A stretch of DNA of 39,367 nucleotides from a virus, in the IMG/VR virus record IMGVR_UViG_3300012944_000018, positions 1 to 39,367 of that record, one strand, 5' to 3'. Position numbers and translations under genes: made by a program. Below the pieces are notes generated by a model. The model was not told where the DNA came from. It did no database searches and saw only the letters and a list, made by a program, of their open reading frames with translations. Of the stretch, positions 1 through 39,367 are shown piece by piece. Within the stretch, counting starts at the first letter, position 1; the number at the start of each line of letters is the position of its first letter.

Positions 1-123
1 GATCTCTTGGCGGGATTTGTTATCCATGTAGTCAACCACCCGCTGAAAGGCCGAAGGGTCCGACATGTTCATGTTCGGGTTATTGCGCATGAAGGTCTCA
101 AGGTCAAAATTCGTGCCTCGAGA
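1..123. repeat. Terminal direct repeat, left copy
   Basis: These bases are identical to 39245-39367. The structural gene crossing the ends continues in frame when the two copies are merged, so the molecule is circular or permuted, or has a short direct terminal repeat. A 123-base overlap is also what a graph assembler leaves at the ends of a circular contig, so it need not be biological. Confidence 0.95.
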
Positions 124-1398
124 AGTCATGCTGTGAATCGTGTTCACAGCCAGTGTTGCCGTCTGTTTCTGAGCGGCCTGCAGAGCCCCTACATCGACCC
201 CGAGCCAGCCGGCTGCCGTCTGCGGATCAACGCCCGCGGCAATCATGTAGCTGCCGAGCTTCATCTTCCCTTCATTCATCGCACCGGGAGTGGCTTGCTT
301 GGCTAGGTTCTTGAGTTCCGAGAGCGAACGCCGTACTTCGGTAGCACCAGTGGCGTTCTTAGAAAGTTCGCTGGCGTAATTCTGACCCCCTTCCGCCCCC
401 GTCTTCTGAGCTTGGAGCGTCGCCGCACTCGCGGTCTGTCCCCCTCCCGAAGCGCCGGAAACACCCGTAGCACCCGCCTGTGCCCCGCCAGGCGCCAAGA
501 TCGGCGGGGTGGGGAACTCATAGACCTTGCGCCCCTGCACATCTACCCCCGCCTCGAGAGGAGTTTGGGATACCTTGCCGGCCGTCTCCGCAGCTGATGA
601 GCCTGAAATGGTCGCGGCCGCTCCCGGTGCCAAGCCCTGACCGGTGAGATTCCCGCCCTTGTCATAGAAATTGACGCCGCCGGTCGGCGCAGATGGATTC
701 TGGCCGATGACCGCATTGGTGAGCGGATCGCGCTCGATCGCGCCGGGCCGCTGCTCGATAGGAGCAATGTAGTTCGCCTTACCCACCGTCTGCTGCAAGA
801 TCTGATGACCCAGCGCTGAATTCGGATCGATCCCGGCGGCGCGCAGCATCGACTGCATCTCAGTCGGCTTGTACTGCGGGGCGACGAAGTTCTCGGCGTA
901 CTTCTCCGGGCCCATCATGGCGATGAGCTGATTGGCCTGCGCTTTGGGCATGCCTTCCGGAATCATCGGATTGGGCGTTTGTTGGGGTGGCAATAGTCCT
1001 GTGGGAGCTACAGGCGCTGGAGCGGGTCCTGGAGGCCCTTGGGAGCCGGCAACGCCATTGGGTGGCAGTACGCCCGGAGCAACTGGAGCGGGCAGCGGCG
1101 CGGCTGCTGGAGGAGCAGTGGGTGCGCCTCCCATCAGGCCTTGGAAATATTGCTGTTGAGCTCCAAGGGATGCATTCTGGGCCTTGCCCGCCATCAATCC
1201 CGATACCAGGGTCGCGACATTCGACAGCGCCGAGCGCTTCGGCACGACCCGCATTGAATTCCATTCAGCCGGCGTTTGTGTCGATTGCTGCGCATTTTGC
1301 ATGAGCGCCTGCGCCAGCATCTGCTTGCGCTGCAGATCGATGTAGGCCGGGTACTGGCCTGGATCTAGATAAGGGGGCTGAATGCCCGGGTCAGGCAT
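1..1398 (-). CDS. Putative virion structural protein, Pro/Gln/Ala-rich (gene crosses the contig join)
   Basis: This is the main part of a 517-residue protein. Its ATG is at 1398; it reads through position 1 and resumes at 39244 to stop at 39089. The start codon lies inside the end of the upstream 89-aa gene (8-base overlap). Residues about 60-130 are rich in Pro, Ala and Gln, followed by a mixed alpha region with many Ala, Gly, Thr and Gln. I see no catalytic motif. Its place between an 89-aa Met/Gln-rich protein and a 572-aa Gly/Ala-rich protein, downstream of capsid and tail genes, suggests an internal or ejected virion protein. That role is inferred from position only. The join explains why this gene looks truncated in linear coordinates. 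Confidence 0.75.
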   Translation of the reverse strand, partial: MPDPGIQPPYLDPGQYPAYIDLQRKQMLAQALMQNAQQSTQTPAEWNSMRVVPKRSALSNVATLVSGLMAGKAQNASLGAQQQYFQGLMGGAPTAPPAAAPLPAPVAPGVLPPNGVAGSQGPPGPAPAPVAPTGLLPPQQTPNPMIPEGMPKAQANQLIAMMGPEKYAENFVAPQYKPTEMQSMLRAAGIDPNSALGHQILQQTVGKANYIAPIEQRPGAIERDPLTNAVIGQNPSAPTGGVNFYDKGGNLTGQGLAPGAAATISGSSAAETAGKVSQTPLEAGVDVQGRKVYEFPTPPILAPGGAQAGATGVSGASGGGQTASAATLQAQKTGAEGGQNYASELSKNATGATEVRRSLSELKNLAKQATPGAMNEGKMKLGSYMIAAGVDPQTAAGWLGVDVGALQAAQKQTATLAVNTIHSMTSRGTNFDLETFMRNNPNMNMSDPSAFQRVVDYMDNKSRQEI

Positions 1399-1660
1399 TG
1401 ACGCCTCCCGGGGTCGGCATTTGCTGCATCGCCTGCGGCTGGGCCGCAACCCCACCCATGATGTTCGGCTGTGGCGGCATTCTGGATTGTTGCGGCGGTT
1501 GTCCCTGCTGCAATGCGCGCATGAGCATGATCTTCTGCGCCATCTGCGCGGCTGCACCGACCGGGGGCGTCTGGCCCTGCATTCCACCGACGGATTGAGG
1601 TTGCTGCCCTCCCAGCTGAGAGGCCAACATTTGGGCCATCATCTGCGGATCTGCGCTCAT
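1391..1660 (-). CDS. Small Met/Gln/Pro-rich virion-region protein
   Basis: This 89-residue protein consists almost wholly of Met, Gln, Ala, Pro and Gly, with short motifs such as QQGQPPQQ. No family was recognised. It starts inside the end of the PAPS-reductase-like gene (4-base overlap) and its stop overlaps the start of the large structural gene by 8 bases, so the three are translationally coupled. The composition resembles small disordered linker or ejection-associated proteins of podoviruses, but that is inference. Confidence 0.65.
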   Translation of the reverse strand: MSADPQMMAQMLASQLGGQQPQSVGGMQGQTPPVGAAAQMAQKIMLMRALQQGQPPQQSRMPPQPNIMGGVAAQPQAMQQMPTPGGVNA

Positions 1661-2361
1661 AGAAGTTCTCGTAAGGACTGTGTGTCCTGGTGAATTCGGT
1701 CGAACAGCTCTCTCAAGATGGCACTGACGGTTTCTGCCTTTTGGGGATGGAAGGCTCGCATGTACTCCATCCGGCCGGCATTCTCATCGAGATAGGCGGT
1801 ACAATTCCAACAATCCAACCCCGTGTTCATATACCGATAATTGGCTGGTAATGCGACCCCTTTCTCATTCAGATAGGCCATTACATCCGCATCGGACCAG
1901 TCGGCCAATGGGAATTCGTAGGTGATGCCATCCACCACCACTCCACTGCGTAAGCCGCTTTTTTTCTGATCGCTATTCTTCTCACCCCGGATGATGTGCG
2001 TAGCCCCCAACTGACGAAGGGCTTGCAAGGTCGGTGTCCACAAAGCGGCCGCACAACAATGATAACGGGACTGAAACCGAAATCCGTCCGTCCCTTCAAA
2101 CTGATGGCCATAGAAGGTCGCCGCTACCGGCACCACATCCGCCGGATAGCCCTCGATCCCAATCGACTGCTGTCCGTGAACCTCGACGAAATGCGGCACA
2201 AGAGCCTTGATTGCGGCCATTTGCTCGAGCGTTTCCGGAAATGCCGCCCCGGAATTGCACCACATGACCGTGATCTCATCCCATCGGGGTTGCAGCAAAT
2301 ATAGACATGCTAGAGAATCTTTGCCGCCCGAAAAAGAAAGCACTGTTTTAGATAGAGACAT
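1657..2361 (-). CDS. PAPS-reductase-like (adenine nucleotide alpha-hydrolase) protein with four Fe-S-type cysteines
   Basis: The N-terminus carries the PP-loop SFSGGKDSL, which binds the adenylyl group in CysH, DndC and TtcA relatives. A Cys-Cys pair (RYHCCAAALW) in the middle and a CxxC (DCWNCT) later match the [4Fe-4S] ligand pattern of APS-type CysH proteins. The C-terminal ECG(I/L)H segment that supplies the reductase catalytic cysteine is absent. The product may therefore be a sulfur or nucleotide transferase rather than a true sulfonucleotide reductase. I start at 2361, where the SGGKDS domain begins; the in-frame ATG at 2385 would overlap the HNH gene further. Such genes occur in many phages. 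Placement among virion genes says little about role. DNA thiolation or sulfur supply are possibilities only. Confidence 0.85.
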   Translation of the reverse strand: MSLSKTVLSFSGGKDSLACLYLLQPRWDEITVMWCNSGAAFPETLEQMAAIKALVPHFVEVHGQQSIGIEGYPADVVPVAATFYGHQFEGTDGFRFQSRYHCCAAALWTPTLQALRQLGATHIIRGEKNSDQKKSGLRSGVVVDGITYEFPLADWSDADVMAYLNEKGVALPANYRYMNTGLDCWNCTAYLDENAGRMEYMRAFHPQKAETVSAILRELFDRIHQDTQSLRELL

Positions 2362-2872
2362 GCAGATGCTTCCAGCGCTTACCATTTAAAATATTACCAA
2401 CATGCACTTGATTGAGATTTACAAACGCCGCGATTTCTCTAATCAATCGACCGCTTTGACGCATGTCGAATATATGCCTCACTGTGTCTTCAGTGATTTT
2501 AGCTAATGGATGTTTAGAGCCGCGCCGATCTGTGCCATGAACAATCCAGTCTGCGCAATTTTCTACGGGTGTTTTCCATGACAAATTATCAAGCCGTGCA
2601 TCTGCTCGATTCCCATTCGAATGGGCACATTCTTTTCCTTGGGGTTTTGGCCCTACAAATGCTGTTAATACCAATGTATGAACTTGCCTAGTCCTAGGCT
2701 TGCCGTTACAGCAAATAGTGACAATTGGATATCCTTTATTTAAATGTGGCTTCAAAACCTTTCCAACCCATCGGCGTCCTCCAGAATCAAGTCGATCGAC
2801 TCCTCGAACGCGCCCCAAATCGCTTACTTCGTAGATTCCTTCGAAACCCACAACTGATTTCCAGTTTTCCAT
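2348..2872 (-). CDS. Free-standing HNH homing endonuclease with NUMOD4 domain
   Basis: Residues 1-45 match NUMOD4 (ENWKSVVGFEGIYEVSDLG, with a later VLKPHLNKGY). The HNH core follows (HTLVLTAF, then CAHSNGNRADARLDNLSW). A C-terminal helix-turn-helix-like segment (about 120-165) ends in VGNILNGKRWKHL, as in DNA-binding tails of phage homing enzymes. The ATG shares a base with the upstream TAA, and the stop overlaps the next start by 14 bases, so the gene sits seamlessly between two coupled genes. The DNA here is visibly more AT-rich than the flanks, a sign of recent arrival. It probably cleaves an HNH-free allele of a neighbouring gene. Confidence 0.9.
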   Translation of the reverse strand: MENWKSVVGFEGIYEVSDLGRVRGVDRLDSGGRRWVGKVLKPHLNKGYPIVTICCNGKPRTRQVHTLVLTAFVGPKPQGKECAHSNGNRADARLDNLSWKTPVENCADWIVHGTDRRGSKHPLAKITEDTVRHIFDMRQSGRLIREIAAFVNLNQVHVGNILNGKRWKHLHVSI

Positions 2873-3876
2873 TAGAAGTAGATCGCGGCCATGGCCGCCA
2901 ACGATCCGATCGTGCTCTCGGTCTGATTGTTACTCGCAACCCCTGCATTGTAGCCGGCCAATTGCCCCTGATACTGCTGCCCGAAAGCACCTGAAATATC
3001 CGGCGTCAAGGCTGAGGCCGAAGGACTTCCCGTACCCGATAGAGCGGCATATTCACTGATGGGCGCATTTCTGATAGCCAGTTGGTTCTGTAGACTCTGA
3101 CCACCCAAGCCAAAGAGTCGTGATTGTTCAGCACCCGCACCGGTAATCGCCTGCGTGCGCGCATCTGAAGTTTGGGCCTGCTGCTCACGAGACAAGCGAT
3201 CCTGCTCATTATTCCAAGCCGGTGAACCATAGGTCGCGCCCATGTTTGCCAACTTTGAATCCATCTGCTCACTGGCCAATTTCTGCTCAGGCGCCAGATA
3301 CTGCATCTGTTTCTGATAGAGCGCATCTTGGGTGTTCTGCAGGTCCTGAGTGGTACTCGGGCCGCCCGGCATGCCAGCCAATCCTGTGGTATCAATCGGC
3401 TTGTTGAGCACATCTTGGAACTGTGGGGCCAGCTGCGTGGTCTGCGTATAAGTCGGTGCCCCGCCAGTGGGACCGCCAGTAGGTAAGCCTCCATAGCTCG
3501 GAACCCCGCCATAACTGGGCGCTGCTTGTGAGGGACCGCCCAAACCATATCCCCCATATCCACCTGTGCGTAGATCATGGCCGGACAATGAGGGAATACC
3601 ACCCCCGCTGGCACCGCCTTGGACAGGTGCTGGAGCAACAGGCGTTGCGGGAGCAGATACCGGTAATCCCGATCCGCCAATTGGCCCCATTCCTCCAGCC
3701 GAACCTCCTGTTCCATTCGGATAGCTCGTACTCCAAGTTGAACTACCCAAGGGGTTCACCTGGTTGGTTCGGTTCAACCCTGCATTGAATAGCGCGGTTC
3801 CGGTAGACAATCCATATTGGGCTCCTGCCTGGGCATATGGATCCACCGGCGTCGGTGCACTGGGAGAATCACTCAT
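2872..3876 (-). CDS. Gly/Ser/Pro-rich virion protein
   Basis: The protein has 334 residues from the start at 3876, chosen because that ATG overlaps the upstream stop as ATGA; an in-frame ATG at 3897 also exists. The N-terminal 150 residues are low-complexity Gly, Ser, Pro and Tyr. The middle is a Gln/Ala-rich, likely helical segment (about 185-260), and the C-terminus has alternating small residues ending in a hydrophobic stretch (LAAMAAIYF). No motif was recognised. Size, composition and neighbours fit a minor structural or DNA-ejection protein. Confidence 0.7.
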   Translation of the reverse strand: MSDSPSAPTPVDPYAQAGAQYGLSTGTALFNAGLNRTNQVNPLGSSTWSTSYPNGTGGSAGGMGPIGGSGLPVSAPATPVAPAPVQGGASGGGIPSLSGHDLRTGGYGGYGLGGPSQAAPSYGGVPSYGGLPTGGPTGGAPTYTQTTQLAPQFQDVLNKPIDTTGLAGMPGGPSTTQDLQNTQDALYQKQMQYLAPEQKLASEQMDSKLANMGATYGSPAWNNEQDRLSREQQAQTSDARTQAITGAGAEQSRLFGLGGQSLQNQLAIRNAPISEYAALSGTGSPSASALTPDISGAFGQQYQGQLAGYNAGVASNNQTESTIGSLAAMAAIYF

Positions 3877-4295
3877 ATCATCACCCATCGTTTCCAAGCC
3901 GGATCTTCGACGAACATCCGATAGACCAATACATCGTCATTCGCCAGTGCACGCTCCATGGTCGATTCATGGGTAAAGCCCAAGTGTTCCACGAATCGCT
4001 TCACGGCCTTGTTTTGGGCCGGAATTAGCGCGTTGAACCGTTGGACCTTCAGTTGCAAGAACGGATAGATGAACATGATTCGCAAAAAGGATTTGGTCAT
4101 CCAGTGTTTGCCCTCTATGGCGCTGATATGACCGCGCACACTCCCGCCGGCTAGATATTCGGTATACCCGAGAGCCGCGATCAATTCCCCATTGTGTTCC
4201 AACCCGATCGCCACAAACTTCCCATCCCAGATATTGCCATGCGCTGAACGGTCAGCTGCCCATTGCGCGACACGCTGATCTTCACCAAATACCAA
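3873..4295 (-). CDS. GNAT-like N-acetyltransferase
   Basis: From residue 1 the sequence follows the small phage GNAT pattern: VFGEDQRVAQWAADR, a central beta-strand region (FVAIGLEHNGELIAALGY) and, near the C-terminus, NKAVKRFVEHLGFTHE, the acetyl-CoA-binding A-motif region followed by the G-F of the terminal strands. I chose a TTG start at 4295 after a GAAGGAGG ribosome site, because longer in-frame starts (4391, 4409) would overlap the upstream gene by about 100 bases in another frame. The spacing of 13 bases is slightly long, so the start is uncertain. The substrate is unknown. Confidence 0.8.
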   Translation of the reverse strand: MVFGEDQRVAQWAADRSAHGNIWDGKFVAIGLEHNGELIAALGYTEYLAGGSVRGHISAIEGKHWMTKSFLRIMFIYPFLQLKVQRFNALIPAQNKAVKRFVEHLGFTHESTMERALANDDVLVYRMFVEDPAWKRWVMI

Positions 4296-4299
4296 ACGC

Positions 4300-5856
4300 T
4301 TAGAGGGGCCCTCCTTCTTCAAAGAGGAAATCGGTTGCGAACCATTGAGCGATAACACCCGAGACCTGTTGACTGATACGAGCGCTTGCGACATAGCCCA
4401 ACCCCACAATACCTTGCCAGTTCTTGATGCTGATGGACGGATTCGAATCTCCCCATGGAGTCACATCCCATGGACTCGTATCCCAAGGAGCCAAGCCTCC
4501 TGAGATGAAGGGAGGCGCGGGGTTTATTACATCATTGAAATCCACATTCAATGTGATCTGAGGTGCAATGTTGGCATTGGCCTGGAAGATCGGCCGCGCC
4601 ATCATGAAGTTCTTGAGTTTCCCCGGTAGCTCGAAATAGGAAAAAGCCGGTTTGCAATCGACCGTAATGGCGTTTCCGGCATCGTTCGTGCCCACATCGG
4701 CCAGAAACACTTTGGTGTTTTCCCCGTAATACAACGCATCCTGCTGTAACTCCCAACAATTGGCATTCCAGTTATTGAACTGCCACCATGACTTCGCCAC
4801 CGAATTCATCACCCACTGATGCATGAGGGTATTGGTCGTATCGGGCACATTCAAAATGAGCTTGTTTCCTAGCGGATAATCGATGACCTGCCAGCCGAAG
4901 TTGGCATTGAAGCTCTGCACATCATTATTGATGGCGTTGATGATCTTGTAGGTAAGCTGTGCATCCTCTTGTGTGCGATCAGTCAGCATCGCCTTGGACA
5001 GCGGCGTCAGGCCATCCGCCGTGATCACGATGATATCGGAGGCATACTTCGTATAGCACCGACGTCCGATAGGCCGGCCAATGTTGAAAATACCCACCAG
5101 ACTCCAGGTACTGATTTGGGCCGGGTCATATCCCTGATAGATCGCAACTTCCCCTTCGCTGGTGATGAAGACAGCGTAGTCATCAATACCCGAGACGTTG
5201 TCGATGGTCCAAGTGGCCATCTGCATCAGGATGCCACCCTTCTTGAAGAGTTGGCCTAACGGGATCTGCGTCAACACCCCTTGAAAAGCTGTCGTCGCCG
5301 AATACCAGACGTTCATCGAATTGTTCTCGATGTAGAACATCCGCTGCTTAAAGACGGTCGCTGTGATCAGATTGGACGGTGTCAGTCCACTGCCTGAGAT
5401 GGTCGTCGCCGCCCACACAGTTCCATTGTAGAACTGGGGCTGAACTGCCCCATTAGCCCAGATCAGAACATTTCCTCCACCCGCATTGAACATCTGATGT
5501 TGCAAGCGGGAATTGCTCAAAGCGGTGACTAGCGCAGCACCTACAACCCCTTGAACCGTAATGTCATAGATCGAATTCCCACTGACACCAAAGAGTTTGC
5601 GACTGGTGAGGCCGTTGTAGGCCATGATCGTCTCAACCGCACCCGGCAAGCCTGTGGACCATTGCTGTTTGCCATTGCGAAAAGCGACATACGATGGGGT
5701 ACCAAACCAGTTGGACGAAGTAATGGCATCGGTGGATGGCATGGCAGCCAAAGCATCACGCGCGTTGATTCCGCCGATCGGGGCCGGAACCGATACCGTG
5801 ATCGGTTCAACATCCTGTTGAGGAAGGGACCGGCGGCGAGAGCGACCGAAAGCCAT
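4300..5856 (-). CDS. Tail nozzle / DNA-stabilisation-like structural protein
   Basis: This 518-residue protein has the N-terminal hallmark GGINARDALAAMPSTDA, followed by SNWFGTPSYVAFRNGKQQW. This resembles the start of podovirus tail proteins that close the tail tube (P22 gp10 / T7 gp12 functional class). The rest is strand-rich with repeated short W, G, I and F blocks, as expected for a beta-propeller. It lies directly after a connector-like gene and ends four bases before the GNAT start. Assignment as nozzle is inference from position, size and N-terminus. Confidence 0.7.
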   Translation of the reverse strand: MAFGRSRRRSLPQQDVEPITVSVPAPIGGINARDALAAMPSTDAITSSNWFGTPSYVAFRNGKQQWSTGLPGAVETIMAYNGLTSRKLFGVSGNSIYDITVQGVVGAALVTALSNSRLQHQMFNAGGGNVLIWANGAVQPQFYNGTVWAATTISGSGLTPSNLITATVFKQRMFYIENNSMNVWYSATTAFQGVLTQIPLGQLFKKGGILMQMATWTIDNVSGIDDYAVFITSEGEVAIYQGYDPAQISTWSLVGIFNIGRPIGRRCYTKYASDIIVITADGLTPLSKAMLTDRTQEDAQLTYKIINAINNDVQSFNANFGWQVIDYPLGNKLILNVPDTTNTLMHQWVMNSVAKSWWQFNNWNANCWELQQDALYYGENTKVFLADVGTNDAGNAITVDCKPAFSYFELPGKLKNFMMARPIFQANANIAPQITLNVDFNDVINPAPPFISGGLAPWDTSPWDVTPWGDSNPSISIKNWQGIVGLGYVASARISQQVSGVIAQWFATDFLFEEGGPL

Positions 5857-6501
5857 TTACCAGTTCCCGGCGGAAACGAAAATCCCGGGCCCGAACTCTG
5901 CTGGAGGTCCTTGTAGGTTCAAGCGCGGCTTGCTGCCATCGCGAGTAATCAAATCATTGATGGCATCCTGTGCCTTCTGATAGTCCTCATCGTAGGACAG
6001 CTTGTTCGCGCGTTTGAACCGCCACAGCGCATCCAGGGTGATGACACGCTCATCCAGAAGCGCCACATCCGTATCGACGGTGAAACTACTTTTGGGCGTG
6101 ACCCCGGTAACATCCGTCGCCCAGAACTTCGTACACCACTCGAAATAGACAGCGTGGCCCACAGGCGGCACAGGAAAAAACAGAAGCTGATTGCCGCGGA
6201 TCCGATAGGCAATCCAGGGACCTGAACTGAAGCGGGCTTTGAGGTTCTGCCATTCAGATGGGGACTTTGGCCCAAAGAGTGGCCGGCGCTGGGTGCGGTT
6301 CCACATCGATTCCGTGATGATGAAGCTGAATCCACTGCCCGCGAGTGCCTGAATCGTTCCCTGCACTTCGGTCGCGACCGTCGTGAAGGTGGACTCGCTC
6401 GTCAGTGTTTGCCAGGTATGACGGGAACCGAGTTCCTGACCCGCCTCATTGATATATTCGATCGCCTGCAGGATCTTCGGATCCGCAGAAGCCGCGGCCA
6501 C
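5857..6501 (-). CDS. Head-to-tail adaptor / tail tubular A-like protein
   Basis: The visible start is a GTG at 6501 (214 residues). The segment ILQAIEYINEAGQELGSR and then SMWNRTQRRPLFGPKSPSEW match the connector (gp4/gp11-like) family found between capsid and nozzle genes in podoviruses. Family members usually carry about 20 residues before this point. In-frame codons 6502-6561 supply such a segment (ISLLTITQSL and on) but contain no ATG, GTG or TTG start. That frame is open back to 6573, immediately after the amber stop of the upstream gene, so the real start is unresolved. Confidence 0.75.
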   Translation of the reverse strand: MAAASADPKILQAIEYINEAGQELGSRHTWQTLTSESTFTTVATEVQGTIQALAGSGFSFIITESMWNRTQRRPLFGPKSPSEWQNLKARFSSGPWIAYRIRGNQLLFFPVPPVGHAVYFEWCTKFWATDVTGVTPKSSFTVDTDVALLDERVITLDALWRFKRANKLSYDEDYQKAQDAINDLITRDGSKPRLNLQGPPAEFGPGIFVSAGNW

Positions 6502-6573
6502 AGTCGGCTTGGACGACAGGACCTTGGTCGTCAGACTCTGCGTGATCGTGAGTAGACTGATAGCGGCAAACCC

Positions 6574-7212
6574 CTATGCCGCCTCTTCACGCCGCGGCCG
6601 ACCTGGCCCACGCTTCACCGGCTCATCGAGCAGCCGTTCCTCGAGCTTCTGCAAACGGATTTGCATACGCTCCTTATCCGCCTCGAGATCCATGATCTTC
6701 ACATTGGCATCCGCGAGTGCCTTGGCATTGATCCCCTTGTCCTTGCCTTCGGCGATCCAGCCTCGAGCCAGATCCCGCAGATACCGACCATCGAGACCGA
6801 TCTGTCCCAAACTGCCATCCGGATATTGCGCCAGATCCTCGACCGTGGGGATACCCACCGCTTTCAATCGGCTGCGTTGCTCATTGCTCACCGCCTGCCA
6901 GGTCTGCACCGGGGTTCCTTCCCGCGGAAGTTCATTGCCCTTCTTCCATTCGCTGAACTGCAGATCGAAATGGTTGTACCACTCCACCGGATAATCACCC
7001 TTGAGTGCTTTGGCTTTGGTCTGTGCCAACCATTCCTCAGCAGGCTTCACGAACTCATCCTTGGAACCATGCGGCGTGATGCAGACCATGGTCACCATGG
7101 CGGGAACTGGTCGGCCGGCGGCTTCAGAGGCCTCGCGGTTGATCCCATATTCCTGATCACGGAATTGAACGAAGGGCGGACGTTTGTCCATGACGGAAGG
7201 AATCATCGACAT
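6574..7212 (-). CDS. Conserved phage protein with HhH-like segment and AT-hook tail
   Basis: Of 212 residues, the middle (about 112-150) reads like a helix-hairpin-helix (VGIPTVEDLAQYPDGSL, GLDGRYLRDLARG). A coiled coil follows (about 165-200), and the C-terminus has KRGPGRPRR, an AT-hook-type basic GRP motif. It probably binds DNA. Proteins of this kind occur next to capsid genes in phages; function unknown. It ends in TAG in the same frame as the downstream adaptor gene. Upstream is a strong hairpin and an AGGAG ribosome site. Confidence 0.75.
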   Translation of the reverse strand: MSMIPSVMDKRPPFVQFRDQEYGINREASEAAGRPVPAMVTMVCITPHGSKDEFVKPAEEWLAQTKAKALKGDYPVEWYNHFDLQFSEWKKGNELPREGTPVQTWQAVSNEQRSRLKAVGIPTVEDLAQYPDGSLGQIGLDGRYLRDLARGWIAEGKDKGINAKALADANVKIMDLEADKERMQIRLQKLEERLLDEPVKRGPGRPRREEAA

Positions 7213-7233
7213 GGGAGGTTTTCTCCTGAGGGA

Positions 7234-7258
7234 ATCGGCTCAGGATAGCTGAGCCGAT
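7234..7258 (-). terminator. Perfect 10-bp hairpin between late genes
   Basis: The arms ATCGGCTCAG and CTGAGCCGAT are perfectly complementary with a 5-base loop, lying after the 122-aa gene stop (7264) and just before the ribosome site of the next gene. No T-run follows on the minus strand, so it may be an attenuator or mRNA-stability element that sets capsid versus tail gene levels rather than a full terminator. Confidence 0.55.
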
Positions 7259-7263
7259 CCGGG

Positions 7264-7632
7264 TTAAGCGGACTGAGAAACGATGTACAGCGTAGGTGTC
7301 ACACAATAGACATCCACATAGGGCGTAGCCGCAGCGACTGAATAACTCGTATTGGCGCTGAGTTTGTTCAAAGCAGCGCCCACAGGAGGGTAAATCAACA
7401 AGGCTTGTGCCGAGCCATTGAAGATGGTCACTGAATCCCCGCCATTCATGATCGGCAAAATGGTGCCGGTCGTGCCCGTGACGGTCGAAAAGTAAGTGAT
7501 ATCTGCCTTCAGTGGATAAGCAGTAGCCTGAGTCGTCCCAGTAGCGGTTGCTGCGGATTCAACGGTGCCCTGAATGGCACTCGCCTGCAGAGCCGAGATT
7601 CCCGCAGTCACAATTCGTTGTGCAAGTGCCAT
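7264..7632 (-). CDS. Small virion protein (possible capsid decoration)
   Basis: This 122-residue protein is rich in Ala, Thr, Val and Ser, with the segment VTIFNGSAQALLIYPPVG. That pattern recurs in small beta-structured phage virion proteins. It lies between a capsid-decoration-like gene and the AT-hook protein. Role is inferred. Confidence 0.65.
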   Translation of the reverse strand: MALAQRIVTAGISALQASAIQGTVESAATATGTTQATAYPLKADITYFSTVTGTTGTILPIMNGGDSVTIFNGSAQALLIYPPVGAALNKLSANTSYSVAAATPYVDVYCVTPTLYIVSQSA

Positions 7633-7668
7633 ATCTAAACTCCTATTTCTCTAGGGAGATATTTCATT

Positions 7669-8388
7669 CTATGTTATCGCTCCCTGAGCGAATGGACGGT
7701 TAAGAATGCCTGAACCAAAACCCGTATAGGTTCCAGTCACCGTCACCTGACCGGATGCGGTCTGATTGGCACCCGTGGCCGTCCCAATCGCTGTCCCGGT
7801 GTAGATGCGCTTGCCGTCCGGATCCAGCGCGGCAACAACTGCCGATGCACCAATACCCGTCCCAGTCAGAGCAGCTCCCAAGAAGAAGCCATCGAAGCCC
7901 TTCTGGAACAGCAGCACGTTGGTGCCGTTGGTTGTGAGTGCAGATCCCGTCACTGTGCCGGTCGCTGAGATGCGATTACGCACGTTCAGGAGCTGCTTGC
8001 CTGCTGTATTAGTGCCAGCAATACCAGCGGCCGCCCCGATTCCAATAGCTGCATCAGCCGCTACCGTCGCATTGGTCTTATAGACACAACGACCGCTAAT
8101 CTGAAGCCACCCGAATGAGCCTGAAGGAATCGGTGCCATGGCCACACCAAACGGGAATCCCTGCAGGGCTGTGTTCGGTATGAGGACTCCGTTATAGGCC
8201 TCATCCCACATGGTGAGCGAACCTTTGAGGAGTGCATCAGCAGATTTAACATAGATGAATTCGCCGGTCCCCCAAAAGGGATCGACGGCCATGACGACCA
8301 TGCCTAGCGGCTGACGCTGCGTGGTGTCGGGAACGAACCAGTCGTTGAAAGGCTGCGTTCCAACGGTCGGAGTAATCGCTGCAAACAT
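7669..8388 (-). CDS. Capsid-associated protein, probable head decoration
   Basis: The protein (239 residues) follows the major capsid gene by 12 bases. The N-terminal part contains GMVVMAVDPFWGTGEFIYVKS, which resembles beta-tulip decoration proteins of the DUF2190 kind. The C-terminal half is Gly/Thr/Ala-rich (GTATGANQTASG). It probably binds the capsid surface; the exact family is not certain. Confidence 0.65.
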   Translation of the reverse strand: MFAAITPTVGTQPFNDWFVPDTTQRQPLGMVVMAVDPFWGTGEFIYVKSADALLKGSLTMWDEAYNGVLIPNTALQGFPFGVAMAPIPSGSFGWLQISGRCVYKTNATVAADAAIGIGAAAGIAGTNTAGKQLLNVRNRISATGTVTGSALTTNGTNVLLFQKGFDGFFLGAALTGTGIGASAVVAALDPDGKRIYTGTAIGTATGANQTASGQVTVTGTYTGFGSGILNRPFAQGAIT

Positions 8389-8400
8389 GTTCGTTTTCCT

Positions 8401-9402
8401 TCAGGTTTTCAGCACGCCCTGGAGCGAGCGGTTGGAGCACAGTAGGTTGCCCATCCACAGAACGGGAATGACGACGGCATCCTGGTTCACCGAGCGCAGC
8501 TCGTCCATGACCGTCATGTTGGCATCACGATGGACGCCCAACTCAAAGTAGTCGGTGTTGACGAAATACATGTGCTGCGCGGGCAGTCCACCCGATGAAT
8601 CAAAGAACACATCCGCGTTCTTGTACTTCATCGTCACGAAGCCAGCCGTCGCATCGCTCTCAGCATCGCCCCCGCTCGTGCTCGTATACCGCTTCAAACT
8701 CGTCTGACTCTGCTCAAAGAACGTGAACAGATCATCCGAGGCACCGATCAGATCCGGCTGGTCATCACCGCGGGTGAGCTTGATGTACAGCGTCAACATC
8801 AGCGCTTCAATGGTGGACGGCCCCAGGGTCAGAGCCGATCCGCCCTGCAGTGGTGCCGCCGCGGATTGAACGATGTTCTGCCAGAATGGAAAGGTGCCGG
8901 AGTTGATCTGTCCGACCGTCCCAGTACCCGCATCCGCAATCAGTGCCTGAACGCCGTTGATCTGGTTCGCAGCCGTGCCATCGGAGTAAATGTCCGTGGA
9001 CATGCCGTTCTTGAACGAGTTCATGCCATTGCGGATCTTCGCTTTGGTGAAGTTGATGATCCGACTCTCACCCATATTGGTGCGCAATTCGCGGCCCGAG
9101 GCGGCAATGTTGACGGCGACCTGCTGCCAGGGAAATTCCGCAGCCGTCAGCACATCCACCGCAGCGATATTCAGCGTGTCAAATCCGCTGTAGCGCTGAT
9201 AGGTGGAATTGCTCGCGTACTCCAGCGGCATGACGAGCGAAAGGCCGCCGTCTTCCATGCGGATGCGGCCTTTGGCCGAGAGCTTGCGATAGAAGAGATT
9301 GTGTTTGGAAACGTTATCGGCGACCTGGGTGTCATGCTTGCGAAACGTCGTGGCGGCCAGTTCCGACCACGCCGTGAAGATTGAGGTAATGCCCGCGGGC
9401 AT
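8401..9402 (-). CDS. Major capsid protein (HK97-like)
   Basis: This 333-residue protein follows the scaffold gene. The N-terminal region reads AWSELAATTFRKHDTQVADN, there is a long helix rich in N and K (about 115-135, FTKAKIRNGMNSFKNGM), and the C-terminal end (HRDANMTVMDELRSVNQDAV, then GNLLCSNRSLQGVL) matches podovirus-type capsid proteins in my memory. Length and gene order (portal, small protein, scaffold, this gene) also fit. The ATG at 9402 follows a GGAG-type site. Confidence 0.9.
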   Translation of the reverse strand: MPAGITSIFTAWSELAATTFRKHDTQVADNVSKHNLFYRKLSAKGRIRMEDGGLSLVMPLEYASNSTYQRYSGFDTLNIAAVDVLTAAEFPWQQVAVNIAASGRELRTNMGESRIINFTKAKIRNGMNSFKNGMSTDIYSDGTAANQINGVQALIADAGTGTVGQINSGTFPFWQNIVQSAAAPLQGGSALTLGPSTIEALMLTLYIKLTRGDDQPDLIGASDDLFTFFEQSQTSLKRYTSTSGGDAESDATAGFVTMKYKNADVFFDSSGGLPAQHMYFVNTDYFELGVHRDANMTVMDELRSVNQDAVVIPVLWMGNLLCSNRSLQGVLKT

Positions 9403-9426
9403 GATAGTGACTCCTGAAAGCTACGT

Positions 9427-10569
9427 TCACGTGATGAGTCCCAACTCACGTGCCGTATTCGTGATCGTCTCTTCCAAGGTGCCGGGTTTGCCGGCCGAAG
9501 GTTGGGACGCTCGCCGAGGTACGTTCACGCTCGCGGCTCGCCTGGCATCACGCACGCGGTTCTGGCTTTCAGCCCCACGAGGTTGCGCAGTCCCTTGCGC
9601 CTGCAAAAGCAGTAGGCGAATCTCGGGGTTTCCCCAAGTCGCTGTCTCATATGCCTGTTGTAACACCTGATCATGGCTAAGGCTAGGGTTTGCCTGCCGT
9701 AGCTGGGGGACCAAAGCCCCCATTTCGTTCATCACATCGCCGAGATAGGGGCGTTTGGGTTGGCCATTCGTCCCCATCTCATTCATCCATGTCGTCACCG
9801 CACCCTCAAGATTCGTCTGTTCGGCCTGGGCACGCTGCTGGCGTTCTTGATTCCACGCCCCGATCAGCTGGTCAATCCGAGGGTCCGGCGGCGGCAATTG
9901 AGGTTGTGGTTGCTGGCCAATCTGCGGTGCAAAAGCATTCAGATCTACACCGTACTGCTGGGCGATGTTCGCGAACAGCTGCACTTTCTGGTGGGGAGTA
10001 CCCATGCGCAATTGGGCGGCCGTACGCAGCAGATCGCCGATCGCGCGTTCCGGGGTACCGCCTTCGGCCTCGATCAGCATGCGATAGGGCGCGACGAGAT
10101 CACTGATGCTTTTGCCGAACTTCGCATCCGGCATCAGTTGGGACTGGCCATTGTGGAAGTCCGATTCGCGCCGATGTATCTCTGCCCTCACGGCTGGCGG
10201 GAGTTTTTCCCATTCGGCTCGAGCGGTCGGCTTCCAGGTGCTGGGAGCGCGGTTGATGTCGCGAGCGGCGTCAGGTACCGGTTCTTCCGGGGCGGGCGTA
10301 ATGGCTTCTTTCTGGGCTCCTTTGAGCGGCTTGGGCGCAATTTCCTTGCGCGGAACCGGTTCTTTGGCGACAGATTCCTTCGGCGTTTCGGCAAAAGTCC
10401 CATCTTCATTGCGTACGCGCTCGGTGGTCACGACAGAATCTTGCGTGGAAGCCTCCGGTTCAGCCGCGACGGGATCAATCTCTTCCGGCTCAACCGCATG
10501 CTTTTCCATGATGGCCGCCCAATCGGCCGCCATGGTCTGGTCAATGTCTTTATCGGCGAGAACTGCCAT
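9427..10569 (-). CDS. Scaffolding protein
   Basis: The 380 residues have a disordered acidic/Pro-rich N-terminus (EEIDPVAAEPEAS), then STWKPTARAEWEKLPPAVRA and EIHRRESDFHNG, the block seen in many phage scaffold proteins, then a Gln/Pro-rich helix region and a basic C-terminus that could dock to the capsid shell. It sits directly upstream of the major capsid gene. Confidence 0.8.
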   Translation of the reverse strand: MAVLADKDIDQTMAADWAAIMEKHAVEPEEIDPVAAEPEASTQDSVVTTERVRNEDGTFAETPKESVAKEPVPRKEIAPKPLKGAQKEAITPAPEEPVPDAARDINRAPSTWKPTARAEWEKLPPAVRAEIHRRESDFHNGQSQLMPDAKFGKSISDLVAPYRMLIEAEGGTPERAIGDLLRTAAQLRMGTPHQKVQLFANIAQQYGVDLNAFAPQIGQQPQPQLPPPDPRIDQLIGAWNQERQQRAQAEQTNLEGAVTTWMNEMGTNGQPKRPYLGDVMNEMGALVPQLRQANPSLSHDQVLQQAYETATWGNPEIRLLLLQAQGTAQPRGAESQNRVRDARRAASVNVPRRASQPSAGKPGTLEETITNTARELGLIT

Positions 10570-10905
10570 TTAGCGACCCCTGAGCATTTTTCTGACTCTA
10601 TCGGGCGCATCAGCCCACGCCACACGCGCCATTCGCTCGGCCAGCTGATCCGTCTTGCGCTCCTGCTCGGCGCGGACTTTATTGGCCTCCTTCACTTCCT
10701 GCTCGCGCCCCTCATAAGGTCGGCTGTGCGTGCGAGCGAGATCATTCCGACGCTGCTTACGGCCGTCCACAATCCGTCCATCGACGGGCGATTCATAGGC
10801 GGGCAAGTCGTCCCAGATGACCGGTGATAGGGCTTCCTGATGCGAATCCCAGGGCACCTCAACCATGGCTTTGGCTTCCCGGTCCCAACGATAGCGGCGT
10901 CTCAT
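10570..10905 (-). CDS. Small conserved head-region protein
   Basis: The 111-residue protein starts with RRRYRWDREAKAMVEVP and contains DLPAYESPVDGRIVDGRKQR, a pattern I recall in small proteins between portal and scaffold in related phages. The remainder is a charged helix. The start overlaps the portal stop as ATGA. Function unknown; role in head assembly is a guess. Confidence 0.7.
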   Translation of the reverse strand: MRRRYRWDREAKAMVEVPWDSHQEALSPVIWDDLPAYESPVDGRIVDGRKQRRNDLARTHSRPYEGREQEVKEANKVRAEQERKTDQLAERMARVAWADAPDRVRKMLRGR

Positions 10906-13058
10906 TGCACGCCTCCACTGAACTCACTCTCGGCCTTCGGCCCCGCCTCGGGATCCGCTGTTTTGGTCGCTGAAATCGTTGCCACGATGATCTTCACCGC
11001 CGCATCATATTTCTCCTGCATGGAGATGAGCGCGGCTTCATGGGCATGAGCGGTGATCTGCCGCTGCGTCTCAGCTTCTTCCTTGAAGCGCGCAATCTGC
11101 ATCTCAACCTGACCTTCGGCCTGGGTCTTGGCCACCTGGGCTTGCGCATCGGCCTGCGCGACCTGCACTTTGGCTTGGGCTTCAATCTGTGTCCGTTGGC
11201 CATCTGCTTGGGCTTGCGCCTGCACCTTGGCCACTTCTGCTTGGGCCTTGCCCGCATTCGGATCTGGCGGTGGTTTGGGCGCCTGCATCTTCTCGAAGAC
11301 ATCCTCCACTGCAATCCCCATCCGAGCGCGGCGGATGATCGTCATGATCAGTTCTTTGGCTGCATCGATCGGCAACATGCCGGATTGCACAATCGGCGTT
11401 AGACCCGTCAATGCTTCGTGTACGGCCGTCAGGACTTGAGACAGACCCTGCATATCAGAATTGAGCGTACCGGCCACCGTCGAATCGGTCTCGACATCGA
11501 TCTTGAACCGCCGCATGGCGGAACTGCGCATCAATTGCATGATCTCGTCCCAGCTCGGCACCTGCAGTAAAGCAGGATCAGGAGGGGGAGGCGAGGCAGG
11601 CTGTCCGGGTTGGGGCGGTTGTCCCGCCATCATCTGGGCATGCTGGGCCTGCATCCGCAGCATGGCTTTCTGCTGGGCCGTCGGGAATTGCAGCTCGGTC
11701 ATCTCAGCGAAGGTTTCAGGCGCGAATTTGGCGCACATGGCTTCACTCGCCAGGCGCATCAGATCCTTGGCATAGCGCTGCACTTCCTTCTGCATGCGCT
11801 GTAGCCGGACCGAGCCGAACGTCGCTTTCAGGTCCTGTGCGCCCTTCGTCTCGTTTGGATCTGTGGCTCCCCGGATGATGTCCGAGATCCCCGTGATCTC
11901 ATCAATAATGGCCTTCTGCTCGGTTCGCGCTTTGTAGAGTCCCTCGAGCAATGCAGATGCATTCTCCGTGGGAAACCAACTGATCGCCTTGTCCAATCCT
12001 CCGTCCGCCCAGGCCTGCGCGTTCTGCACGGGCATCATCTCGTTATCATCGCTCTGCATCAAATCGCCAAGCTCGCCAAAGAGCTTGGCGTCATACATGG
12101 CCCGCAACCGCATGCCCTGCGTGATCTTGTCGATCCGGCCGCTGATTCGATCGAGTTGTTTGGCCTGCTCTTCGTATTGGTGATAGGGAATCAGTGGCAG
12201 GAGGGAACCGGTGTTCTCGATGAGGTACAGCGGACAAGGGATAGGAAAGAAGTCCGCAAATTCGATGGGCGGCTCACCGTCCGGATTATCGGTGGGGAAA
12301 ATCAGCTGTTTGGCCTCGTCCTGGATGAAGAACACCCGTTTGCCGATCTTATCCCAGACCTCCCAGAACTCCGCGACCTTCTGCGTCTCATTCACTTGTT
12401 CGCCGATCTTCTTTGGATCATCCTCCATCGGAGCTGCGAACTTCACACTCGCAATGTCCTCCTCGTTGAACTTCTTCAGTGCGTCCGGCTTCGTGAGCTT
12501 GTGTCGGAATGCGACGAAAGGAACTTCATCCCAAGTGCGACCGTATCCAATACGCAGATCACGCCAATCGACATGTTCAGGAAGAACCTGTTCGTACTCA
12601 ACCTCTTCCTGGCCGGGCTGCTTCTCGCTCTCCCCCACTTGACGCAAACTGGGCACATACCGAATGCGTGAACAGCCCCGGCCGACAAGCAGACCATCAA
12701 GGGTATCGTTCTTGAGCGTCTGGTCGGTGCATTCATAATCCACCATGACCATGAGCGAGCGCTCGAGCACCTCACTGACTGCTTTGCCCGTCGGATCCGC
12801 ATCGCGAAAGCGTCTACGCACATCCGGATTGGGTCGGGAGTTGTAGATCGCAGGACGTAATGTCTCGGTGTTACTCCACAGGATCGCTACATTGCCCTTT
12901 TTCTTGTCCTCGGCCCGATAGCGCTTGACGACTTTCTCAGCCGCGTCCCGCCACTCCTTTTCGCGCTTACCCGCAAGCTGCAGTTCTTTTTTCCAAGTCC
13001 GGGCGTCCTTTTCGGATTGATCCGCCTGACTGATCAGTGATTTGGTCGCTCGAGCCAT
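10902..13058 (-). CDS. Portal protein
   Basis: The 718-residue product begins with a helical region (KEWRDAAEKVVKRYR), then ILWSNTETLRPAIYNSRPNP, which is the portal signature of P22-like podoviruses, then the stem and wing region with ITGISDIIRGATDPNETKG. The last 150 residues form an Ala/Gln/Lys coiled coil (about 580-690), fitting a long barrel. The start is one base after the stop of the 91-aa gene. Confidence 0.9.
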   Translation of the reverse strand: MARATKSLISQADQSEKDARTWKKELQLAGKREKEWRDAAEKVVKRYRAEDKKKGNVAILWSNTETLRPAIYNSRPNPDVRRRFRDADPTGKAVSEVLERSLMVMVDYECTDQTLKNDTLDGLLVGRGCSRIRYVPSLRQVGESEKQPGQEEVEYEQVLPEHVDWRDLRIGYGRTWDEVPFVAFRHKLTKPDALKKFNEEDIASVKFAAPMEDDPKKIGEQVNETQKVAEFWEVWDKIGKRVFFIQDEAKQLIFPTDNPDGEPPIEFADFFPIPCPLYLIENTGSLLPLIPYHQYEEQAKQLDRISGRIDKITQGMRLRAMYDAKLFGELGDLMQSDDNEMMPVQNAQAWADGGLDKAISWFPTENASALLEGLYKARTEQKAIIDEITGISDIIRGATDPNETKGAQDLKATFGSVRLQRMQKEVQRYAKDLMRLASEAMCAKFAPETFAEMTELQFPTAQQKAMLRMQAQHAQMMAGQPPQPGQPASPPPPDPALLQVPSWDEIMQLMRSSAMRRFKIDVETDSTVAGTLNSDMQGLSQVLTAVHEALTGLTPIVQSGMLPIDAAKELIMTIIRRARMGIAVEDVFEKMQAPKPPPDPNAGKAQAEVAKVQAQAQADGQRTQIEAQAKVQVAQADAQAQVAKTQAEGQVEMQIARFKEEAETQRQITAHAHEAALISMQEKYDAAVKIIVATISATKTADPEAGPKAESEFSGGVQ

Positions 13059-13334
13059 TTAAGCGAGCGCAATGAGTAGCGTGGCCGTGGTTCCGGTTGC
13101 CATGATCCGACCTTGATTCAATTCAATCGGTACGACCGCACCTACCGGAACCGCTGTCAATACAACTGCCGCACTCGTTCCATCGGGGCTGACTGCGATA
13201 TTGCCCGTACCACCCACATAAATGCTTTGACAGTTGATGCGCGTGGTATCAGATGGAGTGACTGGGAAAAGACTGGAAAATTTATTGTTATTACCTTGCA
13301 CGTCGCCTACTCCATGATAGATCAACACAGCCAT
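13059..13334 (-). CDS. Small conserved virion protein (beta-rich)
   Basis: This 91-residue protein has the pattern FPVTPSDTTRINCQSIYVGG, GNIAVSPDGTSAAVVL, VPVGAVVPIEL and ATGTTATLLIAL. It is a widespread small phage protein, probably a beta-structured capsid- or tail-associated protein, but its role is unknown. It stops one base before the portal ATG. Confidence 0.7.
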   Translation of the reverse strand: MAVLIYHGVGDVQGNNNKFSSLFPVTPSDTTRINCQSIYVGGTGNIAVSPDGTSAAVVLTAVPVGAVVPIELNQGRIMATGTTATLLIALA

Positions 13335-13358
13335 GCTGCAGGATGAAAAAACGCATCC

Positions 13359-14420
13359 TCATTCTTCGCATCCGAATACATAGCCGCTTAGTGTTTGAGT
13401 AGCGGTACCCGTTGCAGTGAGCACATTATTGACTGCCGCACTTAGAATGCCATTGCCCATCGGAGGACCTTGAATCACGCCATTAGCTGCGCCAAACGGA
13501 ATAACCAGGATAGTCGTACCGGCAGTATTATCCTTGAGCAGGACGTTACCGCCGATCGTACCGCTTTCCAACACATACCCCATGAGCCTGAACTTCTTGC
13601 CCGTGGCTGGGGTCCAGATCGTAATCTCGGCAGCTACCGATACCGCATTGATCGGAATAAACCTGTTGGGTGCACGTACACGGGAGAGATTCTGACCGTT
13701 CCATTGAGTCGCTTGGCATCCGGAGGCATCTATCACGGCCATCCCGTAAAGTGACCAGGTAGGAGCACCCGCAGGACCGGAGGTGTGATTGATTGAATGA
13801 AATCCGAAGGGCAGGTTGAGTGTCGAGGGCTGCAGGAATGGCACCTTCAGTACTGGCACACTGAAATCGTTGTAATAAAACAGCGCATTCAGCCCCTGGA
13901 AACTGATACTGATGGGAATGAACGTGCTGCCACTCAATGGGAAAACAGTGCGCGAGATACGTACGCCGCCATTATAAATGCTCGCACCGAAGCTGCCATT
14001 GATATCTAACTCCCAGACATAACCGTCTTGTACTGGAGTAACAGCTGTGAAACTTCCCGGACGGGTATAGAAGCCAAAACAGCGGTTGGTGTTGATACTT
14101 GGAGAAGCCTCGGTCTGAATCAGCGCGCCCGCCGTAATGGCACCAATCGAAGGCTCGAAGTTTTCAATTGTGCTGATGGCAGCAGCATTGGAAGCGGTTG
14201 TGCCTAAGGTCGTGACGAGGTTGCCACTCGCTTGTGTCATCGTCCCCGTGCCCGCCAGCACCGGGGATTGCCATCGACTCACGGTATCGATGACAGTCCC
14301 GTTGAAGTTGTCGATCATCAGCACATCGGGTAGCGGAGTGATCGGCAGCTGATATCCCACAATCGCGGGGGCAAACCGCAGCGGATTTCCCAAATCGTCT
14401 ACAAGCGTAACGTTCGGCAT
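13359..14420 (-). CDS. Virion appendage protein (LamG-like, head or tail fibre)
   Basis: Of 353 residues, residues 40-230 resemble a concanavalin/LamG-type beta-sandwich (VLMIDNFNGTVIDTVSRWQ, YVWELDINGSFGASIYNGG). The C-terminal 100 residues (ATGKKFRLMGYVLESGTIGG, VLLKDNTAGTTILVIPFG) match a small beta-domain seen in phage head fibres. The start shares a base with the terminase stop. It might be a carbohydrate-binding decoration; this is inference. Confidence 0.65.
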   Translation of the reverse strand: MPNVTLVDDLGNPLRFAPAIVGYQLPITPLPDVLMIDNFNGTVIDTVSRWQSPVLAGTGTMTQASGNLVTTLGTTASNAAAISTIENFEPSIGAITAGALIQTEASPSINTNRCFGFYTRPGSFTAVTPVQDGYVWELDINGSFGASIYNGGVRISRTVFPLSGSTFIPISISFQGLNALFYYNDFSVPVLKVPFLQPSTLNLPFGFHSINHTSGPAGAPTWSLYGMAVIDASGCQATQWNGQNLSRVRAPNRFIPINAVSVAAEITIWTPATGKKFRLMGYVLESGTIGGNVLLKDNTAGTTILVIPFGAANGVIQGPPMGNGILSAAVNNVLTATGTATQTLSGYVFGCEE

Positions 14421-16582
14421 TATTGCTCCGCCAGGCGCTTGGTCTTCGCCCGCTTGATCAGATCATTGATCGTCAGATCCGTTTCGAACCGCCGCGGTTG
14501 ATCCTTCGGCCTGTCCCTCACCATGGGGCGGGACATGCAACCATATCGTAGCGCATCACAATTGGACGCCACGACACCGGCGACAATGACCCAACCCTTA
14601 GTCTGGGCTAGACAATACACCGGTCGTCGTTCGTTCAATAGCTCTACGCGCACGCAACGCACGGGCTTTACAGTTTTGATGGCAGAAGCGTGAACGACTC
14701 GATGCGATAGCGCTCGTCTCATAAGACTGCCCGCACTGTTGGCAAGTCTTCGTAACGCGCTCGGCCATCTTGGCAGCCATGTGACGTTGCCAGTGGGAGC
14801 GATGCCACTCCTTCCCATCCTCACTTGCATGCCAGATAGCGGCGGCTTCTCGTGCAGCGAGGGAAACGACGGCATGAGGATCGGCGTGATGAGCCAAATG
14901 CTCAGAGCCTCTAATACACCGCAAGTTTTCGATCTGGTTGTGAGCGCGATCCTCATCGACGTGATGCACGTGATAGCCGTCTGGCACAGGCCCATGATGA
15001 TGAGTCCACACCATACGATGTAATCGCACGCCATTGCGCTGATAGTAAAAGCCGCAGAGGTAATAGTTGAGCCCCAGAAATCTTTGCTTGGTGGGGCTGA
15101 GCATAACAGGCGATTCAACAGTCTCTGGGCTGATGTCCATGTACCGTCGATCTCCAAGAACAAATGCGTAGCGGTACATTCTATCACTGACATATCGGAA
15201 AGCATCAGCCTATAGATCTGTGCTGATTCATGCGTCAATTCGCCTATCTTCTCTATGGGTTTTCCGTTGACCAAAGTGCCCGCTACAAAACAGGCGTGAT
15301 CCTCACCGTTTGTATCCACATCCTCGGTTTTGTGGGGATCATGCTGCAGGGCGGGTAAGGTGCGGATAAGATGAGGACAGGTACTGAAGACCTTCAATCC
15401 CTGCTCATTTGACTTCAACCGCTGCCTCACTTCATCCCATCCACCCATGGCACCGGCTCGAGCCACACGGGCATTGTCTGCGCGCCGCCAATTCAAATTC
15501 ATGCGCTCTGCAATGCTCGGACCGCCATCCCGCGAGAATGCAGCCGGGTCGATGACCTCGTCGGCCATGGATTCTTTGCCTTCAAGCTCCTTCACGCCAG
15601 CACCGACTTCCTGCGCCGTCATCTGACAGCCCTCATTGGCGGTCCCGTTCCAGCCATACCACTCGCGATAGATCACCAATGTTCCACGTGGAACAGATTG
15701 CATCTCTCCATCACTGACGGCTGCCCACAGTACGCAGAAAGGCCGGGCACTTCCCCAGTCGGCCATGCGAATCCGCGCCCAATGCTCCGGGATCGCGAAG
15801 GGCTGGCAGACATGACGTTCGATACTGAACTCAGGAAAGTAGGCGCCAGCAATGACGTTCCAATCACCTTCAAGCCAGGCCCGGACCAGCTCGACGCTAC
15901 CAACCAAGTAGAGCCGGTTCACATAGTCGGGGTCTTTGGCCAGCAGAATACGGTTGTCGCCAATCTTGGATGGGATGTAGACACTATGATGCTCTTTGCC
16001 GTTGGGCAACTGGCGCACCAAGCGCTTCATTCCAAGCGGAGCCGGATCAATGAAACGCTGCTTGATCCATTGATGACCAGGACCTCCTGGATTGGCGCTA
16101 AGGAGGAGCTGAATAGGTACGCCATGAGCACTGCGTAGGCACCCGAAGAGCCGATCAATCGGCGCAGGCATCGGGTAGTTGCCTGCCTCTTCGACCGCAG
16201 CATCACTGAGAGACTGTCCTTGGTACTTCTCGGCATCGGTCACGCTCTCGAGCGGTCGGAAGCGAATGCGGCCGCCATGAGGCATGGCAAAGAGCTTCTT
16301 TTGGTCCTGCCATCGAGCTCCAGTGGACAGGTAGATCTCTTTGGCACGCTCTATCAGATCGTCCTGTTGCGGCATCTCCTTGCGGAAGAAGACGGCATTG
16401 AAGCCTGGACCCCAGCGCTTTTCCTTGATCGCGTACTTGCCGAGAATGCCATCCGTCTTGCCACCACCGCGCGCGCCCCCGAACAGAATTTCGGGATAGG
16501 GACAGTCAATCAGCGCTTTCTGGGGACCGAGCTGGGGACGCCAGCTATATTCAGTTTGGACGGTCTGAGCTGTAGCGCTCAT
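14420..16582 (-). CDS. terL: Terminase large subunit interrupted by an intein
   Basis: The ATPase domain carries Walker A (FGGARGGGKT, residues 34-43 from the start at 16582), FRKEMPQQDDL and Walker B-like DAAVEEAGN. The nuclease domain follows with ADWGSARPF and DEVIDPAAFS. The final nuclease motif EDHA-CDALRY is split by a 244-codon intein (14561-15292). The spliced product from 16582 would be about 476 residues, normal for TerL. I start at 16582 because the earlier in-frame ATG (16612) lies deeper inside the small-terminase-like gene. Packaging should depend on correct protein splicing, since the interrupted motif is catalytic. Confidence 0.92.
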   Translation of the reverse strand: MSATAQTVQTEYSWRPQLGPQKALIDCPYPEILFGGARGGGKTDGILGKYAIKEKRWGPGFNAVFFRKEMPQQDDLIERAKEIYLSTGARWQDQKKLFAMPHGGRIRFRPLESVTDAEKYQGQSLSDAAVEEAGNYPMPAPIDRLFGCLRSAHGVPIQLLLSANPGGPGHQWIKQRFIDPAPLGMKRLVRQLPNGKEHHSVYIPSKIGDNRILLAKDPDYVNRLYLVGSVELVRAWLEGDWNVIAGAYFPEFSIERHVCQPFAIPEHWARIRMADWGSARPFCVLWAAVSDGEMQSVPRGTLVIYREWYGWNGTANEGCQMTAQEVGAGVKELEGKESMADEVIDPAAFSRDGGPSIAERMNLNWRRADNARVARAGAMGGWDEVRQRLKSNEQGLKVFSTCPHLIRTLPALQHDPHKTEDVDTNGEDHACFVAGTLVNGKPIEKIGELTHESAQIYRLMLSDMSVIECTATHLFLEIDGTWTSAQRLLNRLLCSAPPSKDFWGSTITSAAFTISAMACDYIVWCGLIIMGLCQTAITCITSMRIALTTRSKTCGVLEALSIWLITPILMPSFPSLHEKPPLSGMQVRMGRSGIAPTGNVTWLPRWPSALRRLANSAGSLMRRALSHRVVHASAIKTVKPVRCVRVELLNERRPVYCLAQTKGWVIVAGVVASNCDALRYGCMSRPMVRDRPKDQPRRFETDLTINDLIKRAKTKRLAEQ
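14561..15292 (-). other. Intein in TerL (splicing domains with an open, out-of-frame centre)
   Basis: Block A starts at Cys1: CFVAGTLVNGKPIEKIG. Block B is ECTATHLFLEIDGTW with its T-x-x-H. The C-terminal blocks F and G are RRPVYCLAQTKGWVIVAG then VVASN, followed by Cys+1. N-extein EDHA and C-extein CDALRY join cleanly. Between SAQRL and VKPVRCV, about 155 codons in this frame encode no recognisable domain; the same DNA in the -1 frame encodes an HNH endonuclease. The penultimate residue before the terminal Asn is Ser rather than His, which is found in some active inteins. Splicing is predicted, not shown. Confidence 0.9.
14598..15140 (-). CDS. HNH endonuclease nested in the -1 frame inside the intein
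   Basis: Core residues are GVRLHRMVWTHHHG, then GYHVHHVDEDRAHNQIENL (HNH_3-type, with His, His-x-Asp and Asn ligands), then a C-terminal zinc-finger-like CQQCGQSY and RFCHQNCKARA. The frame opens at 15179. I chose 15140 because a TTGGAG ribosome site lies 11 bases upstream; the ATG at 15104 starts right at the conserved domain and is the alternative. It ends at TAA 14598, inside the DNA that also encodes intein block F. Probably the homing endonuclease of the intein, expressed by internal initiation or frameshift. Confidence 0.85.
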   Translation of the reverse strand: MDISPETVESPVMLSPTKQRFLGLNYYLCGFYYQRNGVRLHRMVWTHHHGPVPDGYHVHHVDEDRAHNQIENLRCIRGSEHLAHHADPHAVVSLAAREAAAIWHASEDGKEWHRSHWQRHMAAKMAERVTKTCQQCGQSYETSAIASSRSRFCHQNCKARALRARRAIERTTTGVLSSPD

Positions 16583-16817
16583 CCCATTCCTTCGCCGGCA
16601 GCGGCTCGGCACTCACATCGCAGGGTTTAGTCGTCACCTCCATGTCGATCTGCTGCGGGATCAGCCGGGCATACATTTTGTAGAACTCGGTCTGATTGTC
16701 CTTGGCCCATTGCGCCATGGCATGTGTGCTGCCTAATCGCTGGAAGACAGCCAAGACGTTTTCCTTCGCGCTTTTCTGAGCTTTTCCCTTAGAACCCAGA
16801 GGACGACCTTTAGGCAT
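16551..16817 (-). CDS. Putative terminase small subunit
   Basis: The 88-residue protein starts with KGRPLGSKGKAQKS, a basic DNA-contacting arm, and continues AMAQWAKDNQTEFYKMYARL, a block found in small proteins directly before TerL in many phages. It overlaps the TerL start by 32 bases. It is shorter than classical small terminases, so function is likely but not certain. Confidence 0.7.
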   Translation of the reverse strand: MPKGRPLGSKGKAQKSAKENVLAVFQRLGSTHAMAQWAKDNQTEFYKMYARLIPQQIDMEVTTKPCDVSAEPLPAKEWDERYSSDRPN

Positions 16818-16829
16818 TTGTTTTAGTTA

Positions 16830-17024
16830 TCATACAGTTGATTTGTCTGCGGATTCAATTATCTCGCACGGCAGCGGAACAAGTGGAAGCTTGACCGTAA
16901 TCTCGCAGCGAGCACACCAAGCATGAACTTCGGGTCGAGAGCGAATCACTTGCATCATGCTCAGGCATTCAGCGCATTGAATCGACGGAATGAGCCAGAC
17001 GCAATGAGTTGCTTTAGGGTCCAT
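16830..17024 (-). CDS. Small CxxC protein
   Basis: The 64-residue protein has QCAECL and WCARCE, two CxxC pairs spaced about 20 residues apart, as in a single zinc ribbon. It overlaps the previous gene by 11 bases. Function unknown. Confidence 0.6.
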   Translation of the reverse strand: MDPKATHCVWLIPSIQCAECLSMMQVIRSRPEVHAWCARCEITVKLPLVPLPCEIIESADKSTV

Positions 17025-17271
17025 TGAATGTCACTGCGGCAGGCCCCTGCACTACTTCGCATTCGAGAAGAGGGATCGGTACCCGGAGACGGATATCGAC
17101 GCGAGAACAGCCTTTGCGCAGCAGTTCACCGGTGATATTGCTGAAGACATCGCTAGTGGTGCAGGCACCAGTGCCATAGGGCTGCTGCTCACTGACTTTG
17201 CAGTTTTTGAATAGCAAGGGTTGACCACATTCCCCGCAGTGATATAGGCCTGCTTGTCCGAGCACTTTCAT
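17014..17271 (-). CDS. Small zinc-ribbon-like protein
   Basis: The 85-residue protein has HCGECG near the N-terminus and further Cys at NCK and GAC, a likely zinc site, then a beta-rich C-terminal half. Its ATG overlaps the upstream TGA (ATGA). No family was recognised. Confidence 0.6.
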
Positions 17272-17426
17272 CGCTTGAGTGCCTTGGCCAGTGTTTTGGC
17301 ATGAGCCTTTTTCTGTTCGTCGGCGGCTACGAATTCAGCACCCACTTTCTGCGGGATGCCCAAAGTACTATGACCGTGTTTGGCCGCTTCCATGGCGCGA
17401 TGCTGAGCTGAGGATTTACTGGGCAT
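17268..17426 (-). CDS. Small basic phage protein, [14 protein letters not shown] type
   Basis: The 52-residue gene encodes [15 protein letters not shown], close to the recurrent (K/S)-SAAQRRLMGAAAHG pattern of tiny phage proteins. The rest is Lys/Ala-rich and helical. It is coupled to the next gene by ATGA. Function unknown, probably nucleic-acid associated. Confidence 0.7.
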
Positions 17427-17432
17427 CGCATT

Positions 17433-17657
17433 TCATATCCGATATTCGCCGAATGTCGTCGAAATCACCATCTGCGCCCGGTAAGTCGGGGTTCCATGCT
17501 TCAGCGGTCCACGATCGGCTTTCCCCCCGTTCCAGTTTCGGCACAGTCCGACCACCCCGTAGGGCACATCCATGTGCGCATGCATCACCAATCCTGCGGG
17601 TCGAGTCTCAGGATGTCTTTCGGCTTCGGACCCGTGCCTAGCAAGTACCGGATCCAT
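17433..17657 (-). CDS. Hypothetical protein
   Basis: The 74-residue frame starts one base after the TAG of the Fn3-like gene. Its second half (HMDVPYGVVGLCRNWNGG, then HGTPTYRAQMV) looks ordered, so translation may begin at an internal ATG (17582). Not recognised. Confidence 0.5.
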   Translation of the reverse strand: MDPVLARHGSEAERHPETRPAGLVMHAHMDVPYGVVGLCRNWNGGKADRGPLKHGTPTYRAQMVISTTFGEYRI

Positions 17658-17658
17658 G

Positions 17659-18021
17659 CTAGGCCAATTTGAAATCCGTGGGCGCCTGCGGGATCGGGGC
17701 AGGAGTCGCGAGTGTGAAGGTCACCTCGGGCGTCCATTTGGAGTGGATGGGCTGGCCTTGTGCGTCCAGGCCTGCCGTATCGGCCCGTACGGCCGCTGCG
17801 AGGGGTACCCCTGTGGGTAGATGAGGGGTGAGGCTTGCGAGGAGCGCAGAGGTGGCGGTAGGCGGTGCCGTGATGCCGTAGGGATAGGTTCCGGGAGTGA
17901 ATCCGGGTGCCGAGGTATCGCGCACCCCGACCGTATAGCTGACAATCTCGCCCGCGGCCACGGGACTGCCATCTTCGTTGAGGGTGGGATCGATCCATTC
18001 AAGCTCTGTCGGGTCGGCCAT
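17659..18021 (-). CDS. Fibronectin III-like domain protein
   Basis: The 120-residue protein reads ELEWIDPTLNEDGSPV, EIVSYTVGVRDTS and ATSALLASLTPHLPTGV, with strands and Pro/Thr linkers as in a single Fn3 or Ig-like module. Such proteins decorate virions or bind cell surfaces. It is an unusual neighbour for the recombination gene upstream, which stops one base before it. Confidence 0.65.
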   Translation of the reverse strand: MADPTELEWIDPTLNEDGSPVAAGEIVSYTVGVRDTSAPGFTPGTYPYGITAPPTATSALLASLTPHLPTGVPLAAAVRADTAGLDAQGQPIHSKWTPEVTFTLATPAPIPQAPTDFKLA

Positions 18022-18022
18022 A

Positions 18023-18385
18023 TCAACTCCGTGGGGTGATTTGCACCAGAGTACAGGGAAAATCGCCTTTAGCCACGCGCATTTGCGCGGTGGTCAATGT
18101 TAAATGCGCCGGATCGTCGTCCGCGATGAAGCCATGATTCTTCAGCGCATCGATGAGCGGCTTGAGGCCTCCGATGAAGTTGTCCGTGTCCAGAGGACGA
18201 ATCCCGAAACGGGTCACTTTGAGTTCGGCATGAGTAGGCGTGCTCGGCTGGCCTATGCGCGCGGCCGACTTCGCTTCCATGACGAGCATCGACCAATGTC
18301 GGGCGAGCCGTTGATGGTGAACCCAATGCTTGCGTATGTGCTCATTGAGACTCGGACTGGCTTCTCGCAAGGTCAGTGTGATCAT
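18023..18385 (-). CDS. rusA: RusA-like Holliday junction resolvase
   Basis: From 18385 the protein has 120 residues. The RusA signature is present: RPLDTDNFIGGLKPLIDAL (D66, D68, N69, K75, D79), then GFIADDDPAHL (D89-D91), the metal-binding acidic cluster that cuts four-way junctions. The start was chosen because it overlaps the upstream stop as ATGA; a longer frame to 18577 is only overlap with the neighbour. It would resolve recombination or packaging intermediates. Confidence 0.9.
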   Translation of the reverse strand: MITLTLREASPSLNEHIRKHWVHHQRLARHWSMLVMEAKSAARIGQPSTPTHAELKVTRFGIRPLDTDNFIGGLKPLIDALKNHGFIADDDPAHLTLTTAQMRVAKGDFPCTLVQITPRS

Positions 18386-19014
18386 GGACAGTCTTCGAGG
18401 TGCGCCTGGCAGAAGTCTCGCGCCCCCTGCGCATCGGTGGCATAGCCCAGTAGTTTCCTCTGGTACCAGGCCCAGTACATCACCTTGCCCTCGGTGAGGG
18501 TTTTGCGGACCACATAATCCGTACCCCCTGCGCACTGGTGGCCAGTCTCGTCGGCATTTCTCACCGGCGGTAACCACGTCAAGCTCGGGGCTGCAGTGAC
18601 ATGCGAGGGATGTCCTGCAGTCGGGATAGGCTCCCCGGCTTGGGTGGATTCGGACCGCTCACAAGATTCAATGTCGGAGGAAGCCACGCAGGTGCCGGCC
18701 GGTGTCCGAGCATCCTCGCTCGGGTCGGAACGCGAATATGACCCGGACGTCTCCGGGACTGCCGCGACATGATTGCGTGGCTCCGTGCTTACATCACGGT
18801 TATCCCCCTGTGCTGCGGGTGATTTGGATGCTCCTTGAGTGGATTCGGGCGGCAAGCGATCAGGCCCAGAAGACTCCCCGGGCTCCACATTGAGGGAATC
18901 CTCCGATGAAAAGTTGGCCCGACCGCCTGCCATAGATCGTTGCGCGAGCCGTTCCAGCATTTCCCCGTAGCTTCGGATAGTAACCGGCCTGTCAAAATAA
19001 CCTTTGGCGCTCAT
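18382..19014 (-). CDS. Hypothetical protein with long disordered middle
   Basis: Of 210 residues, the first 35 look helical (SYGEMLERLAQRSMAGGR). Residues 35-150 are Ser/Pro/Glu-rich and disordered. The end (TDYVVRKTLTEGKVMYWAW, then ATDAQGARDFCQAHLED) looks like a small folded domain. Coupled on both sides by ATGA. Not recognised. Confidence 0.65.
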   Translation of the reverse strand: MSAKGYFDRPVTIRSYGEMLERLAQRSMAGGRANFSSEDSLNVEPGESSGPDRLPPESTQGASKSPAAQGDNRDVSTEPRNHVAAVPETSGSYSRSDPSEDARTPAGTCVASSDIESCERSESTQAGEPIPTAGHPSHVTAAPSLTWLPPVRNADETGHQCAGGTDYVVRKTLTEGKVMYWAWYQRKLLGYATDAQGARDFCQAHLEDCP

Positions 19015-19211
19015 GGTTGCTCAAGTACGCTGGGAGCGCTTCTATCAGTCAAGTCACAGCCCAGCGCGGTCGCTGCCTGCTCTGGAGACATTCGAGCCGC
19101 TGCGACGGCGTTGAGTACAGAGAGGAGGATTGTGTCGGGAGAAACGGTCGCCGGGCAAAGGTCGTAGCGCCGCTTCAATTCAGCCTCAAACCTCTCTGCA
19201 AAATCACTCAT
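19011..19211 (-). CDS. Small helical protein
   Basis: The 66-residue protein has a charged helix AERFEAELKRRYD and a second helix SPEQAATALGCDL. Its start overlaps the PhaR-like gene's stop by ATGA. Function unknown. Confidence 0.6.
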   Translation of the reverse strand: MSDFAERFEAELKRRYDLCPATVSPDTILLSVLNAVAAARMSPEQAATALGCDLTDRSAPSVLEQP

Positions 19212-19525
19212 AGAGTCGATCCTCCATTGTCAGCAACTCTGCTGGATCCGCAGATCAGGTGCACAAGCTCGTCCGTGCTCAACACCGGCTTTTGCAAATG
19301 CTTGAGCCGCAGGATGTCGAACAGCACCTCGGTCGTGATGTCGATGTTCGTCTTGTGCTGCAGCACCCGCAGCGGATAGCCCCGCGTCACATAGCCCATG
19401 ATGTCGGTCAGCGTGATGTAAGCGGCCGTCTGCGGATTGTAGAGCCGGCGGTTTCCATACTTACGCAAAACTAATAGGCCGTTGGCCTTATTCTGTGCAG
19501 AACGTGGGATTGGCTGCTCGTTCAC
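19208..19525 (-). CDS. PhaR-like (PHB_acc_N) DNA-binding regulator
   Basis: Residues 21-45 read RKYGNRRLYNPQTAAYITL-TDI, then an LVRVLxxKTNxDIT-like block (PLRVLQHKTNIDITTEVLF). This is the N-terminal domain of bacterial PhaR, which binds phasin promoters and PHB granules. The host protein also has a C-terminal PHB_acc domain, absent here (105 residues in total). It could titrate or mimic host PhaR, or have been recruited as a phage repressor. It is embedded in coupled minus-strand genes. The family match is from memory but the motif is distinctive. Confidence 0.82.
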   Translation of the reverse strand: MNEQPIPRSAQNKANGLLVLRKYGNRRLYNPQTAAYITLTDIMGYVTRGYPLRVLQHKTNIDITTEVLFDILRLKHLQKPVLSTDELVHLICGSSRVADNGGSTL

Positions 19526-19740
19526 TTTAAATCCCTCTGAATGCGCGCCTGTTCCTCAGCCAAGGCGCTGGCGTACTCGCCGCCGCGGTAGATCGGCTCC
19601 TCCATGCTGCGGTCATAGGCGCGCTCGTTGGCATTCTCGCGGCAGGCATCGCACCTAGCGTCGAGCCCCGTGATTGGGCGCTCGTCGCAGTCCTCGCAGA
19701 GATCAGTTTCAGTGGAACCCGCGCTTAATTGCTCGTTCAT
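19522..19740 (-). CDS. Small CxxC protein
   Basis: The 72-residue protein has LCEDCDERP and ARCDACREN, two CxxC pairs likely binding one zinc, followed by an acidic helix. A CGAGG ribosome site precedes its ATG. It is the first gene after the minus-strand promoter at 19767-19796. Confidence 0.65.
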   Translation of the reverse strand: MNEQLSAGSTETDLCEDCDERPITGLDARCDACRENANERAYDRSMEEPIYRGGEYASALAEEQARIQRDLK

Positions 19741-19766
19741 GAGATGCCTCGTTTACTCATCACTGA

Positions 19767-19796
19767 AACCTACCGTTGCGCCATAGCGATTGTCAA
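19767..19796 (-). promoter_or_regulatory. Minus-strand promoter candidate for the late-side operon
   Basis: A perfect TTGACA (19796-19791 on the minus strand) is followed at 18 bases by TAGGTT. It lies 27 bases before the start at 19740. The -10 is weak, so confidence is moderate. Its -35 overlaps that of the divergent plus promoter. Confidence 0.5.
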
Positions 19797-19818
19797 GCCC
19801 CATCTGCTGCGGTACGAT
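19790..19818 (+). promoter_or_regulatory. Plus-strand promoter candidate antisense to the initiator gene
   Basis: TTGTCA (19790-19795), a 17-base spacer and TACGAT (19813-19818). Transcription would cross the DnaA box and run antisense to the initiator gene, which could make a counter-transcript or activate the origin. Confidence 0.45.
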
Positions 19819-19824
19819 AAATGC

Positions 19825-19833
19825 TGTGGATAA
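19825..19833 (-). promoter_or_regulatory. Perfect DnaA box
   Basis: The minus strand reads TTATCCACA, the consensus DnaA-binding sequence. It lies 24 bases past the stop of the initiator gene, within 450 bases of the iterons, and supports an origin here that recruits host DnaA. Confidence 0.6.
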
Positions 19834-19856
19834 CCCCATGTTGCACATGCAAGTTC

Positions 19857-20564
19857 TCATTTCGACGCACCCAAACTGGTTCTGCGAGAGCCAGGTTCCC
19901 TGCTGCCTGCGGGAGCTGTGGCTGCTGGCGCTGGAGAACTGGGAAGCCCTGCAGGCGGCTTGAGATCCAGTTCACGCTGCACCTCTTGAGGGGTCGTCCC
20001 GGTGAGCGTGGCAATCGTGTTCACGTCACGCGCCACCGAGCTCAATCGCAGGTCCCAAATCTTGTCTCGGATTCTTCGCTGACGGGTTTCGTCCGCCGCG
20101 CGGGAGTCCATAGGATTCACTCGCGCGCGCTTCTTATAGTTATAGGGAGGATCAGAGGGAGGATCGGGTGTCATAGCTTGACACCCCGTAGCCTCCTGGT
20201 TGACACCCCGTTCCTCGTTATTTGACACCCCGTTCGGCTCACGGGGTAGCACGGTGACACCCCGTTCGAGCGGCAGGTCATAGACGATGGGGCGGCGATC
20301 GGCACGCTCGATATGAGCTGCCGCGATGGCTTGATTGCCACGGTTGACTAGCTCTAGTTCCTCAAGCTCTTGAAGCTTGCGCCGGACGGTGCTCTCGGAA
20401 AGACCGGTGTCTTCAGCTAGTGTGTTCACCGCAGGAAATGCATTACAGCCGTCAGGACCGGCATAATTGGCGAGGCACAGGAGGACGAATCGCTGATTCG
20501 GCTCCTTCGTTTCTTGCTGTTTAATGGCCCAAGCGGTGGCTTGCCAACTCAATACGCTCTCCAT
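19857..20564 (-). CDS. Replication initiator-like protein with N-terminal winged helix
   Basis: From 20564 the 235-residue protein starts SVLSWQATAWAI, then FVLLCLANYAGPDGCNAFPA and LAEDTGLSESTVRRKLQELE, the winged-helix type found at the N-terminus of O-like phage initiators. The middle is disordered and contains repeated RGV tripeptides encoded by the iterons. The C-terminal part (TRQRRIRDKIWDLRL) may contact a helicase loader. Alternative ATG at 20576; a longer frame to 20681 overlaps the divergent gene region. As in lambda O, the binding sites lie inside the gene. Confidence 0.75.
   Translation of the reverse strand: MESVLSWQATAWAIKQQETKEPNQRFVLLCLANYAGPDGCNAFPAVNTLAEDTGLSESTVRRKLQELEELELVNRGNQAIAAAHIERADRRPIVYDLPLERGVTVLPREPNGVSNNEERGVNQEATGCQAMTPDPPSDPPYNYKKRARVNPMDSRAADETRQRRIRDKIWDLRLSSVARDVNTIATLTGTTPQEVQRELDLKPPAGLPSSPAPAATAPAGSREPGSRRTSLGASK
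20166..20265. repeat. Iteron array, putative phage origin
   Basis: TGACACCCCGT occurs at 20179, 20201 and 20223, exactly 22 bases apart (two helical turns), and again at 20255. Partial inverted copies are GGGTGTCA at 20166-20173 and ACGGGGT at 20241-20247. Same-face spacing of directly repeated 11-mers within an initiator gene is the classic arrangement for cooperative initiator binding. Confidence 0.8.
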
Positions 20565-20576
20565 CCCTACGCCCAT

Positions 20577-20696
20577 CCGCAAAGAAGATGGCGGCCACCG
20601 CGGGATGGTGTACGGCTTACCTACGAGGATCAGTCGTAGTTGGCCGCCGTGTTGAAGTATACTCCTGAGGCCAACAATCATGAAAGGCTATGTCCC
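20577..20696. promoter_or_regulatory. Divergent intergenic region with AGTATACT palindrome
   Basis: It lies between the initiator gene (minus) and the gp49-like gene (plus). TATACT can be read on both strands at 20656-20663, so it may be a shared -10 region. The matching -35 elements are poor (TTCATG at 17 bases on the minus strand), so activation or another sigma type may be needed. Confidence 0.35.
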
Positions 20697-20996
20697 ATGA
20701 ACGACCAAGAGATTGAACGCGAGATTCAGGCCAAAGGATTGACCGCCCCTCGGGTAACGCCGGAACGGCTTGAGGCAGTGATCAAGGATGAGGCCTACTA
20801 CGTCTTCCCCGGCACCATGCTCACCGTCTGTTGCCTCACCTTGGAGAACGGCTTTACCGTCACAGGCGAATCCGCTTGTGCCAGTCCCGCCAACTTCAAC
20901 GAAGAGCTCGGACGCAAGATTGCGCGCGAGCATGCGAAGCAGAAGATCTGGCCCTTGGAGGGCTATCTGTTGCGTCAACAGTTGAGTCAGAAGTAA
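20697..20996 (+). CDS. Phage gp49/gene 66-like conserved protein
   Basis: From the ATG at 20697 (AAGG ribosome site 9 bases upstream) the 99-residue protein reads YYVFPGTMLTVCCLTLENG, FTVTGESACASPANFNEELG and IAREHAKQKIWPLEGYLL. This matches the Phage_gp49_66 family found in N4-, Sf6- and many temperate phages. Its biochemical role is not known. An upstream in-frame ATG (20640) lacks a ribosome site. Confidence 0.9.
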   Translation: MNDQEIEREIQAKGLTAPRVTPERLEAVIKDEAYYVFPGTMLTVCCLTLENGFTVTGESACASPANFNEELGRKIAREHAKQKIWPLEGYLLRQQLSQK

Positions 20997-21006
20997 CCTC
21001 AGCGGC

Positions 21007-21026
21007 ACGCCCCTTCACCGGGGCGT
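21007..21026. terminator. Bidirectional hairpin terminator between convergent genes
   Basis: ACGCCCC and GGGGCGT pair over a six-base loop; the plus strand then continues TGTCGTTT. It overlaps the stop of the minus gene (21015) and follows the gp49-like stop, so it can insulate the two convergent units. Confidence 0.6.
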
Positions 21027-21251
21027 TGTCGTTTCTGGAGGCGGATCAGGCAGCCCGAGTAACTTGAGGGCTTCCGATGGAACTCCAATCTCACGCTCGA
21101 CAATGCGCAATTCCTCGGTGGCCTTCATCACAAAGAACTCGACGTCTGACCATCGAACCCACACGCCCTGAGCATCCTCACAACGCACGAAATGACCCCT
21201 GCGAGAGCCGCACATGCAATAGGACTCACATTTATACCGGTCTATGCTCAT
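21015..21251 (-). CDS. Small Cys-rich protein
   Basis: The 78-residue protein starts with RYKCESYCMCGSRRG, a three-Cys cluster, with a fourth Cys at VRCEDAQG, a plausible zinc site. A long helix follows. It is the last gene of the minus-strand islet, coupled by ATGA to the 51-aa gene. Function unknown. Confidence 0.65.
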   Translation of the reverse strand: MSIDRYKCESYCMCGSRRGHFVRCEDAQGVWVRWSDVEFFVMKATEELRIVEREIGVPSEALKLLGLPDPPPETTTPR

Positions 21252-21403
21252 CGGGCTACCCCTGCCTCAAGGGCTTCCTGGACGGTTTCAATTCTCGATC
21301 TCATCGCCTCTTTGTCGTCGTCATCCTCTGCATATCGCAGATCTAGAACGACATCCGTCCAGTCGTTCAGTCCAAAGCGTTTCATGGAAGACCTCACGTT
21401 CAT
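21248..21403 (-). CDS. Small acidic protein
   Basis: The 51-residue product has an acidic stretch AEDDDDKEA in the middle and helices on both sides. It overlaps the downstream gene by ATGA and the upstream stop (21400) by four bases. Not recognised. Confidence 0.6.
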   Translation of the reverse strand: MNVRSSMKRFGLNDWTDVVLDLRYAEDDDDKEAMRSRIETVQEALEAGVAR

Positions 21404-21573
21404 GCGGGTAAATCCGGATGCTGCCGAATATAGGTAGCGATCTGAGCGTATTTGCGCGCCCGGTAGGCTAAGGCGCGTTCCTCACGCTTGGATCGGGCCT
21501 CCAGCGTCAAATGCTTGCGTGATTGCTGCTCGCACCACTTGGCGAGTTCCAGCCATTTGCCGCGCGCGCTCAT
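21400..21573 (-). CDS. Small basic helical protein
   Basis: Starting at 21573 (ATGA overlap with the Cro-like stop) the 57-residue protein is Lys/Arg-rich and helical (ARGKWLELAKWCEQQSRKH, ERALAYRARKYAQIATYI). A longer frame to 21780 is just overlap with the repressor gene. Function unknown, possibly nucleic-acid binding. Confidence 0.6.
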   Translation of the reverse strand: MSARGKWLELAKWCEQQSRKHLTLEARSKREERALAYRARKYAQIATYIRQHPDLPA

Positions 21574-21764
21574 GGATTCGCTCCGTTGATGCGCCGCCGG
21601 TCTACCTTGAGCGTGCCCAAGGTGATCTCGTTCAGCACCAGCTGCCACTCTAAGGGGATGCGCTTGCGCTTCTTCCAGTTGTGCACGACTTGCGGTGAGA
21701 CTCCCAATGCCTTGGCCAAGGTGGCCTGATTGGTCCAATGAGCAATCGCCTGTTTCGGTGTCAT
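21570..21764 (-). CDS. Cro/YdaS-like repressor
   Basis: The 64-residue protein carries an HTH: QATLAKALGVSPQVVHNWKK, followed by IPLEWQLVLNEITLGTLKV. This is the size and pattern of Cro/YdaS-type regulators. It diverges from the strong plus promoter at 21793-21820 and heads the minus islet, so it likely represses that promoter and its own by binding the palindrome at 21791-21801. Confidence 0.85.
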   Translation of the reverse strand: MTPKQAIAHWTNQATLAKALGVSPQVVHNWKKRKRIPLEWQLVLNEITLGTLKVDRRRINGANP

Positions 21765-21790
21765 GCGAGAACGCTATCACATAAACAGAG

Positions 21791-21801
21791 TGTTGACAAC
21801 A
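21791..21801. promoter_or_regulatory. Operator-like palindrome over the early promoter
   Basis: TGTTGACAACA is a perfect 11-base dyad (TGTTG and CAACA). It overlaps the -35 of the plus promoter and a TTGTCA -35-like element on the minus strand, the expected place for a Cro-type operator. Confidence 0.6.
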
Positions 21802-21820
21802 TCAACGAAGCGTGTATTCT
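21793..21820 (+). promoter_or_regulatory. Early promoter, sigma70 type
   Basis: Perfect TTGACA (21793-21798), a 16-base spacer and TATTCT (21815-21820), 40 bases before the first gene of the long plus operon. It is the best promoter I see in the window. Confidence 0.75.
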
Positions 21821-21859
21821 GTGTTCATGGCGCACCGGTATGCGCCTTAGGAGCCCACA

Positions 21860-22024
21860 ATGACCACTCAGGGATCTGCCCACCGCGCCCGCGGCCTCGC
21901 CCGCCAGGCGACCGAGATGCGCCAGCGCAAGGAACGCGAACTTAAGCAGGCCCGGCACGACGAACTCATCGCCTGCAATGCCGCGCTGCTGGCTGAAGCG
22001 GCTGAACTGAAGGTGATCGTATGA
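21860..22024 (+). CDS. Small basic coiled-coil protein, first early gene
   Basis: The 54-residue protein has a helical Arg/Lys/Gln-rich centre (ARQATEMRQRKERELKQAR) and an Ala-rich end. An AGGAG site lies seven bases upstream. It overlaps the next gene by ATGA. First-gene position suggests a host takeover or anti-defence role, but nothing in the sequence proves it. Confidence 0.65.
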   Translation: MTTQGSAHRARGLARQATEMRQRKERELKQARHDELIACNAALLAEAAELKVIV

Positions 22025-22755
22025 CTGCTGCCGAATTCAAGATCATCCAAGAGCGCTGGGCCCATGTGCTCGCCAATCCGCTGCAGCATGGCGCACATAC
22101 CCTGAACGATGATGAGACGACCACGTTCGATATGTGCGTCATGGAAGCCGTGTCTTACGTCGCCGGTCTGCCTTGGTCGGATCATCCAGCCTGCACCTGC
22201 CCGACCCTCACCGTATTCATGATCAGCTGGAACGACGGACTGCCATCTGATGCAGAGCGCGATCGACTGCTCAAGCCCCTGATCCCGCGATTGGTCGGCA
22301 CCCGCGGGTCAGACAAACTCGCCGAACGTCGCTCTTACATGGCGCTCGACTGGCTCATCCGCGCGCATACACCGCAGTGGTTGGAGTTGGTGCCGTCACT
22401 TCACGATCACGCCAAAGCTCTGCGCGCACTGCCCGAGATCGCCGACATGGCGGGTGCCACGGCCGCAGGTGAGCGCGTCAGGCTTGCACAGATTGACGCG
22501 GCTGCCGCGTGGGATGCCGCGGGGGCTGCCGCGTGGGATGCCGCGTGGGATGCCGCGTGGGATGCCGCGGGGGCTGCCGCGTGGGATGCCGCGTGGGCTG
22601 CCGCGAGGGCTGCCGCGGGGGCTGCCGCGAGGGCTGCCGCGAGGGCTGCCGCGAGGGCTGCCGCGGGGGATGTGCTCAAACCTACTCAGGCTTGGCTGCA
22701 GGCATCCGCGCTGGATCTGTTCGATCGCATGGTGGCACAAGGTGAGCCGTCATGA
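22021..22755 (+). CDS. Conserved protein with C-terminal XAA[W/G/R] repeats
   Basis: Of 244 residues, the N-terminal domain (1-150) reads [38 protein letters not shown], found in phage and actinobacterial proteins of unknown role. Residues 161-216 are 14 four-residue repeats ([16 protein letters not shown]), predicted helical. The C-terminus returns to normal composition. It starts by ATGA overlap with the previous gene. Confidence 0.75.
22501..22668 (+). repeat. Fourteen 12-bp tandem repeats in a coding region
   Basis: Units follow G(C/A)TGCCGCG(T/G/A)GG with no indels; only positions 2 and 10 vary. The first eight units use D/A with W or G; the last six use only A with R or G, showing two expansion phases. 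Being a multiple of three, it keeps the frame whatever the copy number, and all six frames stay open. Confidence 0.95.
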
Positions 22756-22955
22756 ATGCCGTTGGCTTGCTGATGGATGCGCTGGGCGATGCGGAAGTGG
22801 ACTGTACGGAAGTGCGGCAATTGCGCCTCGAGATCACGAAGCTGCGCAGGTTGTTGGTCGTGAAGCTGTGTGATTGCCGCCGGCTGGCCAGCACGTTGCC
22901 GCTGGAGCCTCTGCTTCATGCACCCGCCTGTAGATACAGGAGTGCGATGCAATGA
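22752..22955 (+). CDS. Small coiled-coil protein
   Basis: The 67-residue protein has a leucine/arginine-rich helix ([18 protein letters not shown]) and then CDC. Coupled by ATGA on both sides. No known role. Confidence 0.6.
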
Positions 22956-23158
22956 ATGGCAACGATATGGCCTTCCCGGTTCTCGACAGAGAACAGACCC
23001 CAAACGAGACCCTTCAACTGGGGCTGACCAAGCGCGAGTTGCTCGCCGCGATGGCCATGCAGGGGATTTTGGCCGAAGACAGCAACCAGAATATCCATGC
23101 GGTTGCGGATCTCGCTGTTTCTCAAGCGGATGCGCTACTCAAGAGGTTGGCCATATGA
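22952..23158 (+). CDS. Small conserved phage protein (LTKRELLAAMAMQGIL)
   Basis: The 68-residue protein contains LTKRELLAAMAMQGIL and, near the end, AVSQADALLKRL, a pattern common in small phage proteins of unknown function. ATGA overlaps on both sides. Confidence 0.7.
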   Translation: MNGNDMAFPVLDREQTPNETLQLGLTKRELLAAMAMQGILAEDSNQNIHAVADLAVSQADALLKRLAI

Positions 23159-23370
23159 GTGACGTACAAGACGACATCGACTCAGCCGCTGAAGCCCAGC
23201 AGCAGTCAGAAGAACAGCAACAGTGTGAGAACTCAGGGGTCATGGACCCGCGCTGCTTCACGCTGCCGATGCCGGTTTTTCCGCAGATCACGCCGGAACA
23301 CCGTCAACGTATGCATGACTACAACCAGCGTGTGATGGACCTGATTCTCGGCACTTTGGAGCACAAGTGA
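23155..23370 (+). CDS. Small Gln/Glu-rich protein
   Basis: The 71-residue protein has an acidic, Gln-rich N-terminus (EAQQQSEEQQQ) and then PVFPQITPEHRQRMHDYN. The start at 23155 gives an overlap with the previous stop; a longer frame is only overlap with neighbours. Unknown. Confidence 0.6.
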   Translation: MSDVQDDIDSAAEAQQQSEEQQQCENSGVMDPRCFTLPMPVFPQITPEHRQRMHDYNQRVMDLILGTLEHK

Positions 23371-23528
23371 AACCGCGCTATCGACACGCACCGTTGATCG
23401 ACTTCGAGGCGCCGCTGCCGGAGTGCGCCAAGAGTAAGCCAGTACAGACAAAACCGGTCAAGCGGCAGCCGTATGATGAGTTGTATTTGAAATTGAAGCA
23501 CCAGCGCGATAGCTGGTCACGTAACTAG
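23367..23528 (+). CDS. Small basic protein
   Basis: The 53-residue protein starts with GTG overlapping the previous TGA (GTGA). It is Lys/Arg/Pro-rich with a helical C-terminus (YDELYLKLKHQRDSW). Unknown. Confidence 0.55.
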   Translation: MKPRYRHAPLIDFEAPLPECAKSKPVQTKPVKRQPYDELYLKLKHQRDSWSRN

Positions 23529-23539
23529 GAGATATAGAC

Positions 23540-24049
23540 GTGCCTCTCGTAAAAGACATGATTCAAAGCAAGTTCCTGCGCAAAGAGGACTTTGATGAAG
23601 ATCGCGTACTGACGATCAAAGGACTGCGCCTGGAGGATATGCCGAGCGATCAGAGCCGTGAACCTCAGCAAAAATGGGTACTGTACTTCCGCGAGGAGCC
23701 CAAGGGCATGGCGCTGTCGGTGACGACCATCCGTGTGTTGGAGCAAGCCTACGGCTCCGACTCCGATCACTGGATCGGCAACAAGGTAATGGTGTACGTC
23801 GATCCAAACGTGAGTTTCGGCGGTAAGATCGTAGGCGGACTGCGATTGCGGACACCCAAGGTCAAAACCGTACCGAAGCCGCCTGCAGGCTCGCCTACAC
23901 CTCGCTTCGACCCAATGACGGGCAAGCCTCTGACAGGATCTGCAGGCTCGCCAGCAGATCCGATGTCACCGGCTGAAGATGAGTTTTCGGACCAATCTCA
24001 GACGGCCGCAGGCAGTCATGAGTTTGATGATTCAGAAATTCCTTTTTGA
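23540..24049 (+). CDS. Single-stranded-DNA-binding-like protein with acidic SSB tail
   Basis: The 169-residue protein starts at GTG behind AGGAG. Residues 1-105 (LVKDMIQSKFLRKEDFD, KWVLYFREEPKGMAL, NKVMVYVDPNVSFGGKIVGG) form a strand-rich domain shared by phage proteins near recombination genes. After a Pro/Ser linker it ends in DDSEIPF, the acidic tip by which bacterial SSB recruits partners. With NinB- and Ref-like genes next door, an ssDNA-binding role is likely. Confidence 0.8.
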   Translation: MPLVKDMIQSKFLRKEDFDEDRVLTIKGLRLEDMPSDQSREPQQKWVLYFREEPKGMALSVTTIRVLEQAYGSDSDHWIGNKVMVYVDPNVSFGGKIVGGLRLRTPKVKTVPKPPAGSPTPRFDPMTGKPLTGSAGSPADPMSPAEDEFSDQSQTAAGSHEFDDSEIPF

Positions 24050-24057
24050 GGTAAACC

Positions 24058-24504
24058 ATGCCCGCGTTCATCCTCTCGACCCACAATCGTGAACGAGCCC
24101 TTACGCTTGCGCACACAGTATTGCGGAGCCTGGATGAGCGCGTGGCATGGCAGGTCACTATTGAGCCGGTCAAAGTCACTCGTACGATCCAACAGAATCG
24201 GTATCTCAATGGCGTGGCCTACAAGGCGATTGGCGAACGTACCGGCTACGAACGCGAGGAGTTGCATGAGTACTTCCTGGGCCAGTTCTTCGGCTGGAGA
24301 ATCAAGAAGGTGCCGCGTAAGCCTTCTAATCCCAAGGGCGAGGAATCTGTCCCGATACGCTCGACTACCCGGGATGAAGAGGGTAAGCGTGAAGTGCTCT
24401 CGACGGAAGACTTCTGGAAGTACGTCGAATTCCTGCAACGCTTTGCGGCCGAGAAGCTACACATCATCATCCCCGATCCTGACCCTGCACTGAGGACACG
24501 GTAG
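24058..24504 (+). CDS. ninB: NinB-like recombination protein
   Basis: The 148-residue protein has WQVTIEPVKVTRTIQQNRYL and NGVAYKAIGERTGYEREELH, the arrangement of lambda NinB (Orf), a mediator that loads recombinase onto SSB-coated DNA. A GAGG site precedes the ATG. It follows the SSB-like gene and precedes an HNH nuclease, a coherent recombination cassette. Confidence 0.8.
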   Translation: MPAFILSTHNRERALTLAHTVLRSLDERVAWQVTIEPVKVTRTIQQNRYLNGVAYKAIGERTGYEREELHEYFLGQFFGWRIKKVPRKPSNPKGEESVPIRSTTRDEEGKREVLSTEDFWKYVEFLQRFAAEKLHIIIPDPDPALRTR

Positions 24505-24812
24505 TGGTGGCCTACAAGGGAATGCCGCGGGCCACCGCAGAAGAAAGAGCACATCTCGTGCGCGTGCGCGGATTGCCCTGTTGCATTTGCCTGCCCGATG
24601 AGCAGAAGTCTCCCACGGAAGCTCATCATTTGCTCCGGGGAGGCCAGCGGATGGGGCATTATTTCTGCGTCCCTTTATGTCATGAACACCACGATAATGT
24701 GCATAGATACGTCATCATGATGCGTGCGTTGTGGACATTGACAATGAGTACATTGGGCGTGACGAACGTGGAATGGCCCATGAGCAAAATTGTGCCGAGG
24801 AGTGTCGCATGA
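24504..24812 (+). CDS. Ref-like HNH nuclease
   Basis: The 102-residue protein starts at GTG overlapping the ninB stop. Key features are RGLPCCICLPDEQ, EAHHLLRGGQRMGHY and VPLCHEHHDNVH, a zinc-binding HNH fold like the P1 Ref family that cuts at RecA filaments. The C-terminus is shorter than P1 Ref. It probably helps recombination or repair of phage DNA. Confidence 0.8.
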   Translation: MVAYKGMPRATAEERAHLVRVRGLPCCICLPDEQKSPTEAHHLLRGGQRMGHYFCVPLCHEHHDNVHRYVIMMRALWTLTMSTLGVTNVEWPMSKIVPRSVA

Positions 24813-24928
24813 ACGAGCGTGAGGTCATTGAGGCGCTCTGCATGGTCATCGGAACCGGTGTCGTGATGACGTTGATGGCGCTCTGGTGCCTGCGGCCTCG
24901 TAGTGCCCGCCGGGAGTCGAGGAAGTAA
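24809..24928 (+). CDS. Small single-pass membrane protein
   Basis: The 39-residue protein has a hydrophobic helix (ALCMVIGTGVVMTLMALWCL) and a basic C-terminal tail, so probably inner-membrane with the tail inside. Coupled by ATGA and TAATG. Unknown. Confidence 0.6.
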   Translation: MNEREVIEALCMVIGTGVVMTLMALWCLRPRSARRESRK

Positions 24929-25161
24929 TGCGCCGCATCGGAATGACAGGCTCATTGTCTGGCGCGGCACCCACTCTGCAAGCCTTCGGTACCTTCAAGG
25001 ACATTCAGCGCGAGTCCCGTGAGCTTTCGATGGAGTTGGATATCAGCGTGATTGCTCTGGACCCAAGGCGCTATACCGCACGCTTTCGGGTGTTGGGACA
25101 TACCGCCAACAATGCCGATGAGGTCAGACGGTTGGTCACTCGATTGAGGCCTGCACCATGA
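24928..25161 (+). CDS. Hypothetical protein
   Basis: The 77-residue protein has a beta-rich second half (ISVIALDPRRYTARFRVLG) and a helix DEVRRLVTRL. ATGA-coupled to the next gene. Not recognised. Confidence 0.6.
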   Translation: MRRIGMTGSLSGAAPTLQAFGTFKDIQRESRELSMELDISVIALDPRRYTARFRVLGHTANNADEVRRLVTRLRPAP

Positions 25162-25325
25162 AAACCTATCAGGGCGCCCTGGATGAGATCCGCAAGTATG
25201 GCGGCCGCTGGGAAGTGTTGAAAGCGCGCTGTATGTCGGCCTACATCGATTTTGAAGCGCAATACATGCCGGAACGCTCCAAGGCACGGGCCCAGCACAT
25301 CGTGGACGGATTGAGAAAGCTATGA
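25158..25325 (+). CDS. Small helical protein
   Basis: The 55-residue protein is helical and basic (DEIRKYGGRWEVLKARC, PERSKARAQHIVDGLRKL). ATGA overlaps on both sides. Unknown. Confidence 0.6.
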   Translation: MKTYQGALDEIRKYGGRWEVLKARCMSAYIDFEAQYMPERSKARAQHIVDGLRKL

Positions 25326-25522
25326 CAGTTGTGGGTTTGGCCGAGAAGGTGACGGAACGTTCCTGCGCCTGCCATTCAACCGACGCCTATGACTGTTGGC
25401 AGAGCCGCTATCCCTCAAACGAAAGACAGAGCGCTCAAGAGATCGAGATGGACGGCGGTCCTTGTCAATGTTCGTGCCACGACGAGCAGGAAGAAGACTA
25501 CGACCCAGCGGAGTACCTATGA
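25322..25522 (+). CDS. Small Cys/Asp/Glu-rich protein
   Basis: The 66-residue protein has SCACHS and CQCSCHDEQ, CxC pairs able to bind a metal, and an acidic C-terminus (EEDYDPAEYL). Unknown; similar CxC motifs occur in a later gene (28808-29209). Confidence 0.65.
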   Translation: MTVVGLAEKVTERSCACHSTDAYDCWQSRYPSNERQSAQEIEMDGGPCQCSCHDEQEEDYDPAEYL

Positions 25523-25701
25523 TGACCGACGAAGAACAGACCCTGCTCGTGATACGCGGAACCATCGCGGGCATGCCTGAAGACGACCAGATCCGCGTGA
25601 AGTCCATTGCCGAGACGATTCGCAACGTACTCAAGGCTGGCGGTGGTCATGCAGCCATGGCTCTTGCGCTCGTCGGCGCTGAGCAGGCGGCGCAGCCATG
25701 A
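25519..25701 (+). CDS. Small helical protein
   Basis: The 60-residue protein reads DEEQTLLVIRGTIAGMPEDD, then VKSIAETIRNVLKAG and an Ala-rich helix. This pattern recurs in small phage proteins. ATGA overlaps on both sides. Unknown. Confidence 0.65.
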   Translation: MMTDEEQTLLVIRGTIAGMPEDDQIRVKSIAETIRNVLKAGGGHAAMALALVGAEQAAQP

Positions 25702-25907
25702 ACGGAGAGCCGCTCCCCACTGACTCCCGGGCGGAAAGTTCCCCGCCAGTGAGGTATTTCTACCGGATGGAGCCCTTAAGAATCGGCGGCATGTCGATAG
25801 CGAGGGTCGAGCCCGGCAAGCGGTTGGTGACGATCTACGAGGGTAGTTTTACCGTGGAGGAAGCCCTGCAGCTCCGTGGCTGGCTCAACTCGGTGCTGCC
25901 GCTATGA
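25698..25907 (+). CDS. Hypothetical protein
   Basis: The 69-residue protein has strands (GGMSIARVEPGKRLVTIYEG) and a helix FTVEEALQLRGWL. ATGA-coupled. Unknown. Confidence 0.6.
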   Translation: MNGEPLPTDSRAESSPPVRYFYRMEPLRIGGMSIARVEPGKRLVTIYEGSFTVEEALQLRGWLNSVLPL

Positions 25908-26194
25908 CCGGAACAGAGCGAACGCTCCCTGAGCGCGTCTGGGTTGGGCGGGACGCGATTGGCAGCCTGATAATCTACCCAACGCGCGTTTATCACGGGC
26001 AGGCGGTCGAGTTCATGCGCGTGCTCTCGCGCCAGGAGGTCGAGACGCTGGCAAATGATGCCGAGGGTATCAGTGTGCAGCAGTACATCAACTCGTTGCG
26101 CAATACGATTGATGGCCAGCGCAAGCATATCGCGAGGCTTGAAGCCACTTGCCAGCGCTACGCAGACGCCATGGAGGAAGACGGCAATGCATGA
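25904..26194 (+). CDS. Hypothetical protein with C-terminal coiled coil
   Basis: The 96-residue protein has a strand-rich first half (ERVWVGRDAIGSLIIYP) and a helix YINSLRNTIDGQRKHIARLE that may form a coiled coil. Unknown. Confidence 0.65.
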   Translation: MTGTERTLPERVWVGRDAIGSLIIYPTRVYHGQAVEFMRVLSRQEVETLANDAEGISVQQYINSLRNTIDGQRKHIARLEATCQRYADAMEEDGNA

Positions 26195-26441
26195 GCACAT
26201 CCCTGCAGAGGAGGAACTCGTAGACGACGGCAACCCTCGTGAGCCGATCTGCGAGAAGTGCGGCGACGAGATGGAATGGGCCGATTGCTACGAGATTGAC
26301 TGCGAGGACGGCTCTTACGACGGCTACGAAGAAGATCCAACGTGGTACGACCCTGGCGAGTGGGTGAAGTGCTCGACATGCGAGGGGAAAGGCGGTTGGT
26401 GGATCTGCGTAAGGTGTTCTCCGGAGATTGATCATGGCTGA
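26187..26441 (+). CDS. Acidic zinc-ribbon protein
   Basis: The 84-residue protein has ICEKCGDEMEWADCYEIDC, then KCSTCEGKGGWWICVRC, four CxxC-type pairs for one or two zincs. It is strongly acidic otherwise. It might mimic nucleic acid; that is a guess. It overlaps the next start by eight bases. Confidence 0.7.
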   Translation: MHEHIPAEEELVDDGNPREPICEKCGDEMEWADCYEIDCEDGSYDGYEEDPTWYDPGEWVKCSTCEGKGGWWICVRCSPEIDHG

Positions 26442-26766
26442 CTCGCTCCCCGAAGATAAGCGTTCGCGTGGCATCTACGAGAAGTTCCGGGTCGAGCGCA
26501 CGGACGGTAAAAGCGCCCCCGGCGAAAAGCACGATGGCTGTCGGTATTTCGTGCTGGATGTGGGCTGCGATCTGCATGCCATCCCGGCACTGATGACCTA
26601 TGCAGAGTCTTGCCAAGCGGAATATCCGCTGCTGGCGCGAGATGTACGCAAGATGGCGCAGCTCAACTGTGAGCATCGATGGGCCGACACCCTGCACGGT
26701 CCCGATACTGTAGGAGAGCACTGCGAAATTTGCGGCACTGATCGGGAGTATGACTATGACGACTGA
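26434..26766 (+). CDS. Conserved phage protein with C-terminal CxxC
   Basis: The 110-residue protein reads IYEKFRVERTDGKSAPGEKH, CRYFVLDVGCDLHAIPAL and AEYPLLARDVRK, a conserved block I know from many phage early regions with no assigned function. The C-terminus adds EHCEICGTD. The longer start at 26428 is less likely. Confidence 0.75.
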   Translation: MADSLPEDKRSRGIYEKFRVERTDGKSAPGEKHDGCRYFVLDVGCDLHAIPALMTYAESCQAEYPLLARDVRKMAQLNCEHRWADTLHGPDTVGEHCEICGTDREYDYDD

Positions 26767-27946
26767 ACCGCTCACATCGGATGAGCTGTGCCCCACGTGC
26801 CAACACCCCAAAAGGGCGCATTTCAACCAGGGAGGAGGCAAATTAATCTGCCTATCAACGGACGAGTGCCCGTGCGTTCACCAATTGTGCGAAGACTGCC
26901 CGCCACTGGGCTATCCGACTGATAAAACGCGGTGTCTACCGTGCCCGCGACGACAGGCTGCAACTCCTGGGGCCACTGTTAAGGGTGAGCCTTCGGTTGG
27001 TCTAGGTGCCGAGGGTTCACGGCCCCGGGAGCTGCTCACCTCAAATGAGCAGTTGCCGACATGGGAGGCGTGCGCCGACAAGCGCAATTCTGGCAAGTCC
27101 CTCACGGCACTTGAGGAGTTCATCTTCGATAACGAGCCGGCACCGAATCCCCGCTCCACCGAAGAGGAGGATTTTCGCACTCAACTTTTGGCGGTATTGA
27201 TTGAGCAAAGAACCGCTCGCGAGACGAGAGCGATCCCAGCGCGTAGCTATCCCGGCGACGAAGAGGCTGTAAGGCAGTCAGGGGTGCGTCTTCCCTATTG
27301 CACGTGCAGCCGAGGGTCGGACGACCCGCATAAGGACAATTGCAAATTCTGGGCTGGCATTCTCGCCGCTAGAACGTTGTGGATGGATCGAAATGTTACT
27401 GCATGGTCATGTCGGCAAGAAGCGTCGGGGCACGAGCGCTGTTCGCAATGGTGTGGTCATCCGGAGTTTTGCACCGCTGTAGGGACTGATAGGCGCGCTC
27501 AGAAAGCGCACGAGTTGAAAGCCACCGAGCAAGCCAATACCCCGCGCTTCACGCCCGCCATCGAAGCCGAGGGCATGGCCTGGTGGAACAGCCTCACCGT
27601 CACGCAGCGCGATCATTGGCTCAAGCAAGCCGGCTCAGCGGCGCCCGCGGATGCGTGGCAGGCGTTCAGGACTTCGCAGAGAATCAGCGACATCCAGTGG
27701 CCACCCAATAGCCGTTGGTATTGCCCTAATCGGCAGTGCGCTTGGAAAGGGACCGGAATTGAACTCGCGAACAACGTTTGCCCTAAGTGTGGCAACGCCT
27801 GTGAAATGGACACGACACCGGCTCCCGACACTGAAACCTCCCTGGCGCAGTACGTCAACCGAACTGACAAGGGCAGCCGGGTGCTGCGGGAGTATCAGGA
27901 TCTGTTGGCTAGAGCCGCGCAGAACGGGGGAGAGCAACATGGGTAG
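26756..27946 (+). CDS. Large multi-zinc-finger hypothetical protein
   Basis: The 396-residue protein has at least three Cys-rich clusters: ELCPTCQHPKRAHF, LCEDCPPLGYP; CTCSRGSDDPHKDNC; and WYCPNRQCAWKG with CPKCGNAC. Between them is TPRFTPAIEAEGMAWWNSL, TVTQRDHWLKQAGS, a block seen in other phage proteins. A GGGAG site seven bases upstream decides the start at 26756 rather than 26750. It looks like a fusion of smaller modules. Confidence 0.7.
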   Translation: MTTEPLTSDELCPTCQHPKRAHFNQGGGKLICLSTDECPCVHQLCEDCPPLGYPTDKTRCLPCPRRQAATPGATVKGEPSVGLGAEGSRPRELLTSNEQLPTWEACADKRNSGKSLTALEEFIFDNEPAPNPRSTEEEDFRTQLLAVLIEQRTARETRAIPARSYPGDEEAVRQSGVRLPYCTCSRGSDDPHKDNCKFWAGILAARTLWMDRNVTAWSCRQEASGHERCSQWCGHPEFCTAVGTDRRAQKAHELKATEQANTPRFTPAIEAEGMAWWNSLTVTQRDHWLKQAGSAAPADAWQAFRTSQRISDIQWPPNSRWYCPNRQCAWKGTGIELANNVCPKCGNACEMDTTPAPDTETSLAQYVNRTDKGSRVLREYQDLLARAAQNGGEQHG

Positions 27947-28184
27947 ATATAAAATCAGAAAGAGAGCGTTCCCAGTTCATGCGACAGGATTCGCATGGGA
28001 ACTTCCGGCGCCCAAAAACAACCCCGGGTCGCTCTGCAACTGGGCGCGCCCAACTGTGGAGCAACTCGACGATGACCCGAGACCACAGATGAATGCGAAG
28101 CCCGTAAAGGTCGTCATTATCAGCCAAGCGGAGTTTCTTCAGTTGCGCCGCACAGCGAGAGCCGCTAAGAGCGAGAACGTATGA
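27939..28184 (+). CDS. Hypothetical protein
   Basis: The 81-residue protein has a basic N-terminus (GRYKIRKRAFPVHATGF) and ends in a helix that begins VKVVIISQAEFLQLRR. It starts inside the end of the previous gene and overlaps the next start. Unknown. Confidence 0.6.
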   Translation: MGRYKIRKRAFPVHATGFAWELPAPKNNPGSLCNWARPTVEQLDDDPRPQMNAKPVKVVIISQAEFLQLRRTARAAKSENV

Positions 28185-28597
28185 CACGAGAAGAGAACGA
28201 AGCCCGCATCAAAGCCCTCGACCGCCAGGATCTCGAGATGGAGGCAATGGAAGCGTTCGACCTGCTCAACCATCCAGAAGTGATGGACTTCCTGGACGGG
28301 ACACGCCTTGAGGTTGCCCATCAGATCCAGCGGTGGGGCACCGTACACGATCGAGCGAAAGAGCCACAGGATTGGTTCTGGCTCGTCGGCTACCTCGCTG
28401 GAAAGGCTCTGCGAGCACACGGCGATGGCGATGTGAATAAGGCTCTCCACCATACTATTTCCAGCGCTGCGGTACTCGCCAACTGGCACACACAGATCAA
28501 ACTCGGTCAAGCGGGCAGATTCACGCCAGGCGCCAGCGACCTACAAAAGATGATTGAGGAAACGTTCGGCAGTAGCGAGTTGGGCAAGTCCGAATGA
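28181..28597 (+). CDS. All-alpha conserved phage protein (possible MazG-like)
   Basis: The 138-residue protein is helical, with VAHQIQRWGTVHDRAKEPQD, WFWLVGYLAGKALRA and ALHHTISSAAVLANWH, a conserved block in small phage proteins. The spacing of E/Q/W/H/D residues resembles all-alpha NTP pyrophosphatases, but I cannot confirm the metal-binding EExxE sites, so the call stays tentative. Confidence 0.6.
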   Translation: MTREENEARIKALDRQDLEMEAMEAFDLLNHPEVMDFLDGTRLEVAHQIQRWGTVHDRAKEPQDWFWLVGYLAGKALRAHGDGDVNKALHHTISSAAVLANWHTQIKLGQAGRFTPGASDLQKMIEETFGSSELGKSE

Positions 28598-28815
28598 TCC
28601 CTCTTGTTCCAAAAGCCTTGCGCACCGTGAAATGGTACGTCCGCTATCGCCCGAGTGTGCATAGTCTCGTGCAGCGACAGTATCGGACGAAGAAAGCTGC
28701 CGAGGCCGTTCAACAGCCCGGCGAAGTCGTGTTCCAGGTCAAAGGATTCTATTTCCCCAGCCAGGTCAAACAGCGCAAGCGTCGCGCTCAACAGCACGGA
28801 GCGGGTCATGTTTAG
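28594..28815 (+). CDS. Small basic protein
   Basis: The 73-residue protein is Lys/Arg/Val-rich with strands (VKWYVRYRPSVHSLVQRQY). It ends just inside the next gene. Unknown. Confidence 0.6.
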   Translation: MIPLVPKALRTVKWYVRYRPSVHSLVQRQYRTKKAAEAVQQPGEVVFQVKGFYFPSQVKQRKRRAQQHGAGHV

Positions 28816-29209
28816 TTGCTGCGAATGCAAAGATGACGAAGCGTGGAAGTATGCAGAATGCTTCTGCTCCTGCCATACGTACGCTCATATGGACAGGCAA
28901 GTGAACGATTACACCAAACGAGGCGAGGTTATGAATCCGCCAGTGCCGGCCGCTCTGGGTACTGAGGCAAGGAACCTCAACACGCCTCACCGTGATGGGA
29001 CTGGGGCAGTTCCGGGCCGCAAGGCCATGGGGACGGAAGCGCAGGCCACGCAACCGTCCGCCGCCCCCTTTCCTCAGAATGAATGTGCTTGCCCTCTCAA
29101 AGCCTGTAGGCCCGAGGCCAACGAGGGAAGGGTCTGTTGGCGATCTGGCCATCGTATTCCCGAAGGCTACTTCAGCAACACTCCCACATCCTCCGAAGGT
29201 ACAAAATGA
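28808..29209 (+). CDS. Cys-rich hypothetical protein
   Basis: The 133-residue protein begins with SCCECKDDEAW and CFCSCHTYAH, CxC pairs like those of the 66-aa gene at 25322. A disordered middle follows, then ECACPLKACRPE. An internal ATG at 28931 is possible as an alternative start. Confidence 0.55.
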   Translation: MFSCCECKDDEAWKYAECFCSCHTYAHMDRQVNDYTKRGEVMNPPVPAALGTEARNLNTPHRDGTGAVPGRKAMGTEAQATQPSAAPFPQNECACPLKACRPEANEGRVCWRSGHRIPEGYFSNTPTSSEGTK

Positions 29210-29415
29210 GCGCCCGAGCCCAACTGCAACGAGCCCTCGACGACGCAGCGGAGGTCATTCGCAGCACGTATCCACAGATCAACGGGACTGTTTTTGCTGC
29301 CACGCAAATATGGTTCGGTAAGTACCAACATCTTCTGACCAAAGGCATGCCCTCAAAGGTGCTGGAAAAAGCGTTCGGGAACGAACCGGATACTGACAAT
29401 GGAAACTCACCATGA
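29206..29415 (+). CDS. Small helical protein
   Basis: From 29206 (ATGA overlap) the 69-residue protein has helices (ARAQLQRALDDAAEVIRS, IWFGKYQHLLTKG). The frame opens further upstream but without support. Unknown. Confidence 0.6.
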   Translation: MSARAQLQRALDDAAEVIRSTYPQINGTVFAATQIWFGKYQHLLTKGMPSKVLEKAFGNEPDTDNGNSP

Positions 29416-29633
29416 TTTCGATAAAGGCTAAGCCGCTCCAGTATCCCAACTTCGTTATCTTGGACATACCCAAGACGATGGCATCTGACGGCGCCAGCCT
29501 CGATGTCGGCTTGGCCTTCCCAACCGATGACCTAGCCTCGGAGTTCTGGGATCAGGCCAAAGCCGGCTGGATGGAGCACGTTCGTAAACGCCGCACTGAC
29601 AGCGCAAACCCACAAGCATCGGAGAAAACATGA
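29412..29633 (+). CDS. Hypothetical protein
   Basis: The 73-residue protein has a strand-rich start (PLQYPNFVILDIPKTM) and a helix near the end (SEFWDQAKAGWMEHVRKR). ATGA overlaps on both sides. Unknown. Confidence 0.6.
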   Translation: MISIKAKPLQYPNFVILDIPKTMASDGASLDVGLAFPTDDLASEFWDQAKAGWMEHVRKRRTDSANPQASEKT

Positions 29634-30055
29634 GCACATTGGACGACTACCGAAAGAATGCGGTTCACTACAAAGCGATTGGGCAGACCGAATTCTGCCT
29701 GAATCGTGAGGACGAGCTTCCGTGGGAGATCGCCACCTCGTGCGAGCCCGGCGGATCTCATCGGCTGGATATCTCGACATCAGTGAGTTTTAAGGGAGAG
29801 GATCCCGAGACCGGGTTCAAGTTCCGGTGGAGCTGGGACCTGGAGCCCTACAACGCCAATGGCAAGGGCCATTTCGAGATGGATGTGGCCGGCGCCAAGG
29901 CCGTGATGCGCAAGCTGCCTGCGCCGTGCAAGCGATCGTTCGAGAAGTACCTACAGAGTTGCATCAAGGCGGTGCGCAAGAAAGGCGAGGAATGGGAGGC
30001 CATCACCAAAAGTCAGTTCGATTATGCGAAGTCGCTCGAATCGATTCTGAGCTGA
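29630..30055 (+). CDS. Hypothetical protein, alpha/beta
   Basis: The 141-residue protein has a strand-rich first half (LPWEIATSCEPGGSHRLDI, FKGEDPETGFKFRWSWDLE) and a helical second half (AGAKAVMRKLP, SFEKYLQSCIKAVRKKG). No motif was recognised. Confidence 0.65.
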   Translation: MSTLDDYRKNAVHYKAIGQTEFCLNREDELPWEIATSCEPGGSHRLDISTSVSFKGEDPETGFKFRWSWDLEPYNANGKGHFEMDVAGAKAVMRKLPAPCKRSFEKYLQSCIKAVRKKGEEWEAITKSQFDYAKSLESILS

Positions 30056-30079
30056 TTCAACCGTGGGAGATAGTCAGAA

Positions 30080-30319
30080 ATGAGTGTCAGCATTGCGACA
30101 ATCAGAACCTGGAAGGAAGTAGCCGAGCTGCTGAAACAGGGTTGGCACATCGAGGAATTCGATGTCGTGAGCCCAACCGGCGAGCGCCGCGGAGCTTGGG
30201 GTAATGCGATCAAGGCGTGTCGCGATCGTGGGCTCGTGCCTGAGACCGGAGGAGCGGCTCGGCTACATGGGGCATTCATGGCGGCCCGACCAAATGACCC
30301 TCAATTCTCGAACGACTGA
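30080..30319 (+). CDS. Hypothetical protein
   Basis: The 79-residue protein has helices and a strand-like WHIEEFDVVSPTGERRGAW. It starts 25 bases after the previous stop, one of few gaps in this operon. Unknown. Confidence 0.6.
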   Translation: MSVSIATIRTWKEVAELLKQGWHIEEFDVVSPTGERRGAWGNAIKACRDRGLVPETGGAARLHGAFMAARPNDPQFSND

Positions 30320-30345
30320 GCTTCGCAACAACTAGGAGCATAGCC

Positions 30346-30510
30346 ATGGAAGAAACGAAAGTAGTCGAGTTGCTCCCCAACGGGCTCACGAAGGTCGAGT
30401 TGCCGCTGCAGAGCGACGAAAACAAGCAGGCTTGGCGCCTACTATTCGAACGTTTCCGTGAGATCGCGCGCGAGGCGGAAGAACGCTCGGATAACTCAGG
30501 ACCACGCTAG
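30346..30510 (+). CDS. Small acidic helical protein
   Basis: The 54-residue protein follows an AGGAG site. It has strands (VVELLPNGLTKVELPL) and a charged helix (AWRLLFERFREIAREAEER). Unknown. Confidence 0.65.
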   Translation: MEETKVVELLPNGLTKVELPLQSDENKQAWRLLFERFREIAREAEERSDNSGPR

Positions 30511-30611
30511 TGCGACAGGATTTTGATCAATCAGTGCCCATCGAGGAGCAGATCAGTCGCCGGATCAAGGTGCATACTGGCCACAAACACCAGCATCCCA
30601 GAATGATCTGA
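30510..30611 (+). CDS. Tiny possible protein
   Basis: A 33-residue frame beginning with GTG that shares its G with the previous TAG. It is basic with His-rich end (HTGHKHQH). It may be translated by coupling or be noise. Confidence 0.35.
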   Translation: MRQDFDQSVPIEEQISRRIKVHTGHKHQHPRMI

Positions 30612-30622
30612 CGGCGGCGGGA

Positions 30623-31420
30623 TTGGAGAATGAGCGGCTGCAGAAGCTCCACGAGGATTGGTTCAACGGTCCGGAAGGCGTGCGCTGGTACATGCAAGAG
30701 AATATGCAGCTGCGGGCTGCCCTGCAGTCGATTCGAGACGGCAGAATCATTCAAGGCATGAGTGCATCGTTATTTGCCGAGAAACTACTTCAGGGAACTG
30801 CTCCCGAACCGTCCAAACCACTATACCGCAAGTGGCCCGGTGAACCACCGCACTGCATGAGCTGTAGTTGCGGGATGACCGACGAGCAGAAGCGCACGGT
30901 GCCCGAGGCTGACTACCTTCGCGTCCATCGTGAGTTGATGGAACTGAAATACCCCGGAGTCAACACGCGACCCGCTTGCCCGCACGGCGCAACGAGCGAG
31001 GAAGTCTGCCCCGAGTGCTTGGGCGCACCGAGCGACAACCCGGACGATGGGTTGGGCACTGGACACGCTGGGAAATCGGCACCCGAACCGAACCTGCCTC
31101 ATACCGATAGTGTTACGCGATCGTCCGACGTGGCGCTGCAGGAACTGATTCGCACCAGCACGGAATGGCGCGAGCGTGAAGGAGCATTAACGGATCGCCC
31201 CTACTATCTGCTGGGCGACTGGCTGCGTTGGGCCGGATGGCGTGCATCTTCTGACCAGCCTTCGTTGACCGATTGGGAGAAGGCCCGCGATGTCGTACAG
31301 GAAGTCGTGTGCCAGACTTCAGGCGACATGCGCATAGGTGCCCTGCATTGCCTCCACGCGGTGGCAGATGCCATGCGAGGCACGCCAGCGTCACCGTCGA
31401 AATCGGGAGGTGGTCAGTGA
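30623..31420 (+). CDS. Hypothetical protein with central Cys clusters
   Basis: The 265-residue protein starts at TTG. The frame is open upstream to 30527 with no ATG or GTG, so the true start is uncertain. Residues 1-45 are helical (ENERLQKLHEDWFNGPEG). The centre has CMSCSCGM and CPHG-VCPEC, likely zinc ligands. The C-terminal third is helical (DRPYYLLGDWLRWAGWRAS). Unknown. Confidence 0.6.
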   Translation: MENERLQKLHEDWFNGPEGVRWYMQENMQLRAALQSIRDGRIIQGMSASLFAEKLLQGTAPEPSKPLYRKWPGEPPHCMSCSCGMTDEQKRTVPEADYLRVHRELMELKYPGVNTRPACPHGATSEEVCPECLGAPSDNPDDGLGTGHAGKSAPEPNLPHTDSVTRSSDVALQELIRTSTEWREREGALTDRPYYLLGDWLRWAGWRASSDQPSLTDWEKARDVVQEVVCQTSGDMRIGALHCLHAVADAMRGTPASPSKSGGGQ

Positions 31421-31716
31421 CCAAGCCAATCAGGCCGGGAGACGTCGGAGCAGAGAAAGGCAAGCATATACCCGCCGCGGTATTTGATGCCTTCAACACA
31501 GAGATCGCGAAACACTTTTCGAGTGGCTCAGCGATCGTAAAGCAAGAGACGGTCCTTATGCGACTCGTGGAAGGCGGGATGCAGCGTCGAGAGATATTCG
31601 ATGCAGGCTGGCTCAATATCGAGGAAGCCTACAAGGATGTTGGGTGGAAGGTCACATACGACAAGCCTGGCTTCAACGAGACTGGCGAATCGTTTTTCAA
31701 GTTCGAGCCGCGCTGA
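31417..31716 (+). CDS. Conserved phage protein
   Basis: The 99-residue protein starts at GTG overlapping the previous stop (GTGA). It reads IPAAVFDAFNTEIAKHFSSG, SAIVKQETVLMRLVEGG, then GWKVTYDKPGFNETGESFF. I know this pattern from conserved early phage proteins of unknown function. It is the last gene of the plus operon. Confidence 0.7.
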   Translation: MTKPIRPGDVGAEKGKHIPAAVFDAFNTEIAKHFSSGSAIVKQETVLMRLVEGGMQRREIFDAGWLNIEEAYKDVGWKVTYDKPGFNETGESFFKFEPR

Positions 31717-32163
31717 GAACCTAAGCGTGTGCATGAAAGTCGCTCTTACATACAGTTTCATCATGTCCGACAAGTGTCGGTAATGATGCGAAGTTTCCTA
31801 AAAGCAGCGGAGATTATGCAGATTCTATGTAGATTCGCTCGGGGCCATCTCCATTGAGAGTGTTTTCAAAGTGAGCGGCGTGGAGAAGGTTATAGACACG
31901 CAGGAGCAACCCTCGTCTCCGGATCGGGTGAGTAGGGGTGGTGGCCGTACTAGGCGCAAGTCTGCTGTGTTGAGCGCTCAATCGGCGGCAGATGACCTAA
32001 AATTAAACGATCCTAGCGGGAGTAACCGACCCGCCTCACTTTGCGAACGCTCATAGCGGATGAGGGCGACGTCCATGTCCTCCTTGCTCCTATCTGTATA
32101 GACCGATCTCAAGCGGAAATCGGGTACGCCGAGTGAGCATCAACCAGATGAGATAAAGCCATT
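31717..32163. other. Convergent intergenic region
   Basis: The largest stretch without a convincing gene. It lies between the end of the plus operon and the end of the minus lysis genes. It holds the hairpin at 31759-31788, a direct repeat of AGATTC (near 31820-31840), and a weak 5-bp hairpin before the holin stop (32156-32172). A 61-codon GTG frame (31871-32056) lacks a ribosome site. No tRNA or promoter stands out. Confidence 0.6.
31759..31788. terminator. Two-part hairpin after the plus operon
   Basis: Outer arms CATCA/TGATG and inner arms CCGAC/GTCGG are separated by a symmetric 3x3 internal loop, with AAGT as the tip. No T-run follows, so it may be a Rho-linked stop or an RNA-processing site. 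Confidence 0.4.
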
Positions 32164-32694
32164 TCACGGCTTGGCCACGGCGATCTGGTTCAGCGCATCG
32201 GTCTTGGATATCGAGCCGGCCGAGGTCCCGTAGTAGTACGAAAGAACCAGCATCAGGGCCGCGTCCCATGTGCCCAGAATGCGTCCCAGGACCACGCCGT
32301 CGATCTCCTTGGGCTGCCCGTGCAGCAGCAGCATCCCTTCCAGGAACACGGTCAGGGTCACCACAGCATAGGCCAGGATCCGCGGTGTCCAGTCCTTGAC
32401 GGCTACCTCCCGGGCTCGAGCATTGGCCGTGTCGTCGAAGCCGAGCTTCTCCTCGGCGATCCCCAGTTCCTTCAGACGCACCTGCAGGTCACTGTCAGCC
32501 TTCTTCAGTGCCAGCAGCTGGTCAGGGGTGGCCGTGAGCAAAGCCGTCTCAGCGGCCTTGTCATCGCCTCCTGTGCCCAATGCCGCGTGGACGGCAGCGG
32601 CAGCCAAAGGGCCGAAAGGACCACCTGCCGCCAGTGCAATTGTTGGGGCGACGGTCCTGAGGACCTGTAGAGCTTTTGCGCCGAAACTGCTCAT
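32164..32694 (-). CDS. Holin, 3TM (GTA-type) family
   Basis: The 176-residue protein has an N-terminal apolar segment (about 19-40), a charged helix with TANARAREVAVKDWTPRILA, the block of GTA_holin_3TM proteins, then membrane segments AYAVVTLTVFLEGMLLL and AALMLVLSYYYGTSAG. It should form the inner-membrane lesion that releases the endolysin encoded directly upstream (ATGA coupling). Confidence 0.85.
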   Translation of the reverse strand: MSSFGAKALQVLRTVAPTIALAAGGPFGPLAAAAVHAALGTGGDDKAAETALLTATPDQLLALKKADSDLQVRLKELGIAEEKLGFDDTANARAREVAVKDWTPRILAYAVVTLTVFLEGMLLLHGQPKEIDGVVLGRILGTWDAALMLVLSYYYGTSAGSISKTDALNQIAVAKP

Positions 32695-33041
32695 TTGACA
32701 CCATTCCAGGAAAGTGAGAAGTGGTCCGCATCGATGCTTTTGAAGTCACCACCGTAGGCTGCATCTGGATCCAGCGTCTTCCAGAACTCCCCTAGCGGCC
32801 TATACGCCGTCGGATCCGTCAGATAGATGCCATCCTTGAACAGTTGCAGATCGACCGCCAAGCGCTGCGTGTGCAGGCTGTGCGCGATTCCTGAGCCCTT
32901 GGCGGCATTCAATGCTGCCTGCTCGGGCGTGCGATAGAGCTCGCCGGCCGTCAGCTCGAAGCCCTGCGCATACGCCCAGTCGATCAGCTTGGCGACGAGG
33001 GGGAGAAAGCGGCGCTGTCGCTGGCCCAAAGTTTCAGTCAT
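32691..33041 (-). CDS. Endolysin, M15 L-alanyl-D-glutamate peptidase
   Basis: The 116-residue protein has the zinc motif SLHTQRLAVDL (H57, D64) and DADHF (H107), as in VanY/ChiX-type peptidases that cut the peptide stem of peptidoglycan. There is no signal peptide, so it needs the holin. Start and stop overlap neighbours by four bases. Confidence 0.92.
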   Translation of the reverse strand: MTETLGQRQRRFLPLVAKLIDWAYAQGFELTAGELYRTPEQAALNAAKGSGIAHSLHTQRLAVDLQLFKDGIYLTDPTAYRPLGEFWKTLDPDAAYGGDFKSIDADHFSLSWNGVK

Positions 33042-33379
33042 GGATCAACCCGCCGCTTGATGTACGGGTCCACCTGGTGCTTCCAGGTGCGCATGTCCTC
33101 GATATCGCTATCATGCCGATCGAGGCGCGTGACAATAACCCCGGTATGCTGGACACCATCGAGTTTATCCTCGATGCGCTGCAGATGCGTCTGATTACGC
33201 ATGTCCATCGAGCCGTGATCCTTGCGCAATAATTCCACGACTTCCTTGAAGTCATCCTTGCTTACTGACGCATCGACCTTGGACTGCAGACGTCGGAAGA
33301 TCCAGAGGAACCCGGCCAACAATGCGCCCATGGCTAATTCTGCGATCTTCCATCCGTCCAAACTGCTCACATCATTCAT
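33038..33379 (-). CDS. Membrane-anchored coiled-coil protein (possible spanin or antiholin)
   Basis: From 33379 the 113-residue protein has one N-terminal membrane helix (AELAMGALLAGFLWIF) followed by a charged coiled coil (DDFKEVVELLRKDHG, HLQRIEDKLDGVQ). That is the layout of an i-spanin, but a downstream o-spanin lipoprotein is not evident. An earlier ATG (33448) overlaps the upstream gene. Ribosome site weak. Confidence 0.65.
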   Translation of the reverse strand: MNDVSSLDGWKIAELAMGALLAGFLWIFRRLQSKVDASVSKDDFKEVVELLRKDHGSMDMRNQTHLQRIEDKLDGVQHTGVIVTRLDRHDSDIEDMRTWKHQVDPYIKRRVDP

Positions 33380-33390
33380 GCTGGCAGATA

Positions 33391-33642
33391 TTACTCGTAC
33401 AACCTCTCGACTGTATCCAGCAGAAACTGCCGATCGATCTGTGTCCACGTCGCCTTGGATAATGTCTCGCAGATCTGAGCCATCTTTTCAGATTCATCGC
33501 TCAGCAATGACTCCGTGATACCGGGCGCTGCATATAGCACCCGCATCTGTGCATCGAACTTTTTGGCCTCCTCTGGATGAATGGGAACGATATCAAACTG
33601 AAGAATCGCGGAACGCCGCGCCCAACATAGAAGCCCGCCCAT
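33391..33642 (-). CDS. Hypothetical protein
   Basis: The 83-residue protein follows an AGGAAG site. It is helical in the second half (EEAKKFDAQMRVLYAAPG, SEKMAQICETLSKATW). No membrane segment. Unknown; lies inside the lysis cassette. Confidence 0.6.
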   Translation of the reverse strand: MGGLLCWARRSAILQFDIVPIHPEEAKKFDAQMRVLYAAPGITESLLSDESEKMAQICETLSKATWTQIDRQFLLDTVERLYE

Positions 33643-33644
33643 TT

Positions 33645-33977
33645 CTACTTCCTCGGTTTAGGTTGATCTTTTCGACCGTATTCCAAATTGCCTTCAGGCC
33701 CGGCCCACTGATCGCCGGGTTGAATGATTCTCTCACGTAACAACAAGGCATCGTTACTCATCAGATGCACGGCCATGCGAGCCATGTTATTCTGCATCTG
33801 CGCAAACTCAATCAACACAAAGATTGCAGTCGCAAGCGCGAACCCGCTAATCACAGCAGTGAAAATGATCCATGGCAGCAGCTTGGAGTGTTCCGTGAAA
33901 TGGTTGGAATTGACATTCGCACCAGCAGCCGCATCAATCGGATGGTGCGGCGAATGCTCGGGGTGAACTTGGCTCAT
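33645..33977 (-). CDS. Single-pass membrane protein of the lysis region
   Basis: From 33977 (ATGA overlap) the 110-residue protein has a His-rich N-terminus (HPEHSPHHPID), a membrane helix LPWIIFTAVISGFALATAIF and a cytoplasmic or periplasmic basic tail. It could be an antiholin or accessory holin. A longer frame to 34325 is only overlap with the neighbour. Confidence 0.65.
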   Translation of the reverse strand: MSQVHPEHSPHHPIDAAAGANVNSNHFTEHSKLLPWIIFTAVISGFALATAIFVLIEFAQMQNNMARMAVHLMSNDALLLRERIIQPGDQWAGPEGNLEYGRKDQPKPRK

Positions 33978-34342
33978 CCGCCCCGATACCTCGGTTCTAC
34001 GATCTTCTCCATGTGATCCACTTGTACCTTCAGATCCGTCACTTCCTGCTTGAGCGCGGAGACCGTCACCGTCAACGCGATCCCTCCCAGAATGAAAGCG
34101 ATCGTCAGTGCTGTCAGAACCGGTACTAACCATTTGTTGCCGTCGCCTCCCTCGTGATAGCCGCCCTGGATCTCGACCGAAGCGCGCAAGGTCTGCTTGA
34201 TCAAGTTGCGCAGACTCTCCTGATCCTCGTCCTGCCGCGAGTTGTAATCCGGATCCAGCCGGCGGCTCTCCATGAACTGCTCCAGGAGCGCCTGCGTCCT
34301 GTCTTCCAAGCTCCCAATGAAACATGGGGATATTCCCATCAT
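33974..34342 (-). CDS. Membrane/coiled-coil protein of the lysis region
   Basis: The 122-residue protein starts in the end of the tailspike gene (ATGA). It has a helical charged N-terminus, a membrane helix (LVPVLTALTIAFILGGIALT) and a C-terminal coiled coil (LKQEVTDLKVQVDHMEKIV). The layout fits a spanin-like or antiholin-like protein. Confidence 0.65.
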   Translation of the reverse strand: MMGISPCFIGSLEDRTQALLEQFMESRRLDPDYNSRQDEDQESLRNLIKQTLRASVEIQGGYHEGGDGNKWLVPVLTALTIAFILGGIALTVTVSALKQEVTDLKVQVDHMEKIVEPRYRGG

Positions 34343-36432
34343 GAGAGTTTACCCAGGAAACTCACTTGTATGTACTTCCCGGCAGCAATATTGGCCGCAG
34401 TCAACGCAAAGGCCGCATCGGTCGTCGCATTGGCAAACTGGAAAAACAGGCGCGTCAGGGTGATCCCGTTGACATTCACAGACGCCACGAACGCCACTAC
34501 ATTGACTGCGGTACCGGATGAGTTCCTTGCCACAACAGTCTGCAGGAATCCATTCAGATTGTATTGTGCGGCTGTGTCGAAAATGACTTGATTCGTATTG
34601 GCGCTGGAGATCTTGGCTCCTGCAGCCATTGCGGTTGCATTATCCGCACCCGTCGGCGTTGTCGTGAAACTGGCTGATGCATTCTTGATACGGCTGCAGG
34701 CGAGATTAAGGGTGGAATTGGCTGTATCCGCGATGATCGAATGCTGAATCGTTCCAGCATTGTTCTGGATATAGAAGACAAAACACTGACTGGTTGAATC
34801 CCCAGTCGTTGTATCAAGATTCGCTTCGATGACGGAAGCTATACCTCCTGCTGCTCCAAAACTGTTCGTCGTCGTGCCCACGCCAATGTTGTCGCTGATA
34901 TAGTTGACGGCTGACGCAGTGACGAGTATCCCCGGACAATTCTGACTGGCGCCTCCCCAGATATAATTGTCGGCTATCTTGCTATGGGCGATGGCTCCGA
35001 CCGCTAGGATTTCGGCGATGCCCCCTCCTCCATTGCGCAGTTGGTTGTTGTCAATGAGGAAGTTGCCGACGACTTCACTTAGTGAAATCGTTCCCCAGAT
35101 ACCATACTGGCCATTGAAAAAAATATGGTTGCCGACGATGGAGTTGAACTGTCCGTCCGTGTTGACACCATTCAGCCTATTGCGAAAGGTGTAGTTTCCC
35201 TGAATCTGGTGCTGACTCTGGGTCGCATCATTGGTGATACCGAACGTGGAGATGCAATCGACGCCGTCGTAGTAATTGTTGTAGGTGCGATTGTCCGAGA
35301 TCGAACCACGACCACAACGAGGATCTGCGTTCGAGGCCGGTGAACCCAGTGCTCCCCACACGGCAGCATTGAGAATGGAGCCCGCGGCCAAGGCTCCTGT
35401 CCAGGAAATGGCCGTACTGCCATTGGTGAGTGGCCCACTGCGTGCTGATCCGTCCGAGAAGCCGAATTGCCAAGTCCCCGTTGGCCCTCCCCACGGCGCA
35501 TTCAATGTTCCGGAAATTGCACCGCCCACAGAAGCCGTAAAAGCAATCCCGCCTGATTGCGCCGTCTGCACGCCACTCTGCCCGCAGTTGTAGCAGGTAT
35601 TGGCGCGCATGATGAAATCGACGTTATTAAAGAAGGTAATTCCACACTGGCTCGCATAGCCGATGCGATTGTTGACCGCCTGATTGTTTTGCCCCTGCTG
35701 AATGTTATTCGTGCAGTTGTCAAAGAGCGCCGCAGAATAGTTGCCCTTGCCACCTTGATAGTCACAGTCCCGTATGGTCGAATTGATGGCATCGAAAATA
35801 TTGATGCGCACAAACCGACCATAGATGCGCGAGACACTGATATCGGACGCCGCAGCGGTAAAAGTGATCGTCGGTCCGATGTTCTGCGTCCCGACCAACG
35901 GTTGACCGGCCACCCATGTGGCATATTCAGGGTCGTTCGTCGTGGGCTGATATCCAAGTCCGTTTGACTGAGCGGGAGTGAGGGCTGCTGCCCAGTTGTT
36001 CGGGTTGCGGGTAACGATATAGGGTGCGGTGAGATTCTCCATCCAGAAGTTATCAACAAAAGACCCAGTGCCGCTCGTGATGGTCAGCACGGCCCCATCA
36101 CATAGCAGCTTGCTCGTCGGCCCTTCCCCGAGAATGATGATCGGACCCGTGCGAGTGGCGGGTGTCAGGATCTTGTAACTCGTGCCTCTCAATAACCGCA
36201 CGAGTCCGGTGTTGACTGCACGTTGGAAGCCCACCGAATCATCGGCTAAGCCATTACCGATCGCGCCGTACCGGCGCGGATCACCAGGCTGATAGCTATA
36301 ATTGGTAACGACCGCTGCAGTTTCATCGCTGGTAAGCGCGGTCGGATCAATGACGGCAAAGAGATCGGAACCGGAATTGGCGCTGCCCCGCCGTTGGTGG
36401 ATACTCTCGAGGACGTCGCGTACGACTGCCAT
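34339..36432 (-). CDS. Tailspike with right-handed beta-helix
   Basis: The 697-residue protein has the N-terminal hook PRRYGAIGNGLADDSVGFQR, typical of pectate-lyase-like tailspikes. Repeated coils follow (STIRDCDYQGGKGNYSAALF, NNRIGYASQCGITFFNN, GNYTFRNRLNGVNTDGQ). The last 130 residues form a beta-rich trimer tip (FFQFANATTDAAF). It likely binds and perhaps degrades host surface polysaccharide. It shares a base with the preceding gene's stop. Confidence 0.85.
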   Translation of the reverse strand: MAVVRDVLESIHQRRGSANSGSDLFAVIDPTALTSDETAAVVTNYSYQPGDPRRYGAIGNGLADDSVGFQRAVNTGLVRLLRGTSYKILTPATRTGPIIILGEGPTSKLLCDGAVLTITSGTGSFVDNFWMENLTAPYIVTRNPNNWAAALTPAQSNGLGYQPTTNDPEYATWVAGQPLVGTQNIGPTITFTAAASDISVSRIYGRFVRINIFDAINSTIRDCDYQGGKGNYSAALFDNCTNNIQQGQNNQAVNNRIGYASQCGITFFNNVDFIMRANTCYNCGQSGVQTAQSGGIAFTASVGGAISGTLNAPWGGPTGTWQFGFSDGSARSGPLTNGSTAISWTGALAAGSILNAAVWGALGSPASNADPRCGRGSISDNRTYNNYYDGVDCISTFGITNDATQSQHQIQGNYTFRNRLNGVNTDGQFNSIVGNHIFFNGQYGIWGTISLSEVVGNFLIDNNQLRNGGGGIAEILAVGAIAHSKIADNYIWGGASQNCPGILVTASAVNYISDNIGVGTTTNSFGAAGGIASVIEANLDTTTGDSTSQCFVFYIQNNAGTIQHSIIADTANSTLNLACSRIKNASASFTTTPTGADNATAMAAGAKISSANTNQVIFDTAAQYNLNGFLQTVVARNSSGTAVNVVAFVASVNVNGITLTRLFFQFANATTDAAFALTAANIAAGKYIQVSFLGKLS

Positions 36433-37175
36433 CAGCCGGTCGCAAACAAAAGAGCGCCGCTAAAATGCGAGGTATTCAGCGCATTGAAATTACCCGTTCC
36501 ACCGATCGACCCCATGATGACATTGACACGGATGGTATCGGTCGCAGCCAATTGCAAGATAACACTACCGTTGACCGTGATCTGATTGCTGCCGGAAGCT
36601 AATGCCAGAGGAATGCTGCCATTGCCGAAGTCGTATTGATTGACGCCCGCCGAGGTCACATTGTTCTTAGTGAAGAAAGCACCCAGAAAGTTGGCGGTTC
36701 CCGTAGCAGCATTCTGTACAATTACTACGCTGTTGAACTGATACACCCCGGCCACAGGAGCCGTGAAGATCCCTGTCGTGTTATCGTAGTTGTTGCTCAG
36801 ATCTGTATTTTCGGTATCAAACTTGATAGTGGTATAGACCGATGCTGCGAGGATGAGCAGTCCCCCGGTGCGTCGGGCATTGAATGCTGGCGCAGTCGCA
36901 TTGATGATCCGACCGCCTAAGGTCAGATTGCCGCTGATGACCGCATTTAACCAGCGAAACGAAGCACTGCCGAGACTGAAACTGGCATCCACCGAGGGGA
37001 GCCAGTCAGCGGCCATTTTGCCTTGGCCATCACGGGTCGTACACAGCGTGAGACCCGCCGCAGCACCGTCCATCTCGGTATCCATCCGAGATGCGGTTAT
37101 GTTAACTGAGTTGGTCTTATCCACCACCCAGTTAAAGGAGCGGACGAACGTCCCACTTCCATTAAATGCAGCCAT
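36432..37175 (-). CDS. Tail fibre with C1q/TNF-like tip
   Basis: The 247-residue protein begins with FNGSGTFVRSFNWVVDKTNS, ITASRMDTEMDGAAAGL, the N-terminus of many phage fibres. From about 115 on it has a C1q-like fold (FDTENTDLSNNYDNTTGIFT, APVAGVYQFNSVVIVQ, then ITVNGSVILQLAATDTI). It would form a trimeric receptor-binding tip. Confidence 0.82.
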   Translation of the reverse strand: MAAFNGSGTFVRSFNWVVDKTNSVNITASRMDTEMDGAAAGLTLCTTRDGQGKMAADWLPSVDASFSLGSASFRWLNAVISGNLTLGGRIINATAPAFNARRTGGLLILAASVYTTIKFDTENTDLSNNYDNTTGIFTAPVAGVYQFNSVVIVQNAATGTANFLGAFFTKNNVTSAGVNQYDFGNGSIPLALASGSNQITVNGSVILQLAATDTIRVNVIMGSIGGTGNFNALNTSHFSGALLFATG

Positions 37176-37230
37176 CTATTGCTCCCTCGATCGGGTACAG
37201 TTGATTGCAAACACTGGAGTTACCATCGTA

Positions 37231-37377
37231 ATGCATATGATGCTGTCTGTACTGCTACGTCCATTCATCATTCTCATTTTCCTAACCATCGCCTGGGGAG
37301 CCGCAAAACTGTTGGATCGCGTGATTCCGGAAGGGCGGGTAAAGCGATTTCTATATAAGCCACGAGGTCTTCACTGA
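37231..37377 (+). CDS. Small membrane protein on the opposite strand within the late region
   Basis: The 48-residue protein has a hydrophobic helix (LRPFIILIFLTIAWGAAKLL) and then IPEGRVKRFLYKPRG, a pattern I recall in tiny phage membrane proteins. A GGAG site lies 11 bases before the ATG at 37231. The stop overlaps the stop of the 572-aa gene on the other strand. Alternative starts at 37237 and 37240. Confidence 0.6.
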   Translation: MHMMLSVLLRPFIILIFLTIAWGAAKLLDRVIPEGRVKRFLYKPRGLH

Positions 37378-39089
37378 GGTTTGGCGGGCATCAAGCCGCT
37401 GGCCAATGCGGCAGCGCCTGTCAGAGCCGCTGGCGTATAGGGCATTGTGGCGCCCACGGCGCCGCGGGTGAATAATTGCTGACTGGGTGCCTGTAACCAA
37501 GGAGGGATAGTTCCTCCCAATGCTGCGGTTAGCCGCTGAACTGCCTGCTGAGGCGCGGTCATACCGGCGGCCAAGCGACGACCCGTCTGCGTGCCGGTCA
37601 ATCCCAGCATGCCGGTAGCGACCGGAATGGCAATATGGGGCGCACCCATAGCGCCGGCCAGTCCCGCGCCCAATGTGGCGACCCGGGCGCCAGTAGGCGG
37701 TGAGACTGTCTGAAAGACCGACGTTCCAGCCTGCGCCAGATCGCGCAACGGGCCGCCGCCGCCGCGGGCATAGGCTGGGTCCTGCATTGAGTCATAAATC
37801 GATTGCGAGAGTTTCTGCGGGGTAAGTCCCGCGAGATTGTCCTTGGACTTCGCGACCGCGTTCTCCACGACCTTGTAGTTGCCGTAGTTGGAATCCGCCG
37901 TCGCCAATGCCCGCAGCGGAGCCGGTGGCAACTGTGAGTCCAAGGCGGCCGTCACCGCCCGCTCCGCCCGTCCATTGACGGTGGCGATATGCCCCGAATC
38001 CGTGTCGGTCTTCAGATTCGCGGTGCGCGCGCGCTGGCGGATATCGGAACGCAACTGCAGCAAATCTTCGCTCTGCGGAGTACGTCCGAGTTGCGTCAAC
38101 CTATCCTGCAACCAGTCGTTTTCGGAGTGCTGCAGGCTTCGCGGGACACCGGGCGCCTGAGCCGCCGTCTGAAAAGAGGCGGTCAACGGAATATCCGGGC
38201 CCGTGGTGCGCACAACGCTCGGAGTGACGGGATAGCCATGGGCCTGTTGATACAGCGGCGCGTAGGAGTCGTATGCCTGCTGCAGCATATGGTGGATGTT
38301 CTCACTGGGCTGGATCTGTGCACCTGGAGCTGCACCAGCTTGAATCACCCGCGCCTGATATTGCTGCTCCGCATTCTCACGTGCTCCATGGACGATCTGC
38401 TTCACGCCTGGAATGCTTTCAGCGGCCTGCTCAAACTGGTTGGCGGCCCCACCCGGATTCAATTGACCGGGCGTGAGTGAAACACCTTGGTTCAATAGGA
38501 GTCGTGCTTCGGGTGTCGCATTCAGTCCGCGAGCGATCTTGCTCACGAGACTGCCACCTGCCGCCAATCCACCTCCTGTAATGGCACCCACCGTTGTGTT
38601 GCGGCCGCGCTCACCCGGATCGGAAGTGATCAGACCTTGTGTACCACCCTGGAGCGCCATGTTGGTGAGGGGATTGCGTGCGATCGTGGCGCCGATGCGT
38701 CCCAATTGACCCACGGCGCTGGAAGCGCCCATCGTGAATGGTGCAGTCGCTGCCGCTTCACCCACAATGTTACCGGTCTCCCCTCCCCGCCGGGCCAGCA
38801 ATGGCGCGTCGATCTGCTTCTCGATCGCCATTGAGGAATCCGGTACGAGTCCCACGAGATTGCCCACCGACTTGGCGGTATGCACCAATCCTCTACCGAC
38901 ACCGGCGGCTAGAATCTGGCCTGGCGACATAGTCGCTGTGGGATCGTTCGGACCAGGAACATATTGTTGAGTCAGCCCCGCCGCATGGCTCATGCCTTGA
39001 TTGCCCTGCGCCATTTGGGCCTGGAACATCTGGATTTCCGCATCGGAGTATCCGGCGGCTTTGGCGGCGGTGGCGTTGAATCCCGGCAT
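37371..39089 (-). CDS. Large Gly/Ala-rich internal virion protein, probable DNA-ejection protein
   Basis: The 572-residue protein has several apolar glycine-rich helices (ILAAGVGRGLVHTAKSVGNL, GAITGGGLAAGGSLVSKI, ATLGAGLAGAMGAP) separated by charged helical regions (SEDLLQLRSDIRQRARTA). Ejection proteins that insert into the host envelope look like this. It shares a base with the preceding gene (TGATG). No enzymatic motif was seen. Confidence 0.7.
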   Translation of the reverse strand: MPGFNATAAKAAGYSDAEIQMFQAQMAQGNQGMSHAAGLTQQYVPGPNDPTATMSPGQILAAGVGRGLVHTAKSVGNLVGLVPDSSMAIEKQIDAPLLARRGGETGNIVGEAAATAPFTMGASSAVGQLGRIGATIARNPLTNMALQGGTQGLITSDPGERGRNTTVGAITGGGLAAGGSLVSKIARGLNATPEARLLLNQGVSLTPGQLNPGGAANQFEQAAESIPGVKQIVHGARENAEQQYQARVIQAGAAPGAQIQPSENIHHMLQQAYDSYAPLYQQAHGYPVTPSVVRTTGPDIPLTASFQTAAQAPGVPRSLQHSENDWLQDRLTQLGRTPQSEDLLQLRSDIRQRARTANLKTDTDSGHIATVNGRAERAVTAALDSQLPPAPLRALATADSNYGNYKVVENAVAKSKDNLAGLTPQKLSQSIYDSMQDPAYARGGGGPLRDLAQAGTSVFQTVSPPTGARVATLGAGLAGAMGAPHIAIPVATGMLGLTGTQTGRRLAAGMTAPQQAVQRLTAALGGTIPPWLQAPSQQLFTRGAVGATMPYTPAALTGAAALASGLMPAKPQ

Positions 39090-39367
39090 CAGGGTGTCAC
39101 AAAGCTGGACAGCGGCGGACGGGAGTTGGAGTGTCCCGCATCAATGGCTTGGTTCTGCTGCTCGAGCCAGTGTGCGGTATGACCCGATTCCCACTCATCT
39201 GGTGAAACGCCCTTCTTCCACCCCACGAAGTCCTTCTGTTTTGCGATCTCTTGGCGGGATTTGTTATCCATGTAGTCAACCACCCGCTGAAAGGCCGAAG
39301 GGTCCGACATGTTCATGTTCGGGTTATTGCGCATGAAGGTCTCAAGGTCAAAATTCGTGCCTCGAGA
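39089..39367 (-). CDS. C-terminal part of the join-crossing structural gene
   Basis: This is the end of the 517-residue protein listed at 1-1398, read across the join. The final residues include FQRVVDYMDNKSRQEIAKQ and HTAHWLEQQNQAID, a charged helical tail. Bases 39245-39367 duplicate 1-123, so only 39089-39244 are unique to this end. Confidence 0.75.
   Translation of the reverse strand, partial: SRGTNFDLETFMRNNPNMNMSDPSAFQRVVDYMDNKSRQEIAKQKDFVGWKKGVSPDEWESGHTAHWLEQQNQAIDAGHSNSRPPLSSFVTP
39245..39367. repeat. Terminal direct repeat, right copy
   Basis: Identical to 1-123; see the left copy. Confidence 0.95.

Follow-up and report, generated by a model that had tools for sequence, protein, structure and literature searches.

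Textbook inteins carry their homing endonuclease as a fused domain, which raises the question of how a gene can be read without interruption through an intein whose endonuclease is encoded in another frame of the same DNA. An earlier note, made from sequence alone, described such an arrangement in the TerL terminase gene of a viral contig (IMG/VR record IMGVR_UViG_3300012944_000018, 39,367 nucleotides, all of which is referred to here as the window). On the minus strand of the window, the TerL open reading frame (ORF) extends from 16612 to 14420 and is stop-free for 730 codons, with a GTG as the listed start and a possible alternative ATG at 16582, and its N-extein is 48–100% identical to those of relatives. 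The frame stays open through the intein exactly between the borders drawn in the earlier note (Table 1). Since Pfam alone did not recognize the window TerL and matched its intein only below the cut-off (E 0.04), we built our own HMMs of the intein N and C parts from four family members. Elsewhere in the window, positions 22500–22669 hold a tandem array of about 14 copies of a 12-base unit.

Table 1. Features of the TerL locus in the window, with the evidence for each
Feature	Position	Strand	Evidence
TerL N-extein (ATPase and most of nuclease domain)	15293..16612	-	phrog_979 1.4e-29, phrog_2 8.1e-27
Intein in TerL frame, 244 aa, CFVAGT...GVVASN/C	14561..15292	-	own intein N/C HMMs 3e-6 / 4e-7
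N-terminal splicing segment, residues 1-68 (block A; block B TATH at 15175-15164, residues 40-43)	15089..15292	-	pLDDT
Host-frame linker, residues 69-208, low confidence; same DNA encodes most of the HNH protein	14669..15088	-	pLDDT, pN/pS
C-terminal splicing segment, residues 209-244 (block F VYCLA, block G GVVASN)	14561..14668	-	pLDDT 81-97
TerL C-extein, first residue Cys (+1), stop included	14420..14560	-	matches TerL C-termini of relatives, e.g. L002-L005
HNH endonuclease gene, -1 frame relative to TerL, 180 aa plus TAA	14598..15140	-	HNH_3, phrog_15471, AF2
Shine-Dalgarno-like GGAG, 11 nt before HNH ATG	15152..15155	-	sequence; family-wide enrichment
HNH_3 domain (LHRMVW...GYHVHHVDEDRAHN...L)	14898..15026	-	Pfam match; invariant residues
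Zinc-finger tail CQQCG...FCHQNC	14670..14744	-	Cys conserved in A1 and A3

The insertion point lies beside a TerL nuclease motif (EDHA/CDALRYG), with C1 of the intein directly after EDHA and N244 directly before CDALRYG. Together with T40-x-x-H43 and the +1 Cys, these are the residues of a class 1 Hint intein, and C1, T40, H43, and N244 are invariant across 29 diverse inteins of the family. The intein is a single stop-free ORF rather than the two separate half-intein genes of a fractured split intein. That it is an in-frame insertion in the host gene is evident from an intact empty allele, the TerL of IMGVR_UViG_3300012929_000016 (L002), which lacks the insert and has flanks 97% identical to the window. 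Its junction reads EDHA-P-DALRYG, so that the window intein with the following Cys codon (735 nt) stands for one Pro codon. The TerL of another close relative (L030:3883-4230) has an in-frame insert of ~116 residues near query residue 302, with no recognizable intein ends.

In the AlphaFold (AF2) model of the TerL-frame insert, run with 25 relatives, the pLDDT is 91–98 over residues 1–60, 81 over residues 61–70, and 81–97 over residues 211–244, and mostly 41–58 in between, so that both ends of the insert are confidently predicted to adopt a Hint fold and the linker joining them to be disordered. Foldseek ranks DnaE inteins highest (probability 1.0), with E-values no better than 0.001, as expected from the disordered middle, and the closest PDB profile match of the family intein profile is the gp41-1 intein (5e-20). 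The earlier note gave ~155 codons of unrecognizable sequence between the intein blocks; the poorly predicted part comprises ~140 codons (residues 69–208).

The same DNA encodes an HNH protein in an ORF from 15179 to 14598, offset by +2 (equivalent to −1) from the TerL frame and with the ATG at 15140 as its likeliest start. The product matches PF13392 (HNH_3, 4.5e-14) and phrog_15471 (1.6e-31), which bears out the reading of this frame as an HNH_3-type endonuclease with a zinc-finger tail, and its HNH catalytic motif and DNA-binding module with conserved zinc-finger Cys are those of an HNH homing endonuclease. Its AF2 model has a mean pLDDT of 89.7; the top PDB match in a fold search, a weak one (E 0.08), is I-HmuI, which resembles it in its HNH fold. 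I-HmuI itself is encoded in a group I intron and not inside an intein. Double coding at both edges of the linker was proposed correctly, with some differences in detail. At the C edge, the codons following the zinc-finger tail double as the first strand of the C-terminal splicing segment, where CHQNCKARA overlaps KTVKPVRCV and not block F as previously suggested; block F (VYCLA) is instead overlapped by the end of the HNH protein, TTTGVLSSPD. At the N edge, the start of the HNH gene covers the end of the N-terminal splicing segment (residues 52–68), just past block B TATH. Judged by the predicted structures, the stretches in which each frame yields a sensible protein are complementary, apart from short edges where both are coding.

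HNH relatives were collected from IMG/VR and from bacterial and archaeal genomes irrespective of frame. Within a first set of 165 HNH genes (145 distinct), 124 lie inside an intein with the host frame open across the HNH gene, 113 of them in the −1 frame relative to the host and 11 in the opposite offset. Intein block matches occur in the same open frame at all 124 loci, with both N and C blocks at 118; the remaining genes lie between the halves of fractured split inteins (21/165) or have no intein blocks nearby (20/165). A second set of 60 distinct HNH genes, about nine of which re-sample contigs of the first, contains 43 genes in the “+1” form, 14 in the “−1” form, and three of the fractured form. 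Within this HNH family, the endonuclease is out of the frame of the splicing domain in the window and in every intein-associated relative; a homologue with its HNH in frame with the intein, the finding that the earlier note had set against its own reading, did not appear among the relatives (0/165 in the first set and none in the second). A search with the divergent Beijerinckia HNH as query returned almost nothing.

The two-in-one layout thus recurs in other phages and prophages, in well over a hundred sequences, and the −1 arrangement that had been proposed as the thing to look for is present in 113 genes of the first set. It is shared by the cultured Tetrasphaera phage TJE1 and Acinetobacter phage Highwayman, the complete genome of Rhodobacteraceae phage LS06-2018-MD07, and bacterial isolate genomes such as those of Rhizobium lusitanum and Beijerinckia mobilis. 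In TJE1, Highwayman, and LS06-2018-MD07, no separate HNH gene is annotated within the TerL gene. Host genes that looked unlike TerL turned out, where checked, to be TerL. Several relatives depart from the window in other respects. The B. mobilis TerL (L239:2779-5103) has the same intein type at a different site, in the ATPase Walker B region (HDAAW/C...HN/CDELAAW). One TerL ORF in a Clostridium MAG (L237:1331-4732) apparently contains two inteins, one near the ATPase Walker B motif (FVDELDE) and the other downstream, each with its own out-of-frame HNH. Patescibacteria TerL ORFs of ~1400 codons (L242:289-4494 and L243) combine an in-frame insert containing LAGLIDADG with an intein that has an out-of-frame HNH. 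In L046 (3393-3417), the TerL coding changes frame with a short overlap, possibly through an assembly error or a frameshift.

Expected numbers of host-frame stops were obtained by shuffling synonymous codons within each HNH gene. For the window gene alone, 2.0 stops are expected (P(0) ~0.05), which makes its open host frame only mildly unlikely; it is the family-wide result that carries the observation. Over the 113 open “−1” genes, 252 host-frame stops are expected and none is observed, and the 43 “+1” genes of the second set likewise have none where 354 would be expected. These counts should not be read as P values, because the open groups were defined partly by their openness and the sequences are related. 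As the classification relied on frame openness, 41 HNH genes with both frames closed served as a control (5.96 stops expected and 5.59 observed per gene), and these controls, along with the presence of intein blocks in the open frame, take away most of the circularity.

In a comparison of 25 non-overlapping sequence pairs, the HNH frame has a pN/pS of 0.32 and the host frame one of 1.25, which indicates purifying selection on the HNH protein and none on the host-frame linker. Across the family, pN/pS is 1.27 for the linker and 0.40 for the intein N block, the latter pointing to purifying selection. At the C edge, synonymous change in the HNH gene is halved (0.57 versus 0.27) and pN/pS in the host frame declines from 1.27 to 0.83, both of which are expected for double coding.

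Programmed −1 ribosomal frameshifting, raised earlier as an alternative, would have a minority of ribosomes make a fusion of the N-intein and the HNH protein, and with the HNH in the −1 frame in 113 of the 124 nested loci of the first set, most of these genes could be reached by a −1 shift. The prevalence of the −1 offset may, however, reflect a frame of HNH genes that is poorer in stops to begin with: in unconstrained relatives, 5.6 stops per HNH gene fall in the −1 host frame versus 14.4 in the opposite one. Slippery heptamers are not enriched in the host phase (7/99 loci versus 8 and 6 in the other two phases), a well-supported clade has its HNH in the opposite offset, and fractured and free-standing relatives possess starts of their own. 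An ATG or GTG start near the domain is present in 94 of the 98 “−1” genes considered (4/98 have neither), and a strong Shine-Dalgarno site accompanies it in 35/98, versus 6.2 in shuffles and 7 and 5 in the other frames; 63/98 are without a strong match, and TJE1 has none. With Shine-Dalgarno sites enriched at HNH starts and slippery sites not, separate production of the HNH protein by internal initiation appears from these sequence patterns to be the best reading and is favored over frameshifting, which is unlikely.

The other alternatives concern the insert itself. Two compensating sequencing or assembly errors could have split one in-frame intein-endonuclease, and the window does consist of one viral contig. 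Against this, the layout is repeated in cultured phages and in well over a hundred contigs, and codon-level patterns of selection are seen in both frames; its recurrence in the complete genomes of cultured phages excludes such paired errors. An RNA-level intron carrying the HNH ORF comes to mind from the group I introns that often harbor HNH genes, but a search of Rfam gave no match even at a relaxed threshold, and the open host frame bears intein blocks, so that we consider this very improbable. The insert might also have ceased to splice and remain in TerL as a tolerated loop. TerL is an essential protein, and the insert breaks a nuclease motif, while the invariant C1, TxxH, and terminal N, Hint ends predicted at pLDDT >80, and the constrained N block of the family likewise argue for a splicing element. 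The window intein is shorter than those of its relatives between blocks A and B, and a loop of this kind has been proposed for the methylase insert of phage ShiLan, which has the same frame relation but lacks Hint blocks flanking its HNH (PMC11855218). We regard the retained loop, too, as improbable.

In the window, a contiguous TerL intein very probably has its homing endonuclease encoded by a gene of its own that overlaps the intein coding sequence in the −1 frame. TerL would be read straight through as one precursor, with the N-extein followed by the Hint N half, then a flexible linker devoid of meaning, and finally the Hint C half and the C-extein, and the Hint halves, given their intact catalytic residues and predicted fold, would splice the exteins into TerL. 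The HNH protein would be made separately by internal initiation within the intein coding sequence and would cleave TerL genes lacking the intein, at the nuclease-motif site, after which recombinational repair would copy the intein in, a homing step suggested by the empty-site allele and the purifying selection on the HNH. The linker DNA would be held by the HNH in one frame and in the other only by the need for zero stops, with both frames probably encoding functional protein at the two edges.

The nearest precedent found is the ShiLan methylase insert. The 2025 paper on this phage describes out-of-frame HNH inserts without splicing domains in phage methylases, thought to stay in the non-essential protein because such domains are lacking, and its authors saw no ribosome-binding site (PMC11855218). 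Both systems conceal a zinc-finger HNH within an insert across which the host frame stays open, are patchily spread, and have Pro at +1 in the uninvaded allele, and in our own check ShiLan had the same relative frame (the third) as the window and no Hint blocks around its HNH. The window insert differs in being a Hint intein, with splicing blocks, in TerL, and in belonging to a family with enriched Shine-Dalgarno sites. Fractured split inteins such as gp41-1, with a free endonuclease gene between the halves, were reportedly described by Dassa and colleagues in 2009. They share with the window a separate endonuclease gene between Hint halves, as the window's own HNH family does in 21 loci, whereas in the window the intein is contiguous and both halves lie in one uninterrupted ORF. 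Canonical large inteins, whose endonuclease insertion sites have been studied (PMC6801210), have the same Hint fold and catalytic residues, likewise encode the endonuclease within the loop that joins the Hint halves, and may also have TerL as host, but their endonuclease is normally an in-frame domain. This is also the case for the mycobacteriophage TerL inteins that splice (PMC5050341), which are sited in the ATPase domain in contrast to the nuclease-domain position in the window. A full-text literature search returned no contiguous intein with an out-of-frame endonuclease; a preprint outside that search (“Non-Canonical Architecture”, Gosselin et al. 2025, 10.1101/2025.01.02.630785) may report some cases.

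A large set of inteins thus keeps its endonuclease as a second gene in the same DNA, which leaves the linker constrained only to lack stops. These inteins could plausibly link fused inteins with fractured split inteins and free-standing homing genes. They also offer a ready supply of natural inteins able to accommodate long linkers of arbitrary sequence, and they make up an extensive natural collection of overprinted genes in the viruses of bacteria. Annotation misses their endonucleases, as in the three phage genomes named above.

On the unrooted HNH tree, the architectures need 20 changes versus 43.7 when shuffled; the “+1” form makes up one clade plus one outlier, and fractured and free forms appear in several places. 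This scatter is consistent with repeated switching between the nested, fractured, and free states, in a direction that the unrooted tree does not fix. The nested independent endonuclease gene in a contiguous intein that the earlier note recognized is accordingly upheld, but as a common and apparently stable architecture, interspersed with fractured and free-standing forms, rather than as the “intermediate” it was taken for. TerL inteins with this HNH family may constitute a widespread lineage of their own, whose endonuclease is in every case encoded by an independent overlapping gene and never forms an intein domain, with fractured split inteins arising from this lineage when the host frame gains stops between the halves; we regard the odds of this as even. 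The nearest neighbor of the window HNH on the tree, 49% identical to it, is an unannotated free-standing HNH gene that overlaps the end of an intein-less TerL in Brevundimonas phage Poludnitsa (L082, 2459-3034).
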